DNA of 64,000 bases from Roseibium sp. Sym1 (lineage in GTDB: Bacteria; Pseudomonadota; Alphaproteobacteria; Rhizobiales; Stappiaceae). Below are positions 1 through 64,000 of this stretch, one piece after another; the first letter of the stretch is position 1, and every line of letters begins with the position of its first letter. Under the pieces are notes generated by a model. It saw nothing but the letters and a program-made list of their open reading frames with translations, was not told where the DNA came from and ran no database searches. A program made the position numbers and the translations under genes. The stretch lies in assembly GCF_027359675.1 (NCBI RefSeq), contig NZ_CP114786.1:2640501-2704500 (forward strand), given 5' to 3'.

Positions 1-227
1 AGAACTACCGCGAGGCGGCGGACGCGTTTCTGAAGACCTATACCAACCATCCCGGTAACGAAAAAAGCCCGGACAGCCTGCTGAAGCTCGGCGTGTCCCT
101 GCGCGGTCTGGGAGAATCGGACGCCGCTTGCGCAACCTTCTCCGAACTTCTGAACAAGTTTCCGAATGCCGCTCCCGCGGTCCTGTCCCAGGCCAGGGAC
201 GAGCGCAAACGTGCCCAATGTTCCTGA
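1..227 (+). CDS. cpoB: Cell division coordinator CpoB (YbgF), C-terminal end
   Basis: The window opens inside this gene; codons run in frame from base 3 to the TGA at 225-227, leaving 74 residues. The visible part is TPR-like: a helix pair beginning NYREAADAF, then a second beginning DSLLKLGVSLRGLGE, ending with an ACATFSELLNKFP helix. This matches the C-terminal TPR repeats of CpoB/YbgF, the periplasmic partner of the Tol-Pal system that couples peptidoglycan synthesis to outer-membrane constriction. The following tilS-ftsH-glmM order is the usual one after tol-pal in Hyphomicrobiales, which supports the call. The N-terminal signal peptide and coiled coil lie outside the window. Confidence 0.85.
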   Translation, partial: NYREAADAFLKTYTNHPGNEKSPDSLLKLGVSLRGLGESDAACATFSELLNKFPNAAPAVLSQARDERKRAQCS

Positions 228-1584
228 CGGGCCGGTCGAGCCCGAGGGGCTCCCGTCCGATATTGTCGATGCTCTCTTTTCCAGGCTGACGTCCTTTTCA
301 AACCTTGCCGTGGCCGTGTCCGGCGGAGCGGATTCGCTGTGTCTCCTGGTGCTGCTGGCGGAGTGGAAGCGGCGGACAGGCTGGCAGGGATCCCTTGAAA
401 TCCTGTGCGTCGATCACGGCTTGCGCCCCGAAAGTGCCGAAGAGGCAGCCTTTGTTGCCGACTGTGCGCGCGGTGAAGGTGTGCCCTGCACGATATTGCG
501 CTGGTCGGGGCAAAAGCCCGCCAGCAACCTTCAGGAGGAGGCGCGCCTCGCCCGGTACCGGCTGATGGCGCAGCACATGAGGGGATCCGGATCGGAAGCG
601 CTGCTTCTTGCCCACCACCAGGACGACCAGGCCGAGACCTTCCTCGACAGGCTGACCCGCGGCAGCGGTGTCGCCGGTCTGGGGGGCATGGCCGCGGACG
701 AACCGAACGGCCCGGAAGGCCTGCGGCTGCTGCGGCCGTTCCTGGGTGTCGCCAAGGCTCGCCTGGAAGCCAGCCTGAGGGCGCGCGGCAGGACATGGTG
801 CACCGATCCCTCCAACAGCAACACCAGGTACAAGAGGAGCCGGCTCCGGTCGATCCTGGCGCTCCTGGAAGAAGAGGGCCTGACAGCGGAGCGACTTTCC
901 AAGACAGCCGGGCACATGCGCCGGGCAGGAGAGGCGCTGGAGGCCTGCCTTCGGGATCTCGCCGAAAAACACCTGATTGAACACCCGGCCGGTCCGTTGA
1001 AACTGGATCGTCTGGCGTACCGGTCGATGACGGAAGAGATGCGGCTGCGACTGCTTACACTCATGATCGCGCGCGTGAGCGGGGCCACGCCGCGGCCGCG
1101 GTTTCGCAATCTGAGTGGACTGGACCGGATGCTGGTCAGGGAGCGGCCCTGCCGTCTGACCCTCGGTGGCGCGGTGTTCGATGCGCGGGATGACGTTGTT
1201 TTCTGCTGGAAGGAACCGGGGCGGACACCACCCGAAACACTGGTTGACCCGGAGGGCAGCGGTCTCTGGGACAACCGGTACCGGTATTGCGTTTCCGACA
1301 GGAGGAAGGCCCACGGTCGGCAAGCGCTTTGTCTCGGGCCGCTCTGCAACGCACCGCTCCGGTCCAGGGACGTCAATTGGCCCAAGGGGTGGCCGAAGGC
1401 CGCCTTCCATTGTGCGCCGGTGGTCTGGGCCGGGGAGGACATCCTGTGTCTGCCCTTCCTGGTGGCCGCTTCAAATCTAGGCAATTCCTGCAAGGGCGAC
1501 GTTTTGGATTTGGAGCGCCTGCCGATCCAAGTTAAGCTTCTTGGTAACTATTTGGACGATGGGACCGTACAAGGCGAAAACTAG
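211..1584 (+). CDS. tilS: tRNA(Ile)-lysidine synthetase TilS
   Basis: TilS uses ATP and lysine to convert the wobble cytidine of the CAU-anticodon tRNA-Ile to lysidine, so that it reads AUA and is charged with isoleucine. The N-type ATP pyrophosphatase P-loop SGGADSLCL sits at about residues 37-45. The lower-case core motifs LAHHQDDQAET and the catalytic-domain end are present, followed by a TilS substrate-binding and C-terminal region to residue 457. I chose the GTG at 211, preceded by AGGGACGAG and overlapping cpoB by 17 bases; an in-frame ATG at 166 would add 15 proline/arginine-rich residues and overlap cpoB by 62 bases, which seems less likely. The gene is cytoplasmic and essential in most bacteria. 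Confidence 0.92.
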   Translation: MPNVPDGPVEPEGLPSDIVDALFSRLTSFSNLAVAVSGGADSLCLLVLLAEWKRRTGWQGSLEILCVDHGLRPESAEEAAFVADCARGEGVPCTILRWSGQKPASNLQEEARLARYRLMAQHMRGSGSEALLLAHHQDDQAETFLDRLTRGSGVAGLGGMAADEPNGPEGLRLLRPFLGVAKARLEASLRARGRTWCTDPSNSNTRYKRSRLRSILALLEEEGLTAERLSKTAGHMRRAGEALEACLRDLAEKHLIEHPAGPLKLDRLAYRSMTEEMRLRLLTLMIARVSGATPRPRFRNLSGLDRMLVRERPCRLTLGGAVFDARDDVVFCWKEPGRTPPETLVDPEGSGLWDNRYRYCVSDRRKAHGRQALCLGPLCNAPLRSRDVNWPKGWPKAAFHCAPVVWAGEDILCLPFLVAASNLGNSCKGDVLDLERLPIQVKLLGNYLDDGTVQGEN

Positions 1585-1708
1585 AGTTTTCCCTGCTAAG
1601 AAGTTCTGATAGAGCTCCGGGCTTAACAAAATAGTCAGTGCATCTGCGCAACTATGGCGCACCGCCTTGGCAGCGGGACTTCGGCGACCTATCTTCGCTG
1701 TAACGAAT

Positions 1709-1826
1709 AAAGACCGCGCGAGCCGGGGTCTTTTGAGAATTGGGATCTGGCCGTGTGCGGAGGCAAAGCGCTCCGACCCGGGCCATCGACGGGACCGGAA
1801 CCTAATTCTCAACAGACCCAGGGGTC
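1709..1826 (+). promoter_or_regulatory. Structured leader upstream of ftsH
   Basis: The 266-base gap between tilS and ftsH holds three inverted repeats. AAAGACC (1709-1715) pairs with GGTCTTT (1727-1733) and runs into a T stretch, like a weak terminator of tilS. TTGAGAATTGGG (1733-1744) pairs over its whole length, with one G-U, with CCTAATTCTCAA (1801-1812). GACCC/GGGTC (1815-1826) forms a further short hairpin just before the ftsH start. The second helix would bring the ends of a 56-base loop together only 38 bases ahead of the ATG, so it could act in control of ftsH translation. Function is inferred only from pairing. Confidence 0.35.
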
Positions 1827-1850
1827 GCGTTGGGCGGCTAAGGAAACGAA

Positions 1851-3767
<1,917 letters not shown>

Positions 3768-3787
3768 TCAACGCCTAAGTGACTGAC

Positions 3788-3811
3788 GAAGCCCGGCCAA
3801 TGCCGGGCTTC
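3788..3811 (+). terminator. Hairpin terminator after ftsH
   Basis: Perfect 10-bp stem GAAGCCCGGC / GCCGGGCTTC with a CAAT loop, 20 bases after the ftsH stop. The following tail is only moderately T-rich (TGCCTTTG). Confidence 0.7.
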
Positions 3812-3932
3812 TGCCTTTGCGGCCGTTGATGCGTGCCTGTGAATGGTAACAATTGCTCACATATTTTGAATCGTGATCGGAGCCAATTGCGTTAATAAGG
3901 GCGCACATTGGAAATTCAGGCAGGCATGATTG

Positions 3933-5276
3933 ATGCGTAAGTATTTCGGCACCGATGGCATTCGCGGCCAGGCGAACCGTTTCCCGATGACCGCCGAACT
4001 GGCTCTGAAGGTCGGGATGGCCGCTGGCCTCGTTTTCAAGAACGGCGGTCATCGCCATCGGGTGGTGATCGGCAAGGACACGCGCCTGTCCGGCTACATG
4101 CTGGAAACGGCACTGGTTGCAGGCTTCACGTCCGTGGGCATGGATGTCTTTCTGCTCGGGCCGATGCCGACGCCCTCTGTGGCCATGCTGACGCGCTCGC
4201 TGAGAACGGATCTTGGCGTGATGATTTCGGCGTCCCACAATCCCTTCCAGGACAATGGCATCAAGTTCTTCGGCCCGGACGGCTTCAAGCTCAGCGATGA
4301 AATCGAGAAGACCATCGAAGGCCTGGTCGAAAGCGACCTGACATCACGGCTGGCCGGCGCGCGCGAGCTGGGCCGGGCGAGACGGATCGACGGGGCGCAG
4401 CAGCGCTATATCGAATTCGCCAAGCGGACGTTGCCCAGGGAAATGAACCTGGAAGGACTGCGCGTCGTTGTCGACTGCGCCAACGGCGCGGCCTACAAGG
4501 TTGCCCCGGAAGCCTTGTGGGAGCTCGGGGCCGACGTGATCTCCATGGGGGTCACCCCGGACGGCTTTAATATCAACCAGGATTGCGGCTCGACCTCCAC
4601 AGACGCGTTGTCCCGCAAGGTGCATGAGGTGCGCGCGGATATCGGCATTGCGCTCGATGGTGACGCCGACCGCGTGATCATTGTCGACGAAAACGGTGCC
4701 GTTGTTGACGGCGATCAGCTGATGGCCGTGGTGGCGCAATCCTGGCAGGCCAGCAACAGGCTGTCGGCGCAGGGCATCGTCGCAACGGTCATGTCCAATC
4801 TCGGGCTGGAGCGCTACCTGCAACAACTGGGCCTGGGCCTCGCCCGGACCAAGGTCGGCGACCGTTACGTGGTCGAGCACATGCGGGCCAACGGCTACAA
4901 TGTCGGCGGCGAGCAATCCGGGCATATCGTGCTGTCCGACTTTACCACCACGGGCGACGGTCTGATCGCGGCGCTGCAGGTCCTTGCCTGTGTCAAGGAC
5001 CAGGACCGTCCGGTGTCCGAGGTTTGCAGGCGGTTCGAACCGGTGCCGCAGATCCTGAAGAACGTCAGGTACAAGGGCGGGGCTCCGCTCGAACAGGACA
5101 AGGTCAAATCGGCCATCGAAGACGGTGAGGCGCGCCTGGGGAAATCCGGCCGCCTGGTGATCAGGGCGTCGGGTACCGAGCCGTTGATCCGGGTGATGGC
5201 CGAGGGCGATGATGCCGACCTCGTCAAGCAGGTCGTCAATGACATCGCCGGTGTGGTTGCCGCATCCGCGGCCTGA
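3933..5276 (+). CDS. glmM: Phosphoglucosamine mutase GlmM
   Basis: GlmM interconverts glucosamine-6-phosphate and glucosamine-1-phosphate, the step before UDP-GlcNAc in peptidoglycan and LPS synthesis. The 447 residues begin [12 protein letters not shown], the family's N-terminal signature. The phosphoserine loop SASHNP carries the catalytic serine at residue 101. The magnesium loop DGDADR and the substrate loop GGEQSGH follow, with the phosphate-binding RASGTEP near the C terminus. An upstream in-frame TTG at 3930 is possible, but the ATG at 3933 fits the family start exactly. It follows ftsH by 165 bases that include a terminator, so it probably has its own promoter as well. Confidence 0.96.
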
Positions 5277-5296
5277 CCTTCCCCGGACTCTGATGG

Positions 5297-5326
5297 AGCC
5301 GCTTCCCCCGGGAGGCGGCTTTTTTG
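5297..5326 (+). terminator. Rho-independent terminator after glmM
   Basis: Stem AGCCGCTTCCC (5297-5307) / GGGAGGCGGCT (5310-5320) with one G-U pair, followed directly by TTTTT. Confidence 0.9.
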
Positions 5327-5491
5327 TGTCCGGTCAACAAGATCCGGATTTGGTAAGACTTTCTTAAGGTAAAAAATCGCGGTTAATGAACAGAGTTAAG
5401 TCACAATTAATGAATTCCCCTCAGTATGCTTTCAAGTTTGATGTGTCCGGGAAATTGTTGAAGCGGGCGCTCACTGGAAGAGGACGAGGAC

Positions 5492-6310
5492 ATGGACAAT
5501 TTCTTTAAGCGTTTGTCTTTGACCGGCTTTGCTGTTGTGCTTTCCACTGCGGGCTACGCTGCGGACTTGCCAACTCCGGTCATCGAGCATGTGCCGCAAG
5601 TGCCCGTGGCAGGTGGGTTGTACCTGCGCGGCGACATCGGTTACAAATTCTGGAACGATCCGAGCGGCAGCTTCAACGACCCTGTGATCGGTGATCTGCG
5701 TTTCGAACGGGAATCCATGGACAATGCCTGGATGATCGGTGTCGGTGTCGGTTACCAGTTCAACGACTATTTCCGTACGGACGTGACGCTGGATTACGAG
5801 ACCTCGGCGAACGTCAAGGGCTACGCGGTCTGCGGAGCCTGTACCGGCGGATACTCGACCGAGTCGACCGATATCGATGTCTGGACCGTCATGCTGAACG
5901 GCTATGTCGATCTGGGGACCTGGAACCGGATCACGCCGTATGTCGGTGCCGGTATCGGTGCGTCCTACGTGACGACCGACAGCACGTATTCCGTCAATCC
6001 GGGCGGTGGCGGCCGCAGCAATTATGACGGCAAGCACAGCGAGTGGAACTTCGCCTGGGCACTGATGGCCGGTGCCGAATACGCCGTGACCGACAGGTGG
6101 TCGCTCGACGCAGGCTACCAGTATCGCGACCTCGGCGACGCGGCGACCGTGCAGCTTCATGACGCAGGCACCGGTGAAACACGGGTGGAATGGGACGACC
6201 TGACCGCTCACGAAATCCGCTTTGGCGTACGCTACAATTTCGGTGGTGGCAGCGCTCCGGCCGGCCCGGTCTATTACGAGCCCCAGGGGCCGATCACCAG
6301 CAACTTCTGA
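5492..6310 (+). CDS. Outer-membrane beta-barrel protein (Omp25/RopB-like porin family)
   Basis: A 272-residue exported protein with a clear Sec signal peptide; cleavage is likely after AGYA at about residue 24, leaving a mature start ADLPTPV. The rest alternates aromatic and polar residues in short strands (for example GLYLRGDIGYKFW, WMIGVGVGYQFNDYF, ITPYVGAGIGASY) as in 8-stranded barrels of the Omp25/Omp31 family found in Rhizobiales. The last barrel strand is RFGVRYNFGG, but a 24-residue proline-rich tail follows it, so the usual terminal aromatic of outer-membrane barrels is F272. A strong Shine-Dalgarno, GAGGACGAGGAC, precedes the ATG. It is monocistronic, bounded by terminators on both sides. 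The role is structural or adhesive by family, not shown by sequence. Confidence 0.85.
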   Translation: MDNFFKRLSLTGFAVVLSTAGYAADLPTPVIEHVPQVPVAGGLYLRGDIGYKFWNDPSGSFNDPVIGDLRFERESMDNAWMIGVGVGYQFNDYFRTDVTLDYETSANVKGYAVCGACTGGYSTESTDIDVWTVMLNGYVDLGTWNRITPYVGAGIGASYVTTDSTYSVNPGGGGRSNYDGKHSEWNFAWALMAGAEYAVTDRWSLDAGYQYRDLGDAATVQLHDAGTGETRVEWDDLTAHEIRFGVRYNFGGGSAPAGPVYYEPQGPITSNF

Positions 6311-6329
6311 TCTCCAGATCAGGGAACGG

Positions 6330-6359
6330 AAAGGCCGGTCGCTTGACCGGCCTTTTTTT
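6330..6359 (+). terminator. Rho-independent terminator after the beta-barrel gene
   Basis: Perfect stem AAGGCCGGTC (6331-6340) / GACCGGCCTT (6345-6354), loop GCTT, followed by a run of Ts. Confidence 0.92.
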
Positions 6360-6430
6360 GTTTGCGAGCCTGAAGTTCACCCGGCATTGACCTCCCTCAA
6401 AGGTGGCAATGTCAGAATTCGCTAAACTAA

Positions 6431-6485
6431 CCTAGGGGTACGTGCCCCAGGATAGGAACGGCGAGCGCTGCCTGGATCCCGTTCC
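6431..6485 (+). promoter_or_regulatory. Hairpin-rich 5' region of the DUF11 protein gene
   Basis: Two small hairpins lie 70-125 bases before the start codon at 6557: CCT.GGGG / CCCCAGG (6431-6451) and GGAACGG / CCGTTCC (6455-6485). Upstream, TTGACC (6387-6392) could be part of a promoter, but I cannot place a convincing -10. Function unknown. Confidence 0.25.
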
Positions 6486-6556
6486 GGCCGATAGGCGGAG
6501 GACCATCGCCGGAGCGCAAGAGGGCAGAGACATCGCCAACCCGAAGGGAGCTGCGC

Positions 6557-9500
6557 ATGTCACCCCGGTTGTTGGTCCAAACCCGTGATTTTCTTCTTTC
6601 AGCCGTTGTCCTGGCGGGCCTTGGAGGCCTGCCTGTGGCGGGCGGCGCGGCCCGCGCGCAAGAGGCGCTTCAGCCTGGCGAGGCGGTCGTGACGCGGTTC
6701 TCAGGAACAGCCGAAGAAGCGGGGCGCCTCGTGATTGACGGCCAGGGGGCCGTGGTCAGCGTTGTCGACCTGCGCCAGCCGGGAGGGCCGGCACGCGGCG
6801 AGCACTGGTTCAACGCGTTGCAGCGCGGAGCGGTCACAGCCGCTGAAATCGGTCAGGTCTTCGGTGTTGCCATCGATGACGCGTCGCCGGCAAACATCTA
6901 TCTGACAGCGACCTCTGCTTTCGGCCTGCACAGGAATGCGGACAATTCCGACTGGATGGCCGGCATGTGGGGCGCGGAAGGCGGACCCGGAACGGTCTGG
7001 AAACTGAACGGCGCCAACGGCTATCAACCTGAACTTTTTGCAGAAATAACCCTGGATGGCCGGCCGAACAGCGGCGCTGCCCTCGGCAATGTCGCTTATG
7101 ACCGCTGGAATGGTCAGCTCTATGTCTCCGACCTGGAGACCGGCATGGTGCATCGCCTCCGCCTTGCCGACGGGGCGGTTCTCGGGACATATGATCATGG
7201 CGTTGACGGACGGAGGGCGTTCTTCGACGTCCCGAGCGGTGGCTATCAGGGACTTGCTCCCGTGGCCTTTGACCCGTTGAGCCGGGCGCGGACAGCCGAT
7301 TGTCCGAGTGGAGACTTCGGCCGCACGCCTTCCTGTTGGAACTTTGCCGACTTCCGCCGGCGCGTCTGGGGCCTCGGTGTGCGCCGGGATACCCAAAGCG
7401 ATGGCGTGCGTCTCTATTATGCTCTCTGGAGCAGCCAGGGCTTCGGCAATGCGGATTTTGCCGGCGCGGACGACAGCGAGAAAAGGAACGCGGTCTGGTC
7501 GATCGGCATCGGTCCGGACGGTGCTTTTGACCCGGCCGGCGTTCGCCGGGAGTTTGTCCTTCCGGATTTCTTCCGCTCGCCGGAGGCGATTGCACGCTCC
7601 GGGTTCAGCCATCCCGTCGCCGATATCGCGTTTCCCGATCTGAGCGAACAGAATGTCATGCTGCTTGCGGAACGCGGCGGGGTCCGCAATCTCGGTCTGG
7701 CAGCGGAAAATGCCTTTGCCTACCCGCATGAATCCCGCGTGTTGCGTTACGAGATGACCGACACCGGATTCTGGCGTGGCGCCGGGCGCTATGATGTCGG
7801 CTACTATGACCGCGGCCAGGACGGACCACCCTATCTGCGCGCGGGATCGGCCGGGGGCGTCTCCTTCGGCCCCGGCTATCTCGGTTCCGGGACGGCAAAC
7901 CCCGATGTGCCGGATGGAACGGTGTGGATGACGGGAGACGGCCTTTGTTCGGATCGCGGGCGCTGTTTCGATTCCAGCTCCGGGGCGTATGACGACGGCT
8001 CCGAGGTGCACGGGCTTCAGGGCCGGGCCGCACACCCCTTCGAGGCGTTCGAGCCCGTAACCGCCTTCCAGCCCTACCCGGCCCCGGGACCTGTGACCCC
8101 GGCGACGGGGCCCGACAGCTCCTTCATGGTCGACGCAGACGTCAATACGGACCCGGCCGGCAACGTCCTGGAAGAGCTGAGGTTCCGGAACGATGCCACC
8201 CGCGTCGGCGACGTCGCCGTTGTCCAGTCGCTGCCCGCCGGGGGCGCACTTTTGGCCCAGGAGGACGATCCGTTCGGCCCTGTTCCATGGCCGGAGGGGC
8301 TGCCGCCGCAAGGCTGGGTGCCCGCGCCGCTGCCGCCCGACGGCTGGTTCCTGCCGCCGCCGTTCCCGCTCGATACGGACCTTGCGATCCGCAAGACCGG
8401 ACCGGCGCAATGCCAGGAAGGGGTTGAATGCACCTATGTCGTGACACTCCGGAATGTCGGCGCGACGACTTATGCAGGTCCGCTTGCGATCACGGACACG
8501 ATGCCCGCGGGTGCCACGCTTGCCTCCACCTCGCCCGGCTGGAACTGCGCCCCCATCGGCGTTGCCTTCAACTGCGTCACCAATGCTGCCGCCCTGTTGC
8601 CTCCGGGCGCGACGGCGGCCATTGAGGTCAATCTTCTTCTGCCCGCCACCGTGCCCGGACCGAACGTGCAGAACTGTGTTGCCATCGACTGGTTCGAAAT
8701 GGGTACGGACGACGGTCCCGGCGACGGCAACGACGAGGATTGCGTTACAACGCCGGTGAGCGAGGGCTTCGATCTCGGCATCGTCAAGATGTCGTCCATG
8801 CCCGACTGCACGGAGAACGCGGATTGCACGTTCCTGGTGCAGGTGATCAACCAGGGACCGGGTGAATTCAACGGGTCACTGGCTGTTCGAGACCCGTTGC
8901 CGGCCGGCAGCTCCCTTGTTCTGGCCGGCTTCGATCCGGCGACCGTCACCTGTTCACTCAGCGGCACCGACGTTGTCTGCCAGACACCGGACATAACGCT
9001 TCCGGTCGGCGGGACCGTTCCGATGATGGTTCGGATCAAGCTGCCCGACGGCATTGCCGGCACCACCGTCGAGAATTGCGCCCGCATCGACTGGACGCTG
9101 ATGACCTCGGATGACGGGCCCGCCGATGTTCATCCCGATGAAGCCTGCGTCACCGTTAACGTGCTGGACGGCGCCGGTCATTTCGACCTGTCGATCGGCA
9201 AGCAGGGTCCGGCCAGTTGCGATGCAGGTGGCAATTGCGTCTACCAGGTGCTGGTCACCAACAATGGTCCGGACGACTACAACGATGAACTCGTGATCCG
9301 GGACGAGATCGATCCCGGTGTGACCTATGTCGCCAACAGCCCGGGCTGGACCTGTGTCGCCGGACCACCCATCCGGTGCGCACTCAACGGCGGGCCGCAC
9401 CTGCTTCACCCCGGCGACCAACGGATCCTGTTCCTGACCGTCGCGATACCCGATCCGGCTCCCGCCGATCCGCTGCTCGACTGTGTCGCCCTCGACTGGG

Positions 9501-11659
9501 GTGTCGGCATCATGCCGCCTGACGATATCCCCGCACCCGGTGCCACCGAGAAGGATGACGACATGTGCGTTCCGACCTGGATCGATGATGCTTTTGATCT
9601 GGAGATCGCCAAGTCCGGTCCACCGGAGTGCTACGAAGGCGGAGCCTGTGACTTCACAGTGGAGATCACCAACAACGGGCCCAAGGATTTCATGGCCCTG
9701 ATGACCTTCGATGATCTCTTGCCTGCCGGTGCGACCCTGGAAAGTGCCACGGGAACATTTTCCTGCAACAGTGAAGCCGCCGGGACGGTGACCTGCCTGA
9801 ATGCCGGTACAATGCTGCCCGGCGAGTCCGTGTTGACCACCCTGACAATGCGCCTGCCCGATCCCGTGGCCGGAAACTCTGTCGAGAACTGCGCCCGGAT
9901 GAACTGGTCGGCGCCTCCTCCGGCCTGGTACATCGGCTCGACCTACAGCGGTGACGACAATCCGGCGACGGACGGACCTGCTTGCGTGAGCATCCCGGTT
10001 CTCGCCGCCGATCTGGCGCCATGGGGCGCGACAACCTGCGAGCGGGGGGCGTCCTGTCCCATCGAGGTCAGGGTCGAGAATCGCGGTGGTCGCCTGTTCT
10101 CGGGCGCTGCCGGACTGCGTGGCACACTCGACCCGGCTGTCGCCATTTCAAGCCTCCAGAGCCGGACACCCGGTTTCGACTGTCGTGTCACGGGTGTGGG
10201 CAGCTACGAATGCGACGCTGACAGCCTCACCCTGAAGCCGGAATCCTCGGTGCGGATCGACATGGTGCTCGACATCCCGAAGGACTTTTCGCATCCAAGG
10301 ATCGTCCATCGCAAGGAGATGGTCTGGCCGGATCTGAAGGTGAAGGATGCGAAGCCCGAGAACGACCGCCACACCAGCACCATCATGATTGTCCAGCCGG
10401 AGGATCAGCCGGAAGAGCAGGAAGAACAACCGCAGCCGGAAGAGCCGCCTGTGGCGCAAGAGCCGCAAGCGCCGGTGGTGCCGCCGTCGCGGCGTCAGGT
10501 TGCCGATCTTTCCGTGACCAAGACCGCGCCGCAGCGCAGTTGTACGGCCGGTCAGCCGTGCGCGTTTCAGGTGACGGTCACCAACAACGGTCCGGTGCCC
10601 TATACCGGTCCGCTCCAATTGAGCGACGTGGGCACACCCGCGAGCCGCCGGATCGCCTCTGGTCCGGCTCCCTGGCGGTGCCGGACAGGCGGCGGGCAGG
10701 TGAGTTGCAGCCACCCCGTGACGACGCTTGCACCGGGTCAGTCCCGGACCCTGTCGCTGAGTGTTCGTCCGCCGCGCGGCGGGGCCTCGAGCCTGCGCAA
10801 TTGTGCCTCGCTCGACTGGGGCGTCGCCGCGCAGACCAGGGCCGTTCAGGACGCCCTCAACGCGCTCGGCTTCGACGCCGGCCCGGTTGACGGCCAGGCA
10901 GGCCCGAGAACCCGCGGTGCGGTACGCGCTTTCCAGGAACAGGCAGGACTGCCGGCCACGGGCCGCATCGACGGGCGGCTGCTCGGCCGGTTGTTCGTCT
11001 CCTGGGGCAGCGGCGATGCGCAAGCCTCCAATGACAGCAGCTGCGTGACGGTGCAGCTACGGCAACCGGTCGAACCACCACCGTCCTGCGCGTCCGGCCA
11101 GTCCGAGGTCGCGGCGTCCCGGGTCAGGACCCTGCGGGCCCAGGGCTGGCGGATCGCACCGGTGACCCGTGGCGGCGTGACCATCTATTGCGGCACCCCG
11201 CCCCAGCCGCAGACGGTGCTGACATGCCCTTCGGGGTACACGCTCTACCGGAACAAGAATCGGGTTCCGCGCAATTCGGAAGTGCTGCAGCGCCGGAGCG
11301 GTAGCGTGGTCTATTACTGCGCGCGTCCAAGGCCGCAGGCACAGACCTGTCCGAGCGGATGGAAGCAGGTGACCCCGGTCCGGGCCGCTGCGCTGGCCGC
11401 ACAGGGGTGGCAGGTCCGGCGGGTCGGCGCATTGACATGCGTGCGCCCCGGGCAACGGGTCGAGCCGACGGTGCCAAACTGCACGGGTGGCCGGGTCTGG
11501 AATGCAAAGAGCAAGGCCTGTGTCTGCCCGCGCAACACGCGTTGGGATCCGAAGCGGAACAGGTGTGTGCGTGTGCAGCAACAGCAGCCGCAGGTGACAC
11601 CGAGGCAACCGCGTTTCGTCCCGCCACTGCAGCAGCTTTTGCCGAAGGCACCGCAGTAG
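6557..11659 (+). CDS. Giant secreted DUF11-repeat protein with an embedded peptidoglycan-binding domain
   Basis: A 1,700-residue exported protein with a signal peptide ending near AARAQ at residue 35. Residues 40-520 are rich in short strands with WxxGM/YVSD-like motifs, resembling a beta-propeller; I do not recognise the family. Six DUF11 (conserved repeat, Ig-like) units follow, from about residues 605, 740, 878, 1013, 1150 and 1313. Five have paired cysteines, an N.GP motif and a C-terminal NC...DW...CV pattern; the fifth is degenerate. A proline/glutamate linker precedes the sixth. In the sixth, a PG_binding_1 domain (about 1426-1480) is inserted between DW and CVTV. The tail has three Cys-rich CPSG-type units and a [10 protein letters not shown] motif. 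DUF11 proteins are usually surface or envelope proteins; anchoring to the cell wall is an inference. Confidence 0.85.
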
Positions 11660-11677
11660 CGACTCCTCGCGGAAGCG

Positions 11678-11707
11678 GGACATTGCACGCTTTTGCGCGC
11701 AATGTCC
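11678..11707 (+). terminator. Inverted repeat after the DUF11 gene
   Basis: Stem GGACATTGC (11678-11686) / GCAATGTCC (11699-11707), with GCGC able to pair in the 12-base loop. It starts 18 bases after the stop codon. There is no T-run, so it may be a weak terminator or part of the serC leader. Confidence 0.45.
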
Positions 11708-11729
11708 TTGCGGAACGTCCGTCCTTCCG

Positions 11730-11790
11730 CTATCCCCATAGGTGGGCCACCCCTCCCCAACGAGGGGCTCCTATCTGTGAGGGTAGACAC
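11730..11790 (+). ncRNA. Putative serC leader RNA element
   Basis: Immediately upstream of serC, ATAGG (11738-11742) pairs with CCTAT (11770-11774), enclosing CCCCT (11750-11754) / AGGGG (11763-11767). The ribosome binding site GAGGG (11779-11783) follows at once. A conserved serC RNA motif is known directly upstream of serC in Alphaproteobacteria; the position and the compact nested stems fit it, but I matched it from memory rather than with a covariance model. Confidence 0.5.
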
Positions 11791-12969
11791 ATGACTGAGC
11801 TTACCGCAAAGCCGGACCTGCGTCCGGCCAATCCCAATTTTTCATCCGGTCCCTGTTCCAAACGTCCCGGTTGGTCGCTAGACCAACTGTCCGATGCGCC
11901 GCTTGGCCGGTCGCACCGCGCCAAGCCGGGCAAGGCAAAGCTTGCCGAAGCCATCGAGCTGACCCGCAAGGTCCTCGACGTTCCGCAAGACTACCGGATC
12001 GGCATCGTGCCGGCCTCCGACACCGGTGCCGTGGAAATGGCGCTGTGGTCGCTTCTCGGCGCCCGCGGCGTCGATATGCTGGCCTGGGAAAGCTTCGGCT
12101 CCGGCTGGGTCACAGACGTGATCAAGCAGCTCAAGCTGGACAATGCCCGTGTGCTGGAAGCGCCCTATGGCGAGCTGCCGGATCTCGGATCCGTCGATTT
12201 CTCCAATGACGTGGTCTTTACCTGGAACGGCACAACTTCCGGTGTGCGCGTGCCGAACGGCGACTGGATCCCGGCCGACCGCGAAGGCCTGACGATCTGT
12301 GACGCGACCTCCGCTGCCTTCGCCCAGGATCTCGCCTTCGACAAGCTCGACGTGGTCACCTTCTCCTGGCAGAAAGTGCTGGGTGGGGAAGCTGCCCATG
12401 GCGTGCTGATCCTGAGCCCGCGCGCCGTCGAGCGCCTGGAAAGCTACACGCCCGCCTGGCCGCTGCCGAAGATCTTCCGCCTGACCAAGGGCGGCAAGCT
12501 GATCGAGGGCATCTTCAAGGGCGAGACGATCAACACCCCGTCCATGCTCTGCGTCGAGGATTATCTCGATGCGCTGAAATGGGCCGACGGCCTCGGCGGT
12601 CTAAGCGCCCTGCGCGGACGTGCCGATGCCAATCTCAAGGTGCTGGCCGACTGGGTGGCGCGCACGGACTGGGTGGATTTCCTTGCCGCCGACCCGGCGA
12701 TCAGGTCCAACACCTCCGTCTGCCTCAAGGTCACCGACCCCGGTGTCCAGGCGCTGTCCGCCGATGACCAGGCCGCCTTTGCCAAGGGTATTGTCAGCAC
12801 GCTGGACGCGGAAGGCGTCGCCTATGACATCGGCGCGTACCGTGATGCGCCGTCCGGACTGCGGATCTGGGCCGGGGCAACGGTCGAGGCCTCGGATCTT
12901 CAGGCCCTGACCGCCTGGCTCGACTGGGCCTTCCAGGCCCGGAAAGCGAAACTGCCTCAGGCCGCCTGA
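11791..12969 (+). CDS. serC: Phosphoserine aminotransferase SerC
   Basis: SerC transfers an amino group from glutamate to 3-phosphohydroxypyruvate in the second step of serine biosynthesis. The 392-residue protein begins [28 protein letters not shown], typical of the alphaproteobacterial subclass. The PLP-lysine region is [15 protein letters not shown], with K about residue 195. The open frame extends upstream but the ATG at 11791 is preceded by GAGGGTAGACAC, a good ribosome binding site, and fits the family length. serA follows 76 bases downstream, so both enzymes of the phosphorylated pathway form an operon; serB is not in the window. Confidence 0.95.
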
Positions 12970-12997
12970 GCACTTTCTCCAAGAAACAACACCACTC

Positions 12998-13017
12998 CCG
13001 GGCGATGCGTCGCCCGG
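12998..13017 (+). terminator. Intercistronic hairpin between serC and serA
   Basis: Stem CCGGGCGA / TCGCCCGG with a TGCG loop. No T-run follows, so it may be an attenuator or RNA-stability element setting the SerC:SerA ratio rather than a full stop. Confidence 0.5.
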
Positions 13018-13045
13018 TCGTATTCCCGTTGAAGGAGAGGCTCAA

Positions 13046-14632
13046 ATGGCTCCCAAGGTACTGATTTCAGACAAGCTGTCGGATGCCGCCGTCCAGATTT
13101 TCAAGGATCGCGGCGTGGATGTGGACTTCCTGCCCGACGTGGGCAAGGACAAGGAAAAACTGCTCGAGATCATCGGCAGGTATGACGGCCTGGCGATCCG
13201 CTCGGCCACCAAGGTGACCGAAAAGATCATCGGTGCCGCGGACAATCTGAAAGTGATCGGCCGGGCCGGCATCGGTGTCGACAATGTCGATATTCCGAAG
13301 GCGACCGCGCGAGGCATCATCGTGATGAACACGCCGTTCGGCAATGCGATCACCACCGCCGAACATGCGATTTCGATGATGATGGCCGTGGCCCGGCAGA
13401 TTCCGGCTGCCGACGCTTCGACCCAGTCCGGGAAATGGGAAAAGTCCCGCTTCATGGGCCGGGAACTGACCGGCAAGACACTTGGCCTGATCGGCTGCGG
13501 CAATATCGGGTCCATCGTCGCCGACCGCGCCATCGGCCTGAAGATGAAAGTGATCGCCTATGATCCCTTCCTGACCCCGGAGCGCGCCGTGGCGCTCGGG
13601 ATCGAGAAGGTCGAACTGGACGGACTCCTTTCCCGTTCCGATTTCATCACCCTGCACACGCCGTTGACGGACAAGACCCGCAACATCATCGACGCGAAAG
13701 CGATCGCCAGGATGCGGAAGGGCGCCTACCTGATCAACTGCGCACGCGGCGGCCTTGCCGATGAGGCGGCCGTTCGCGCGGCGCTTGACGAGGGCAAGCT
13801 GGGCGGGGCGGCCTTCGACGTCTTTGTGGAAGAGCCGGCCAAGGACAACGTGCTCTTTGGCGCGCCCAACTTCGTCTCGACCCCGCATCTGGGGGCGTCG
13901 ACGTCGGAAGCCCAGGAAAATGTCGCGCTGCAGGTCGCCGAGCAGATGTGCGATTACCTGCTGGACGGCGCGGTGCGCAACGCGCTCAACATGCCGTCCA
14001 TCACGGCTGAGGAGGCTCCGAAGCTTGCGCCCTTCGTGCGTCTGGCCGAGCAGCTCGGCTCATTTGCCGGGCAACTGACCGAAACCGGCATCGAGGGAAT
14101 CCGGCTGGAATATGCCGGTGCCGTTGCCGAGATGAACGTGCAGGCCCTGACCGCCGCCGCGCTGACCGGATTGCTGACGCCGCTCCTGCAAACGGTCAAC
14201 ATGGTGTCCGCGCCCATCCTGGCCAAGGAGCGGGGCATCAAGATCGAGGAGATCCGCCGCGAAAAGCAGGGTGCCTACGAGACCTACATGCGCCTGTCCG
14301 TGATCACCGAACGCCAGGAGCGTTCGGTTGCCGGAACGGTCTTCGCCGACGGCAAACCGCGTATCATCCAGGTGAAGGGCATCAACATGGAGGCGGAGCT
14401 CGGCTCCCACATGCTTTACATCACCAATGAGGACAAGCCGGGCTTCATCGGACACCTGGGCACGGAACTCGGCAACAACGGCGTCAACATCGCGACTTTC
14501 CATCTCGGCCGCCTTGCGGCGGGAGATGATGCGATCTGCCTCGTCGAGGTGGATGGCGAAGTGCCGGTCGAGGTCATGGAGCGGCTCGCGGCGGTGTCCT
14601 ACGTCAAGCAGGTCAAGTCGCTCAGGTTCTGA
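13046..14632 (+). CDS. serA: D-3-phosphoglycerate dehydrogenase SerA
   Basis: SerA oxidises 3-phosphoglycerate to 3-phosphohydroxypyruvate with NAD, the committed step of serine synthesis. The 528-residue length is that of the long (type I) form: substrate-binding domain, Rossmann domain with GLIGCGNIGSIVADRA at about 152-167, catalytic Arg/Glu/His region ending PHLGAST, an intervening ASB domain after residue 320, and a C-terminal ACT domain (HMLYITNEDKPGFIGHLG onwards). The ACT domain is the usual site of serine feedback control in this family. The ribosome binding site GGAGAGG is seven bases before the ATG. It is the second gene of the serC operon. Confidence 0.96.
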   Translation: MAPKVLISDKLSDAAVQIFKDRGVDVDFLPDVGKDKEKLLEIIGRYDGLAIRSATKVTEKIIGAADNLKVIGRAGIGVDNVDIPKATARGIIVMNTPFGNAITTAEHAISMMMAVARQIPAADASTQSGKWEKSRFMGRELTGKTLGLIGCGNIGSIVADRAIGLKMKVIAYDPFLTPERAVALGIEKVELDGLLSRSDFITLHTPLTDKTRNIIDAKAIARMRKGAYLINCARGGLADEAAVRAALDEGKLGGAAFDVFVEEPAKDNVLFGAPNFVSTPHLGASTSEAQENVALQVAEQMCDYLLDGAVRNALNMPSITAEEAPKLAPFVRLAEQLGSFAGQLTETGIEGIRLEYAGAVAEMNVQALTAAALTGLLTPLLQTVNMVSAPILAKERGIKIEEIRREKQGAYETYMRLSVITERQERSVAGTVFADGKPRIIQVKGINMEAELGSHMLYITNEDKPGFIGHLGTELGNNGVNIATFHLGRLAAGDDAICLVEVDGEVPVEVMERLAAVSYVKQVKSLRF

Positions 14633-14646
14633 GCGCAAGACAGGCT

Positions 14647-14676
14647 CCCCGGCGGTGTACAGCCTTGCCGCCGGGG
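14647..14676. terminator. Bidirectional hairpin between convergent serA and eamA
   Basis: Stem CCCCGGCGG (14647-14655) / CCGCCGGGG (14668-14676). It lies between the serA stop and the stop of the convergent transporter, so it can serve both strands; no strong T-run on either side. Confidence 0.6.
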
Positions 14677-14678
14677 CG

Positions 14679-15575
14679 TCATGCGGCGCTGGGTCCCTTG
14701 CGCCGCAGTATCCGGCCGTCCAGGACAACAAGTCCGACGAGAAGGATGGCAAAGCCGCCGATCTGCAGCGAGCCGAGGCTTTCCCCGAGGATCAGCCAGC
14801 CGAAAAAAAGCGCGCTGGCCGGAACCAGCAGGGTGACCAGCGACGCGTTGGTGGCGCCTGCTTCGGACAACAGGCGGAAATAGATCAGATAGGCCAGCGC
14901 CGTTGCCAGGACGCCGAGCGCGGCGACATTCAGCCAGGTGGTCAGCCCGGGATCGGACGGCGACCAGCCGGCACCGGCATAGAGCGCGACGGGCAGCATG
15001 ATCAGGCTGGACCCCATGAGCTGGCCGGTGGCCGCCACCTGGGCCGGAACGGACCGGAACCGCCTGGCGAAGGTTGCGGCGCAGGCATAGGAGATCGCCG
15101 CGCCCAGGCAGCATAGCTGTGCCCAGACCGGATCGGTGGCGAGCCCCGACAGGCTGCTCGACAGCATGACGGCGACCCCGGCGACGCCCAGGACCACACC
15201 TGCGACACGATGCGCTTGAAGGGCTTCCTGGCGGACCAGAAGGCTGGCGACAATCACGGTAAAAACCGGTGTTGTCGCGTTCAGGATCGACGCGAGGCCG
15301 GCGCCGATCGCGGTTTGTCCCAGGAACAGCAGAGAAAACGGAACGGCGTTGTTCAGGAAGCCCATGATCAGAAAGGCGCCGGCCATCCGCGGCTCGAGCC
15401 TGTCCAGGAGGCCCTGAACCCAAAGAACGGCCAGAAGAACGACGCAGGCGATCGACACCCTGAAAAAGACGAGCACCAGCGGAGGTATCTCGGCGACGGC
15501 AACCTTGGCAAACAGGAACGAGCCGCCCCAGATGGCGCCAAGGACGGCCAGCATGATCCAGTTGCGTAGCGACAT
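14679..15575 (-). CDS. EamA/DMT-family transporter
   Basis: A 298-residue inner-membrane protein of about ten transmembrane helices in two EamA repeats. It opens with MSLRNWIMLAVLGAIWGGSF, a hallmark of the drug/metabolite transporter superfamily, and repeats the pattern after residue 145 (WAQLCCLGAAISYACAATF). DMT exporters of this group move amino acids or small metabolites; the substrate cannot be read from the sequence. It is convergent to serA and divergent from purA. A role in serine or threonine export would be speculation from position alone. Confidence 0.88.
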   Translation of the reverse strand: MSLRNWIMLAVLGAIWGGSFLFAKVAVAEIPPLVLVFFRVSIACVVLLAVLWVQGLLDRLEPRMAGAFLIMGFLNNAVPFSLLFLGQTAIGAGLASILNATTPVFTVIVASLLVRQEALQAHRVAGVVLGVAGVAVMLSSSLSGLATDPVWAQLCCLGAAISYACAATFARRFRSVPAQVAATGQLMGSSLIMLPVALYAGAGWSPSDPGLTTWLNVAALGVLATALAYLIYFRLLSEAGATNASLVTLLVPASALFFGWLILGESLGSLQIGGFAILLVGLVVLDGRILRRKGPSAA

Positions 15576-15930
15576 TGTTCGGGTCTCTTGGCAGGTGTCG
15601 GATGCTCCGGCCTACCACGCCGGGGAGGTGCGCAACACCCGAAACGCGAGTCCGGCCGTTGAGGAAAGCGCCATGCGGGCCGGGACGGCTTGTGGGTGCT
15701 GTCGAGACAGCCGCAAGCCGGTTCGAAGGGCGGTCGAAGTCACAGTCTGTCGGCGCCTGGAAAAAGTGGCGGGACAGGTGCAGAATCTGCCCCGGGAGAC
15801 TCGCAAGAGCCGGGAAACCTGTCTATAGTCCGCGCCGTTTGCCCCGGCCGGTTTGCCGGGGCTTGTCGTGTTGGCATCGGGGACATGTTTCCGGGGTGCC
15901 TGGAAGCTGCTTCAGGAGAGCAAGGTCTAT
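15576..15930 (+). promoter_or_regulatory. 355-base divergent gap before purA with two strong hairpins
   Basis: No convincing gene lies here. CGGCTTG (15686-15692) pairs with CAAGCCG (15714-15720), continued by GCTGT / ACAGC with a CGAG loop, giving a stem of about 14 pairs. Nearer purA, GCCCCGGC (15841-15848) pairs with GCCGGGGC (15855-15862), followed by TTGTC. The second could terminate or attenuate a leader transcript. The first may be part of a small RNA or a long purA 5' UTR. I do not recognise a known riboswitch. Confidence 0.35.
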
Positions 15931-17223
15931 ATGGCGAATGTGGTTGTTGTCGGTTCGCAATGGGGTGACGAAGGCAAGGGCAAGATTGTCGACTGGTTGT
16001 CGGAACAGGCCGATGTCATCGTAAGGTTCCAGGGCGGACACAATGCCGGGCATACGCTCGTCATCGACGGGGTCAGCTACAAACTGTCTCTCCTTCCGTC
16101 CGGCGTCGCGCGCGAGGGAAAACTGTCCGTGATCGGCAACGGTGTCGTGCTGGATCCGCATGCGCTTGCCGAGGAAGTGTCCCGTCTCAGCCAGCAGGGC
16201 GTGGTGGTGACGCCGGAAAGCCTGCGCGTTGCCGAGAACGCCACGCTGATCCTGTCGCTGCACCGCGAACTGGACGCGCTGCGCGAAAACTCCAACACCG
16301 GAACGCGCATCGGCACGACCAAACGCGGCATCGGCCCGGCCTACGAGGACAAGGTCGGACGCCGGGCGATCCGTCTGATGGACCTGAAGAACCTGACGAC
16401 GCTGCCGGCCAAGATCGATCGACTGCTGACGCATCACAACGCCCTGCGCCGCGGCCTCGGCCAGGAAGAGATTTCCGCGCAGGCCATCTACGACGAACTC
16501 GCCAGCGTCGCGGACAAGGTCCTGCCCTATATGGACAAGGTCTGGTACCTGCTGGACGACCTGCGCCGCCAGGGCAAGCGCATCCTGTTCGAGGGCGCCC
16601 AGGGCGCGCTGCTGGACATCGACCACGGCACCTATCCGTTCGTGACCTCCTCCAACACGGTTGCCGGGCAGGCGGCCACGGGCTGCGGCCTCGGTCCGGG
16701 GTCGGTCAACTACGTGCTCGGCATCACCAAGGCCTACACGACGCGTGTCGGCGAAGGTCCGTTCCCGACCGAGTTGAACGACGAGGTCGGCGAGTTTCTC
16801 GGGACCCGCGGTCACGAATTCGGCACGGTCACCGGCCGCCGCCGCCGCTGTGGCTGGTTCGACGCGGTTCTGGTGCGCCAGACTGTGTGCACGTCCGGTA
16901 TCAACGGCATCGCGTTGACCAAGCTGGACGTTCTGGACGGGCTGGACGAAATCAAGATCTGCGTCGGTTACGAGCTGGATGGCGAGAAAATCGACTACCT
17001 GCCGGCCTCCCAGGGCGCGCAGGAGCGGGTCAAGCCGATCTATGAAAGCCTGCCGGGCTGGAAGGAATCGACTGAAGGCGCGCGGACCTGGGCGGATCTG
17101 CCGGCTCAGGCGATCAAATATGTGCGCCATGTTGAGGAACTCATCGGCGCTCCGGTCGCCTTGTTGTCGACCAGCCCCGAGCGTGATGACACAATTCTTG
17201 TGCAGAATCCGTTCCAGGATTGA
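15931..17223 (+). CDS. purA: Adenylosuccinate synthetase PurA
   Basis: PurA joins IMP and aspartate using GTP to give adenylosuccinate, the first step from IMP to AMP. The 430-residue protein begins [18 protein letters not shown], the GTP P-loop with the catalytic Asp, followed by the NAGHT motif ([10 protein letters not shown]) and the IMP-binding [14 protein letters not shown]. The C-terminal base-recognition [15 protein letters not shown] is intact. The frame is open further upstream, but the ATG at 15931 matches the family N terminus and follows AGGAGAG. Transcription is probably from the hairpin-rich gap upstream. Confidence 0.97.
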
Positions 17224-17259
17224 GATCTGTGGCGCAAAAAGCACATTATTGAAGGGTAC

Positions 17260-17293
17260 GACAACGCGTTGCGAATCACTTCGGCGCGTTGTC
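17260..17293. repeat. 9-bp inverted repeat downstream of purA
   Basis: GACAACGCG (17260-17268) and CGCGTTGTC (17285-17293) form perfect arms around a 16-base spacer, 36 bases after the purA stop. No T-run follows. It could end the purA transcript or be an operator for the next gene. Confidence 0.35.
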
Positions 17294-17483
17294 ACCCGAC
17301 GGCGGCGCGCAGTTGTGTGCCGTTCCAACGAGTTTGTGGTAGGACAGAGAACTGTAAGGAAGCTGCGGCTGCATTCCCCCGGAAGAATTCGCACCGCACA
17401 TGAAAAACTTGCTATAAGCCTGAGACTGATTGGAAATCTCGGGCCGCGGACCAAGTCCTTGCAGTCGGCCGGTAGGCAGGAAG

Positions 17484-19262
17484 ATGGCTGATTACTATTC
17501 AATTCTGAAGAAAACGATCGCGTCTTTGCCTGAAAACAACGGTGCCGCGCGCCGCAGCGTCTACAGCCGCGCGCGCAATGCCATCGTCAATCAGCTGAAA
17601 GCCTATGAGCCGCCGCTTGCCCCGTCCGAAATCACGGCAGAGCAGCTGCGGCTGGAAGAAGCCATCCGGAAGGTCGAGGCGGAGGCCGCGCGGGAAAGTC
17701 TCGGGCTTGGAGCGCCTGCGCCCAAATCCGAGCCCGCGGCCGAGGCGCCGCAGGTCACGACAGTGGTCGCGCCACCGCAGCCGGACAGCGAGCCGGCGGC
17801 AACGGATCCGCAACCGGCGCCCGTTTCCGCCCCGGTCTCCCACGAGCAGGGCACGGAGACTTCCGAAGACACGACGCCCTCGCCCTTGAAAGAGACGCTG
17901 GCCGAAGCCGAAACGCTCGGCGCGGCGGCAAGCCAGGCAACGCAGAGCGCCAGGGATGCCGCCGAGCGCAGTCCGGGCCAGGCGGAACCTGAAGCCGTGA
18001 ACACGGCCCCGGTCAGGCAGGAACCCGCTTTTGAAAGCCGGCCGGCGGCGGATGAGGGACTGTTCGAACCCGGTCCCGAAACGTCGATTGACCAGGCAAC
18101 CTCCGCTCAGGCGGGTGATTCGAATGCGGGCAGCCAGGCGGAAACGGCCGCCCCCACCGTCGGCCGCGGCAGGCGCGCAAAACCAAGCGCGTCGGACGCC
18201 TTGCGCGGCGTTTCGTCCGGCAACCGGATCCTGCCGATCGCCGCGGCGGCGGCCGTGGTGCTGATACTGGTCGCGGTTGGAGCGTACTTCCTGCTTCCTG
18301 CAGGCGAGCAGACCGCGGACAGCGGCCCGTCTGCGACTGGCGGGGACACGCAGATCACAACGACGGCGGTTCAACCCGAACCCGCCGCGCCGGACCAGGG
18401 CACGCCGGCGCAGGATGAACCCTCTCAGGCTGCGGCGGACGAGACCAAAAACACCGACAGGCTGCTGAATGACGGTACTGACGACGTGGTTGCGCCCGAC
18501 GCCCTGACAGTGACCACGACGACGATCACGCCGCAGGACGACACCCCGGCCCCGGCCCCGGCGCAGCCGTCCATCGTGACGTCCATCGACAACGAACAGG
18601 TGCCGGCCGCCGAGCCGGCCACGCCCGAACAACCGCCGGTGGCCGTGCCGGATGACAACCTTGCGGCGATTTCGCCCGAAGAAGCGGCTCCCTCCGTTCC
18701 TGCCGTCGCGGAAGAGAGCAGCGTACAGCGCTCGATCCTCTACGAGGAAGGCGAGGAAAGCGGAGGTGCCGGCACCGCGGCACAGGGCGCCGTCGTCTGG
18801 ACCCTCGACGAGGAAACCAATCTCGATGGTCAGGCACAGGCGGTTCTGAGCGCCTCCGTCGAGATTCCCGAACGCGACGTGAAGGTGGATATCCGCATCA
18901 AGCCGAATGATGACACGTCGCTGCCGGCGAGCCACCTGGTCGAGATCAAGTACGAGTTTCCGGAAACCTTTGCCGCCGGGGATGTCGTCAACGTGCCCGG
19001 TCTGGTCATGAAGCCGACGGAAGAGGCCCGCGGGGATGCCCTCATCGGGGCATCGGTGAAAGTCTCTCCCGGCTTTTTCTGGATTGCGCTCTCCAGCCTG
19101 CCCAACGAACAGCAGCGGAACCTGGCCCTTTTGCGCGAGCGCGGCTGGATCGACATTCCGATGCTGTATGAAAACGGCAAAAGGGGCATCCTGACCCTTG
19201 AAAAGGGCACTGTCGGTGCCGAAGCGGTCGAAAAGGCGATCACAGCCTGGCAGGCCGGCTGA
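17484..19262 (+). CDS. Conserved membrane-anchored protein of unknown function next to purA
   Basis: A 592-residue protein starting MADYYSILKKTIASLPENN. Residues 1-75 form a conserved helical head, followed by about 170 residues of Ala/Pro/Glu-rich low complexity. A single transmembrane helix lies near 250-275 (LPIAAAAAVVLILVAVGAYFLL). A second Pro/Thr-rich disordered stretch follows, then a folded C-terminal domain of about 160 residues ending with the WIDIPMLYENGKRGILTLEKG region. With no signal peptide, the head should be cytoplasmic and the tail periplasmic. Similar purA-adjacent proteins are common in Rhizobiales, but I know no function. The upstream open frame is ignored because AGGCAGGAAG precedes this ATG. 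Confidence 0.75.
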   Translation: MADYYSILKKTIASLPENNGAARRSVYSRARNAIVNQLKAYEPPLAPSEITAEQLRLEEAIRKVEAEAARESLGLGAPAPKSEPAAEAPQVTTVVAPPQPDSEPAATDPQPAPVSAPVSHEQGTETSEDTTPSPLKETLAEAETLGAAASQATQSARDAAERSPGQAEPEAVNTAPVRQEPAFESRPAADEGLFEPGPETSIDQATSAQAGDSNAGSQAETAAPTVGRGRRAKPSASDALRGVSSGNRILPIAAAAAVVLILVAVGAYFLLPAGEQTADSGPSATGGDTQITTTAVQPEPAAPDQGTPAQDEPSQAAADETKNTDRLLNDGTDDVVAPDALTVTTTTITPQDDTPAPAPAQPSIVTSIDNEQVPAAEPATPEQPPVAVPDDNLAAISPEEAAPSVPAVAEESSVQRSILYEEGEESGGAGTAAQGAVVWTLDEETNLDGQAQAVLSASVEIPERDVKVDIRIKPNDDTSLPASHLVEIKYEFPETFAAGDVVNVPGLVMKPTEEARGDALIGASVKVSPGFFWIALSSLPNEQQRNLALLRERGWIDIPMLYENGKRGILTLEKGTVGAEAVEKAITAWQAG

Positions 19263-19290
19263 CCCCAAGGGGCGACCACCAAATCCAAAA

Positions 19291-19317
19291 AAGCCGCGGA
19301 TCGCGGCTTGCCTTTTT
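19291..19317 (+). terminator. Rho-independent terminator
   Basis: Stem AAGCCGCG / CGCGGCTT with a GAT loop, then GCCTTTTT; it ends transcription from the purA-adjacent gene, just before the riboswitch. Confidence 0.88.
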
Positions 19318-19344
19318 CCACCGTACGAGGCAAGGTCCGCCTTG

Positions 19345-19430
19345 GTCCGAGGGGTGTTCCGGTTTCCGGAACTGAGATGGCATCAGCCGAACCCTTAGAA
19401 CCTGATCCGGGTCATGCCGGCGAAGGGACG
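19345..19430 (+). promoter_or_regulatory. TPP (THI-box) riboswitch
   Basis: The thiamine pyrophosphate aptamer is recognisable by its ordered conserved blocks: GGGGTG (19351-19356), a TTCCGG/CCGGAA stem, CTGAGA (19372-19377), ACCCTTAGAACCTGATC (19391-19407), and the 3' half CCGGCGAAGGGA (19417-19428). P1 can close with GTCC (19345-19348) and GGAC (19426-19429). Binding of TPP normally turns off downstream thiamine biosynthesis or transport genes. It sits 160 bases before the permease start, leaving room for an expression platform. Confidence 0.93.
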
Positions 19431-19450
19431 GAAACCTTTAGCCAAATCCC

Positions 19451-19494
19451 GGATCTCCAATGTCATTTTCGGCGCGTCCGAAGACGGGAGATCC
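19451..19494 (+). promoter_or_regulatory. Likely riboswitch expression-platform hairpin
   Basis: GGATCTCC (19451-19458) pairs with GGAGATCC (19487-19494), and TTCGG/CCGAA can pair inside the loop. The 3' arm contains GGGAG, a good Shine-Dalgarno four to five bases ahead of the ATG at 19496. Folding of this hairpin would therefore hide a ribosome binding site, the usual way Gram-negative TPP riboswitches act. The link to ligand state is inferred. Confidence 0.45.
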
Positions 19495-19495
19495 T

Positions 19496-19597
19496 ATGCG
19501 TTGTCGTCTGCCATCGTGGCAGTTGCTGTCATTGCCGTTGCCGGTTCCGGCCCGCCCGATTGCCTTCGGGTGCAGGCGCGAGGGGTCGGCCAGATGA
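19496..19597 (+). CDS. Possible 33-residue leader ORF coupled to thiX
   Basis: A short frame starts at ATG 19496, preceded by GGGAG, and ends with a TGA at 19595-19597 that overlaps the permease start as ATGA. The same frame is open from an earlier ATG at 19460 (45 residues). The predicted peptide begins MRCRLPSWQLLSLPLPVP and matches nothing I recognise. The overlap and the ribosome binding site suggest a leader peptide used for translational coupling; alternatively translation of the permease itself starts at the in-frame TTG at 19501. Confidence 0.3.
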   Translation: MRCRLPSWQLLSLPLPVPARPIAFGCRREGSAR

Positions 19598-20349
19598 CGT
19601 CTTTCCTGATGCCGGTGCTGCGGGCCCTGACCGGTGCAGCTGTCGCCGTTGCGGTCTGGGCTGCGATCGTCTTCGTTTTTGACACCCAGCACTACATCCT
19701 GCCCGGGCCGGACCGGGTGTTCGCGGCCTTTGCCAAGAACGCCGGTTTCCTGCTGCATCATGCGGGGATCACCGCCTACGAAACCGTGCTCGGTTTTGTT
19801 TTGGGCGCGTTGGCAGGGGCCGTTCTGTCTGTGTTTTTGTGGTTGTTCCCGGTGGCGGCCCGGTTCGCGATGCCGCCGATCCTCGTGACCCAGGCGCTGC
19901 CGGTTTTCGCAATCGCGCCGATTCTTGTCCTTTGGCTCGGCTTCGGCCTTGCATCCAAGATCGTGGTCGTGATCCTCGTGATCTTCTTCACCGTGACATC
20001 GACCTTTTTCGACGGTCTCCAGCGTCTCGACCCGGGGCTGGGGGACCTGGCCCGGCTCTACCGGCTGTCGCGGCTGCGCGAATTGTGGCTGTTCCGCCTG
20101 CCGTCCGGCCTGCCTGCTTTTGCCTCCGGCCTGCGCGTGGCCGCCGTCTTCGCGCCCATGGGCGCGATTATCGGCGAGTGGGCCGGAGCCAAGGGCGGGC
20201 TTGCCTTCATCATGCTCCAGAGCAGCAATCGCATGCAGGCGGACCTGATGTTCGCCGCTCTCATCCTGCTCGCGGCAATGGTGCTGATCATGCGCTTTGC
20301 CGTGAACCGCTTCACCCAGTTTCTAGTGCCCTGGCAGACCGTGACCTGA
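19594..20349 (+). CDS. thiX: Thiamine-precursor ABC transporter permease ThiX
   Basis: A 251-residue inner-membrane protein of the binding-protein-dependent permease family (SsuC/TauC/ThiX group). It has about six transmembrane helices. The cytoplasmic EAA-like loop that contacts the ATPase lies around DGLQRLDPGLGDLARLYRLSRLRELW. The ATG at 19594 follows GAGGGGTC and gives the usual family length; the frame is open upstream to 19414 inside the riboswitch. Control by the TPP riboswitch and pairing with the ThiY-like binding protein 28 bases downstream indicate uptake of a thiamine pyrimidine precursor such as HMP or formylaminopyrimidine. No ATPase gene (thiZ) follows. Confidence 0.85.
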   Translation: MTSFLMPVLRALTGAAVAVAVWAAIVFVFDTQHYILPGPDRVFAAFAKNAGFLLHHAGITAYETVLGFVLGALAGAVLSVFLWLFPVAARFAMPPILVTQALPVFAIAPILVLWLGFGLASKIVVVILVIFFTVTSTFFDGLQRLDPGLGDLARLYRLSRLRELWLFRLPSGLPAFASGLRVAAVFAPMGAIIGEWAGAKGGLAFIMLQSSNRMQADLMFAALILLAAMVLIMRFAVNRFTQFLVPWQTVT

Positions 20350-20376
20350 AACCACGCTGCCGCAACGGAGGATCCA

Positions 20377-21318
20377 ATGAAAAAACAACTCCTGTCTCTT
20401 GTCTTCGCCGCCGGCCTTCTGGCGTCTCAGCCGGTCCAGGCCGCGGACAAGCTGACCCTGCTGCTTGACTGGTTCATCAATCCCGATCACGCGCCGCTGG
20501 TTACGGCCCAGACCAAGGGGTTCTTCGCGGCCGAGGGCCTTGAGGTGGAAATCATCGAGCCGGCGGATCCGGCCATGCCGCCGAAGCTGGTGGCGGCAGG
20601 ACGGGGCGATATTGCGGTCTCCTATCAGCCGACGCTGCATGCCCAGATCGAGGAAGACCTGCCGCTGAAATGGATCGGTACGCTGGTCGAAACGCCGCTC
20701 AACTCGCTGATTGTTCTCAAGGACGGCCCCATAAAGGAATTGGCGGACCTGAAGGGCAAGACGATCGGCTTCTCCGTCTCCGGTTTCGAGGACGCCATGC
20801 TCGGCCAGATGCTGCGTTCGGTGGGTCTGACCATGGACGATGTCGAGCTGGTGAATGTCAATTTTGCCTTGTCCGGTTCGTTGCTGTCCGGCCAGGTGGA
20901 TGCGGTGATCGGCGCCTATCGCAATTTCGAGCTGACCCAGATCGAGATCGAAGGCAAGGCCGGCAAGGCGTTCTTCCCGGAAGAAAATGGGGTGCCGGTC
21001 TTCGACGAGCTGATCTACGTGGTCAACAAGGATAAGACGGACGATCCGAGGTTCAGGAAGTTCCTGGCCGCCGTCGAGGCGGCGACGATCTACCTGACCA
21101 ACCATCCCGAGGAAGCCTGGAACGCCTTCATCGAGGCTTATCCGCATCTCAATGACGAGCTCAACAAGCGCGCCTGGACCGACACGCTGCCACGGTTTGC
21201 CAAGCGTCCGGCCACTCTGGATGAGGGCCGCTATCAGCGGTTTGCGGAATTCATGGCCGATGCCGGCCTGATCGGCACGGTGCCGCCGGTCGAAAGTTTT
21301 GCGGAAGAGATCCGCTGA
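20377..21318 (+). CDS. thiY: Thiamine-precursor ABC transporter binding protein ThiY
   Basis: A 313-residue periplasmic substrate-binding protein of the NMT1/THI5-like family, which binds pyrimidine precursors of thiamine. The signal peptide ends near QPVQA at residue 23. The mature protein begins DKLTLLLDWFINPDHAPL, close to the family signature with the Trp and His/Asp that cradle the pyrimidine, and continues ALVxAQTKGFF-like text typical of ThiY. The ribosome binding site GGAGGATC is ideal. It is the last gene of the riboswitch operon; a 12-bp stem terminator follows. Confidence 0.88.
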   Translation: MKKQLLSLVFAAGLLASQPVQAADKLTLLLDWFINPDHAPLVTAQTKGFFAAEGLEVEIIEPADPAMPPKLVAAGRGDIAVSYQPTLHAQIEEDLPLKWIGTLVETPLNSLIVLKDGPIKELADLKGKTIGFSVSGFEDAMLGQMLRSVGLTMDDVELVNVNFALSGSLLSGQVDAVIGAYRNFELTQIEIEGKAGKAFFPEENGVPVFDELIYVVNKDKTDDPRFRKFLAAVEAATIYLTNHPEEAWNAFIEAYPHLNDELNKRAWTDTLPRFAKRPATLDEGRYQRFAEFMADAGLIGTVPPVESFAEEIR

Positions 21319-21325
21319 CGCAGAT

Positions 21326-21354
21326 GACAGCGCCGCCGTTCAGGCGGCGCTGTC
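21326..21354. terminator. Shared terminator for thiY and the convergent cyclase gene
   Basis: A perfect 12-bp stem GACAGCGCCGCC (21326-21337) / GGCGGCGCTGTC (21343-21354) with a GTTCA loop. The loop and right arm are the stop codon and last codons of the convergent cyclase gene, so one sequence serves as terminator and coding DNA. Confidence 0.75.
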
Positions 21355-23556
21355 GGCGGCGGATGACAGCGCCGAGAGGTGGTCATCGAACCGGTCGTAA
21401 AAGGGTGTCATGGCAGGTGCCAGAGCCTTTGCCTCGGCAAGCGCTCTGGCGGCCGCAACGGTGTCTTTCTCCCGGAGCGCGTCAAGCAGTTGCTCATGGC
21501 AGGCTGACAGGGTTTCAAAGGCGGCTGACTGCCTGAGGGTCCCGTCACCCATAAGCGCGAACAGCTTGATGGGTTCGCTTTTGCCCTTCAGGGGAATTTC
21601 CCCGGCTTCCAGATAGGCAAAGTCCGGTGCCGCGGCCCGTGTCTCTTCGGATACCAACAGGTTCGCACCTACGGCCTTGCAGCTCGATTCGATGCGCGAG
21701 GCCACATTCACGGCGTCGCCGATGACGGAATAGTTGAAGCGGCGCGCGGACCCCATGTTGCCGACGCAGGCCTCGCCGCTGTTGAGGCCGATCCCGATCT
21801 GCACGGTTTGCGTTTTCAGGTTCCGGGCCTTGAACCCGAAGGCATCCTCTTCATTGAGCCTGTCGACGAGCTTCAGCATGGCCAGGCTGGCGCGGCAGGC
21901 CTTTTCAGCGTGATCGGGCACCGGCAGGGGCGCGTTCCAGAAGGCCATGATGCTGTCGCCGATATATTTGTCGATGGTGCCGCCTTCGGCCTGGATGGCG
22001 TCGGAAAGCGGTGACAGCAGCGTGTTCAGGAAACTGACGAGTTCCTCGGGTGTGAGCTGTTCGGAGATCGGTGTGAAGCCGCGAATGTCCATGAACAGGA
22101 TGGTCATCGGCCTGATTTCGCCGCCGAGGGCAAGCTGCTCCGGGGCCTTTTCCAGCTGCGTGACCAGTTCCGGCGACAGATACTGGCTGAAGGCCTGTCT
22201 GACGAAGCGCTTTTCCCGGTCGCTCAGGAAATAGAGCAGGGCGGTCGACGCAGTAAAGACAAGCACGGCCGAGAGGCTGGGGTAGACAGGATCGATCAGA
22301 AGGCCGTCGACCCGGAAGAGGTAGACAGAGCCGCCAACGAGGCCGCCGACAAGCGCCGCCCCCAGCACGGCGGTGCCGATGCTGCCGATAACGGGCAGCG
22401 CCAGGATCAGGATTGCACCGGCGGCGAAGGTTGCCAGGACTTCCAGGCCGAACGTCCAGTCCGGGCGCGACAGGAACTGGCCCGAAATGATCTGTTCCGC
22501 CGCCTGGGCGTGAATGGACACCCCGGGAACCTGCTCTCCCAGCGGGGTCGCCCGGATGTCCCGCAATCCGACCGCCGACGTGCCGACAAAAACGATCTGT
22601 CCTTCAATCGCAGGGAGAAGTCCTTCGAGCTGTTCCGGGTCGAAAAGGCGCCGGGCGGAGACGTACCGTTCGGGATGCCTGTCATCGGCATTGTAATAGA
22701 GCCAGAGTTCCCCCTTTGCCGTAGTCGGCGGGCGCAAAGCTCCGATCTTGATGGCGGTAACCGCTGCCGCTCCGGTCGCGCTCTCGTTGCTCGAACCGGT
22801 CGCGCGGATCACGATGCCCTTCTCTCCCTGGGCCACCCTCAGCGCCTCCGTGACAAGGCTTGGATAGATTTCGTTGCCGTCGCTGACGATGAGGGGGATA
22901 CGGCGGACAATGCCTTCCTTGTCGTCGGCGGAGACATTGAACGAGCCGATGCCGCTTGCCTTTTCCTGAAACCGTTCCAGGTTCGTGACCGCGTGGGAAA
23001 AGGGCGCAAGAAAGTTGACGGGGTCTTCTCCCGCGAAGGATGTGCCGGCCAGCTTCAGCGGCAGGCCGTCCGTTGGATCGGGTGTCACGGCAAAACCGAG
23101 CACGACGGGGGCGCTCGCAATGGCGTCCGCGAAATGCCGGTCGTTGTCGGGAAGCCCTTGCAGCAGCCTTTTCAATTCGGGCGGTGCGCCCGGGTCCAGA
23201 GCCGTGATCAACTGGCTCGGCGAGGTTCGGTCTGGTTCGGAGAACACCATGTCGAAAACGATGGCCGCAGCGCCCAGGTCGGTCAGGGTCCGCACCAGTT
23301 CCGCAAGGCGGGTGCGTGGCCACGGCCATTGCCCTATTTCGGCTATGGAGGCCTCGTCGATGTCGACGATACGGATGGGTGCCGGCTGGTGCGGCCGCGG
23401 CGTGTAGCGCTGGTAATAGTCGAAGGTGAGTTCGCGCAGGTTGGTCAGGAAATCCGGCTCGGCGGCGCGCAAACCGGTCATGACGCCGAGAACGAGGCAG
23501 GCAACCATTGCCACCTGTATGCGCCTCGAGAACAGTGTTTTGACAATGCGGCGCAT
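21340..23556 (-). CDS. CHASE2-domain adenylate cyclase (class III)
   Basis: A 738-residue membrane receptor cyclase. One transmembrane helix (about 12-30) leads into a periplasmic CHASE2 sensor domain (about 35-350), then three helices (about 355-440) and a cytoplasmic class III cyclase domain. The catalytic features are intact: metal aspartates in FMDIRGFTP and YIGDSIMAF, the base-selecting Lys in TIDKYIGD and Asp in YSVIGDAVN, and the transition-state Asn/Arg in NVASRIES. The K...D pair predicts ATP rather than GTP as substrate, giving cAMP. CHASE2 ligands are unknown. It is transcribed away from rpoH and stands alone. Confidence 0.9.
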   Translation of the reverse strand: MRRIVKTLFSRRIQVAMVACLVLGVMTGLRAAEPDFLTNLRELTFDYYQRYTPRPHQPAPIRIVDIDEASIAEIGQWPWPRTRLAELVRTLTDLGAAAIVFDMVFSEPDRTSPSQLITALDPGAPPELKRLLQGLPDNDRHFADAIASAPVVLGFAVTPDPTDGLPLKLAGTSFAGEDPVNFLAPFSHAVTNLERFQEKASGIGSFNVSADDKEGIVRRIPLIVSDGNEIYPSLVTEALRVAQGEKGIVIRATGSSNESATGAAAVTAIKIGALRPPTTAKGELWLYYNADDRHPERYVSARRLFDPEQLEGLLPAIEGQIVFVGTSAVGLRDIRATPLGEQVPGVSIHAQAAEQIISGQFLSRPDWTFGLEVLATFAAGAILILALPVIGSIGTAVLGAALVGGLVGGSVYLFRVDGLLIDPVYPSLSAVLVFTASTALLYFLSDREKRFVRQAFSQYLSPELVTQLEKAPEQLALGGEIRPMTILFMDIRGFTPISEQLTPEELVSFLNTLLSPLSDAIQAEGGTIDKYIGDSIMAFWNAPLPVPDHAEKACRASLAMLKLVDRLNEEDAFGFKARNLKTQTVQIGIGLNSGEACVGNMGSARRFNYSVIGDAVNVASRIESSCKAVGANLLVSEETRAAAPDFAYLEAGEIPLKGKSEPIKLFALMGDGTLRQSAAFETLSACHEQLLDALREKDTVAAARALAEAKALAPAMTPFYDRFDDHLSALSSAADSAA

Positions 23557-23626
23557 TGGTTCCCCAAGGTTTGATTCAATCTGACCCTAGTGCGCCGCCG
23601 CTCACTCGAAAAGACATGCGGACAAA

Positions 23627-23660
23627 AGAAAAGCGCCGGAGCCAGGCTCCGGCGCTTTTT
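23627..23660 (-). terminator. Rho-independent terminator after rpoH
   Basis: Stem AAAAGCGCCGGAG / CTCCGGCGCTTTT around CCAGG. Read on the minus strand it is followed by TTTTCTTTTG, so it ends rpoH; the plus strand also has a T-run. Confidence 0.88.
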
Positions 23661-23691
23661 CAGGTCGGTTGTCACCGTCGGCGGAGGCCGG

Positions 23692-24579
23692 CTAGCTCGC
23701 CGGCTGCTGGTCCAGCGAGCGCGCGCTGTTGCGCACGGCCTTCTGGACCTTCTCGAACGCGCGGACCTCGATCTGGCGGACGCGCTCGCGGCTGACACCG
23801 AACTCGCCCGAAAGATCTTCCAGCGTCATGGGATCCTCGGAGAGGCGGCGCGCTTCGAAGATGCGCCGTTCACGTTCGTTCAGGACATCCATGGCCTCGC
23901 TCAGCATCTTGCGGCGCATGTCCAGCTCTTCCTGCTTGGCAAGCATGGTCTCCTGGCTGTCGCTCTCGTCGACCAGCCAGTCCTGCCATTCGCCCGCGTC
24001 CGCCTCCGCGCGGACCGGCGCGTTCAGGCTGGCATCGCCGCCGAGGCGCCGGTTCATGGAGATGACCTCGTCCTCGCTGACACCGAGACGGGTCGCGATT
24101 TCCGACACCTGGTGCGGCTTCAGATCGCCCTCGTCAAGGGCCTGGATCTTGCCCTTGAGGCGCCGCAGGTTGAAGAACAGGCGTTTCTGGTTGGCGGTGG
24201 TGCCCATCTTGACCAGCGACCAGGAGCGCAGGATATATTCCTGGATGGCGGCCTTGATCCACCACATGGCATAGGTCGCGAGCCGGAAACCCTTGTCCGG
24301 CTCAAAGCGCTTGACCGCCTGCATCAGGCCGACATTGCCTTCGGAGACGACTTCCCCGATCGGCAGGCCGTAGCCGCGGTACCCCATGGCAATCTTGGCG
24401 ACGAGGCGCAGGTGCGAGTTCACCAGCCTTTCGGCAGCCTCAGGGTCCTCATGCTCCTTGTAGCGCTTGGCGAGCATGTATTCTTCCTGCGGCTGCAGCA
24501 TCGGGAACTTGCGAATCTCATCGAGATAGCGGCTGAGGCCGCCTTCCCCGGCTGTGAGCGTCGGTACGTTCTGGGCCAT
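23692..24579 (-). CDS. rpoH: RNA polymerase heat-shock sigma factor RpoH
   Basis: Sigma-32 directs RNA polymerase to heat-shock promoters (chaperones, proteases). The 295-residue protein begins MAQNVPTLTAGEGGLSRYLDEIRKFPML. Region 2 shows the sigma-70 family core SEGNVGLMQAVKRFEPDKGFRLATYAMWWIKAAIQEY-type pattern (only part cited elsewhere). The RpoH box is represented by NQKRLFFNLRRLKGK. Region 4 ends with the HTH GVSRERVRQIEVRAFEKV. I chose the ATG at 24579 because the run GGGGG lies eight bases upstream; a GTG at 24588 would add three residues but leaves no room for a ribosome binding site. FtsH, encoded at 1.9-3.8 kb, degrades RpoH in many proteobacteria. Several alphaproteobacteria carry a second rpoH. 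Confidence 0.95.
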   Translation of the reverse strand: MAQNVPTLTAGEGGLSRYLDEIRKFPMLQPQEEYMLAKRYKEHEDPEAAERLVNSHLRLVAKIAMGYRGYGLPIGEVVSEGNVGLMQAVKRFEPDKGFRLATYAMWWIKAAIQEYILRSWSLVKMGTTANQKRLFFNLRRLKGKIQALDEGDLKPHQVSEIATRLGVSEDEVISMNRRLGGDASLNAPVRAEADAGEWQDWLVDESDSQETMLAKQEELDMRRKMLSEAMDVLNERERRIFEARRLSEDPMTLEDLSGEFGVSRERVRQIEVRAFEKVQKAVRNSARSLDQQPAS

Positions 24580-24757
24580 GTCATGCACCCCCTTTCGTCA
24601 AGTTTGCATCCCTTTGCCTCCCGCTGCCCCGCAGAGATACGCAAGCAAGCCATGTTGGAGGGAAAGCGGACGCAGAATAGTGTCCGTGCAGGCACACAAG
24701 AACTATTAATATAGGTCCAAATTGGTCGATTACATGGTCACAATCCGGAAATGCATC

Positions 24758-25783
24758 CTAAAATTTTTGTAATGCTGACAAAAGTTTTGCGAAATCGGCC
24801 GGGTACGGGCTCTCAAAGCGCAAGGTTTTGCCGTTTGCCGGGTGCTCAAACGCCAGCAGACCGGCGTGCAGCGCCTGCCTTCCGAACCCCTGAATGAGGC
24901 TCTTCAGCGGGTCCTCCAGGCGATTGGCCTTTGTCTTGAAACCCGACCCGTAATCGTCGTCACCGATCAGCGGGTGGCCGATATGGGCCATGTGAACACG
25001 GATCTGGTGGGTGCGCCCGGTTTCAAGGCGGCACTCCATCAGGGAGGCGAGGGCCGGCTGATCGGCATTGCCGAAGCGTTCCTTGACCTGCCAGTGGGTG
25101 ACGGCGTGGCGGCCGCTGGTCTTGACGACGGCGATCTTCTGCCGGTTGGCCTGGGACCGGGCCAGATTGGCGTTGATCGTGCCCTTGAGCCCGGACGGCG
25201 CTCCCCAGACGAGCGCGGCGTATGCCCGTTCCAGGGGACCGGTCTTGCCGTGGTCGGCGAATTGCGCGGCAAGACCCTTGTGGGCCTGGTCCGTCTTGGC
25301 AACGACCAGCAGGCCGGAGGTGTCCTTGTCGATGCGATGGACAATGCCGGGGCGCTTGACGCCGCCGATGCCGGACAGGCTGTCGCCGCAATGATGGATC
25401 AGCGCATTGACCAGCGTGCCGGTCCAGTTGCCCGCGCCCGGATGCACCACCAGTCCGGCCGGCTTGTCGATCACGATCAGGTGGTCGTCCTCGTAGACCA
25501 CCGAGATTGGGATATCTTCGCCCCTGGGGTCCGGGTCCTCCGGTTCGGGTAAAGTGAGGATCAGGGCATCACCTTCATTGACCCGGTATTTCGGCTCCAC
25601 TATTTTCGCGCCGCCCACGGTGACGTCTCCGGACTTGATCAGAGACTGGATCCGGTTGCGGCTCAGGGCGTCCAGATGGGACGCCAGCACCGCATCCAGC
25701 CGTTTCCCGGCATCGGCTGCATCAACTGTCAAACTGAAATCCTGGTCCAGTCCGGCCGGATCTTCGAGGGAATTTTCTGTCAT
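24758..25783 (-). CDS. rluD: 23S rRNA pseudouridine synthase RluD
   Basis: RluA-family enzyme that makes pseudouridine in helix 69 of 23S rRNA. The 341-residue protein starts MTENSLEDPAG. An S4 RNA-binding domain spans about 20-80 (AGKRLDAVLASHLDALSRNRIQ). The catalytic motif HRIDKDTSGLLVVAK carries the nucleophilic Asp in RIDKDTSG. The terminal part carries the family's GRTHQIRVHMAHIGHPLIGD. The start ATG at 25783 shares bases with the ATG of the divergent gene. The alternative start 22 codons upstream has a GC-rich, unlikely leader. It lies upstream of rpoH on the same strand, separated by 178 bases. Confidence 0.93.
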   Translation of the reverse strand: MTENSLEDPAGLDQDFSLTVDAADAGKRLDAVLASHLDALSRNRIQSLIKSGDVTVGGAKIVEPKYRVNEGDALILTLPEPEDPDPRGEDIPISVVYEDDHLIVIDKPAGLVVHPGAGNWTGTLVNALIHHCGDSLSGIGGVKRPGIVHRIDKDTSGLLVVAKTDQAHKGLAAQFADHGKTGPLERAYAALVWGAPSGLKGTINANLARSQANRQKIAVVKTSGRHAVTHWQVKERFGNADQPALASLMECRLETGRTHQIRVHMAHIGHPLIGDDDYGSGFKTKANRLEDPLKSLIQGFGRQALHAGLLAFEHPANGKTLRFESPYPADFAKLLSALQKF

Positions 25784-26138
25784 GTCACAACCTGATAATC
25801 GGGGCGAGGGACCGGGTGAGGCGCCACTTGATCCGGAAGCCCAACGCATCCAGGCGAAGCTGAAGCGCCTGCTGCTCGGCTCGACCCTCGTAATGATCGC
25901 GGGCTTTGTCGCTGTCTTTGCAGCAATTCTCTACAAGATCAATAGCAACAAGCCGGATCCCTCCGAACTGCCTTTTGCGGCAACCGTCGCCGTGGGTTCC
26001 GAGGCGGAGGTCCTCCAGGCCACAATCGCCGAGGGCATGCTGATGGTGCTGGTGCGGGAGGGCAGCGGGACGGCGTTGCTGCGCTTCGATCAGGTGACAG
26101 GCAAGCAGGTCGGCCGAACCGATTTCGTGGCCCGGTAA
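25782..26138 (+). CDS. Small single-pass membrane protein (DUF6476-like)
   Basis: A 118-residue protein starting MSQPDNRGEGPGEAPLDPEA. One transmembrane helix spans about residues 34-55 (STLVMIAGFVAVFAAILYKI), leaving a 60-residue likely periplasmic domain that ends LRFDQVTGKQVGRTDFVAR. Small proteins of this type are found divergent from rluD in many Rhizobiales and are annotated, from memory, as DUF6476; the function is unknown. The start codon overlaps the rluD start on the opposite strand (CATG at 25781-25784), and GAGGGA lies about ten bases upstream as a ribosome binding site inside rluD. Confidence 0.7.
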   Translation: MSQPDNRGEGPGEAPLDPEAQRIQAKLKRLLLGSTLVMIAGFVAVFAAILYKINSNKPDPSELPFAATVAVGSEAEVLQATIAEGMLMVLVREGSGTALLRFDQVTGKQVGRTDFVAR

Positions 26139-26279
26139 ATCTTCGCGAAGGTGCCCCGCTTGGCGGGTGGGGAGAAATCCAGGGGTTTGTCAAAAAAATG
26201 AGAAATAGGGGTTGCGTCTTCGGCCGAGCAGCCGTATACGCACGAACCTCGGCTTGAGGCAGACGCCTCCGAGCACCGC

Positions 26280-26355
26280 GCGCCCATCGTCTAGCGGTCT
26301 AGGACGCCGCCCTTTCACGGCGGAAACACGGGTTCGAGTCCCGTTGGGCGTGCCA
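26280..26355 (+). tRNA. tRNA-Glu (TTC anticodon)
   Basis: A 76-base cloverleaf with an encoded CCA. The acceptor stem is GCGCCCA / TGGGCGT (first pair G-U). The anticodon stem-loop is CCGCC-CTTTCAC-GGCGG with anticodon TTC. The T arm is ACGGG-TTCGAGT-CCCGT. All invariant positions I can check are present. Confidence 0.97.
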
Positions 26356-26436
26356 ATCTCTCTCCCGGAGCTTGAGCACTCTTTCCACACACTGCGCACA
26401 GGTTGTCCCTGTCGTCGTGCATAGCTCCTGTTCCCG

Positions 26437-27219
26437 TCAGGCGATGTCCTCGCGTTCCTGCAATCCCGTCTCGATCAGCTTGACTTCCGCTTCCTCGGCG
26501 ACCTTTGCAAATGCCGGCGAGGGGCAATGGTCGGTCACGAAGGTGCTGACCTGGGACAGATGACCGACGCGCACCGGCGCGGTGCGCTCGAACTTGGTGC
26601 TGTCGGCGGCCAGTATGACATGCCGGGCATTGTCCATGATGGTCTTGGTGACCTTGACCTCTCGGTAGTCGTAGTCGAGCAGCGATCCGTCCGGATCGAT
26701 CGCGGAAGCGCCGATGACGGCGAAGTCGACCTTGAACTGGCGCATGAAATCCACCGCGGCCTCGCCGACAATGCCACCGTCCGAGTGGCGCAGCACGCCG
26801 CCGGCGATCACCACCTCGATCTGGGAATAGCCGCGCATCAGGCTGGCCACGTTGATGTTGTTGGTAATGACCATCAGGCCACGATGCTGCAAAAGGGCCT
26901 GGGCGACCGCTTCCGTGGTGGTGCCGATGTTTATGAAGATCGACGCATTGTCAGGAATGAGCGCGGCGACCTGCTCACCGATGTCGGCCTTTTCCCGGCT
27001 GGAAATGATCCTGCGGGCCTCATAGCCGACATTCTCGATGCCGGAGGACAGCAGGGCGCCTCCGTGGGTGCGGGCCAGAAGGCGCCGTTCGCACAACTCG
27101 TTGAGATCCTTGCGGATCGTCTGGGGACTGACGTCGAACCGTTTTGCCAGATCGTCGACACTGACGCGGCCCAGTTGCCGGGCCAGCTCCAAAATGGTGT
27201 TATGGCGTTCAATCAGCAT
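26437..27219 (-). CDS. glpR: DeoR-family repressor, probable glycerol-3-phosphate regulator GlpR
   Basis: A 260-residue regulator. Residues 1-57 form the DeoR helix-turn-helix (VSVDDLAKRFDVSPQTIRKDLNELCERRLL). The rest is the DeoR sugar-phosphate sensor domain, with the GTTTEAVAQAL substrate-binding loop, a GGVLRHSDGGIVGEAA segment and DYDYREVKV. These are close to GlpR, which is inactivated by glycerol-3-phosphate. glpD and glpK occur in the same window at 47.6-50.7 kb, and a phased repeat lies in front of glpD, so GlpR is the natural reading, though unlinked DeoR proteins can control other sugar phosphates. It follows a coiled-coil protein gene on the same strand and is convergent to tRNA-Glu. 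Confidence 0.8.
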   Translation of the reverse strand: MLIERHNTILELARQLGRVSVDDLAKRFDVSPQTIRKDLNELCERRLLARTHGGALLSSGIENVGYEARRIISSREKADIGEQVAALIPDNASIFINIGTTTEAVAQALLQHRGLMVITNNINVASLMRGYSQIEVVIAGGVLRHSDGGIVGEAAVDFMRQFKVDFAVIGASAIDPDGSLLDYDYREVKVTKTIMDNARHVILAADSTKFERTAPVRVGHLSQVSTFVTDHCPSPAFAKVAEEAEVKLIETGLQEREDIA

Positions 27220-27404
27220 TCAAATTTCGTCCCGTGAAGTCCATGACATCGCAGCGGTGCATATCCGGTTGAGGGGTGCCTGCGCGCGCTTCGCGCATCG
27301 CCGAGTGAATTGCCTTGTGTCATGGTTTGACGCGGCATTCACAGGTGGCGCACTGGCAGCACCCCGTCAGGCGTTTGCCGGTCTGCGCAGTCGACCGGCA
27401 GATC

Positions 27405-28799
27405 TCAAGCCACATCCTTGTTCTTCTGTTTCGCCGTTTTGGTTTTCCGCGCGCTGTCTGTGTTGCTCTTGCCAGCCGTTTCCTGGCCACCGGAAGCTTG
27501 GGAGGCGGTGCTGTCGGCTTCGGTCTTGGCCTTGTTGCGGCTGGAGGCCACGATCCGGCTGACGAGCGCTTCCGCCGCGGAGGCTATGTCGGAGGACCTG
27601 GCGGAAGATGAAGTTTGGGGTGTTTCTTGAGTGGGGGAGGCCGTCACCTCGGGCGGTTCACCTCCGTTCGGCTTCGAGGCGACGCTGCCTGCTGCCTGTG
27701 GCCGGTTACCGTTCACGGCCCTTTCGGCTGCCGCCGGAGCGTCCGGAGCCGGGGGCGCGGCCTTGGCCGGACCGCGCCCCGGCTTTTTTTCCTTGGAATC
27801 CGTGGCGGTTGCGGGCCCGACCGAAATTGTCTCCGCGTCCGAAAGTCTTCGGGACAGGGCGCGAAACTCTTCACGCAAGCCCTTGAGTTCCGGTGAGGCG
27901 GCCAGGTCGCTGCGCAGTTGACGGACCTGGCCGGTCAGGCGCTGCAGTGCCCGGTCCTTGTCCTTCAGGTCGGTCTGCTGGCTCGCGATCCTGCGTGTGA
28001 GTTCCTTGAGCTGTGCCTGCAGCTTCTTGTCCGGCTCGGCGTCGGCGGCATTGGCCGCTTCCAGCATCAGGGACAGCCGGGTCACCTCGGCCTGTGCGGA
28101 AACATAGTTGCTCTCGGTATCGACGAGCTGGGCTTCCAGCTCGGCCAGCCGGGACCTGGAGGCCTCCTTTATCGAAGCCTCCACTTCGGCGGCAACGGTC
28201 GGTTCGTACGCGGCGAGCCTCGACTTGAGCGTGGCGACCTCGGCTTCCAGGCCGGTGATCGTCGCCAGTGTCATCGTGTCCGTGGCCGGAAGCCAGTCGC
28301 TGCCGCCATCCGCCTGGGTGTCGCCCGCTGGAGTTTCGCCGGGCGCCCCTTCGCGGGGTGTCGTCCAGCTTTCGGCCAGAGCCTTCTCGGATTCCGACAG
28401 CTTTTGCTTCAGCGTCTTTATTTCCGCCGAAAGCATGTCGACCGCGTGCTGGTCGCTCGCCTGGTCGGCCAGCTTCGTTTCCAGTTCGGCAACCAGTGAC
28501 TGGCTTGTCGCCTTCACCTGCTCGATCTGGGACGTCAGCCTTGAAGCCTCGATATGAAAGCGGGCAGCTTTTTCGCGTTCGGCATCCAGCCGCGTTTCAA
28601 CGCGCCGGAGTTCGACGGCGTAGCGGGCGCGTTCCTGATCCTGGGCTGCTCTCACCTCGGCATAGCTTGCCGGGTTCACAGCGCGCAGGGCTTCTTCCGT
28701 GAGGCGGGCGGCCCGGCGATAGAAGGCGGGCAGGATCGCAAGGCCGATCAGTCCGGCCGTGCAAAACCCAAGTGCCACATACATCGCTGCTTCAATCAA
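27405..28799 (-). CDS. Membrane-anchored coiled-coil protein of unknown function
   Basis: A 464-residue protein. A single N-terminal helix (about 5-25, AMYVALGFCTAGLIGLAILP) anchors it, with a conserved juxtamembrane FYRRAARLTEEALRAVNPASYAEVRAAQDQERARYA-type stretch (quoted in part). About 200 residues of predicted coiled coil follow (leucine/glutamate heptads such as RVETRLDAEREKAARFHIEA and SAEIKTLKQKLSESEKALAE), and then a Pro/Ala/Ser-rich disordered tail ending with a lysine-rich TKTAKQKNKDVA. The layout resembles membrane-tethered scaffold proteins. I know no function. It is upstream of glpR on the same strand, 185 bases away. Confidence 0.7.
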   Translation of the reverse strand: MIEAAMYVALGFCTAGLIGLAILPAFYRRAARLTEEALRAVNPASYAEVRAAQDQERARYAVELRRVETRLDAEREKAARFHIEASRLTSQIEQVKATSQSLVAELETKLADQASDQHAVDMLSAEIKTLKQKLSESEKALAESWTTPREGAPGETPAGDTQADGGSDWLPATDTMTLATITGLEAEVATLKSRLAAYEPTVAAEVEASIKEASRSRLAELEAQLVDTESNYVSAQAEVTRLSLMLEAANAADAEPDKKLQAQLKELTRRIASQQTDLKDKDRALQRLTGQVRQLRSDLAASPELKGLREEFRALSRRLSDAETISVGPATATDSKEKKPGRGPAKAAPPAPDAPAAAERAVNGNRPQAAGSVASKPNGGEPPEVTASPTQETPQTSSSARSSDIASAAEALVSRIVASSRNKAKTEADSTASQASGGQETAGKSNTDSARKTKTAKQKNKDVA

Positions 28800-29104
28800 G
28801 TCCGGCTCCCGCGCGTTTCTCCGCCAGGGCTGTAGTGTATCAGGCCTCGGTCAAGGCGCGTGCCGGATATCGGTATCCGGCAAGAAGAACGGCTCCCGAT
28901 GGGCCGTATATCCACAAGGATCTTCCTGTGACCCTGCGTCTTGGGCGGAGCGAATAGCATCCAAACCTCAATCAAATCCGAATACGCGACAGATCCTGAA
29001 GCGCCAACTGACCCATCATTAGACCACGCAGGCCCCGGCGCCAAGGGCTCACGCTGCGCCGGCTGAAACCTTCCGGGGCCGCAAGGGCGTCGGAAAGGCC
29101 CCGA
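28800..29104. other. 305-base gap between two minus-strand genes
   Basis: No gene is visible. A 9-bp inverted repeat (28861-28882) lies 62 bases upstream of the coiled-coil gene. GGGGCC (29075-29080) and GGCCCC (29097-29102) can pair just past the end of eipA and may be its terminator, although there is no T-run. The middle (28920-29020) is less GC-rich and may hold the promoter of the coiled-coil gene. Confidence 0.4.
28861..28882. repeat. Perfect 9-bp inverted repeat
   Basis: TGCCGGATA (28861-28869) and TATCCGGCA (28874-28882) around TCGG. It lacks a T-run and lies in the promoter region of the minus-strand coiled-coil gene, so an operator is possible. Confidence 0.35.
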
Positions 29105-29710
29105 TCAAAAGGGGTTCCAGGTCGGTTTGTCCGTGATCTTCAGGTAACCCAGGTTCAGGCCGAGGCGTGCACCGACACCGGCGCGCACCGGTACGAGCAC
29201 GATCTCGTTCTTCAGAAGAACGGTCATGCCGACACCTCCGACAAGGTAGGCGGAGCCGTTGACACCGGCGAAACGCTGATAGACCGCATTTACCGACGGC
29301 AGCTGGTAGACCAGCATCATCACCCGGGCCCCGTCCGCGCCGAAGTCCCAGCCGATGGACGGGCCCTGCCAGAAAACCTTGTGATTGCCGGCATTGCGCG
29401 TGTAGAGGTGCCCTTCGCCGTAGCGTGCGCCTGCCACGAAGGCGCCGGAGCCCTCTTCGCCGAGAATATAGCCGTTCGGCTCGCCGTAGCTTGAAAACGC
29501 CTTTTCGACGACCGAGGCCAGGCCTCCGGAAACCGACCCGAAGAACTGATGGCCTGTCTTCAGGATCTCGTCTTCACCGTAGGTCGCGTTCGGCGGTATC
29601 GGTTCGTTGCCCGAAGACTGGGCAAAGCCCGGGCCGGAAACGGCAAGCAAACACAAGACGAGGAACGCAGCCGAAATCTGGGACGCGACGCGCCAGGTTC
29701 TTTGTGTCAT
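29105..29710 (-). CDS. eipA: Envelope integrity protein EipA (DUF1134)
   Basis: A 201-residue exported protein with a signal peptide ending near GPGFAQ at residue 31. The mature part carries the DUF1134 hallmarks: GEPNGYILGEEGSGAFVAG, then GPSIGWDFGADGARVM, a GSAYLVGGVGMT segment, and the C-terminal TDKPTWNPF. EipA of Brucella is a DUF1134 periplasmic protein needed for normal envelope integrity; the fold is a small beta-barrel. The gene is monocistronic, divergent from the YHS-domain gene. The alphaproteobacterial restriction of the family supports the taxonomic reading of the window. Confidence 0.88.
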   Translation of the reverse strand: MTQRTWRVASQISAAFLVLCLLAVSGPGFAQSSGNEPIPPNATYGEDEILKTGHQFFGSVSGGLASVVEKAFSSYGEPNGYILGEEGSGAFVAGARYGEGHLYTRNAGNHKVFWQGPSIGWDFGADGARVMMLVYQLPSVNAVYQRFAGVNGSAYLVGGVGMTVLLKNEIVLVPVRAGVGARLGLNLGYLKITDKPTWNPF

Positions 29711-29824
29711 TCAATATCTCCCATAACAGGTCCGGCTGTTGCCGTCCGGTCAGACTGCAATGTTAAACTGGTCCAGTATCATGCTGATTCGCATGCCCTC
29801 TTGCACCTTACTTAAGCCGACTCA

Positions 29825-30310
29825 ATGGAAAGCTGGCCTGAAAAAAAGACAAGGATGTGTCTTTCCGCGGTTTTGATCCTGCTTGCGTGTGTTTTCGCGG
29901 GGAAAGTCTTCGCACGCCCCAAGGTGTTCGTGCCTGACCCGATAACTGGCTACGCCATCGGCGGGCATGATCCGGTGAGCTACTTTGTCGATGGTCAGCC
30001 ACGCAAGGGCGACCGGGCGCACGAGTACAAGTGGGGCGGCGCGGAATGGATTTTCGTCAACGAAGGCAACATGGCCGCCTTCGCGCGCGATCCCGACTCC
30101 TACGCACCCATGTTCGCCGGATGCGGCGGATATGCGCTTTCGGAAGGTTTCGCGACGGCGGGCAATCCCTTTATCTACGCCGTGGTCGAGGGACGGCTGG
30201 TATTCTTTCATTCCGTCGTCAACCGGTTCCTGTTCGTCGTGAACGGAACCAATCTGGTGAAGGCCGCCAGGGACAATGCGTCCCGGGTCGGATGCGTGCC
30301 CGTCCGATAG
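29825..30310 (+). CDS. Exported YHS-domain protein
   Basis: A 161-residue protein with an N-terminal hydrophobic segment (about 11-30, CLSAVLILLACVFAGKVFA) acting as signal peptide or anchor. The mature part contains a YHS domain: AIGGHDPVSYFVDGQPRKGD, then YKWGGAEWIFVNEGNMAAFARDP, and CGGYALSEGF. YHS domains occur in metal-handling and copper-resistance proteins and in many periplasmic proteins of unknown role. The usual metal-binding Cys of some YHS proteins may be C-G in AGCGGYA. It is divergent from eipA and monocistronic. Confidence 0.8.
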   Translation: MESWPEKKTRMCLSAVLILLACVFAGKVFARPKVFVPDPITGYAIGGHDPVSYFVDGQPRKGDRAHEYKWGGAEWIFVNEGNMAAFARDPDSYAPMFAGCGGYALSEGFATAGNPFIYAVVEGRLVFFHSVVNRFLFVVNGTNLVKAARDNASRVGCVPVR

Positions 30311-30479
30311 TCACCTTTCACCGGGACATGACTTTCGACCCGACAGACAAACTTTCATCTGGATGACCGGAAATGCGGTCCCGCGTTGCCTTGGCAGCGG
30401 CTTTGCGGATGTGTAACCCTTGGCTTACTGCAGCGAATCAGTCATTTGCCGAGATCTTCAACAAGAGCCAAACATCGCC

Positions 30480-31124
30480 ATGTCCGCACTTAAAGAGCTT
30501 TCTTCTCTTGACCTTGCCGCTCTGGTCGCCAGCCGTGTCTGTCACGACATCATCTCACCGGTCGGCGCGATCACCAACGGCCTCGAAGTGCTCGACGAAG
30601 AGGGCTCGGAGGACATGCGCGAATTCGCGATGGACCTGATCCGCAAGAGCGCGCGGCAGGCTTCGGCGAAACTTCAGTTCGCGCGGCTTGCCTTCGGCGC
30701 GGCGGGATCTGCCGGTGCCGAAATCGATCTGGGCGATGCTCAGGTCGTGGCGTCGGGATTTATGGAAAACGAAAAATCCGACCTAAATTGGCAATTGACT
30801 CGGCACCTTATGCCGAAGAACTACGTTAAGCTTCTTCTGAATCTCATTCTTATTGCCAATCAGTGTGTGCCGCGCGGCGGTGAAATCAAGGTTGAAATGG
30901 ACGGCGAACCACAATCGCCCTCCTTCACGCTTCATGCCAGTGGTCTGAACCCCCGAATTCCGCTCGGAATGAAGGAAACCCTGAGTGGAGAGGAGCCGGA
31001 GCGGGTGGACGCGCATTCCGTCCAGCCGATTTATACTTTGCTGCTTGCACGCGAGAGTGGCATGGTATTAACAATAGATAAACAAGATGAATTGGTAAAA
31101 ATTACGGCCCTGCCGACAGACTAA
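30480..31124 (+). CDS. chpT: Histidine phosphotransferase ChpT
   Basis: ChpT relays phosphate from the hybrid kinase CckA to CtrA and CpdR in the alphaproteobacterial cell-cycle pathway. The 214-residue protein has the dimerisation helix with the phosphoacceptor His at residue 22 in VCHDIISPVGAITNGLEVL, a second helix (RKSARQASAKLQFARLAFG), and a degenerate ATPase-like C-terminal domain with LLLNLILIANQCVPRGGEI but no ATP-binding G boxes, as in known ChpT. The ATG at 30480 fits the family N terminus. cheA follows 134 bases downstream on the same strand, and ctrA, its phosphorelay target, lies 9 kb away. Confidence 0.9.
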   Translation: MSALKELSSLDLAALVASRVCHDIISPVGAITNGLEVLDEEGSEDMREFAMDLIRKSARQASAKLQFARLAFGAAGSAGAEIDLGDAQVVASGFMENEKSDLNWQLTRHLMPKNYVKLLLNLILIANQCVPRGGEIKVEMDGEPQSPSFTLHASGLNPRIPLGMKETLSGEEPERVDAHSVQPIYTLLLARESGMVLTIDKQDELVKITALPTD

Positions 31125-31258
31125 AACAGGTCTGCAAAAGTCTCCATCCGCTTCAGCGTATCTTAACTGTTTGTCGTCAACCTAGCTCTCATGGACTTCT
31201 CGGTCCAGACATCCTTTTCGGGATGCGGAACCAGTAACAAGTCGGGTGAGAGCAGGCC

Positions 31259-34075
31259 ATGGACGACCTCCTCAGGGAATTCATTACCGAGACCAATGAA
31301 AGTCTCGATGTTGTTGATGTTGAGCTCGTGAAGTTCGAGCAGGAACCGAACAACGCCACCATTCTAGATAACATTTTCCGCCTGGTGCATACGATCAAGG
31401 GCACCTGTGGTTTCCTAGGCCTCCCCCGGCTCGAAGGTATTGCCCACGCGGCCGAAACTCTCATGGGCAAGTTCCGCGACGGTGCGCCTGTGACGCAGGA
31501 AGCCGTGTCGCTGATCCTGATTTCGATCGACCAGATCAAGGATATTCTGGGTGAGCTGGAAGCGGCCGAAGGCGAGGAGCCCGAAGGCGACGACAGCGAG
31601 CTGATCGGCAAGCTGGAAGAAATGTCGGCGAAGGCCGATACCGCCATGGCCGGCGGCGGCGCCGAAGAGGAAGAGCCTGTGGCCGTAGAGGAGGCATCTG
31701 CCGAGGAGGCCGTGGAGGCCGCCGCGGAAGAGCCCGCCGGTGACAGTCTTCCCGAGCAGGCGCTTGAACGCCCGCTCCGCCCGGGGGAAGTCTCCCTCGA
31801 CGAGCTGGAGCGCGCGTTCCAGGAAACCGAGATTGAAGTCGAGGTTGCCGAGCCGGACCCGATCGAGCCGGAAGACGCGCATGACGAGGTCGAAGAGTCC
31901 GAACCCGAACCCACACCGGCTCCTGCCGCAGCAGCGCCGAAGGCCGAGGCAAAATCCGAAACCAAGGATGCCAAGGATCCCGAAAAGAAAAAGGGTGGCG
32001 GTGTTTCCAACCAGAGCATTCGTGTCGCGGTTGATACGCTTGAACACCTGATGACCATGGTGTCGGAGCTGGTGCTTACCCGCAACCAGCTTCTGGAAAT
32101 CGTGCGCCGTCACGAAGACAGTGAATTCAAGGTGCCGCTGCAGCGCCTGTCCAACGTGACCGCCGAGTTGCAGGAAGGCGTCATGGCGACGCGCATGCAG
32201 CCGATCGGAAACGCCTGGCAGAAGCTGCCGCGCATTGTCCGCGATCTCAGCCAGGAACTCGAAAAACCGATCGAACTGGAAATGATCGGGGCGGATACCG
32301 AACTGGACCGCCAGGTTCTTGAAATGATCAAGGACCCGCTCACGCACATGGTCCGGAACTCCGCCGACCATGGCCTTGAGCTTCCGGAAGACCGCCGTGC
32401 TGCCGGCAAGCCGGAAAAGGGCACCATCACGCTGGCGGCCTATCATGAAGGTGGCCATATCATCATCGAGGTCCGCGATGACGGCAAAGGCATCGATGTC
32501 GACAAGGTGAAGGCCAAGGTCGTCGAGCGCGGCCTTGCCACCGAGGCCGAAGTCGACAAGATGACGGATGCCCAGATCCACAAGTTCATCTTCGCGGCCG
32601 GTTTCTCGACCGCGGCGCAGGTGACGAGTGTCTCCGGCCGCGGCGTCGGCATGGATGTGGTGCGCAACAACATCGAGCTGATCGGTGGTACGGTCGATCT
32701 GCGTTCGACGCAGAACAAGGGCTCCAGCTTCATCATCAAGATTCCGCTGACGCTGGCCATCGTCTCGACGCTGATTGTCGAAGCGGGCGGTGACCGGTTT
32801 GCGATCCCGCAGCTGTCTGTGGTCGAACTGGTTCGCGTGCAAACCAATTCCGAACACCGGATCGAACGGATCAAGGACACGCCGGTTCTGCGCCTGCGCA
32901 ACAAGCTCCTGCCGCTCGTGCACCTGTCTCAGCTGCTCGACATCTATGAAGGCGAGAACGTCGAGGAGGCGATTGACGCCGACAACGGCTTCATTGTCGT
33001 CATGCAGGTGGGCAGCCAGACATTCGGCGTTGTCGTCGACGGTGTCTTCCATACGGAGGAAATCGTGGTCAAGCCGATGTCGACGATGCTGCGCAATCTC
33101 GACATGTTCTCCGGCAACACCATTCTGGGAGACGGCTCGGTCATCATGATCATCGACCCGAACGGCATCGCCAGCGCGATGGCAAGCCATGCGTCCAGCG
33201 CCGTTGCCGAAAACCAGGAAGACGAGCAGGAAGACCTGCAGTTCAAGGCGATTTCCGGACAGAGTTCGATCTCGCTGCTGCTGTTCCGCGCCGGTGCGCC
33301 GGAGCCGAAGGCGGTGCCGCTGTCCCTGGTCACCCGCCTCGAGGAATTCGAGGTCTCGAAAATCGAACGGTCCAACGGCCGCGACCTGGTCCAGTACCGC
33401 GGTGCGCTCATGCCGCTGGTCTATCTGAACGACGGTGACAGCCACAAGACCGAAGGCACACAGCCGATGCTGGTGTTCTCGGACTCGGGCCGCTCCATGG
33501 GCCTTGTCGTCGACGAGATCGTCGACATCGTCGAGGATCGCATGAACATCGAGGTCGGTTCGGAACGTCCGGGCATTCTCGGTTCCGCGGTCGTGAAGGA
33601 ACGGGCCACGGAGATCATCGATCTCGGCTATTACCTGCCGCAGGCCTTCGAAGACTGGTTCATGCGCAAGGAAATGGATATCGAGGCGCTGACCAAGAAG
33701 GTCCTGTTCGTCGACGACAGCTCGTTCTTCCGCAACATGCTCACGCCGGTTCTGAAGGCGGCGGGCTATGACGTGACCACGTGTAACGGTCCGCAGCAGG
33801 CGTTCGAGCTTCTGGAAAACGGCGACAAGTTCAACGCGATTGTCAGTGACATCGAGATGCCCGAGATCAACGGTTTCGAGTTCTGTGAATCGCTGCGCCG
33901 CGATCCGCGGTTCCGCAACATTCCGATCCTGGCCCTCTCGTCCATGGTGACGCCGGCCTCGATCGAACGCGGACGCCAGGCGGGCTTTGACGATTATGTC
34001 GCCAAATTCGACCGCCCGGGACTGATCGCCGCCCTGAAAGATGTCTTCTCCGGTGAAATGGGAGCTGCAGCATGA
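31259..34075 (+). CDS. cheA: Chemotaxis histidine kinase CheA with C-terminal receiver
   Basis: A 938-residue hybrid CheA. The P1 Hpt domain carries the phosphoacceptor His44 in LVHTIKGTCGFLG. A 100-residue acidic Glu/Ala/Pro linker replaces a recognisable P2. The P3 dimerisation helix (VAVDTLEHLMTMVSELVLTR) and P4 ATPase follow, with N-box MVRNSADHG and G1 DDGKGID. A CheW-like P5 and a second CheW-like module (from about 670) precede a C-terminal receiver domain (about 816-930, VLFVDDSSFFRN with IVSDIEMPEINGFEF). The kinase integrates receptor signals and phosphorylates CheY and CheB. It overlaps cheW by ATGA, so translation is coupled. Confidence 0.95.
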   Translation: MDDLLREFITETNESLDVVDVELVKFEQEPNNATILDNIFRLVHTIKGTCGFLGLPRLEGIAHAAETLMGKFRDGAPVTQEAVSLILISIDQIKDILGELEAAEGEEPEGDDSELIGKLEEMSAKADTAMAGGGAEEEEPVAVEEASAEEAVEAAAEEPAGDSLPEQALERPLRPGEVSLDELERAFQETEIEVEVAEPDPIEPEDAHDEVEESEPEPTPAPAAAAPKAEAKSETKDAKDPEKKKGGGVSNQSIRVAVDTLEHLMTMVSELVLTRNQLLEIVRRHEDSEFKVPLQRLSNVTAELQEGVMATRMQPIGNAWQKLPRIVRDLSQELEKPIELEMIGADTELDRQVLEMIKDPLTHMVRNSADHGLELPEDRRAAGKPEKGTITLAAYHEGGHIIIEVRDDGKGIDVDKVKAKVVERGLATEAEVDKMTDAQIHKFIFAAGFSTAAQVTSVSGRGVGMDVVRNNIELIGGTVDLRSTQNKGSSFIIKIPLTLAIVSTLIVEAGGDRFAIPQLSVVELVRVQTNSEHRIERIKDTPVLRLRNKLLPLVHLSQLLDIYEGENVEEAIDADNGFIVVMQVGSQTFGVVVDGVFHTEEIVVKPMSTMLRNLDMFSGNTILGDGSVIMIIDPNGIASAMASHASSAVAENQEDEQEDLQFKAISGQSSISLLLFRAGAPEPKAVPLSLVTRLEEFEVSKIERSNGRDLVQYRGALMPLVYLNDGDSHKTEGTQPMLVFSDSGRSMGLVVDEIVDIVEDRMNIEVGSERPGILGSAVVKERATEIIDLGYYLPQAFEDWFMRKEMDIEALTKKVLFVDDSSFFRNMLTPVLKAAGYDVTTCNGPQQAFELLENGDKFNAIVSDIEMPEINGFEFCESLRRDPRFRNIPILALSSMVTPASIERGRQAGFDDYVAKFDRPGLIAALKDVFSGEMGAAA

Positions 34076-34563
34076 GTGTGCTGGAACAGAATCTGACCGA
34101 GGATCAAAAAGCCGCCAGTGACATGATCCAGTATGTGACCGTGGTGATCGGCGGCCAGCTCTTCGGTCTCCCGATTTCCCAGGTCCACGATGTTTTCGTG
34201 CCGGAAAGCGTGACCCGGGTGCCGAAATCGGCACCGGAGGTTCAGGGCGTTCTCAACCTGCGCGGGCGTATTGTCACGGCAATCAACATGCGGCGCCGGC
34301 TGCACTTGCCTCCTCTGGAAGATGGGCAGATGATGGCCGTGGGCATCGAATACAAGCAGGAAAGCTACGGTCTGGTCATCGATACCGTGGGCGAAGTTCT
34401 GACATTGCCCTCCGCTTCCGCGGAGCCCAACCCGTCGAACCTGGACCGCCGCTGGGCCGAGATTTCCGGCGGTGTGCATCGTCTGGATGGCCAGCTGATG
34501 GTCATTCTCGATGTGGACCGGCTGCTTGGCGCGATGTTCACTGAACCCATGGCTGCAGCATAA
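34072..34563 (+). CDS. cheW: Chemotaxis coupling protein CheW
   Basis: CheW bridges methyl-accepting chemotaxis proteins to CheA at the inner membrane. The 163-residue protein shows the double SH3-like CheW fold: VVIGGQLFGLPISQVHDVF, then the NLRGRIVTAINMRRRL core motif with the conserved Arg, and YGLVIDTVGEVLTL. Its ATG overlaps the cheA TGA. It is the second gene in cheA-cheW-cheY-cheB-cheR. A 17-residue N-terminal extension precedes the core, which is common in alphaproteobacteria. Confidence 0.95.
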   Translation: MSVLEQNLTEDQKAASDMIQYVTVVIGGQLFGLPISQVHDVFVPESVTRVPKSAPEVQGVLNLRGRIVTAINMRRRLHLPPLEDGQMMAVGIEYKQESYGLVIDTVGEVLTLPSASAEPNPSNLDRRWAEISGGVHRLDGQLMVILDVDRLLGAMFTEPMAAA

Positions 34564-34601
34564 GTTGGCCGAAAACGGCCACCCAAGTGGAGTTACGCCT
34601 G

Positions 34602-34967
34602 ATGAAACAGTGCCTTGTCGTGGATGACTCGAGTGTTATCCGTAAGGTCGCCCGACGCATTCTCGAAGACATGAATTTCGAGATAACCGAAGCAGAAGAT
34701 GGTCAGCAGGCGCTTGACGAATGCCGGAAAACCATGCCGGACGCCATTCTTCTGGACTGGAACATGCCTGTGATGGACGGACTGGAATTCCTGACCAGCC
34801 TGCGCGCGGAAGAAGGCGGCGAAAACCCGATCGTCGTGTTCTGCACCACCGAGAACGATGTTGCTCACATCGCGCGTGCCATACGTGCCGGCGCCAACGA
34901 GTACATCATGAAGCCGTTCGACCGTGAAATCGTCGAAGCCAAGTTTCAGGAAGTCGGTCTTATCTAG
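34602..34967 (+). CDS. cheY: Chemotaxis response regulator CheY
   Basis: A stand-alone 121-residue receiver. The acidic pocket is LVVDDSS, the phosphoacceptor Asp is in AILLDWNMPVMDG, and the switch residues are FCTTEND (Thr) and IMKPFD (Lys). Phosphorylated CheY binds the flagellar switch to change rotation. I chose the ATG at 34602 because GGAG lies nine bases upstream; an in-frame GTG at 34587 would contain this site. It is third in the che operon. Confidence 0.95.
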   Translation: MKQCLVVDDSSVIRKVARRILEDMNFEITEAEDGQQALDECRKTMPDAILLDWNMPVMDGLEFLTSLRAEEGGENPIVVFCTTENDVAHIARAIRAGANEYIMKPFDREIVEAKFQEVGLI

Positions 34968-34987
34968 TATCGAGTTGGGCACTCTAA

Positions 34988-36208
34988 ATGGCGTTTGCGC
35001 AAAGAAGCATAACAGCGGGCACGAGTCCGGGCAGCGATCCCATCAAAGTCATGGTTGTCGATGACGCAGTCGTCATTCGCGGACTACTGACACGCTGGCT
35101 CGGTGAAGACAAAAGTCTGAAAGTCGTCAGCTCGCACCGCAACGGAAAGCTTGCCGTCGAGGACATCGAAAAAAGCAATCCCGACGTCGTCGTGCTCGAC
35201 ATCGAGATGCCGGAAATGGACGGCATGACGGCCCTGCCGCTCATGCTGGCCAAGAAGCGTAATCTCGTTGTCATCATGGCGTCGACCCTGACGCGCCGCA
35301 ACGCGGAGATCAGCCTGAAGGCCCTGTCGCTCGGCGCTGCGGACTACGTGCCCAAGCCGGAATCCACGTCGGAAGTCACGACGTCGATCGATTTCCGCCG
35401 CGAACTGGTGGAAAAGGTCAAGGCCCTCGGCGCCCGCGCGATCCGCCTGAGCGGACCGTCACGCGCGATGCGTGCCGAAACCAATGCGGGCCGGTCCGCG
35501 CAGCCGGCCAAACCCGTATCCGCCCGGCCGACCACCGATACGCGCGCAAGCTTTCGAGGCGTCGCTCCGGCGGCCGGTTCGGCGGGCGCAACGAAGTTCC
35601 AGACCAGACCCTATTCGACCGCGCGTCCGAGGATCCTGGCCATCGGTTCGTCAACGGGCGGCCCACAGGCGCTGCAGGAAGTCATGAAGGAAGTCGGTAC
35701 GGCCATGAATGATGTTCCGGTCGTGATCACCCAGCATATGCCTCCGACGTTCACGGCCATTTTGGCGGAACACATGGGCAAGGCCGCCCTGCGTCCGGCC
35801 AAGGAAGGCGAAGACGGAGAAGTGCTCAAACCGGGCAACATCTACGTTGCACCGGGCGGCAAGCACATGACTGTCGAGAAGGATGCCGGTGCCGTGAAGA
35901 TCCGTCTCAAGGACGGTCCGCCGGTCAATTTCTGCAAGCCGGCCGTTGATCCGCTGTTCGACAGCGTTGCCAAGGCCTACGGTTCCGCGACCCTCGGGAT
36001 CATCCTGACGGGCATGGGCCATGACGGCGCCGATGGCGTGAAGACCATCGCCGCCGGAGGCGGCAGCGTGATCACCCAGGACGAAGCCACCAGTGTTGTG
36101 TGGGGCATGCCGGGCGCGGCCGCGCAGACGGGCATGTGCTGCGATATTCTACCCTTGAAGGAGATCGGTCCCAAGATCTCTCGCGTTCTGAAGGGGAACA
36201 CAAGATGA
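34988..36208 (+). CDS. cheB: Chemotaxis-specific methylesterase CheB
   Basis: CheB removes methyl groups from (and deamidates) chemoreceptors, resetting adaptation. The 406 residues comprise a receiver domain (about 18-140, VMVVDDAVVIRG with phospho-Asp in VVVLDIEMPEMDG), a 75-residue Ser/Ala/Arg linker, and the esterase domain with catalytic Ser in GSSTGGPQAL, His in TQHMPPTFTA and Asp in TGMGHDGADG. Its stop overlaps the cheR start as ATGA. Phosphorylation by CheA activates the esterase. Confidence 0.95.
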   Translation: MAFAQRSITAGTSPGSDPIKVMVVDDAVVIRGLLTRWLGEDKSLKVVSSHRNGKLAVEDIEKSNPDVVVLDIEMPEMDGMTALPLMLAKKRNLVVIMASTLTRRNAEISLKALSLGAADYVPKPESTSEVTTSIDFRRELVEKVKALGARAIRLSGPSRAMRAETNAGRSAQPAKPVSARPTTDTRASFRGVAPAAGSAGATKFQTRPYSTARPRILAIGSSTGGPQALQEVMKEVGTAMNDVPVVITQHMPPTFTAILAEHMGKAALRPAKEGEDGEVLKPGNIYVAPGGKHMTVEKDAGAVKIRLKDGPPVNFCKPAVDPLFDSVAKAYGSATLGIILTGMGHDGADGVKTIAAGGGSVITQDEATSVVWGMPGAAAQTGMCCDILPLKEIGPKISRVLKGNTR

Positions 36209-37089
36209 CCCCAGGCGAGTTCGATTTCCTGAAAAATTTCCTGAAGACCAAGTCCGGTCTGGTCCTGTCGAACGACAAGCAGTACCTGGTGGAAAGCCGC
36301 CTGCTGCCGATCGCGCGCAGTGCCAAATTGGAAACCCTCAGCGCGGTTATCCAGCAGCTGCAGCGCGGCGGCAACCGCGCGCTCGAAACGGATGTCATCG
36401 AGGCGATGACGACCAACGAGTCGTTCTTCTTCCGCGACAAGACGCCGTTCGACCACTTCAGGGACACCATGCTGCCGGCGTTGCTGGAAAGCCGGGCGAC
36501 ACGCAAACAGCTCAAGATCTGGTGCGCAGCCGCCTCGACCGGCCAGGAGCCGTATTCGCTGGGCATCTGCCTGAAGGAAGATGCAGCGAAAATGGGCGGC
36601 TGGCGGACCCGGATCCTCGGCACCGACCTGAGCCAGGAAGTGCTCGAAAAGGCCAAGACCGGTCTCTACAGCCAGTTCGAGGTTCAGCGCGGCCTGCCGA
36701 TCCAGATGCTCCTGAAGTATTTCGAGCAAAAGGGTGACATGTGGCAGATCAATGCCGGTATGCGCGCGATGATCGAGTGGAAGAAGCTCAATCTTCTTGA
36801 GAATTTCACGCATCTCGGCGAATTCGACATCATCTTCTGCCGCAACGTGCTGATCTATTTCGACCAGGCCACCAAGACCGAAATTCTTGGCCGGCTCGCG
36901 AAGTCCATGCCGGATGACGGTTTCCTGGTGCTCGGCGCGGCGGAGACAGTTGTCGGGCTGACCGACGCCTTCAAGCCGGTCCAGGGCAAGCGCGGGCTGT
37001 TTCAGAAGAAGCAGGCCGTCCAGGCGGGCACGGGGTCCGTCAGCAGTCCCCGTATTGCCGTGGGCGCGGGCATCGGCCTGCAGCGCTGA
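36205..37089 (+). CDS. cheR: Chemotaxis methyltransferase CheR
   Basis: CheR uses S-adenosylmethionine to methylate chemoreceptor glutamates. The 294-residue protein has the N-terminal all-helical domain (MTPGEFDFLKNFLKTKSGL) and the catalytic domain with the SAM loop WCAAASTGQEPYSLG, TDLSQEVLEKA, and the FCRNVLIYFD signature. The ATG at 36205 overlaps the cheB stop. It closes the che operon; a strong terminator follows. No chemoreceptor (MCP) gene is in the window. Confidence 0.96.
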   Translation: MTPGEFDFLKNFLKTKSGLVLSNDKQYLVESRLLPIARSAKLETLSAVIQQLQRGGNRALETDVIEAMTTNESFFFRDKTPFDHFRDTMLPALLESRATRKQLKIWCAAASTGQEPYSLGICLKEDAAKMGGWRTRILGTDLSQEVLEKAKTGLYSQFEVQRGLPIQMLLKYFEQKGDMWQINAGMRAMIEWKKLNLLENFTHLGEFDIIFCRNVLIYFDQATKTEILGRLAKSMPDDGFLVLGAAETVVGLTDAFKPVQGKRGLFQKKQAVQAGTGSVSSPRIAVGAGIGLQR

Positions 37090-37115
37090 CGCCCGAAGCG
37101 GCAACACTCTTGCGG

Positions 37116-37138
37116 AAGGCGGCTTCGGCCGCCTTTTT
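37116..37138 (+). terminator. Rho-independent terminator of the che operon
   Basis: Stem AAGGCGGC / GCCGCCTT with a stable TTCG tetraloop, followed by TTT. Confidence 0.92.
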
Positions 37139-37373
37139 CATGCTCACGAACTCGTGATGCCTCTCCCCGGATGAACCCTCGGCTATATGATTGCGTAATA
37201 TATTGTTATTATTAGAGTTTTCTGAGCTCTCCCGAACTTTACCCAGCGGGCTGCAAAAGGCTCTTGCCTGACCGGCCAACCGTTCCATCTCCCAGCACGT
37301 AATCATCGCGGCATCGGCGATCCAGATTTGCCAGGGCCGCCGTCGATCCTTTGGAATGGCAGGGAGTGGGAAC

Positions 37374-38345
37374 ATGACCGAGATTAAAGTTGAACTGACA
37401 CGCCGCGCAGCCCTATTGGGGGCTGGGGGCGCGCTGGCGGGCGCGAGCCTGGCGGGCACCTCCGCGGTGCAGGCGGCGGCAGAAAAACAGGGGGCTCTTC
37501 CGGCCCCGGTCGCACGCTATTCCGTTGGCGGCTTCGAGGTGACGACGCTGCATGACGGTGCCGTGTCCCTTCAGGAGCCGCAGAAGACATTTGCCATGAA
37601 TGTGGATGCAGACACGTTTTCCGCGACGAATGCCGAGAACTTCCTGCCGGACGACAGTTTCCAGATCAGCTTCACGCCGACGCTCGTCAACACGGGCGGC
37701 GAACTGGTGCTTTTCGACACAGGTAACGGCGAAGGCGCGCGTCCGGCACGGGGCAACATGCGCGCTGCCCTGGGAAGCGCGGGTTACACGCCGGAGCAGG
37801 TTGATGTTGTCGTCCTCACCCACATGCACCCGGACCATATCGGCGGCCTGTTGGAAGGCGGTGCGCCGGCCTTCCCGAACGCCCGGTATGTGACCGGCCA
37901 GAAGGAATACGACTTCTGGGCGGCGATGGACCCGGAGGCCAATGGTGTGACCAAGCTTCTGGCGTCCAACGTGACACCGCTTGCCGAGAAGATGACCTTC
38001 CTCGACGATGGCGGATCCGTGACCGGCGGGATTACGGCCATGGCCGCGAACGGCCACACGCCGGGGCATATGATCTACATGATCGAGGACGGCGGCAAGC
38101 AGCTTGCCCTGACGGCGGATACGGCCAACCACTACGTGTGGTCGCTGGCCCATCCGACCTGGGAGGTCCGTTTCGACATGGACAAGGAAGCGGCCGCGGC
38201 GACGCGCAAGACGGTGTTCGGAATGCTGGCCGCCGACAAGGTGCCTTTCGTTGGCTATCACATGCCGTTCCCGGCCGTCGGCTATGTGGAGACAGCCGGC
38301 GACGGCTTCCGCTACGTACCGGCATCCTATCAGCTGCAACTGTGA
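37374..38345 (+). CDS. Exported metallo-beta-lactamase-fold hydrolase
   Basis: A 323-residue protein with a twin-arginine-like leader (TRRAALLGAGGALAG, residues 9-23) ending near AVQA, so probably a folded Tat substrate in the periplasm. The mature domain has the MBL zinc motif THMHPDHIGG, then GHTPGH and LTADT with the remaining His in GYHMPFP. This is a full dinuclear metal site. MBL-fold periplasmic hydrolases of this type act on lactones, sulfates or unknown substrates; I cannot assign one. The gene stands alone between the che operon terminator and its own hairpin. The region upstream (37180-37230) is AT-rich and may hold the promoter. Confidence 0.85.
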   Translation: MTEIKVELTRRAALLGAGGALAGASLAGTSAVQAAAEKQGALPAPVARYSVGGFEVTTLHDGAVSLQEPQKTFAMNVDADTFSATNAENFLPDDSFQISFTPTLVNTGGELVLFDTGNGEGARPARGNMRAALGSAGYTPEQVDVVVLTHMHPDHIGGLLEGGAPAFPNARYVTGQKEYDFWAAMDPEANGVTKLLASNVTPLAEKMTFLDDGGSVTGGITAMAANGHTPGHMIYMIEDGGKQLALTADTANHYVWSLAHPTWEVRFDMDKEAAAATRKTVFGMLAADKVPFVGYHMPFPAVGYVETAGDGFRYVPASYQLQL

Positions 38346-38367
38346 CCTGACCCCTCGGGAAACGGGG

Positions 38368-38383
38368 CCGGCCCGCGGGCCGG
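38368..38383 (+). terminator. Hairpin after the MBL-fold gene
   Basis: CCGGCCC / GGGCCGG around GC gives a 16-base perfect palindrome, 23 bases after the stop. The tail is TCCTGTTC, so termination would be only moderately T-dependent. Confidence 0.5.
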
Positions 38384-38484
38384 TCCTGTTCACAAGGGCG
38401 GGGCAGGGCTTTTGACTTTCGTCCGGATTATGGAAATGACATAAAGTGTGACAGCTTGCCCTCTAACCTTGGGTTGAGGTGATT

Positions 38485-39855
38485 ATGTCGGTCCATATCT
38501 ATCAAGCCATCTGGGACGGGGACGACCACAGGTTCACGGTCAGCGCCCGCGCTGCGAACGGCGACTGGCACGCGCCCGACGCGGATATCCTTCTCGACGA
38601 GCAGGTCAGGGCAAAAGGCTCGCGGCAGATCGACCTTGCGACCAGCCCGCTTTTCGCCAGCGTCGATTTCGACAAGATGGATGCCAGCGACCTCTACCGC
38701 TCCTTCATCCGTCTGCTCGACAATTTTGCCGTCCATTTCCGCGATCCGGAAACCATTTCCCCGGCCGAAGAGGACGAGATCGAGCGGTTTCTCGACCTTG
38801 TCATTGCCAGCAGGCCGATGCAGATCGCCTTCGCGCATATCTCCAGCGAACTGGTCCGCGACATGACGGTTGAGACCTTCCGCGCGGATCTGCGCCGGAT
38901 GTGGTTCGAGGTCTACACAAACTTCTTTCGAGGCAAGTCGACCCATTTCTGCACCGGGTTCGAGCATGTTTTCGTCGGCGAGGGCAAATACAAGAAAGGC
39001 GGCAATGCCGCGGCTGAGAAAGGCGAAATCTCCGGGTATCATTCCTGGGTCAAGTTTGCTCTCGACGAGCTCAACAACCGGGTCGACTATCTCGGCTACA
39101 AATACGATCTCGGGGGTCCGGGTCCGGACAATCCCCACGTCGTCACCCTGCAGATGGTGTGGAACCACCAGGACATGTCGGGCGAGCTGATCGCCGAGAT
39201 GTTCAAGAGCAAGGGCGGCTTCTTTGTCGGCAGCAGCCCGGCCTGCGAATTCGCGCTGGGGACGCTCGCCTTCTACGAGGGCCTGCACGGTCTGCTCAGC
39301 AACCAGCGCAAGCGGGTGCAACTGGGTGAGGGCAAGTTCGATCTGGTGATGTATCACGAAACCACCGTTGACGGCGCACTTGGCCCGCACATTCGCTCCT
39401 TCTATCCGGTCTATCTGGGTGACGGCAGCAGCAGTACCATCGACACCGGCACCGTCATTGTCCGGCCGGTCGATATCGACCTGCAGAATGACGGTCCGCT
39501 GCGTATCCTGTCCGCCCTGCCCAATCCGGTCGGTGACGACCAGGGCACCGAATGGGTGGACATCTGGAATGCCGGTGCGGTCGATGTCGAGCTGGCGGGT
39601 CATGAACTGCGCGACAAGATGGGCCGGCCGCAGCCGATTGGCGCAGGTGTGCTGGCCGTGGGGGAAACCCTGCGGGTTTCCGTAACACGGGCAACGGTCA
39701 ACCACATGCAGATGTCCAACCGGAAAGGGCTGATCACGCTGCATGACGCGGCCGGCGAGATGCTCGCCTCGGTTTCCTATGGCCGCGCCGAAGAGAACCT
39801 GGTCCTGACCTTTGCCGAACGGGATGGCTCGACCTCAGACGCGGATGGTGACTAG
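38485..39855 (+). CDS. EndoU (XendoU)-family endoribonuclease fused to a lamin-tail-like domain
   Basis: A 456-residue protein without a signal peptide. Residues 60-310 match the eukaryotic-type XendoU endoribonuclease: LYRSFIRLLDNF, ERFLDLVIASRPM, the signature FEHVFVGEGKY with His161, then GYHSW with His186, and a lysine at 241 or 243 before FFVGSSPACEFA. XendoU uses two histidines and a lysine to cut RNA at uridines with a 2',3'-cyclic phosphate. Residues 339-456 look like a lamin-tail domain (ILSALPNP, EWVDIWN, LRDKMGRPQPI). The stop codon TAG is the left end of a palindromic repeat. Prokaryotic EndoU of this class is uncommon. The substrate and cellular role are unknown. The ATG at 38485 follows TTGAGGTGATT. 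Confidence 0.8.
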   Translation: MSVHIYQAIWDGDDHRFTVSARAANGDWHAPDADILLDEQVRAKGSRQIDLATSPLFASVDFDKMDASDLYRSFIRLLDNFAVHFRDPETISPAEEDEIERFLDLVIASRPMQIAFAHISSELVRDMTVETFRADLRRMWFEVYTNFFRGKSTHFCTGFEHVFVGEGKYKKGGNAAAEKGEISGYHSWVKFALDELNNRVDYLGYKYDLGGPGPDNPHVVTLQMVWNHQDMSGELIAEMFKSKGGFFVGSSPACEFALGTLAFYEGLHGLLSNQRKRVQLGEGKFDLVMYHETTVDGALGPHIRSFYPVYLGDGSSSTIDTGTVIVRPVDIDLQNDGPLRILSALPNPVGDDQGTEWVDIWNAGAVDVELAGHELRDKMGRPQPIGAGVLAVGETLRVSVTRATVNHMQMSNRKGLITLHDAAGEMLASVSYGRAEENLVLTFAERDGSTSDADGD

Positions 39856-40154
39856 AGCATTTTCCGATCAATAAGGGTCATTTGACCGAGACGGTTTGGC
39901 GCGCTGGCTAGGCGGGTCACGCGCGGTGGTGTTTCCCACCACAAGGGTGGGCCAACGACGCCGGTGCGCCAAACTGTCCGGCCTATTTTCAATTGTTTCT
40001 CATACGCATTCGGGCTGTTGCGGGTGAGTGTATCCGGCCCATCGGCAGCGTTGCACCGCTTGCCCGATGCACCGCATCGCGCTTCGCGACGCGCCTTGCC
40101 GACTGAACCGGATACACTCATCAAATGATCCTTATTGATCGGAAAACGCTCTAG
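39852..40154. repeat. 303-bp nested palindromic element with 34-bp terminal inverted repeats
   Basis: The ends at 39852-39885 and 40121-40154 are inverted copies matching at 32 of 34 positions; the outermost bases are CTAGAGC. Inside, ACGGTTTGGCGCGCTGG (39891-39907) pairs with CCGGTGCGCCAAACTGT (39961-39977) using three G-U pairs, and TGAGTGTATCCGG (40025-40037) pairs perfectly with CCGGATACACTCA (40108-40120). Smaller hairpins, such as GTGGTG/CACCAC and TCGCG/CGCGA, fill the loops. No transposase and no convincing coding frame are present. It resembles a MITE or composite extragenic palindrome. Its left tip overlaps and supplies the TAG stop of the EndoU gene, and it lies between that gene and the ctrA terminator. 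No target-site duplication is obvious. Confidence 0.85.
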
Positions 40155-40184
40155 CACGCCTGAAAAACCGGTCACAAAAATGAA

Positions 40185-40211
40185 AAAAGCCCCGGCGCTG
40201 CCGGGGCTTTT
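40185..40211 (-). terminator. Rho-independent terminator of ctrA (bidirectional)
   Basis: Stem AAAAGCCCCGGC (40185-40196) / GCCGGGGCTTTT (40200-40211) with a GCT loop. The minus strand continues into TTTTTTCA, ending ctrA; a T-run also lies on the plus strand. Confidence 0.92.
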
Positions 40212-40231
40212 GTCTTTACGAGGCCGGCCGG

Positions 40232-40924
40232 TCAGGCTGCGGCTTCGGCTTCCGGTTCGCGCAGCACGTAGCCGCGGCCCCAGACGGTTTCGATATAGTT
40301 CTTGCCGGAGGTCGCCGCTGCCAGCTTCTTGCGCAGCTTGCAGATGAAGACGTCGATGATCTTCAGTTCCGGCTCGTCCATGCCGCCATAAAGGTGGTTC
40401 AGGAACATTTCCTTGGTGAGCGTGGTGCCCTTGCGCAGCGAGAGCAGCTCCAGCATCTGGTATTCCTTGCCGGTCAGATGGACACGCTGGCCGCCGACTT
40501 CGACGGTCTTGGTATCCAGGTTGACCTTCAGGTCGCCGGTGACGATCACCGACTGTGCATGGCCCTTCGAGCGGCGGACGATCGCATGAATGCGGGCGAC
40601 CAGTTCGTCCTTGTGGAACGGCTTGGTCATATAGTCGTCAGCGCCGAAGCCGAGGCCGCGCACCTTGTCTTCAATGCCCGCGTTACCGGAAAGGATCAGG
40701 ATCGGTGTCTTGACCTTTGAAACGCGAAGCGTCCGGAGAACCTCGTAGCCGGACATGTCCGGCAGGTTCAAATCCAACATGATGATGTCGTAGTCGTACA
40801 GCTTGCCGAGGTCGATGCCTTCCTCGCCAAGATCTGTCGTGTAGACGTTGAAGTTCTCGGACTTCAGCATCAACTCGATGCTCTGCGCCGTGGCGCTATC
40901 ATCCTCAATCAACAATACACGCAT
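40232..40924 (-). CDS. ctrA: Cell-cycle response regulator CtrA
   Basis: CtrA is the OmpR-type master regulator of the alphaproteobacterial cell cycle, flagella and chemotaxis. The 230-residue protein begins [20 protein letters not shown]. The phosphoacceptor is Asp51 in [13 protein letters not shown]. The winged-helix DNA-binding domain includes [18 protein letters not shown] and [11 protein letters not shown], nearly invariant in CtrA. The C-terminal two alanines after EAEA resemble the ClpXP degradation tail of Caulobacter CtrA. The frame extends 13 codons upstream, but this ATG gives the exact family start. A terminator follows at 40211. ChpT, which phosphorylates it, is encoded at 30.5 kb. 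Confidence 0.97.
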
Positions 40925-41295
40925 GCCAATCCCCTTGTTCTGCCTTTCCTGGGCAAGTCGCAACGGCTCTGTCGGTGCCTGCTACGAAGGACTGAGTTAA
41001 CCCCGACTCAAAGCTATCGGTTAATGGTTAACAAATTCTGATTCGTAACGGCAAGCTTCGTAGAGAGGAAACTGTGAACAACAGACAACTTGTTGAATCC
41101 CCAGAAAAAAAGACGATTCACAAATCTTAATGTTGAACTTTAAGAAACGGGTCTAACCGATTCCGTTCAGATTCCTTTCAACAAAGCCGTTTTGACTTCG
41201 AAATGGCTCTCGCTTGTCAGCCTTCCAAAGGTTAAGATTAACCAGAGTCGTAAACGAACAGTTACCGAATCCGTTAACGGGGGAAGGAAATTTAC
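40925..41295. promoter_or_regulatory. Divergent ctrA-fliI control region with eight GANTC sites
   Basis: This 371-base gap is unusually AT-rich for the window. It holds eight GANTC sequences, at 41005, 41040, 41095, 41115, 41159, 41170, 41245 and 41267. GANTC is the CcrM methylation site; chance would give about one or two. TTAA-type CtrA-like half sites are also abundant: TTAA-N7-TCAA at 40997-41011, TTAATGGTTAAC at 41021-41032, TCTTAA-N9-TTAAGA at 41125-41145, and GTTAAGATTAAC at 41231-41242. CtrA's classical site is TTAA-N7-TTAA, so only the first has the right spacing. The block plausibly ties ctrA and fliI transcription to replication and CtrA level. Confidence 0.7.
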
Positions 41296-42621
41296 GTGAA
41301 GGCGCTTTTCGCCGAGATCGATTCGCTGATGCCGACCGAGATTTACGGCCGAGTTACGGCGGTTCAGGGCCTTCTCGTGGAGATCGCGGGACCGATTCAC
41401 GAGATGAGCGTGGGCTCCCGACTTTTGATCGACAGCGGTGAGGATAACCCGAAAGTTCCCGCGGAAGTCGTCGGTTTTCGCGAAGGACACGCCCTGTGCA
41501 TGCCGTTTTCAGGCCTGGAAGGCGTGCGCATGGGCTGCAAGGCCGTAATCGTTTCCCGCGACAGCGTGGTGCACCCGGCCAATGCCTGGCTGGGCAGGGT
41601 GGTCAATGCACTTGGTGAACCGATTGATGGTAAAGGAGTTCTTCCAAATGGCGGAGTGCCTCGCAAATTGCGAAGTTCACCTCCTCCGGCCTCGGAACGT
41701 AAACGAGTCGGACCGCCGCTGGATCTGGGTGTCCGGGCCCTCAACACTTTCGTAACCTGTTGCGAAGGCCAGCGAATGGGGATCTTCGCGGGCTCCGGCG
41801 TCGGCAAGTCGGTGTTGATGTCGATGCTGGCGCGCAACACCAAATGCGATGTCGCCGTGATCGGCCTGATCGGCGAACGGGGCCGTGAGGTTCAGGAATT
41901 CATCGAGGACGACCTCGGCGAATCCGGACTGGAGCGCTCCGTGGTGGTCGTGGCGACCTCCGATGAAAGCGTGCTCATGCGCCGCCAGGCAGCTTATCTT
42001 GCCATGACGGTGGCGGAGCATTTCCGCGACGAGGGCAAAAATGTCCTGTGCATGATGGATTCGGTCACCCGATTCGCGATGGCGCAGCGGGAGATCGGCC
42101 TGTCCGTCGGCGAACCGCCGACCTCCAAGGGCTACACGCCGACCGTGTTCACCGAACTGCCGCGCCTGCTGGAGCGTGCGGGGCCGGGCAGGGAAGGCGC
42201 CGGCTCGATCACCGGCCTGTTCACAGTTCTGGTCGAGGGGGACAATCACAACGAACCGGTCGCAGACGCCGTGCGCGGCATTCTCGACGGCCACATTGTC
42301 ATGGAACGCGCGATTGCGGAGCGCGGACGCTATCCGGCGATCAATGTGCTCAAATCGGTTTCCAGAACGATGCCGCGCTGCGTGCCGCCCGAACAGCTTC
42401 CGGTCCTGCGCAAGGCGCGGCAGCTCCTGTCCACATATACGGATATGGAGGAACTCATCCGCCTCGGCGCCTACCGCAAGGGATCAGACCCGACGGTTGA
42501 CGAGGCCATCTACCGGTTCGAGATGATCGATGAATTCCTGAATCAGGGAAAAGACGAAGCAACGTCACTTTCTGACGGGTATCAGCAACTTGCCAACCTT
42601 TTGGAAATGACTCAGGGGTAG
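41296..42621 (+). CDS. fliI: Flagellum-specific ATPase FliI
   Basis: FliI energises export of flagellar components through the type III export gate, working with FliH and FliJ. The 441-residue protein has an N-terminal beta-barrel domain, the Walker [14 protein letters not shown], a Walker B near [10 protein letters not shown], and the [14 protein letters not shown] region shared with the F1 beta/T3SS ATPases. The start is GTG 41296, preceded by GGGGGAAGGA. It is divergent from ctrA across the GANTC-rich region and followed 28 bases later by fliJ. fliH is not in the window. Confidence 0.95.
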
Positions 42622-42649
42622 ACTGCCCGTGTTAGGGGAGTATTGAGTT

Positions 42650-43057
42650 ATGAAAACCCGAGACAGTTTGATCCGCCTGAAGCGGTTTCAAGTTGACGAA
42701 AAACGGCGGCAACTCGCTCAGATCGAGAGCATGATTGCCGAGTTCAACCGGATGGCCGACGAGCTCGACGACCAAATCAGGTCCGAGCAGGAGCGGGTCG
42801 GCATTACGGATGTCACTCATTTTGCCTATCCGACTTTCGCCAAGGCCGCCGCCGACCGCCGCGACAACCTGCGCAATTCCGCCCATGAACTGGACGACCA
42901 GTTGCAGCGTGCCCAGGACGAACTCAGCGAAGCGATCGAGGAACTGAAGAAGTTCGAGCAGCTGGAGGAGCGCGACCAGCAACGCGAGCGCACCGCCCAG
43001 GAAATGGCGGAGCAGGATCAGCTCGACGAAGTCGCCTCACGGGCCCGGATGCGCTAG
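42650..43057 (+). CDS. fliJ: Flagellar export chaperone FliJ
   Basis: A 135-residue, almost entirely helical and charged protein beginning MKTRDSLIRLKRFQVDEKRRQLAQIE, with an antiparallel coiled-coil pattern and 60% charged/polar residues. It matches alphaproteobacterial FliJ, a short coiled coil that inserts in the FliI hexamer like the gamma subunit of F1. Primary sequence is poorly conserved, so context is the main support: it directly follows fliI. A terminator lies 76 bases after its stop. Confidence 0.85.
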   Translation: MKTRDSLIRLKRFQVDEKRRQLAQIESMIAEFNRMADELDDQIRSEQERVGITDVTHFAYPTFAKAAADRRDNLRNSAHELDDQLQRAQDELSEAIEELKKFEQLEERDQQRERTAQEMAEQDQLDEVASRARMR

Positions 43058-43133
43058 ACGGCGCGGCAGGTTCCCGGATTTCAGACCGGCCGCCGCGCGA
43101 CGGCCGACTCACGCCAAGATGCTTCCCTTTTGG

Positions 43134-43163
43134 CCTGACCGTCGTTGCCGACGGTCAGGTTTT
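43134..43163 (+). terminator. Rho-independent terminator of fliIJ
   Basis: Stem CCTGACCGTCG (43134-43144) / CGACGGTCAGG (43149-43159) with a TTGC loop, then TTTT. Confidence 0.9.
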
Positions 43164-43267
43164 GCGGTTTCCGGCGCCGGTGATATAGGGAAATGGCGAT
43201 CGGCAACCCATATGCCGTACGACGCGATCCATCGCCACACGTCCATTGCCGGGAGCCAGAACATTCC

Positions 43268-43702
43268 ATGCGATTCTTCCTGGCACTCCTGCTTCCCCTT
43301 TCCACATTCTCCTTCGCGCTCGGCCTGACCCAGCCGCTGATGAGATTCGAGCGGTTGTATTTTCTTGAAGACCGCCCGACGCTGATCGAGATGGTGCAGG
43401 GCCTGTGGCTCGAGGGAGACGCGGCGCTCGCGGCAATCGTCGGGTTGTTCTCCATCGGCTTTCCGGCAGTGAAGATCATTCTCATTCATGTCGTGGTCCT
43501 GAGCGGAGCCAGGACGCGGTCGCTGGCATTGCTGTCCATGGTCAGCAAATGGTCAATGCTGGACGTGATGCTGGTGGCCCTGGTTCTGTTTGCGGCAAAG
43601 ACCAGCGGATTGGCCGCTGCCGCGATCCTGCCGGGACTGTGGTTCTACGCCACAGCGACACTGACCACCGCGCTTGCGGCGGCGCTGTGTACCAGAAACT
43701 GA
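43268..43702 (+). CDS. Paraquat-inducible protein A (PqiA)-like membrane protein
   Basis: A 144-residue protein with about four transmembrane helices. It shares the PqiA pattern (FALGLTQPLMRFERLYFLED, then VGLFSIGFPAVKIILIH and SKWSMLDVMLVALVLF), with the conserved SKWSM.DV motif. PqiA proteins belong to lipid-transport pathways of the envelope and usually come as two repeats; this is a single unit. The ATG at 43268 follows GGGAGCCAG. It stands alone after the fliIJ terminator, so no operon partner is visible. Convergent with the DUF2336 gene. Confidence 0.8.
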   Translation: MRFFLALLLPLSTFSFALGLTQPLMRFERLYFLEDRPTLIEMVQGLWLEGDAALAAIVGLFSIGFPAVKIILIHVVVLSGARTRSLALLSMVSKWSMLDVMLVALVLFAAKTSGLAAAAILPGLWFYATATLTTALAAALCTRN

Positions 43703-43727
43703 CGCGGTTCCGGTTTTTTGCAGAATT

Positions 43728-44843
43728 TCAGATTGCCGCCACGCGGGCGCTCCGGTTCCCTGTCGGGCGCAGCTTCTTCGGACGGCGGTTGGCCTGGAAG
43801 TCGCCACAGCGGGATTGCTTCGTGTGTGCGTTGTCTTCCAGGTGCTTCTTGTAGGCCGCTGTCCATTCCGAGCCCTGTGTGAAGGGCACCTTAAGGTGCT
43901 CGCAGCGTATCTTTGCGAACAGGGCAAAAGTCGCAACATCCAGCTCGGCCCTGGCCGCGGTCTTGAGGACAAGATCCGGCTTGCCGTTGAACACCGCGTC
44001 CTTCAGGGACTTCTGCGTTGTCCTGCCGCGGGCGCTCAGCAATTCGATCACGTGGTTGAAACGGCCGTCCTGCAGAAGAAGGATCGTCAGCTCATTCACG
44101 GTGATGTCCGACCGTTCGGCTTCCAGCCAGAGGAGGTTCATGTCGGTATTGTCGAGCGCGGCACCGAACTCTCGGCGCAGCAATTTCAGCCTGGCAATCT
44201 GGTCGAGCTGTTCCTGGGACAGCGCCCCTTCAATGATGCGGTGCAGGCGTTTCTTGGTGTCGTCATCGACGAGCGGCAGCAGGGTGCGGCAGACCGACGG
44301 AGACAAATCCGAGCGCAGGCACAGGTCTTCGCGCAGCACGGAATCTTCCGTGGCGTACTTGACCAGGGTGAGCATGGTTTCGCGCGAGAGCCGGATTTCC
44401 CGGTTGCCCGCCAGAATGCGATGCACCGGCCGGTCGCCTTTTTCAGCGATAATGTCAGAGACTTCGGGAGAGAGATCATGGCGGCGGGCAAGAACCTGCC
44501 GGTGGCCATTGCTGAGACGCTCGACGAAATCGAGCAGGTCTTCCTGGGAAAAGACCGGGCAATGGGCCAGTATCGGCATGGCGACGCTGACCTCGTCCTC
44601 GGCGATCCTGCGCGCGAGTTCGACGGGCGTGTTGGCCTGTGTGGCGAGTTTTTGCGCGAGCCGCGCCCTGTCCTTCGAGGACCCTACCGAGTACAGCTTG
44701 ATAATGACTTCGGAGAAGACCGCGAGCTCGCGATCGGTGCGCTGATCCAGATCGGTTATGACGAGTTCGCTCACCTGCGCGAACAGACGCCTGCGCGCTT
44801 CATCCGTGCCTTCAAGGGCAAGCTTGATCAAGGACCTTGGCAT
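43728..44843 (-). CDS. DUF2336-domain protein of unknown function
   Basis: A 371-residue soluble protein, mostly alpha-helical with HEAT-like repeats (for example RDTDELARAL-like blocks read here as AQKLATQANTPVELARRIAEDEVSVAMPIL, quoted only in part). The core has the DUF2336 hallmarks: LVITDLDQRTDRELAVFSEVI, SQEDLLDFVERLSNGHRQVLA, and LAGNREIRLSRETMLTLVKYA. DUF2336 is almost restricted to Alphaproteobacteria and has no established function. A basic, disordered tail follows residue 330. It is convergent with the PqiA-like gene and divergent from the MscS channel gene. Confidence 0.75.
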   Translation of the reverse strand: MPRSLIKLALEGTDEARRRLFAQVSELVITDLDQRTDRELAVFSEVIIKLYSVGSSKDRARLAQKLATQANTPVELARRIAEDEVSVAMPILAHCPVFSQEDLLDFVERLSNGHRQVLARRHDLSPEVSDIIAEKGDRPVHRILAGNREIRLSRETMLTLVKYATEDSVLREDLCLRSDLSPSVCRTLLPLVDDDTKKRLHRIIEGALSQEQLDQIARLKLLRREFGAALDNTDMNLLWLEAERSDITVNELTILLLQDGRFNHVIELLSARGRTTQKSLKDAVFNGKPDLVLKTAARAELDVATFALFAKIRCEHLKVPFTQGSEWTAAYKKHLEDNAHTKQSRCGDFQANRRPKKLRPTGNRSARVAAI

Positions 44844-45138
44844 CCTTCCTCCTCGTCAGTACAAACTGACGCCTATATTGTTATTAATACGTTACCTGTT
44901 GGAATGATGTCGCGCCGTGACCCTGCGTAATTTCACAAAATTCGTTGATAAGTGAAAAAAGATGCCTGCTAGATAACACGTGGAAGGCAGTTCAACTGCG
45001 CCTTTTGCTTGGCTGGTATTTGTGCGGCGCAAAAACCCGGGAAGTTGGTCGACGGACCTTTCCAATGCCGCGAGTTCCTCCATATTGTCGTTGCCAGATG
45101 ATTTGCCTGCCCGACGATGGATCCGGAACGAGTTTGAA

Positions 45139-47436
45139 ATGACGATATTGCGCAGCTGCATTTTCGCCCTTGTGGCGCTGTTTTTCGCCGGGCTTTTGCC
45201 GGTCGTGGCCCAGGAAGCAAATGATCAAGGGTCGGCAGCCAAGGGAAGCTCCTCGCAGCAGATCGAACAGGCCAACGAGGCGCTGGTCAAGGTTCTGAAT
45301 GATCCTGAGAGCCGGGCCGCGTTTCTCGAGCTGCTCCAGAAGAGCACAGCGGCATCCGGGGCCGGTGGAACCGGTGCAGGGGCAGCCCCGCAAGATGCAA
45401 ACAGCCCGGCGGCGGTGCCGGAAGACGCATCGATGCAGGAGAATCTCGCACTCCGGGTCGGTGAGTATACCCGGGTCCTGGTCGACGATACGGGCTACCT
45501 GCTCGAACAGGCGTTGCGGTCCCTGAACGGACTGGGGCTGGTGCTGCGCGGCGACATACCCGTCAAATGGGAGCGCGCGCAGGAAATCGCCATCCAGGTC
45601 GTTTTCGTGCTGGTCGCCGCCTATGCGGGTTTCCTGATCAGCCAGATTGCCGCCAAGGCACTCTATCCGCGCATGTCCGTCTATGCACGCTATGGCGGCG
45701 GTCTCACACGCAGCTTCATTCTCATCCTGACCTCGATTGTCGACGGGATTACCGTCGGCATCGGCTGGGCGGTGGGCAACGGGGCGGCGCTGCTGAGTTA
45801 CGGCGGGTTCGATACCGGGGTCACGCTGCAGGAGAGCCTCGCCCTCAACGCGTTTTTCGTCATAGGCCTGGCCAATGTGGCCCTGCGGTTCATCTTCGCG
45901 CCCGGCCGTCCCGAACTGCGTCTGTTGCCCTTCACCGACGACAGCTCGCTCTACTGGTACCGGCGTCTCAGGCTGTTCCTGTACTGGATCATCTACGGGG
46001 TTTTCCTGGCGGTTCCCGTCGCCAATGTGGCTGTGTCCTTCGTGCTCGGCAACGCGCTGCGTTTCATAGTGGTCCTGCTTGGCATGATCTATCTGGCAGT
46101 GCTGGTCTTGCGGAACCGCCAACGGGTACAAGAGGGAACCAAAGACTATGCCGGACATCTGCAGAGCGCCCTGGCGCGCAGGGCCCTGACCGCGGTCGGC
46201 CGGCTCTGGCACATCGCCGCGCTGGGGTACATCGTCGCCATTTTCATTATCTGGGTGACCCGTCCCTTCGACGCGACCACCATCATCATCCGGGCGACCG
46301 GCCTGTCCATCCTGACGATCATGGCCGGGATGGTGCTGTCGCTGGTGATGACGCGGGCCATCAAGGGGGGCATCCGGTTGCCGGATGAACTCAACCGGAC
46401 CCTGCCGGCGCTGCAACACCGGCTGAATGCCTTCGTTCCGCGCCTGCTCAAGATCATCCGCTTCGCGGTGTTCCTTGTCACCATGCTGCTGCTGCTGGAG
46501 ATCTGGGGAGTCCTGTCCCTGATCGACTGGCTGGTGAGCGAGGCAGGTGTGCAGCTTTTGAGCAGCTACGGGTCCGCGCTCCTGGTGCTGCTGGTCGCGT
46601 TCACGATCTGGCTGGCGGTGATGTCCTGGGTCGACCTCAGGCTTCAGGCGCGGTCCGGCCATATCGTGACGGCCCGCGAACGCACGCTGTTCCAGCTGTT
46701 CCGCAACGCGTCCACCGTTGTCATCATCGTCATGGCCACCTTGCTGGCCCTGTCGGAGATCGGCGTGGACATCGGCCCGCTGATCGCCGGTGCCGGTGTC
46801 GTCGGCCTGGCGATCTCGTTCGGCGCGCAAACGCTGGTGAAGGACATCATCACCGGTGCGTTCATCCAGATCGAAAACGCCATCAACGAGGGCGACGTGG
46901 TTACGGTCGCCGGTATCACAGGCACGGTCGAGGGCCTGACCGTGCGGTCGGTCCGCATGCGCGACCTCGACGGGACCACCCACATCATTCCGTTTTCATC
47001 GGTCGACATGGTATCCAACTTCATGCGCGGCTTCTCGTATCATGTCGCGCTGATCGGCGTGTCCTACGACACGGATATCGGTGCGGCCAAGGAGGCGATG
47101 CTGGAGGCTTTCCGGCGGCTGAAGGAAACCGACTTCGGGCCGAAGATCCTCGACGAATTCGAAATGCACGGTGTCACCAATTTCGGCGCGAGCTCGATCG
47201 ATATCCGAGGACGCATCAAGACCCTGCCGGGGGACCAGTGGAGCGTGGGACGCGCCTTCAACGAGTTCGTCAAACAGGTCTTCGACGAGCGTGACATCGA
47301 GATTCCGTTCCCGCAGGTTACCTATCACGCGGCCACGCCCCCGTTTGCGGAAGAACTGGAAAAACCGAAACAACGCCGAAAATTGCCGGTAACGGCCGGT
47401 GATGTGGCGGACGACGCCCCTGCGGACGACGGTTAA
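45139..47436 (+). CDS. Large mechanosensitive channel of the MscS family
   Basis: A 765-residue inner-membrane protein. A signal peptide ends near PVVAQ at residue 24. A periplasmic helical domain (to about residue 130) precedes about ten or eleven transmembrane helices; the last three with AGAGVVGLAISFGAQTLVKD form the MscS pore helix. The beta and C-terminal domains follow (GDVVTVAGITGTVEGLTVRSVRMRD, and IPFPQVTYHAA). Such extended channels, like MscK or YbdG, open on osmotic downshock; the extra domains may set gating. The ATG at 45139 is the most likely start; the open frame upstream has an unlikely composition. It is monocistronic with a hairpin terminator. Confidence 0.88.
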   Translation: MTILRSCIFALVALFFAGLLPVVAQEANDQGSAAKGSSSQQIEQANEALVKVLNDPESRAAFLELLQKSTAASGAGGTGAGAAPQDANSPAAVPEDASMQENLALRVGEYTRVLVDDTGYLLEQALRSLNGLGLVLRGDIPVKWERAQEIAIQVVFVLVAAYAGFLISQIAAKALYPRMSVYARYGGGLTRSFILILTSIVDGITVGIGWAVGNGAALLSYGGFDTGVTLQESLALNAFFVIGLANVALRFIFAPGRPELRLLPFTDDSSLYWYRRLRLFLYWIIYGVFLAVPVANVAVSFVLGNALRFIVVLLGMIYLAVLVLRNRQRVQEGTKDYAGHLQSALARRALTAVGRLWHIAALGYIVAIFIIWVTRPFDATTIIIRATGLSILTIMAGMVLSLVMTRAIKGGIRLPDELNRTLPALQHRLNAFVPRLLKIIRFAVFLVTMLLLLEIWGVLSLIDWLVSEAGVQLLSSYGSALLVLLVAFTIWLAVMSWVDLRLQARSGHIVTARERTLFQLFRNASTVVIIVMATLLALSEIGVDIGPLIAGAGVVGLAISFGAQTLVKDIITGAFIQIENAINEGDVVTVAGITGTVEGLTVRSVRMRDLDGTTHIIPFSSVDMVSNFMRGFSYHVALIGVSYDTDIGAAKEAMLEAFRRLKETDFGPKILDEFEMHGVTNFGASSIDIRGRIKTLPGDQWSVGRAFNEFVKQVFDERDIEIPFPQVTYHAATPPFAEELEKPKQRRKLPVTAGDVADDAPADDG

Positions 47437-47493
47437 ATCCAGTAAATACATAGACTTGTGCCTATGAAAACCGAAATGTGCTCCGGGTAGCCG

Positions 47494-47520
47494 TGCCCCC
47501 GCCGGCTCCGGGGCATTTTC
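47494..47520 (+). terminator. Rho-independent terminator after the MscS gene
   Basis: Stem TGCCCC (47494-47499) / GGGGCA (47510-47515), with the loop able to pair further, then TTTTC. Confidence 0.75.
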
Positions 47521-47550
47521 ATTTCTGGCGTTGCGAATTAGTTGATTGAA

Positions 47551-47580
47551 TTTCGTACAGTTTCGTTTTATTTTCATTTC
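47551..47580 (+). promoter_or_regulatory. Phased repeat upstream of glpD, candidate GlpR operator
   Basis: Three 10-base units lie end to end: TTTCGTACAG, TTTCGTTTTA and TTTTCATTTC, 40 bases before the glpD start. The 10-base period places them on one face of the helix. DeoR/GlpR-type repressors often bind such direct repeats, and a GlpR homologue is encoded at 26.4 kb. The link is inferred from spacing and context. Confidence 0.4.
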
Positions 47581-47620
47581 ATGTCAAAATATGTGAGTTC
47601 AAACGAGCCGGGGTCAGGGT

Positions 47621-49141
47621 ATGGCGGCTGATTACGATCTTCTGGTCATTGGCGGGGGTATCAACGGGACGGGCATTGCGCGCGATGCGGTCGGCCGGGG
47701 AGCTTCCGTCATGCTCGTCGAGATGGGCGACCTGGCCGGGGCGACGTCCTCCGCCTCGACCAAGCTGATTCACGGCGGCCTGCGTTACCTTGAATATTAC
47801 GAGTTCGACCTTGTCCGCAAAGCGCTGAAAGAGCGCGAGGTGCTCTGGCGGATGGCGCCGCACATCGCCTGGCCGCTGCGCTTCATCCTGCCGCATCACA
47901 AGGACCTGAGGCCGGCCTGGCTGCTGCGCCTCGGCCTGTTTCTCTACGACCATCTGGGTGGCCGCAAACTGCTGCCGGCCACCAAGACGGTGCGTCTCGA
48001 TCAACAACCGTTTTCACAGGGTCTGAAACAGCTGTTCCACAAGGGTTTCGAGTATTCCGACTGCTGGGTCGACGACGCCCGCCTGGTCGTGCTCAACGCG
48101 CGCGACGCCGCCGACCGCGGGGCCGACATCAGGACCCGGACCAAATGTGTCAGCGCGCGGCGCGACGGGGACACCTGGACCGCCCTCCTGAAGGACCTGG
48201 CAACCGGAGAGGAAAGCACCGTCACCGCCAAGGTGATCGTCAACGCTGCGGGGCCCTGGGTCGCCGACATGCTCAACGGGGTGGTCGGTTCCAACAATTC
48301 CTCGCGCATTCGCCTGGTCAAGGGCAGCCATATCATCGTGCCGCGCCAGTTCGACCATGACCGCTGTTTCATTTTCCAGAATGGCGACGGGCGCATTGTC
48401 TTCGCAATTCCCTATGAGAACGACTTCACGCTTGTCGGCACGACGGACGTCGACTTCACCGGCGACCTTGGCGAGGTCGAGATTTCGCAGGACGAGATCG
48501 CCTATCTGTGCAAGGCCGTCAGCGAATATCTGGAGAAGCCTGTGACGCCGGCCGATGTGGTGCACACCTATTCCGGTGTCCGGCCTCTCTATGACGACGG
48601 CGCCAAGGACGCCAAGGCCGCCACGCGCGACTATGTCCTCGAGCTCGATGGCGGCGCGGACACACCTGCGGTGCTGTCCGTCTTCGGCGGCAAGATCACG
48701 ACCTATCGCAAGCTTGCCGAGCAGGTGCTGGCGAAACTGGAGCCGTATCTGCCGTTCGAGCGGGGTGTGTGGACCGCCGGCGCGCCGTTGCCGGGCGGCG
48801 ATTTCAAGGTGGACGCGTTCGATGACGAGGTCGCGCGGCTGGAAAAGGACTATCCGTTCCTGGGCCAGGTGCTGGCAACACGCCTGATCCGGCTCTACGG
48901 AACAGACGCGCGTCATTTCCTCGGCGAGGCCAAAAGCACCGCCGATCTCGGCCAGTGTTTCGGCTACAACCTTTATGAAGCGGAAGTGAAGTGGCTGATG
49001 GAGCGTGAATGGGCCCGTACCGCGGCAGATGTCCTGTGGCGGCGGACCAAGCTCGGTCTCAGGCTCAGCAGTGAGGAGGCTGCGGTCCTCGAAGCTTTCA
49101 TGGCCGGTTATCTTGCGGAGCGTGCAGGCGCTGCGGCATAG
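47621..49141 (+). CDS. glpD: Aerobic glycerol-3-phosphate dehydrogenase GlpD
   Basis: GlpD oxidises glycerol-3-phosphate to dihydroxyacetone phosphate and passes electrons to ubiquinone at the membrane. The 506-residue protein starts with the FAD Rossmann motif VIGGGINGTGIARDA, continues with ATSSASTKLIHGGLRYLE (the FAD phosphate signature), and has DFTLVGTTDVDF and FGGKITTYRKLAE. Length and order are typical. glpK follows 79 bases downstream with an intervening hairpin. Control by GlpR through the phased repeat is likely. It is peripheral membrane by family. Confidence 0.95.
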   Translation: MAADYDLLVIGGGINGTGIARDAVGRGASVMLVEMGDLAGATSSASTKLIHGGLRYLEYYEFDLVRKALKEREVLWRMAPHIAWPLRFILPHHKDLRPAWLLRLGLFLYDHLGGRKLLPATKTVRLDQQPFSQGLKQLFHKGFEYSDCWVDDARLVVLNARDAADRGADIRTRTKCVSARRDGDTWTALLKDLATGEESTVTAKVIVNAAGPWVADMLNGVVGSNNSSRIRLVKGSHIIVPRQFDHDRCFIFQNGDGRIVFAIPYENDFTLVGTTDVDFTGDLGEVEISQDEIAYLCKAVSEYLEKPVTPADVVHTYSGVRPLYDDGAKDAKAATRDYVLELDGGADTPAVLSVFGGKITTYRKLAEQVLAKLEPYLPFERGVWTAGAPLPGGDFKVDAFDDEVARLEKDYPFLGQVLATRLIRLYGTDARHFLGEAKSTADLGQCFGYNLYEAEVKWLMEREWARTAADVLWRRTKLGLRLSSEEAAVLEAFMAGYLAERAGAAA

Positions 49142-49165
49142 TTTTCAACAAGGGTTTCACGTGAT

Positions 49166-49184
49166 CCGCCGGCATTGCCGGCGG
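49166..49184 (+). terminator. Hairpin between glpD and glpK
   Basis: Stem CCGCCGGC / GCCGGCGG with an ATT loop, followed by TTT. It may act as an attenuator or end glpD transcription, with some read-through to glpK. Confidence 0.55.
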
Positions 49185-49220
49185 TTTCCATGACAAGACG
49201 AGAAAAGCGGGAGGGACGCC

Positions 49221-50714
49221 ATGTCCGGAGGGGTTTTGGCGATTGACCAGGGCACAACGTCCAGTCGGGCCATTGTGTTCAGTGACGATTTTCAGCCGAT
49301 CAGCACGGGGCAGCAGGAATTCCCGCAGCATTTTCCGAAATCGGGCTGGGTGGAACACGTGCCGTCCGACATCTGGACAAGCACGCTCAGGGTCTGCCGT
49401 GAGGCCATGGAGAAAGCGCCGGGCGGCGGAGCGGATGTTGCCGCGATCGGCATAACAAACCAGCGCGAAACCACGCTGGTCTGGGACAGGGCGACCGGCG
49501 AGCCGGTCTACAATGCCATCGTCTGGCAGGACAGGCGCACCTCGGAAACCTGCGCCAGGCTGCGGGGCGAGGGGCTCGAGGAAACCTTCACCGCGAAAAC
49601 AGGTCTTTTGCTGGACCCCTATTTCTCCGGCACCAAGATCGCCTGGATCCTGGACAATGTCGACGGCGCCCGGGAACGGGCCGAACGCGGCGACCTTGCC
49701 TTCGGCACGGTCGATACCTGGCTGATCTGGCAGCTCACGGGCGGCAGGGTCCATGTCACGGACGCGACAAATGCGTCCCGGACGCTGATCTACAACATTC
49801 ACGACAATGCCTGGGACGAAAGCCTGTGCGCGCATCTGGGTGTGCCGATGAGCATGCTCCCGGAGGTGAAGGACAGTGCCGACGAGTTCGGCATGACCGA
49901 TCCGGAGCTGTTCGGCCGGGCCATCCCGATCCTCGGCGTGGCGGGCGATCAGCAGGCCGCGACGGTCGGACAGGCCTGTTTCAGGCCCGGCATGGTCAAG
50001 TCCACCTATGGTACGGGCTGTTTCGCGCTGATGAACACCGGCCGGTCCCCGGTCAGGTCGCGCAACCGGATGCTGACCACGATCGCCTACCGGCTGAACG
50101 GCGAGACGACCTATGCGCTCGAGGGATCGATCTTCATCGCGGGGGCCGCGGTTCAGTGGCTGCGCGACGGCTTGGGACTGATCGAAAGCGCGGGCGAGTC
50201 GCAGGCCCTGGCGGAGGCTGCGGATCCGACGCAGGATGTCTACCTGGTGCCGGCCTTTGTCGGGCTCGGTGCGCCCTACTGGGATGCGGACGCGCGCGGC
50301 GCCCTGCTCGGCCTGACCCGGAACACCGGGCCGAAGGAAATCGCGCGGGCGGTGCTGCAGAGCGTCGGCTACCAGACGAGCGATCTCATCGAGGCCATGC
50401 AGGCGGACTGGCCGGATGCCGAGAAGCCGGTCCTGCGCGTGGACGGGGGCATGACCGCCTCGGACTGGACCATGCAATTTCTGGCCGACATTCTCGGGGC
50501 TCCGGTCGACCGGCCGACCGTTGCAGAGACCACCGCGCTCGGCGCCGCGTGGCTCGCCGGATACAAGGCCGGCGTCTGGCCGGGCCCGGAGGCCTTTTCC
50601 GCGGAGTGGAAACTGGAGAAGCGGTTCGAACCGCGTTTACAGGAAAGTGAACGGTCCCGATTGCTGTCCGGTTGGCGGGATGCGGTCAAACGAACCCGTA
50701 CCACGCAGGATTGA
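49221..50714 (+). CDS. glpK: Glycerol kinase GlpK
   Basis: GlpK phosphorylates glycerol to glycerol-3-phosphate, which GlpD then oxidises. The 497-residue FGGY-family kinase begins [20 protein letters not shown], the ATP phosphate loop. Family motifs include [12 protein letters not shown], the glycerol-binding [26 protein letters not shown], and [16 protein letters not shown] text near the C terminus. The ribosome binding site GGGAGGG is seven bases before the ATG. It is the second gene of the glp pair; no glycerol facilitator (glpF) is in the window. A terminator follows. Confidence 0.96.
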
Positions 50715-50722
50715 AAAAAACG

Positions 50723-50753
50723 AAGGCTCTCGCTTTTGTGAGAGCCTTTTGTT
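50723..50753 (+). terminator. Rho-independent terminator after glpK
   Basis: Stem AAGGCTCTC (50723-50731) / GAGAGCCTT (50740-50748), loop GCTTTTGT, then a T-rich tail. Confidence 0.9.
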
Positions 50754-51011
50754 TTCAGGCGGTTAGTTGAAGCCCGAAATATGGTGCCGTTGCGGTATTT
50801 GTTTTCATTAACAATGGTCATTCGTGTTAAATATTTACGGCAGCATGCCTTACCTAGCAAAAAAATTTCAAAAACTGCGGTAAATTAGAAATATGTTGGC
50901 AGTTGATTTTCTGCCAGAAAAAAGCCTTAGTTTGCGCTGGCTTGGGCTCAACTCCTTTGCACGATCCAATGATGCAAAGCCCTGGCTCTTCATCAAGGGG
51001 AGAACAGTTTG

Positions 51012-52616
51012 ATGAATTTCCAAAAAACCTTGAAGGCAACCCTTCTTGGCGCGAGCCTTGCTGTGATCGCAGCAACGGGCGCTTCGGCAAAAACCCTGGT
51101 TTATTGCTCCGAAGGGTCTCCTGAAGGCTTCGACACCGCACTCTACACCGCCGGCACCACGTTCGATGCTTCCTCCAAGCCGCTCTACAACCGGCTTGTC
51201 GAGTTCAAGCGCGGCACCACCGAAGTGCTGCCGGGCCTGGCAGAAAGCTGGGAAGTCTCCGAAGACGGCCTGGAGTACACCTTCAACCTGCGCAAGGGCG
51301 TGAAGGTTCACACCACCGACTTCTTCACGCCGACCCGCGATTTCAACGCCGATGACGTGGTCTTTTCCTTCGAGCGCCAGCTGAAGAAGGATCATCCGTG
51401 GCACGAGTATACGCCGGGCACCGCCTGGGAATACTTCAACGGCATGTCGATGCCGGACCTGATCAAGGAGATCGTCAAGGTTGACGACTACAAGGTCAAG
51501 TTCGTGCTGAACCGTCCGGAAGCGCCGATGCTCGCCAACCTGGCGATGGACTTCGCGTCCATCATGTCGGCCGAATATGCCGCCCAGCTTGAAGCCGCCG
51601 GCACCAAGGAACTGCTGAACCAGCAGCCGGTCGGTACCGGTCCGTTCAAGTTCGTCGGTTACCAGAAAGACGCCGTGATCCGTTATGGCGCCCACGCAGA
51701 CTACTGGAACGGCGCGCAGCCGATCGACAACCTGATCTTCGCGATCACCCCGGATGCCGCCGTGCGCCTGCAGAAGCTGAAGGCCGGCGAATGTCACGTC
51801 ATGCCGTATCCGGCACCGGCCGACATCGCCGACATTCAGTCCGATGAAAGCCTGACGCTCATGGAGCAGCAGGGCCTGAACGTCGGTTATCTCGCCTACA
51901 ACACCAAGGTGGCTCCGTTCGACAAGAAGGAAGTCCGCAAGGCGCTGAACCACGCGATCAACAAGCAGGCAATCCTCGACGCCGTTTTCCAGGGCTCCGG
52001 CCAGGCGGCGAAGAACCCGATTCCGCCGACGATGTGGTCCTACAACGACGCCATCAAGGACGACGCATACGATCCGGAACTGGCGAAGAAGATGCTGGAA
52101 GAAGCCGGCGTTTCCGACCTGTCCATGAAGATCTGGGCGATGCCGGTGCAGCGTCCGTACAACCCGAATGCCCGTCGCATGGCGGAAGTCATTCAGGCTG
52201 ACTTCGCCAAGGTCGGCGTCGACGTCGAGATCGTTTCCTACGAATGGGGTGAGTACCTGTCCCGTTCCAAGGACGTCGATCGTGACGGTGCCGTGCTGCT
52301 CGGCTGGACCGGCGACAACGGCGACCCGGACAACTTCCTGGCCGTTCTGCTCGGCTGTGACGGCGTTGGCGGTTCGAACCGCGCCCAGTGGTGCGACGAC
52401 GACTTCGAAGCCCTGATCCAGAAGGCCAAGACCGTGACCGACAAGGCAGAGCGCACCAAGCTCTACGAACAGGCACAGGTCGTCTTCAAGGAGCAGGCTC
52501 CGTGGGCAACCATCGCGCACTCCGTCGTGTTCATGCCGATGTCCTCCAAGGTCACCGGCTACGTCATGGACCCGCTCGGCGGTCACTGGTTTGACGGTGT
52601 GGACATCGCGGAGTAA
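51012..52616 (+). CDS. dppA: Peptide ABC transporter binding protein DppA
   Basis: A 534-residue periplasmic solute-binding protein of the dipeptide/oligopeptide class (SBP family 5). The signal peptide ends near GASAK at residue 26. The mature start KTLVYCSEGSPEGFDTALYT closely matches DppA. Cys-rich and aromatic family markers are present, including WCDDDFEALIQKAK and YEWGEYLSRSKDVD. It heads a complete dppA-B-C-D-F operon that follows. The ATG at 51012 follows GGGGAGA. It could also bind haem precursors or other oligopeptides, as DppA does in E. coli. Confidence 0.93.
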   Translation: MNFQKTLKATLLGASLAVIAATGASAKTLVYCSEGSPEGFDTALYTAGTTFDASSKPLYNRLVEFKRGTTEVLPGLAESWEVSEDGLEYTFNLRKGVKVHTTDFFTPTRDFNADDVVFSFERQLKKDHPWHEYTPGTAWEYFNGMSMPDLIKEIVKVDDYKVKFVLNRPEAPMLANLAMDFASIMSAEYAAQLEAAGTKELLNQQPVGTGPFKFVGYQKDAVIRYGAHADYWNGAQPIDNLIFAITPDAAVRLQKLKAGECHVMPYPAPADIADIQSDESLTLMEQQGLNVGYLAYNTKVAPFDKKEVRKALNHAINKQAILDAVFQGSGQAAKNPIPPTMWSYNDAIKDDAYDPELAKKMLEEAGVSDLSMKIWAMPVQRPYNPNARRMAEVIQADFAKVGVDVEIVSYEWGEYLSRSKDVDRDGAVLLGWTGDNGDPDNFLAVLLGCDGVGGSNRAQWCDDDFEALIQKAKTVTDKAERTKLYEQAQVVFKEQAPWATIAHSVVFMPMSSKVTGYVMDPLGGHWFDGVDIAE

Positions 52617-52634
52617 ATCCGCCTGATCTCAAGG

Positions 52635-52660
52635 AGGCGCTGGCAGCAATGCCGGCGCCT
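52635..52660 (+). terminator. Intercistronic stem-loop after dppA
   Basis: Stem AGGCGCTGGC / GCCGGCGCCT with one G-U pair and an AGCAAT loop. Such a hairpin after the binding-protein gene is typical for keeping more binding protein than permease; its T-tail is short. Confidence 0.6.
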
Positions 52661-52734
52661 TCGAACATTCTGACCGGCGGGCACTCTCATGACTTGTGAC
52701 GGTTTCCGCTGGTTCTTTGTATCTGGAACCTGAC

Positions 52735-53742
52735 ATGCTCCGTTTTCTTCTAGGCCGTCTGGGCCTGTTGATACCGACATTCATCGGCGTCACGCTCGTC
52801 GCCTTCTCCTTCATCCGATTGCTGCCCGGTGACCCGCTCGACCTGCTTGCAGGTGAACGCGGGATCTCCGACGAGCGCAAGGCCGAGCTGATGGCACAGA
52901 TGGGCTTCGACAAGCCGCTGTGGCAGCAATATATCGATTACGTTCTCGGCGTCTTCCAGGGCGATCTCGGCACTTCCTTTGCCTCGAAGAAGCCCGTTCT
53001 CGACGAGTTCATGACGCTGTTTCCCGCGACCGCCGAGCTGGCGCTGTGCGCCATCATCCTGGCGGTCTGCATCGGCATTCCCGCAGGGATCTTCGCCGCC
53101 GTGAAGCGCGGCTCGATCGCCGACCAGGCGATCATGGGCACGGCGCTGGTCGGCTATTCGATGCCGATCTTCTGGTGGGGCCTGCTGCTGATCATCCTGT
53201 TTTCCGGCATTCTGGGCTGGACCCCGGTTTCGGGCCGCATCTCGCTGATGTTCTTCTTCCCGTCGGTGACGGGGTTCATGCTGATCGACAGTCTGCTGTC
53301 GGGGGAAAAGGGCGCCTTCCTGTCCGCGGTCCGGCACCTGATCCTGCCGTCGATCGTGCTGGCGACCATTCCGCTTGCCGTGATTGCCCGGCAGACCCGC
53401 TCCGCGATGCTGGAAGTGCTGGGTGAGGACTATGTCCGCACCGCCCGCGCAAAGGGCCTGCCGCCTCGATCGGTGATCGGCCTGCATGCCCTGCGCAATG
53501 CCCTGATCCCGGTGATCACCACCATCGGCCTCCAGGTCGGCGTGCTGCTGGCCGGCGCCATTCTGACGGAAACGATCTTTTCCTGGCCGGGCATCGGCAA
53601 ATGGCTCGTCGACAGCATTTCCCGCCGCGACTATTTCGTGGTCCAGGGCGGCCTGCTGCTCATCGCCGGGATCATCATGCTGGTCAACCTGATCGTGGAC
53701 GTGCTTTACGGCCTGATCAATCCGCGCATCCGCCACAATTGA
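52735..53742 (+). CDS. dppB: Peptide ABC transporter permease DppB
   Basis: A 335-residue inner-membrane permease of the DppB/OppB type. It begins MLRFLLGRLGLLIPTFIGVTLVAFSFIRLLPGDP-like text (quoted in part), has six transmembrane helices, and carries the EAA loop around YVRTARAKGLPPRSVIGLHALRNAL. The upstream frame adds 13 residues with no ribosome binding site. It pairs with DppC to form the channel. 118 bases separate it from dppA. It overlaps no other gene. Confidence 0.94.
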   Translation: MLRFLLGRLGLLIPTFIGVTLVAFSFIRLLPGDPLDLLAGERGISDERKAELMAQMGFDKPLWQQYIDYVLGVFQGDLGTSFASKKPVLDEFMTLFPATAELALCAIILAVCIGIPAGIFAAVKRGSIADQAIMGTALVGYSMPIFWWGLLLIILFSGILGWTPVSGRISLMFFFPSVTGFMLIDSLLSGEKGAFLSAVRHLILPSIVLATIPLAVIARQTRSAMLEVLGEDYVRTARAKGLPPRSVIGLHALRNALIPVITTIGLQVGVLLAGAILTETIFSWPGIGKWLVDSISRRDYFVVQGGLLLIAGIIMLVNLIVDVLYGLINPRIRHN

Positions 53743-53759
53743 GCCGAGGGTATTCCGAC

Positions 53760-54689
53760 ATGACAGATACCTCCCCGGCCACCAAGGCCGATACCGCCAA
53801 GCTCGAGGAAGAAAGCCGCAACGCCACCAAGGCGCGGCTGATCGAGTTCTGGTACTACTTCTCGCAGAACAAGGGCGCGGTGATCGGCCTCGTCATCTTC
53901 GTTCTCCTGGTGCTGATGGCGGTGTTCGCACCCCTGGTCGCGCCGCACGATCCCGACCTGCAGTACCGCGACAGTTTCCTGGTGCCGCCGGTCTGGCAGG
54001 AAGGCGGCAAGGCCGCTTTCATCCTCGGGACCGACGCCGTCGGCCGCGACATTCTCTCGCGCCTGATCTTCGGTGCGCGGTTCTCGCTGTTCATCGGCGT
54101 GGTCGTCGTCTCCATCGCCCTGGTGGGCGGCATCGTGCTCGGCCTGGTCGCCGGCTACATGCGCGGTGCGGTCGACACCTTCATCATGCGGGTGATGGAC
54201 ATCATACTGGCTTTCCCGTCGCTGCTGCTCGCCCTCGTGCTGGTGGCCATCCTGGGGCCGGGCCTGATCAACGCGATGATCGCGATCGCCATCGTCCTGC
54301 AGCCGCATTTCGTGCGCCTGACCCGCGCCGCCGTGCTGTCGGAGCGCTCGCGCGATTATGTGGTCGCGGCCAAGGTGGCCGGTGCCGGTCACATGCGGCT
54401 GATGTTCAAGACCATCCTGCCGAACTGTCTGGCGCCGTTGATCGTTCAGGCGACCCTGTCCTTCTCCAATGCGATCCTGGACGCGGCCGCCCTCGGCTTC
54501 CTGGGCATGGGCGCGCAACCGCCGACGCCCGAATGGGGCACGATGCTGGCGGAAGCACGCGAGTTCATCCTGCGCGCCTGGTGGGTGGTGACCTTCCCCG
54601 GCTTTGCCATCCTGATCACCGTTCTGGCCATCAACCTGGTCGGCGACGGCCTGCGCGATGCGCTCGATCCGAAGCTGAAGAGGAGCTGA
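53760..54689 (+). CDS. dppC: Peptide ABC transporter permease DppC
   Basis: A 309-residue permease with the DppC-type N-terminal helix (VIGLVIFVLLVLMAVFAPLVAPHDP), further helices and the EAA loop SRDYVVAAKVAGAGHMRLMFKTILPN. The C terminus DGLRDALDPKLKRS is characteristic. It begins 18 bases after dppB, with GAGGGTATTCCGAC as ribosome binding region, and ends four bases before dppD. Together with DppB it forms the transmembrane pore. Confidence 0.95.
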   Translation: MTDTSPATKADTAKLEEESRNATKARLIEFWYYFSQNKGAVIGLVIFVLLVLMAVFAPLVAPHDPDLQYRDSFLVPPVWQEGGKAAFILGTDAVGRDILSRLIFGARFSLFIGVVVVSIALVGGIVLGLVAGYMRGAVDTFIMRVMDIILAFPSLLLALVLVAILGPGLINAMIAIAIVLQPHFVRLTRAAVLSERSRDYVVAAKVAGAGHMRLMFKTILPNCLAPLIVQATLSFSNAILDAAALGFLGMGAQPPTPEWGTMLAEAREFILRAWWVVTFPGFAILITVLAINLVGDGLRDALDPKLKRS

Positions 54690-54693
54690 GCCC

Positions 54694-55530
54694 ATGTCTC
54701 TTCTTGAAATTCGCAACCTGAAAGTCGAGTTCGACACCGCCAAAGGCCCGTTCAAGGCCCTGGACGGCGTCGACTACACGGTTGACGCCGGTGAAGTCCT
54801 GGCCATCGTCGGGGAGTCCGGGTCCGGCAAGTCCGTTGCCATGCTGGCGACCATGGGACTGCTGCCGGACACCGCGACAATCACCGCGGACAAGATGGAT
54901 TTCGAGGGCCTTGACCTGCGCACCCTAACCGCCAAGGCGCGCCGCAAGGTGATCGGCAAGGACATCTCGATGATCTTCCAGGAGCCGATCGCCAGCCTCA
55001 ATCCGTGTTTCACCGTCGGCTTCCAGCTGGGTGAGACCCTGAAAACGCATACTGCGCTCAAGGGCCGGCAGATCAAGGATCGGGTGATCGAGCTGATGAC
55101 CTCGGTCGGCATTCCGGATCCGGAGGGACGGCTCAATGCCTTTCCGCATCAGATGTCGGGTGGCCAGTGCCAGCGCGTGATGATCGCCATGGCAATTGCC
55201 TGCCAACCGAAACTGCTGATCGCCGACGAGCCGACCACCGCGCTCGACGTGACCATCCAGAAACAGATCCTGGACCTTCTGGTCCAGCTGCAACAGGACA
55301 GCGGCATGGGGCTGATCATGATCACCCACGACATGGGCGTGGTCGCGGAAACCGCCGACCGCGTGATCGTCCAGTACCAGGGCCGCAAGATGGAAGAGTC
55401 CGGCGTGCTCGACCTGTTTGAAAACCCGCAGAACCCTTACACCAAGGCCCTGCTGTCGGCGCTTCCCGAGAATGCCACCGGCGACCGGTTGCCGACCGTC
55501 AGCGATTATGCCGAAGCGGGAGGATTTTAA
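54694..55530 (+). CDS. dppD: Peptide ABC transporter ATPase DppD
   Basis: A 278-residue ATPase of the DppD/OppD family. Walker A is [14 protein letters not shown], the LSGGQ-type signature is [14 protein letters not shown], Walker B is [14 protein letters not shown] and the H-loop is [10 protein letters not shown]. It is slightly shorter than E. coli DppD, and lacks the long Cys-rich tail that binds an iron-sulfur cluster in some DppD. It adjoins dppC by four bases and dppF directly. Confidence 0.93.
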
Positions 55531-56361
55531 ATGTCCAAAGATGTGATCCTCAAGGTCCGCGACCTTTACCGGACCTATGACATCAAGGGCGGCATGTTCA
55601 AGAAGGCATCCACCCTGACTGCCGTCAAGGGTGTCAATCTGGACGTGGAACGCGGCACGACCCTGGCCGTGGTCGGCGAAAGCGGCTGTGGCAAGTCCAC
55701 GCTGGCGCGCATGCTGACCATGATCGACGCGCAATCCTCCGGATTGATCGAGATCGACGGCCTGCCGATCGACATCTCCAAGACCGGGATCTCGAAGGAA
55801 ATGCGCCAGAAGGTGCAGATCGTCTTCCAGAACCCCTATGGCTCGCTCAACCCGCGCCAGAAGATCGGTCACGTGCTAGAAGAGCCGCTGCTGCTCAACA
55901 CCGACATGCCGGCGGCCGAACGCCGCGACCTGGCGCTTCAGATGCTGGAGAAAGTGGGGCTGCAGCCGGAACACTACGGCCGCTATCCGCACATGTTCTC
56001 CGGTGGCCAGCGCCAGCGCATCGCGATTGCCCGGGCGATTATGATGAAGCCGAAGCTGCTCGTGCTCGACGAACCGGTGTCCGCGCTGGACCTGTCGGTC
56101 CAGGCGCAGATCCTCAATCTGCTGGCCGACCTGCAGGAGGAGATGAACCTCACCTACGTGTTCATCTCCCACGACCTGTCGGTGGTGCGCTACATCGCCG
56201 ACAAGGTGATGGTGATGTATTTCGGCGAGGTGGTGGAATACGGCACGCGGGACGAGGTCTTCGAAAACCCGCAGCACGACTACACCAAGACGCTGTTCGC
56301 CGCGACACCGCGCGCGGACGTGGAAAGCATCCGCAAGCGCCTGGCGGCAAAGGCCGCCTGA
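55531..56361 (+). CDS. dppF: Peptide ABC transporter ATPase DppF
   Basis: A 276-residue ATPase of the DppF/OppF type, second ATPase of the heterodimer with DppD. Walker A is VGESGCGKSTLARML, the signature is FSGGQRQRIAIARAI, and Walker B is LLVLDEPVSALDLS. Its ATG immediately follows the dppD TAA, so translation is coupled. It closes the dppABCDF operon; a strong terminator follows at 56390. Confidence 0.94.
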   Translation: MSKDVILKVRDLYRTYDIKGGMFKKASTLTAVKGVNLDVERGTTLAVVGESGCGKSTLARMLTMIDAQSSGLIEIDGLPIDISKTGISKEMRQKVQIVFQNPYGSLNPRQKIGHVLEEPLLLNTDMPAAERRDLALQMLEKVGLQPEHYGRYPHMFSGGQRQRIAIARAIMMKPKLLVLDEPVSALDLSVQAQILNLLADLQEEMNLTYVFISHDLSVVRYIADKVMVMYFGEVVEYGTRDEVFENPQHDYTKTLFAATPRADVESIRKRLAAKAA

Positions 56362-56389
56362 GGCACAACCGTCAACGGCGACTGTTCGG

Positions 56390-56425
56390 AAAGGCCCTGC
56401 TCCCCTGGAGCAGGGCCTTTCTTTT
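56390..56425 (+). terminator. Rho-independent terminator of the dpp operon
   Basis: Perfect stem AAAGGCCCTGCTC (56390-56402) / GAGCAGGGCCTTT (56408-56420) followed by CTTTT. Confidence 0.93.
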
Positions 56426-56459
56426 CCGGTTGCGCGAAATCGAGGTTGCATTATTCGTT

Positions 56460-56479
56460 ATTTCGAGTATTCTCGAAAT
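56460..56479 (+). promoter_or_regulatory. Likely ArsR operator touching the start codon
   Basis: A perfect inverted repeat ATTTCGAG (56460-56467) / CTCGAAAT (56472-56479) with a TATT centre ends on the base before the arsR ATG. Such palindromes are typical ArsR sites. No Shine-Dalgarno is visible, so the mRNA may be leaderless. Confidence 0.6.
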
Positions 56480-56833
56480 ATGGAAAAAGAAGACGCTCTC
56501 AACGCATTGGCAGCCCTTGGCCAGGAGACCCGCCTCGACGTCTTTCGCCTGCTGGTGAAAGCCGGAAAGGAAGGCATGACCGCCGGCGCCGTTTCCGACG
56601 CGCTCGACGTGCGTCCAAACACCCTGTCGACCCACCTGGGCGCCTTGTCCCGTTCCGGTCTTGTACTCGCCGAGCGGGACGGGCGCTCGATCTGCTACCG
56701 CGCGAACCTTCAGACCATGCAGGTTCTCGTGACCTACCTGCTGCAGGATTGCTGCGGTGGAAACCCGGAGCTGTGCGCTCCGATCGCCAGCCTGGCGGCC
56801 GGCGGAGTTTGTGATACGGGAAAAGCGCGCTGA
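56480..56833 (+). CDS. arsR: Arsenic-responsive repressor ArsR
   Basis: A 117-residue winged-helix repressor of the ArsR/SmtB family. The DNA-binding core shows MTAGAVSDALDVRPNTLSTHLGALSRSGLVLAERDGRSICYR (quoted in part). The C terminus has QDCCGGNPELC, a vicinal cysteine pair plus a third cysteine that can bind As(III), similar in layout to C-terminal arsenite sites in some ArsR proteins. As(III) binding should release the repressor from the overlapping operator and turn on arsC and acr3. It begins the ars operon. The E. coli-type helix site ELCVCDL is absent, as expected for this subtype. Confidence 0.88.
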   Translation: MEKEDALNALAALGQETRLDVFRLLVKAGKEGMTAGAVSDALDVRPNTLSTHLGALSRSGLVLAERDGRSICYRANLQTMQVLVTYLLQDCCGGNPELCAPIASLAAGGVCDTGKAR

Positions 56834-56864
56834 CTGCGCAATCACTGGTGGGGCCATCATTCAA

Positions 56865-57374
56865 ATGCGCAATGTTCTAATCATCTGCACGGCCAATTCG
56901 GCCCGCTCCGTGCTTGGAGAAGCGCTGTTCCGGCATCTGGGGCAGGGCAGCTTCCGGAGCTTCTCGGCCGGGTCGACGCCGCGCGGCACGGTCAATCCGG
57001 ACGCGCTCGCCTGTCTGGAGCGCCACGGCCTGCCGAGCGACGGTTTCCGCTCCAAGAGCTGGGAGGAATTCTCCGGCCTGGACGCTCCCAGGATGGACCT
57101 GATCATCACCGTCTGCGACAGCGCCGCCGGCGAGGCCTGCCCCGTGTGGCCGGGGCACCCGATGGTGGTGCACTGGGGCATCCCGGACCCGGCAGGCGTG
57201 CAGGGCGATGACGCCACCCGCGCGGCCGCCTTCGACCTCGCCTATGAGCGCCTGGAACGGCGCATCAACGCGATGCTGGCGCTCGGCGACCGTGTTTTCA
57301 CCGCGGACGACGGCAAGGCGCGGCTCGTGGCCATTGGGGCGACTGCCGATACCCAGGATCTTTCGAATGCCTGA
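56865..57374 (+). CDS. arsC: Arsenate reductase ArsC (low-molecular-weight phosphatase type)
   Basis: A 169-residue reductase that turns arsenate into arsenite for export by Acr3. The P-loop CTANSARS (CX5R-like, nucleophilic Cys8) and a downstream Cys in DSAAGEACPVWPG fit the thioredoxin-coupled family, along with the Asp-rich WEEFSGLDAPRMD segment. The ATG at 56865 gives the family start MRNVLIICTANS; the open frame upstream runs inside arsR and is unlikely. It lies 31 bases after arsR and probably uses the same transcript. Confidence 0.9.
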   Translation: MRNVLIICTANSARSVLGEALFRHLGQGSFRSFSAGSTPRGTVNPDALACLERHGLPSDGFRSKSWEEFSGLDAPRMDLIITVCDSAAGEACPVWPGHPMVVHWGIPDPAGVQGDDATRAAAFDLAYERLERRINAMLALGDRVFTADDGKARLVAIGATADTQDLSNA

Positions 57375-57501
57375 TTTCAGCCTGTCGCGTTTCCGGGACA
57401 AGGCCGAAATCCGTTTGAAGAAGGTCGTTCCCTGTCAGCAAGTGGTCTCGCGTGCCGTGACCCACAAAGACATGTCCGTTTCCAGGCTGCTCAACGCCTG
57501 A
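57367..57501 (+). CDS. Possible small protein in the ars operon
   Basis: A 44-codon frame starts at ATG 57367, overlapping the arsC end by eight bases (ATGCCTGA), and stops at 57501, 24 bases before acr3. The predicted peptide begins [20 protein letters not shown] and is basic. There is no obvious ribosome binding site beyond coupling to arsC. It may be chance reading of a spacer; I recognise no family. Confidence 0.25.
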
Positions 57502-57524
57502 AGGTTCAACTGAGAAAGAACGTC

Positions 57525-58574
57525 ATGAGTCAAGATACTTCGTCGCCCATGGGGCTTTTCGAACGTTACCTGTCACTGTGGGTGGCGCTTTGCATCGCGG
57601 CAGGTGTCGGTCTCGGGGCTTTCGTGCCCGATGTCTTTCAGGTCATCGCCTCCCTGGAATACGCCAGTGTCAATCTGGTGGTCGCCGTACTCATCTGGGT
57701 GATGATCTATCCCATGATGGTGAATGTGGACTTTGCGTCCCTGAAGGACGTCGGCCGCAAGCCGAAGGGCCTGTGCATTACGGTCGTGGTCAACTGGCTG
57801 ATCAAACCCTTCACCATGGCCGCGCTCGGGATCCTGTTTTTCGAATATCTGTTCGCGGGCCTCGTCGACCCGCAGACGGCGAAGGAATATATCGCAGGCA
57901 TGATCCTGCTCGGGGTCGCTCCCTGCACGGCCATGGTGTTCGTCTGGAGCCAGCTTGTGCGGGGCGACGCGAATTACACGCTCGTTCAGGTGTCCATCAA
58001 CGACATCATCATGGTGTTTGCATTTGCGCCGATCGCGGCCCTGCTGCTCGGCGTTACGGACATTGTCGTGCCCTGGCAAACGCTCCTGCTGTCGGTGATC
58101 CTCTACGTTGTCATTCCTCTTGTGGCGGGATATTTCACGCGCAAGGCGCTGGACGGGAACGACAATGAGGAACGGATCGCGGAGTTTACCGGCAAGGTCA
58201 AACCCTTCTCGGTCCTGGGTCTCCTGGCAACAGTTGTCCTGCTGTTCGGTTTCCAGGCACAAACCATCCTTGAAAAGCCCCTCGTCATAGTCCTGATTGC
58301 GATACCGTTGCTTATTCAAAGCTACGGCATCTTCCTTGTTGCCTACCTGTGGGCATACCTGTGGCGGGTGCCGTTCAACACGGCCGCGCCGGCCGCGCTC
58401 ATCGGAACATCGAACTTCTTTGAACTTGCCGTTGCCGTTGCCATCAGTCTGTTCGGTCTGAATTCCGGCGCGGCGCTGGCAACGGTTGTCGGGGTGCTGG
58501 TGGAAGTTCCGGTCATGTTGTCACTGGTGGCCCTGGCGAACAGGACGCGCTCCTATTTCCCTGCCGCGGCTTGA
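57525..58574 (+). CDS. acr3: Arsenite efflux permease Acr3
   Basis: A 349-residue, ten-helix inner-membrane transporter of the ACR3 family that expels arsenite using the proton motive force. Conserved features are [29 protein letters not shown] with the essential Cys, [14 protein letters not shown] and [22 protein letters not shown]. It ends the ars operon. The stop codon is separated by one base from the stop of the convergent gntR gene. Acr3 rather than ArsB, since the sequence is of the ACR3 superfamily. Confidence 0.95.
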
Positions 58575-58575
58575 T

Positions 58576-59223
58576 CTAGCGTGGTCTGCTGACGAGACTC
58601 GTCGCCTGCCGGCGCAAATAGAGCATCAGGTTGTCCGCGTGTTCGCCGGCGGCGTCCTCGTCGCCACCAGCGATGGCCCGCATGACCTCCAGATGGCTCC
58701 AGGCCGCCGGATTGAGGTCCTCCTCGCCGAAGTGGCGGTACCAGAAGCGCCGGCTATGGGTCTGCAAGGGGGCAAGCGCCTTGGTGGCGAAGGGATTGCA
58801 GGCGGCCTGCGAGACGACATCGTCGAAGGCCTTGTCGTGCCGCAGGTAATCCTCGACATCCGACTTGGCGGCCGCTTCGCGCATGTCTTCCGCGCAGGCC
58901 TCCAGGGTCCGCCGCTCGTCCTTGCCGGCAAGCCGGGCGGCAAGTCCCGCAACCAGGCGTTCGAGGCCGTGGCGGGCTTCCAGGACTTTCAGGAAATCGG
59001 AAGGGTTCATTTCCGCGACGATGATGCCGAGGCGTGGCCGGATCGACAGGAGCCCTTCCCAGCTGAGCCGCTGGATGGCTTCCCGGATGGGTGTTCTGCC
59101 CAGTCCTGTCCGCTGCGTCAGCGAGGCCTCGGTGATCGCCTCGCCGGGCTTCAGGCGCAAGGTGACGATCTCCTCTTCCAGGAGGAGGTAGGCCTGCGCG
59201 GATTGGCTGAGATCGCTTGCCAT
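58576..59223 (-). CDS. GntR-family regulator (FCD/FadR subfamily)
   Basis: A 215-residue repressor. Residues 10-75 hold the winged helix (LRLKPGEAITEASLTQRTGLGRTPIREAIQRL, quoted in part). The remainder is an all-helical FCD effector domain (EARHGLERLVAGLAARLAG, DVEDYLRHDKAFDDVVSQAACNP). FCD proteins typically sense small carboxylates or amino acids and bind a metal. It is divergent from the FAD-dependent oxidoreductase gene, which it probably regulates. An upstream TTG at 59226 precedes the ATG. Its stop is one base from the acr3 stop. Confidence 0.85.
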   Translation of the reverse strand: MASDLSQSAQAYLLLEEEIVTLRLKPGEAITEASLTQRTGLGRTPIREAIQRLSWEGLLSIRPRLGIIVAEMNPSDFLKVLEARHGLERLVAGLAARLAGKDERRTLEACAEDMREAAAKSDVEDYLRHDKAFDDVVSQAACNPFATKALAPLQTHSRRFWYRHFGEEDLNPAAWSHLEVMRAIAGGDEDAAGEHADNLMLYLRRQATSLVSRPR

Positions 59224-59248
59224 CAAGGGAAACGCCCATTTTCAATTC

Positions 59249-59280
59249 CAGATGTACTTTTGATATATCAGATGTTGACA
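59249..59280. promoter_or_regulatory. Candidate GntR operator in the divergent promoter
   Basis: The 10-bp palindrome TGATATATCA (59261-59270) is flanked by two direct copies of CAGATGT (59249-59255 and 59269-59275), just before a TTGACA (59275-59280) that could be the -35 of the flavoprotein gene. It lies 26-58 bases upstream of gntR. This is a natural place for autoregulation. Confidence 0.45.
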
Positions 59281-59416
59281 CCTGGCACGAGTCTGACACT
59301 GATAGAAACAACACTATCGAACCACCGCCGGGGACGGGTGTTCGGCCAAACCAGACCCTGCAGCCGGTAACCCCTCCGGTGCAGCTGCCAATCAAACAGG
59401 AAGCCGGTCAATCAGA

Positions 59417-60658
59417 ATGAGCAAGGGACACGTCCATGTCATCGGCGCCGGTGTGGTGGGACTGGCGACGGCCGCCAGCCTGGTGCAGCGCGGATATGAT
59501 GTCACGATCCTTGACCGGGAAGGCCCCGCCGCTGGCGCCAGCCAGGGCAATGCCGCCGCCATCGCCTGGACGGATGTGGCGCCGATGGCCACTCCGGGGC
59601 TCTGGAAACAGGCCATCAAGTGGCTGGCCGATCCGCTTGGGCCCCTGTCGGTCCGCCCGGCCTATGCCCTGAAAATCCTGCCCTGGATGCTGCGGTTCCT
59701 GGCCGCCTCGAGTCCGGACCGGGTCGCGCGCAGCACACAGGCGCTGGTCGAGCTGAACGGAGCGGCGCTGCCGGCCTGGGAGGCGCTCTGGCGCGTATCG
59801 GGAACGCACAATCAGGTGCGTCGTGACGGCTGTCTGGAACTCTTCGATACCGCTGCTTCGCTTGAGGACGCCCGCGGCGGCTGGGCCGAGCAGCGCCGTC
59901 ACGGCATCGAGGTCGAGGAACTGGGTGCGGAACAAATCCGCGACCTGGAGCCGGACCTGTCGGACCGCGTCATCGGCGGTGCCCTCGTGCCCGGCTGGAT
60001 GCAGGTCGACGAGCCGAAACACTTGTGCCTGTCGCTTGCGGACTGGCTGAAGACACAGGGTGTGACCTTCGCGACCGGCGAGGTGGCGCGGCTGCTGCCG
60101 TCCGAAGCCGGGTGCGGACTGGTGCTGAAGGACGGATCGACAATCGATGCCGAGCGGCTGGTGATTGCCTGTGGTGCATGGTCGAAGACCCTTGCAGGCC
60201 AGCTCGGCGACCGCATTCCGCTCGACACCGAACGTGGTTACAACATCACCGTGCCGGAACCCGGCATATCGGTGAAGCGCATGATCATGCTGCCGGGACA
60301 CGGTTTCGTCATGTCACCGCTTTCCACCGGTCTGCGCGTTGGCGGCGCGGTCGAGTTCGGCGGTCTGAACCTGCCGCCGAACTGGAAGCGCGTCGACGCG
60401 ATGATCGCCAAGGCGCGGCGGTTCTATCCCGGTTTGAAGGAAGAGGGCGGCAAGCGCTGGATGGGATACCGGCCCTCCATTCCCGACAGTCTGCCGGTGA
60501 TCTCTCCGGCGTCGCGGCATGAGCGCATCTTCTACGCCTTCGGCCATGCCCATCATGGCCTGACCCAGTCCGCCGTGACCGGCGAACTGGTCGCCGACAT
60601 GATCGAGGGCATGCGTCCCGTCGTCGATCCGGTGCCCTATCGCGCGGACCGGTTTTGA
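59417..60658 (+). CDS. FAD-dependent D-amino-acid dehydrogenase-like oxidoreductase
   Basis: A 413-residue DAO-family flavoprotein. It begins with the FAD dinucleotide motif VIGAGVVGLATAASLVQRGYDVTILDRE (quoted in part) and GASQGNAAAIAW. The C-terminal GYRPSIPDSLPVI and AFGHAHHGLTQSAVTGELVAD are typical of DadA and D-hydroxyproline dehydrogenases, with a His-rich active site. It probably oxidises a D-amino acid or hydroxyproline-derived substrate and passes electrons to the quinone pool. It is divergent from a GntR regulator, as in hydroxyproline or D-amino-acid clusters. The ATG at 59417 was preferred. Confidence 0.82.
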   Translation: MSKGHVHVIGAGVVGLATAASLVQRGYDVTILDREGPAAGASQGNAAAIAWTDVAPMATPGLWKQAIKWLADPLGPLSVRPAYALKILPWMLRFLAASSPDRVARSTQALVELNGAALPAWEALWRVSGTHNQVRRDGCLELFDTAASLEDARGGWAEQRRHGIEVEELGAEQIRDLEPDLSDRVIGGALVPGWMQVDEPKHLCLSLADWLKTQGVTFATGEVARLLPSEAGCGLVLKDGSTIDAERLVIACGAWSKTLAGQLGDRIPLDTERGYNITVPEPGISVKRMIMLPGHGFVMSPLSTGLRVGGAVEFGGLNLPPNWKRVDAMIAKARRFYPGLKEEGGKRWMGYRPSIPDSLPVISPASRHERIFYAFGHAHHGLTQSAVTGELVADMIEGMRPVVDPVPYRADRF

Positions 60659-60679
60659 CCACCTTGTGACCTGAGGGTG

Positions 60680-61366
60680 TCAGATCGCCTGCATGGGTGA
60701 CTTGCGCTGTTCGCGGTAGGCCTTGTCGAGGCGCAGCGTGACGATCGCGAAGACCACCCAGCTCAGGTGAAAGAACACGCCCGCCATCATGACCAGGCCG
60801 CCGGGGATCGGCCCGATGGCCGCGCGTTCGAACGCCTCGGACAGGCTCACCAGCGGTTCGGGATGAATGGCGATCTTGCCGTAATAGGCGACCGCCTGGA
60901 TGGCCAGGATCCAGGAATAGTTCGAGCGCAGCCGCCGGCCGGCCGCCCGCGCCAGGCTGATATGGTAATGCGGCGTTTCGTAGTCGTCGGCGAGCAGTTT
61001 GCTCCATTCCGCCGACCAGGGCACTTTGCGGCCGTGGAGGATCGGCGCGTAGATGTCGGATTCCATCAGCCGTGCCCGCGCCCGGAACATGTTGTAGTAG
61101 CGGTAGCGGCGGGCTTCAAAGACCAGGAAAACAGTGACAAGCAGGCCGACCAGAACCATGGGCAGCGGTGAGGCGTCGATGTTGGAAAACGTTGCCGACA
61201 GCGCAATGCCCGTGGTGACCACGGCCCAGTTGGTGGTGTTGTCCAGCCGGGTGCGCCAATGGGTGCTGCGGAACACTTCGGCGCGGTAAAGATGTGCAAG
61301 CGCGGTCAGGGAGCTGGACTCGATGTCCTGCTCGGGCCAGAGCTCTTCCTGATCATTCTGCGGCAT
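60680..61366 (-). CDS. DUF2270 membrane protein
   Basis: A 228-residue inner-membrane protein. The DUF2270 signature is the AHLYRAEVFRSTHWRTRLDNTTNWAVVTTG segment (quoted in part) with four hydrophobic stretches (about 45-70, 72-90, 158-172, 190-212). The segment RRYRYYNMFRARARLMESD lies between. The function of DUF2270 is unknown. The ATG at 61366 is preferred because GAGG lies eight bases upstream; the ATG at 61384 has no site. It is convergent with the flavoprotein gene. Confidence 0.8.
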   Translation of the reverse strand: MPQNDQEELWPEQDIESSSLTALAHLYRAEVFRSTHWRTRLDNTTNWAVVTTGIALSATFSNIDASPLPMVLVGLLVTVFLVFEARRYRYYNMFRARARLMESDIYAPILHGRKVPWSAEWSKLLADDYETPHYHISLARAAGRRLRSNYSWILAIQAVAYYGKIAIHPEPLVSLSEAFERAAIGPIPGGLVMMAGVFFHLSWVVFAIVTLRLDKAYREQRKSPMQAI

Positions 61367-61745
61367 ATGCCGATCCTCGACCATGCTTCATTTCTATGAA
61401 GTTAAAGCAGTTCGCGCGCTTTACCAGAGGGGGCAGTTTTGACCAGGCAAGAGCAGCGGGCGCGGGTGATCTTAATGCTTCAAGTCCTGCCGGAATGTCC
61501 GGGGGATGTCTCACGGAGGTGCGGAAACCGCCTGCACTTGTGTTCCTTGCCGCCAGGTTCGCGGTATTCCCCAGGCGCGCCGATCACCTCGTCCCTGGCA
61601 CCGGAACATTATTCTTTCGTCGGGAGAGGATAAAGAACCGTTCATTTTCGGTTCATATGACCTATCGTAAATCCCGCAACTGAAAAATGTGGCCGGCAAA
61701 AAGCCGGATTTCAATTTCAAGTGTTTCAACAGTGCAGGTATTTAG
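61367..61745. other. 379-base gap with a possible promoter
   Basis: I see no supported gene. The frame running 61294-61683 has poor coding quality. GAACCG (61635-61640) and CGGTTC (61649-61654) form an inverted repeat with an 8-base centre, about 90 bases upstream of the SH3 gene, and the 61600-61720 region is AT-rich, suggesting a promoter. Confidence 0.4.
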
Positions 61746-62681
61746 ATGCAACGGTTTGCAGTTCTTCTCGCAGTGGCGATTGCTTTTATGCCGGGATCCG
61801 CGTCCCTGGCGTCTCCGGACGTTGACTTTCCCCAGAACGGCCAATCCTACGGTGGCAAGGTCCGCAGCGGTCCCGGCATCCAGTATGGCCAGAGCGGCAG
61901 TCTTTACCAGGGTGATGCCATTCTGATCCTGTCGGGAACCGGGGTCATGATGAACGGCTACGAATGGTTCCAGATCCGTTACCGGAACGGCCAGACCGGA
62001 TATCACTGGGGCGGACTGTTCTGCTCGGAGCGGCCGTATCCCGGGATCTACCAGGTCTGTGCACCGCGCCCCCAGGTCAACAATCCACCACAGCAGCCCC
62101 CCGCGCAGCCGCCGGCAACCGCCGGCGTGAATGGCAGGAATGTCGGCGTTGTGCGGCATTCGGGCGGCAGCTTTGTCAGTGTCGGTGGCGGCCAGTGGCA
62201 GGAGACGGATGTCTATGGCACCATCGGCTTCCATTTTCAGGAATTCGGCCGGGACGAGTGGTCCGTCTATCTCCACGATGCGTCCCGCAACGTGACGCTG
62301 CAGCTGGACCTTCACCGGCGCATGGTCCTTTATGGACAGGGCAACGGGCCCAAGTCGGATCTCTACCGTATCACCGATGCCTTTCCGGCTCGCGGGGGGC
62401 AGCCGGTAACGGGCGGCGAACTTCCGCAGCCGGCCGGGCAAAACGCGCTCACCGTCAAATACACCTGCACCGAAGGTATTCCCCTGATCGTGAATTACGT
62501 GAACAGCGGCAACGGTCACCTGACCTTCTCGATGGACGGAGCTCCTCTCCACAGGCTGGAGCAGGTCGTCTCGGGGTCGGGTGCCCGCTATTCGGATGGC
62601 CCCTACACGATCCACAGCAAGGGCCAGCAAGTCTATATCGAAGCGCCCTGGGGCAGCGACACCTGTTACGAGTACCGGTAA
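61746..62681 (+). CDS. Secreted SH3-domain and MliC-like (lysozyme-inhibitor) protein
   Basis: A 311-residue protein with a signal peptide ending near ASLAS at residue 22. A bacterial SH3 domain covers about 26-95 (GGKVRSGPGIQYGQSGSLYQGD, quoted in part). A proline/glutamine linker and a middle beta-rich domain (WSVYLHDASRNVTLQLDL) follow. From about residue 235 to the end lies an MliC-like domain: VKYTCTEGIPLIVNYVN, then GSGARYSDGPYTIHSKGQQVYIEAPW and the paired Cys in DTCYEYR. MliC domains inhibit host lysozyme. The combination with SH3, which binds peptidoglycan or peptides, is notable. Confidence 0.75.
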   Translation: MQRFAVLLAVAIAFMPGSASLASPDVDFPQNGQSYGGKVRSGPGIQYGQSGSLYQGDAILILSGTGVMMNGYEWFQIRYRNGQTGYHWGGLFCSERPYPGIYQVCAPRPQVNNPPQQPPAQPPATAGVNGRNVGVVRHSGGSFVSVGGGQWQETDVYGTIGFHFQEFGRDEWSVYLHDASRNVTLQLDLHRRMVLYGQGNGPKSDLYRITDAFPARGGQPVTGGELPQPAGQNALTVKYTCTEGIPLIVNYVNSGNGHLTFSMDGAPLHRLEQVVSGSGARYSDGPYTIHSKGQQVYIEAPWGSDTCYEYR

Positions 62682-62857
62682 CGGGCAGCCCGGCGGCGTT
62701 GACCACCGTTGCCGGGCTATCCGCCAACTGACCCTCGCCGCCTCTCCACGCTTGCCCTCAAAATCGTCCCGAAACGGCGGGGCTGCGCCTTGAGCGCGTG
62801 AGGCGCGTTTGTTATGCAATCTTGATTGCTTGTTCTGGATTGTGTGAGGTGGTTTCG

Positions 62858-63286
62858 GTGACAGCTCGAATTCTGTTTTTCTGCATTGCCGTTTTTCTTA
62901 TGTTCTCCCCGGCGAGTTCCCAGCCGTTGGAGTTTTCCGGCCGGACGCTTGTCTTCTATGGCGGAGGTCACGGTATTCAAGTTGAATACTATGCGCGCGG
63001 TGGTCGTTCCTACCTTTGGTATCCTGGAAACTCGCGCAGTGTTCGGGGTCAGTGGAAAAACAGTTCCGGCGGAAGCCATGTCTGCTTCCGTTATCCCGCC
63101 AATACCTACGACCCCGTGAAAAACAAGCAGCTTGGTGACTGGAACTGCAAGTCGAAGGCAAAAGTGCAACGGATGGCAAAGTCGACCTGCAAAGGCGATC
63201 CGTTTCGGCTGTCGAGCGGAAAGGTCCCTTACGCGCTGAAGCGCGGCCGGGGCCAGCTTGGCCAGATCAAGGAAAAATGTTCCTGA
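62858..63286 (+). CDS. Small secreted protein of unknown function
   Basis: A 142-residue protein whose likely start is GTG 62858, preceded by GAGGTGG. The N terminus TARILFFCIAVFLMFSPASSQ is a good signal peptide. The mature part, beginning QPLEFSGRTLVFYGGGHGIQVEYY, has several Tyr/Trp residues and four cysteines (VCFRY, WNCKSK, STCKGD, EKCS), and a basic C terminus. I recognise no family. A start at GTG 62798 would add 20 residues with no ribosome binding site. It lies 176 bases after the SH3/MliC gene on the same strand and may share a role in the envelope. Confidence 0.6.
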   Translation: MTARILFFCIAVFLMFSPASSQPLEFSGRTLVFYGGGHGIQVEYYARGGRSYLWYPGNSRSVRGQWKNSSGGSHVCFRYPANTYDPVKNKQLGDWNCKSKAKVQRMAKSTCKGDPFRLSSGKVPYALKRGRGQLGQIKEKCS

Positions 63287-63510
63287 GCTGGCCTGCCGAG
63301 CGAATGGTTGTAGCGGCGGCCGGGAGGCCCCCGCATTGCTCCTTGATCCGGTCAACATCTGTTCCTGTTGGATGCCGTGGGCGCGTTGCTGTCGCAGGGG
63401 TGCTTCGGCGAAACTTGCATTCTGGTACCCGGACCTCTGTAACAAGGCCATTGAAGTGTTTCTCGAACTGCCGCTAAAGATGGGAGCAGTGCGCAATCTG
63501 GAGGTGTTTC

Positions 63511-64000
63511 ATGAATTCCGGGCCGAATATCATTTCTCAGGCTTTTCGATCTGTCCTTTCATGCTGGAAATATTTCTTCGGTATCGTTCTGTTTTTGTTT
63601 ATTCTTGATTGCGTCAACATGTTGTACGACATCGACAATTCAATAACTGTCGCCAAGGCTTTTGCCGAGGCCGGCGTGGTTTTCTATGTTTGTCTTTCTT
63701 TTCTCGGGCTGGATGTCAGCTCAAAGGAGAACGGAAAGAAATACATGGGATTTTCCCTGCGGTTTCTATTCCTGCTCTATGTGCCGGTCATAGTCGCTTC
63801 AATACTCGTCGTGGCGCTTGCAGCATCAACCCTGCAGGGTGCGCAACCAGGAACGGGGTACTTCATGGGCCTCACCATGCTGTGCGTGGGTGGTGTCTAT
63901 TTTTTTGCCATGTTTTTGTTCGGGACCGTGTTTCCCGCGCGGCTGTTCGGTGTCAGGCCTGAGATCGGGGCCGCCGTGGGACGGGCGTTTCGGCAGGCCG
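63511..64000 (+). CDS. Inner-membrane protein, C-terminal part beyond the window
   Basis: The reading frame begins at ATG 63511, six bases after GGAGGTG, and remains open to the window end (163 codons). Hydrophobic stretches at about residues 23-38 (FFGIVLFLFILDCVNM), 52-67, 84-108 and 121-145 indicate four transmembrane helices so far. The last residues read RAFRQA. Composition is less GC-rich than its neighbours. I do not recognise the family; the rest lies outside the window. Confidence 0.7.
   Translation, partial: MNSGPNIISQAFRSVLSCWKYFFGIVLFLFILDCVNMLYDIDNSITVAKAFAEAGVVFYVCLSFLGLDVSSKENGKKYMGFSLRFLFLLYVPVIVASILVVALAASTLQGAQPGTGYFMGLTMLCVGGVYFFAMFLFGTVFPARLFGVRPEIGAAVGRAFRQA

Follow-up and report, generated by a model that had tools for sequence, protein, structure and literature searches.

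The palindromic sequence at the 3' end of an XendoU-family (EndoU) gene of Roseibium sp. Sym1 is best read as one copy of a widespread MITE-like family. It is probably a non-autonomous mobile DNA element that has the form of an inverted dimer, inserts into YTAR, and spares the stop codons that it enters; it would be moved in trans, and it may be recognized by its fold. The window analyzed here is a stretch of 64,000 nucleotides (NZ_CP114786.1, positions 2,640,501 to 2,704,500), and the coordinates below are those of the window. The features discussed are the following.

39853..40153, plus strand: complete element including the TA on each side, 301 bp; its edges are common to 12 copies in the Sym1 genome
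39855-40151: element proper, GAGC...GCTC, 297 bp
39853..39854: TA on the left of the element, from the target duplication; together with the first G of the element it forms the TAG stop of EndoU
39855..39885, plus strand: left terminal inverted repeat, with a GAGC tip, a middle that varies while keeping its pairs, and a conserved inner TCATTTGA at 39878-39885
39886..39981, minus strand: arm 1, related to arm 2 in inverted orientation; model R1 matches it at 39875-39984 on the minus strand (E 1.1e-8)
39982..40024: central spacer, the least conserved part (54% mean column identity)
40025..40120, plus strand: arm 2, a covarying stem with an apical part of 91% mean column identity; it is the basis of model R1, which matches at 40022-40131
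40121..40151, minus strand: right terminal inverted repeat, with a conserved TCAAATGA at 40121-40128
40152..40153: right TA of the target duplication, followed by G at 40154
38479..39855, plus strand: gene of the XendoU family whose C-terminal part resembles a lamin tail (LTD, at a score under the Pfam cut-off); the insertion lies at the TAG stop of the gene
40179..40217: bidirectional hairpin resembling an intrinsic terminator, located outside the element, between EndoU and its convergent neighbor
40232..40963, minus strand: convergent response-regulator gene (Pfam Response_reg and Trans_reg_C), presumably CtrA

The proposed element consists of a terminal repeat and a hairpin arm, a short center, and then a second hairpin arm and terminal repeat, an arrangement that could form a cloverleaf on either strand. 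It would enter YTAR sites, most of them CTAG, and duplicate the TA. The first base of the element, next to the TA, is G; a TAA or TAG stop whose TA is the target thus becomes or stays TAG, and the host gene retains both stop and length. CTAG sites are rare inside coding sequence and common at stops, which is why copies accumulate at the ends of genes. Movement would be effected in trans by a DDE transposase that we take to be of the IS5 type. The arms and the junction may be kept because folded DNA, as either a cruciform or a single strand, is recognized by the machinery, and the combination of a variable middle of the terminal repeat with conserved arms and junction suggests such recognition. 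Any effect on the EndoU mRNA would be a by-product.

A fold that is kept through double changes offers a testable case of a transposition system that recognizes folded DNA. G after TA is also a simple rule by which a mobile element can use stop codons as harmless landing sites. Among the matches listed from open-licence literature, the titles and the starts of the abstracts yielded no description of the element, and the terms 'rhizob', 'alphaproteobacteria' and 'stop codon' do not occur in the main text of a 2024 review of MITEs (PMC10969869).

Anatomy, copies and target site

The element had been described, in a reading made from the sequence only, as a 303-bp nested palindrome with 34-bp inverted ends and further inner stems, and this description is borne out. 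The 34-nt ends (39852-39885 and 40121-40154) are complementary at 32 of 34 positions (94%), and nested stems were found again at 39890-39908/39960-39978 (19 nt, 84%) and at 40025-40037/40108-40120 (13 nt, 100%). The outermost C and G of that palindrome are target bases and lie outside the element proper. The minimum energy of the window copy is -174.2 kcal/mol for the plus strand and -168.6 kcal/mol for the minus strand (z values of -12.4 and -11.9), and 0 of 100 shuffles fold as well on either strand. Comparison of the element with its own reverse complement gives a match along the full length, as in an inverted dimer; the model built from arm 2 also picks up arm 1, on the opposite strand, and the single window copy yields three matches to model R1. 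A conserved mini-stem, GGCC...GGGTG, flanks the central spacer, and the spacer is mostly absent from variants of ∼267 bp.

A minus-strand open reading frame for 107 amino acids spans the element (39852-40175). Its frame is free of stops in just 3 of the 12 copies in the Sym1 genome, and hence the earlier statement that the element contains no gene stands; the reading frame is probably spurious, and a coding element was rejected. A known RNA family was likewise rejected, given that the four Rfam matches at E ≤ 1 between 39500 and 40400 are all far below the gathering score and all lie downstream of the element.

A BLASTN count of copies had been proposed as a check on whether the palindrome is a repeat. 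In the 7.26-Mb Sym1 genome, blastn gives 54 matches, 12 of which are full-length copies (301-303 bp as matched) that are 71-100% identical to the window copy. The others are partial copies, self-matches of the terminal repeat, and arms of a second family. The palindrome is, therefore, a dispersed repeat and not a single copy. Within the genus, 29 of the 41 genomes searched carry a match at E ≤ 0.01, many of these being partial. A profile search of the collected loci, from which nine duplicates had been removed, gives 51 distinct full-length copies; all are from genus genomes or Roseibium/Labrenzia records except L073, which is from a Hyphomicrobiales MAG. The structural alignment holds 44 of the 51 copies, with seven left out.

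Similarity across copies ends at common edges, TA/GAGC...GCTC/TA. Of the 51 copies, 38 have an intact TA on each side, and the G after the TA is invariant in the 44 aligned copies. The next outer bases are C..G in 34 of 51 copies, T..A in 6, T..G in 5, C..A in 4, A..G in 1, and C..C in 1. The outer bases of the two sides go together, as they would in a palindromic target. This target is YTAR, mostly CTAG, with TA duplicated. For the window copy, the G after the right TA (40154) suggests that the original insertion site was CTAG.

Empty sites were found at all four insertions examined, where relatives are without the element. These include both relatives that hold the EndoU gene, six of six for purD, six of six for a GGDEF-EAL gene, and five of six for a PAS-GGDEF gene; in the sixth relative for the last insertion (G022), the right flank alone was matched. 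The element is short, has no transposase gene, and carries terminal inverted repeats, a target-site duplication and empty sites in relatives. Its copies, common ends, TA at both edges and empty sites thus support the early suggestion that it is MITE-like. In one decayed copy (L062, at about 4227.5 kb of G000:C1), the left terminal repeat leads into a short perfect hairpin where arm 1 would be expected.

Conservation of the fold

A structure of 66 pairs was predicted from both strands for the 44 aligned copies, and 95.1% of its cells are paired. In a slid control the value is 34-43%, although the structure was derived from the same sequences, such that the control leans in its favor. A double change is present in some copy for 51 of the 66 pairs. 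Double-change cells number 559, versus 163 in shuffles, and 0 of 500 shuffles reach as high a count. The outer stem is 94.4% paired. Mean column identity is 68% in the long stems, 79 and 91% in the apical arms, 89-92% in the junctions, and 54% in the spacer. Pairing is kept, therefore, through changes on both sides of the stems.

The main rival to recognition of folded DNA is slow self-correction of the palindrome, by which template switching from arm to arm, and not selection on the fold, would keep the stems. The pairing is mostly Watson–Crick and strand-neutral, which is what copying of one arm from the other would produce. However, near-identical copies differ mostly on one side only: among copies at least 95% identical, 5 of 60 differences are two-sided, whereas 76% are two-sided between copies less than 75% identical. 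This pattern indicates that pairing is restored over time, and any correction must be slow. Moreover, the apical loops and the junctions, which are outside the protection of such a process, are more conserved than the stems. Self-correction is thus a possible explanation, and a doubtful one; recognition of the folded DNA by the transposition machinery would account for the conserved arms and junctions.

Insertion at stop codons

The first bases of the palindrome, CTAGAGC, had been noted to include the stop of the preceding gene, and TAG at 39853-39855 is indeed the stop of the XendoU gene. The same arrangement, in which the edge TA and the G of the element form the stop codon of a flanking gene, is present in 8 of the 12 Sym1 copies and in 25 of 51 overall, so that insertion at the end of the gene, as first proposed for EndoU, is frequent across the family. 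Gene ends were called by a codon-usage script trained on 264 kb of the Sym1 genome, and the null was drawn from the same source. Of the seven Sym1 genes other than EndoU that end at an element edge, six are supported by Pfam (HD, GGDEF-EAL, response regulator-EAL, PurD, PAS-GGDEF, and CLC channel); the seventh encodes a 111-aa product with no Pfam match.

The stops are native, because relatives that lack the element have stops there and because excision from EndoU leaves an in-frame TAG. For purD, the relatives stop at the exact codon hit in four of six cases and two codons earlier in the other two. For the GGDEF-EAL gene (L006, a better-conserved insertion), all six relatives stop at the exact codon hit, and the right flank, TA/A, indicates that a former TAA stop is now TAG. 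The tails of the relatives of the PAS-GGDEF gene fail codon-by-codon alignment.

Whether stops are occupied more often than expected depends on the null that is chosen. In the 264 kb, CTAG is present 16 times at stops, 28 times in intergenic sequence and 21 times in genes. Null cuts were treated in the same way as the copies, and the non-genic fraction at stops is 13/35 for CTAG, 5/99 for TTAA, and 12/100 for mixed YTAR. With copies weighted by target type, 25 of 51 at stops compares with 14.3 expected (P = 6e-4), and 8 of 12 in the Sym1 genome with 3.2 expected (P = 0.003). These values favor the idea that the element homes to stop codons by recognizing gene ends, beyond its preference for CTAG. 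Of the 18 TA-type copies from other genera, 12 lie next to a called stop; the value for TNA-type copies is 6 of 15, both counts being made under other thresholds and with no matched null. At two of the TA-type loci (L141 and L143), convergent genes both seem to end at the two edges of the element; one insertion event, in a CTAG common to the two genes, may have restored the stop of each.

The excess is weak, however, if every site is taken as CTAG (25 of 51 versus 18.9 expected, P = 0.055; 8 versus 4.5 in the Sym1 genome, P = 0.037), and this null is fair if the odd flanks are decayed CTAG. It is also weak if intact CTAG copies alone are counted (17/34 versus 13/35 in the null, P = 0.086). Selection against insertions in promoters would add to the excess, and the copies are linked by descent and hence not independent (L064 and L069 apparently occupy one site). 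Active homing to stop codons is therefore unlikely, and CTAG targeting together with purifying selection is enough to explain the excess.

It had also been suggested that the repeat could protect or stop the EndoU mRNA. Under this explanation, the element would be mainly a regulatory or protective RNA, with a hairpin in the 3' end of the mRNA that stabilizes, processes or terminates the transcript, and its structure would be conserved as RNA. The very strong fold and the 25 of 51 copies that abut a called stop are consistent with such a role, and NEMIS MITEs have been proposed to act on mRNA via RNase III (as described in part of PMC2229807). However, both strands fold about equally well, and the eight Sym1 copies at stops lie in both orientations relative to the gene (five and three). 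Rfam gives nothing above its gathering score, and its few weaker matches are downstream of the element. In addition, the terminator hairpin is still present, beginning 25 bases downstream of the element, and a similar hairpin is found in the element-free genome G040.

For a functional RNA, a clear excess of G-U pairs on one strand is expected. In the strand-neutral covarying pairs, G-U cells are roughly as numerous as A-C cells (43 versus 38), which suggests that pairing is kept as DNA and not as the RNA of one strand; the union of both folds gives 261 G-U versus 295 A-C. In a wider set of 77 elements, counted with rows L053B and L058B in the correct orientation, the common pairs give 132 versus 119, and the union of both folds gives 495 versus 372, which leans to the plus strand and to an RNA role. 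A strand-specific RNA structure was rejected because the strand-neutral pairs give no G-U preference in either set. The sequence-only reading had held that G-U pairs favor folding of the plus-strand RNA, which is true of the window copy and not clearly true of the strand-neutral pairs of the family. Altogether, a main function as RNA appears quite improbable.

EndoU is present in 3 of 45 genus genomes including Sym1, and the response-regulator gene adjoins it in all three; a search for EndoU relatives in the named genomes found none. Comparison with relatives that lack the element, another check that had been proposed, shows that the orthologues in G040 and G034 carry native stops 5 and 4 codons earlier (TAG in G040 and TGA in G034), with tails too variable for codon-by-codon alignment. 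When the element and one TA are deleted from the window, EndoU still ends in GAC TAG, with the frame unchanged. The proposal that the insertion made the EndoU stop and reset the C terminus, to which the coincidence of stop and element and the tail that exceeds those of the two orthologues by 4-5 residues would lend support, can be set aside as extremely improbable, given the TAG that persists on removal, the nearby stops of the orthologues, and the relatives that stop at the codon hit in purD (4/6) and the GGDEF-EAL gene (6/6).

Spread, related systems and candidate transposases

Relatives of the element occur across the class. Model R1, built on arm 2, has matches at E ≤ 1e-4 in 59 of the 397 order genomes, distributed over 38 of 141 genera with the own genus included; in the class it matches 35 of 385 genomes, with the Sym1 genome included. 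In these scans 9 candidates were scored per genome, and the best E value is weaker than 1e-8 in 11 of the 59 and 9 of the 35. Of the listed genomes, 12 represent other genera within the family, and none of these has a match. Fuller scoring gave 37 matches in Sym1, 106 in G205, 84 in G123, 63 in G068, 30 in G084, 14 each in G189 and G375, 10 in G343, 9 in G088 and 3 in G251; these are matches and not elements, since one element can give several. From other genera, 23 complete elements of 259-302 bp have the same plan. A search of 72,556 plasmids with the window copy gave a partial match in a single record, from Thalassospira marina, and two of three relatives of the element that were tried gave a partial match in Agrobacterium sp. 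MA01. One exact 23-mer gave 0 matches in viral contigs.

Two types of end are found. The first, TA/G..., reads TAGAGC and, at the class level, also TAGCGC, TAGCCC or TAGCAC; a script found a terminal inverted pair at 22 of 29 class-level loci, a few of which have ends of unclear type. The second is TNA/TACCAA...TTGGTA/TNA, and the two flanking TNA agree in 10 of 15 copies, a count that excludes L095 and L057, each of which is without one intact end. A TNA-type family is present in the Sym1 genome as well (L053-L058 and L094-L099), with elements of about 263 bp, ends ATACCAACC...GGTTGGTAT, and the same interior plan. Ten copies with both ends were found among these 12 loci; four compared copies are 98-99% identical, and a fifth is 83-84% identical. 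The profile used in the analyses of the open reading frame, GANTC and class-level ends, of the reverse complement, and of the first G205 ends was built with L053B and L058B reversed.

We tentatively consider that these elements could form a class-wide superfamily of cloverleaf DNA elements, in which the folded interior, with its two inverted arms and conserved junction, is recognized, ends are interchangeable, transposases are borrowed, and stops serve as safe harbors. If this were true, then one set of ends would give TA duplications in CTAG or TTAA and the other would give TNA duplications, and both would enter stops harmlessly.

Several known repeats resemble the element. RIME1, RIME2 and the ABC mosaic elements are palindromic intergenic repeats of Rhizobiales, a description that the element shares. 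By the entries in Table 1 of PMC2229807, the TA-target MITEs ERIC/IRU, RUP and Correia/NEMIS share with it a small size, the lack of genes, terminal repeats, a terminal TA, and stable stem-loops. Compared by these entries alone, they are ∼100-200 bp long whereas the element is 260-303 bp, and they differ from it in that the element is a two-arm inverted dimer with an outer stem whose pairing is kept despite changes in the stems. CIR, the Caulobacter/Brucella intergenic repeats, are described in part of the same paper (PMC2229807) as two long hairpin arms with a linker, GANTC at the loop, and no end-to-end stem. The element is likewise alphaproteobacterial and has two long arms and a linker; unlike that description of CIR, it has the paired outer stem, and GANTC is found neither in the window copy nor in 33 of 51 copies. 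A copy of QMITE2 of Coxiella at the 3' end of enhC also bears on the stop of a protein; as outlined in part of PMC5896051, that insertion extends the protein in one strain, whereas insertion of the element rebuilds the stop in place, and does so recurrently.

The partner type proposed for RUP, IS630 (PF13358), has no match at E ≤ 1e-5 in the Sym1 genome, and an IS630 partner was rejected for the element. IS711 of Brucella, which we take to be a member of the IS5 family, carries a transposase, and the element does not. The target rule of the two is the same, in that IS711 (IS6501) targets YTAR and duplicates the TA according to PMC2266754. Bru-RS palindromes are reported hot spots for its insertion. 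A DUF4096-type IS with TA on both sides lies inside the right terminal repeat of a TNA-type copy (L160/L057, about 433-435 kb of G000:C1). This arrangement resembles the reported preference of IS711 for Bru-RS palindromes.

The duplications of the element, TA in YTAR and TNA, are the pattern expected of an IS5-driven MITE; both fit transposases of the IS5 type (IS427/IS1031-type). The middle of the terminal repeat varies widely, which is unusual for an end that is recognized by sequence. A search for an autonomous partner in the Sym1 genome, made with the end of the main subfamily and not that of the L010-L012 subfamily, gave 26 sites and no pair at the distance of an IS. In the genus, none was seen among the end sites listed, which do not include those of the Sym1 genome. 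The Sym1 genome has five PF13340 matches; the IS at L160 has ends unlike those of the element, and no element-type pair of ends was seen at the other loci searched (L161-L163). Two remnants of DUF4096 transposases, each with one in-frame stop, lie at 87-91 kb of G000:C3 (L163 and L164).

In ∼292 kb of the copy-rich genome G205, which hold 31 element matches, no IS with element ends was found at up to 4 mismatches to G205's own ends. The five best leftover end sites there are single ends or a 40-bp hairpin made of ends only, with no IS. One 40-bp hairpin, near 5600 of L206, appears perfect and consists of the element ends alone, CTAGAGC...GCTCTAG, with no arms. Near 8548 of L205 and 2440 of L213, a different repeat that starts with TAGAGCGCATTCCGAAAAGTGGGAACCGGT shares the TAGAGC end, and it may use the transposition system of the element.
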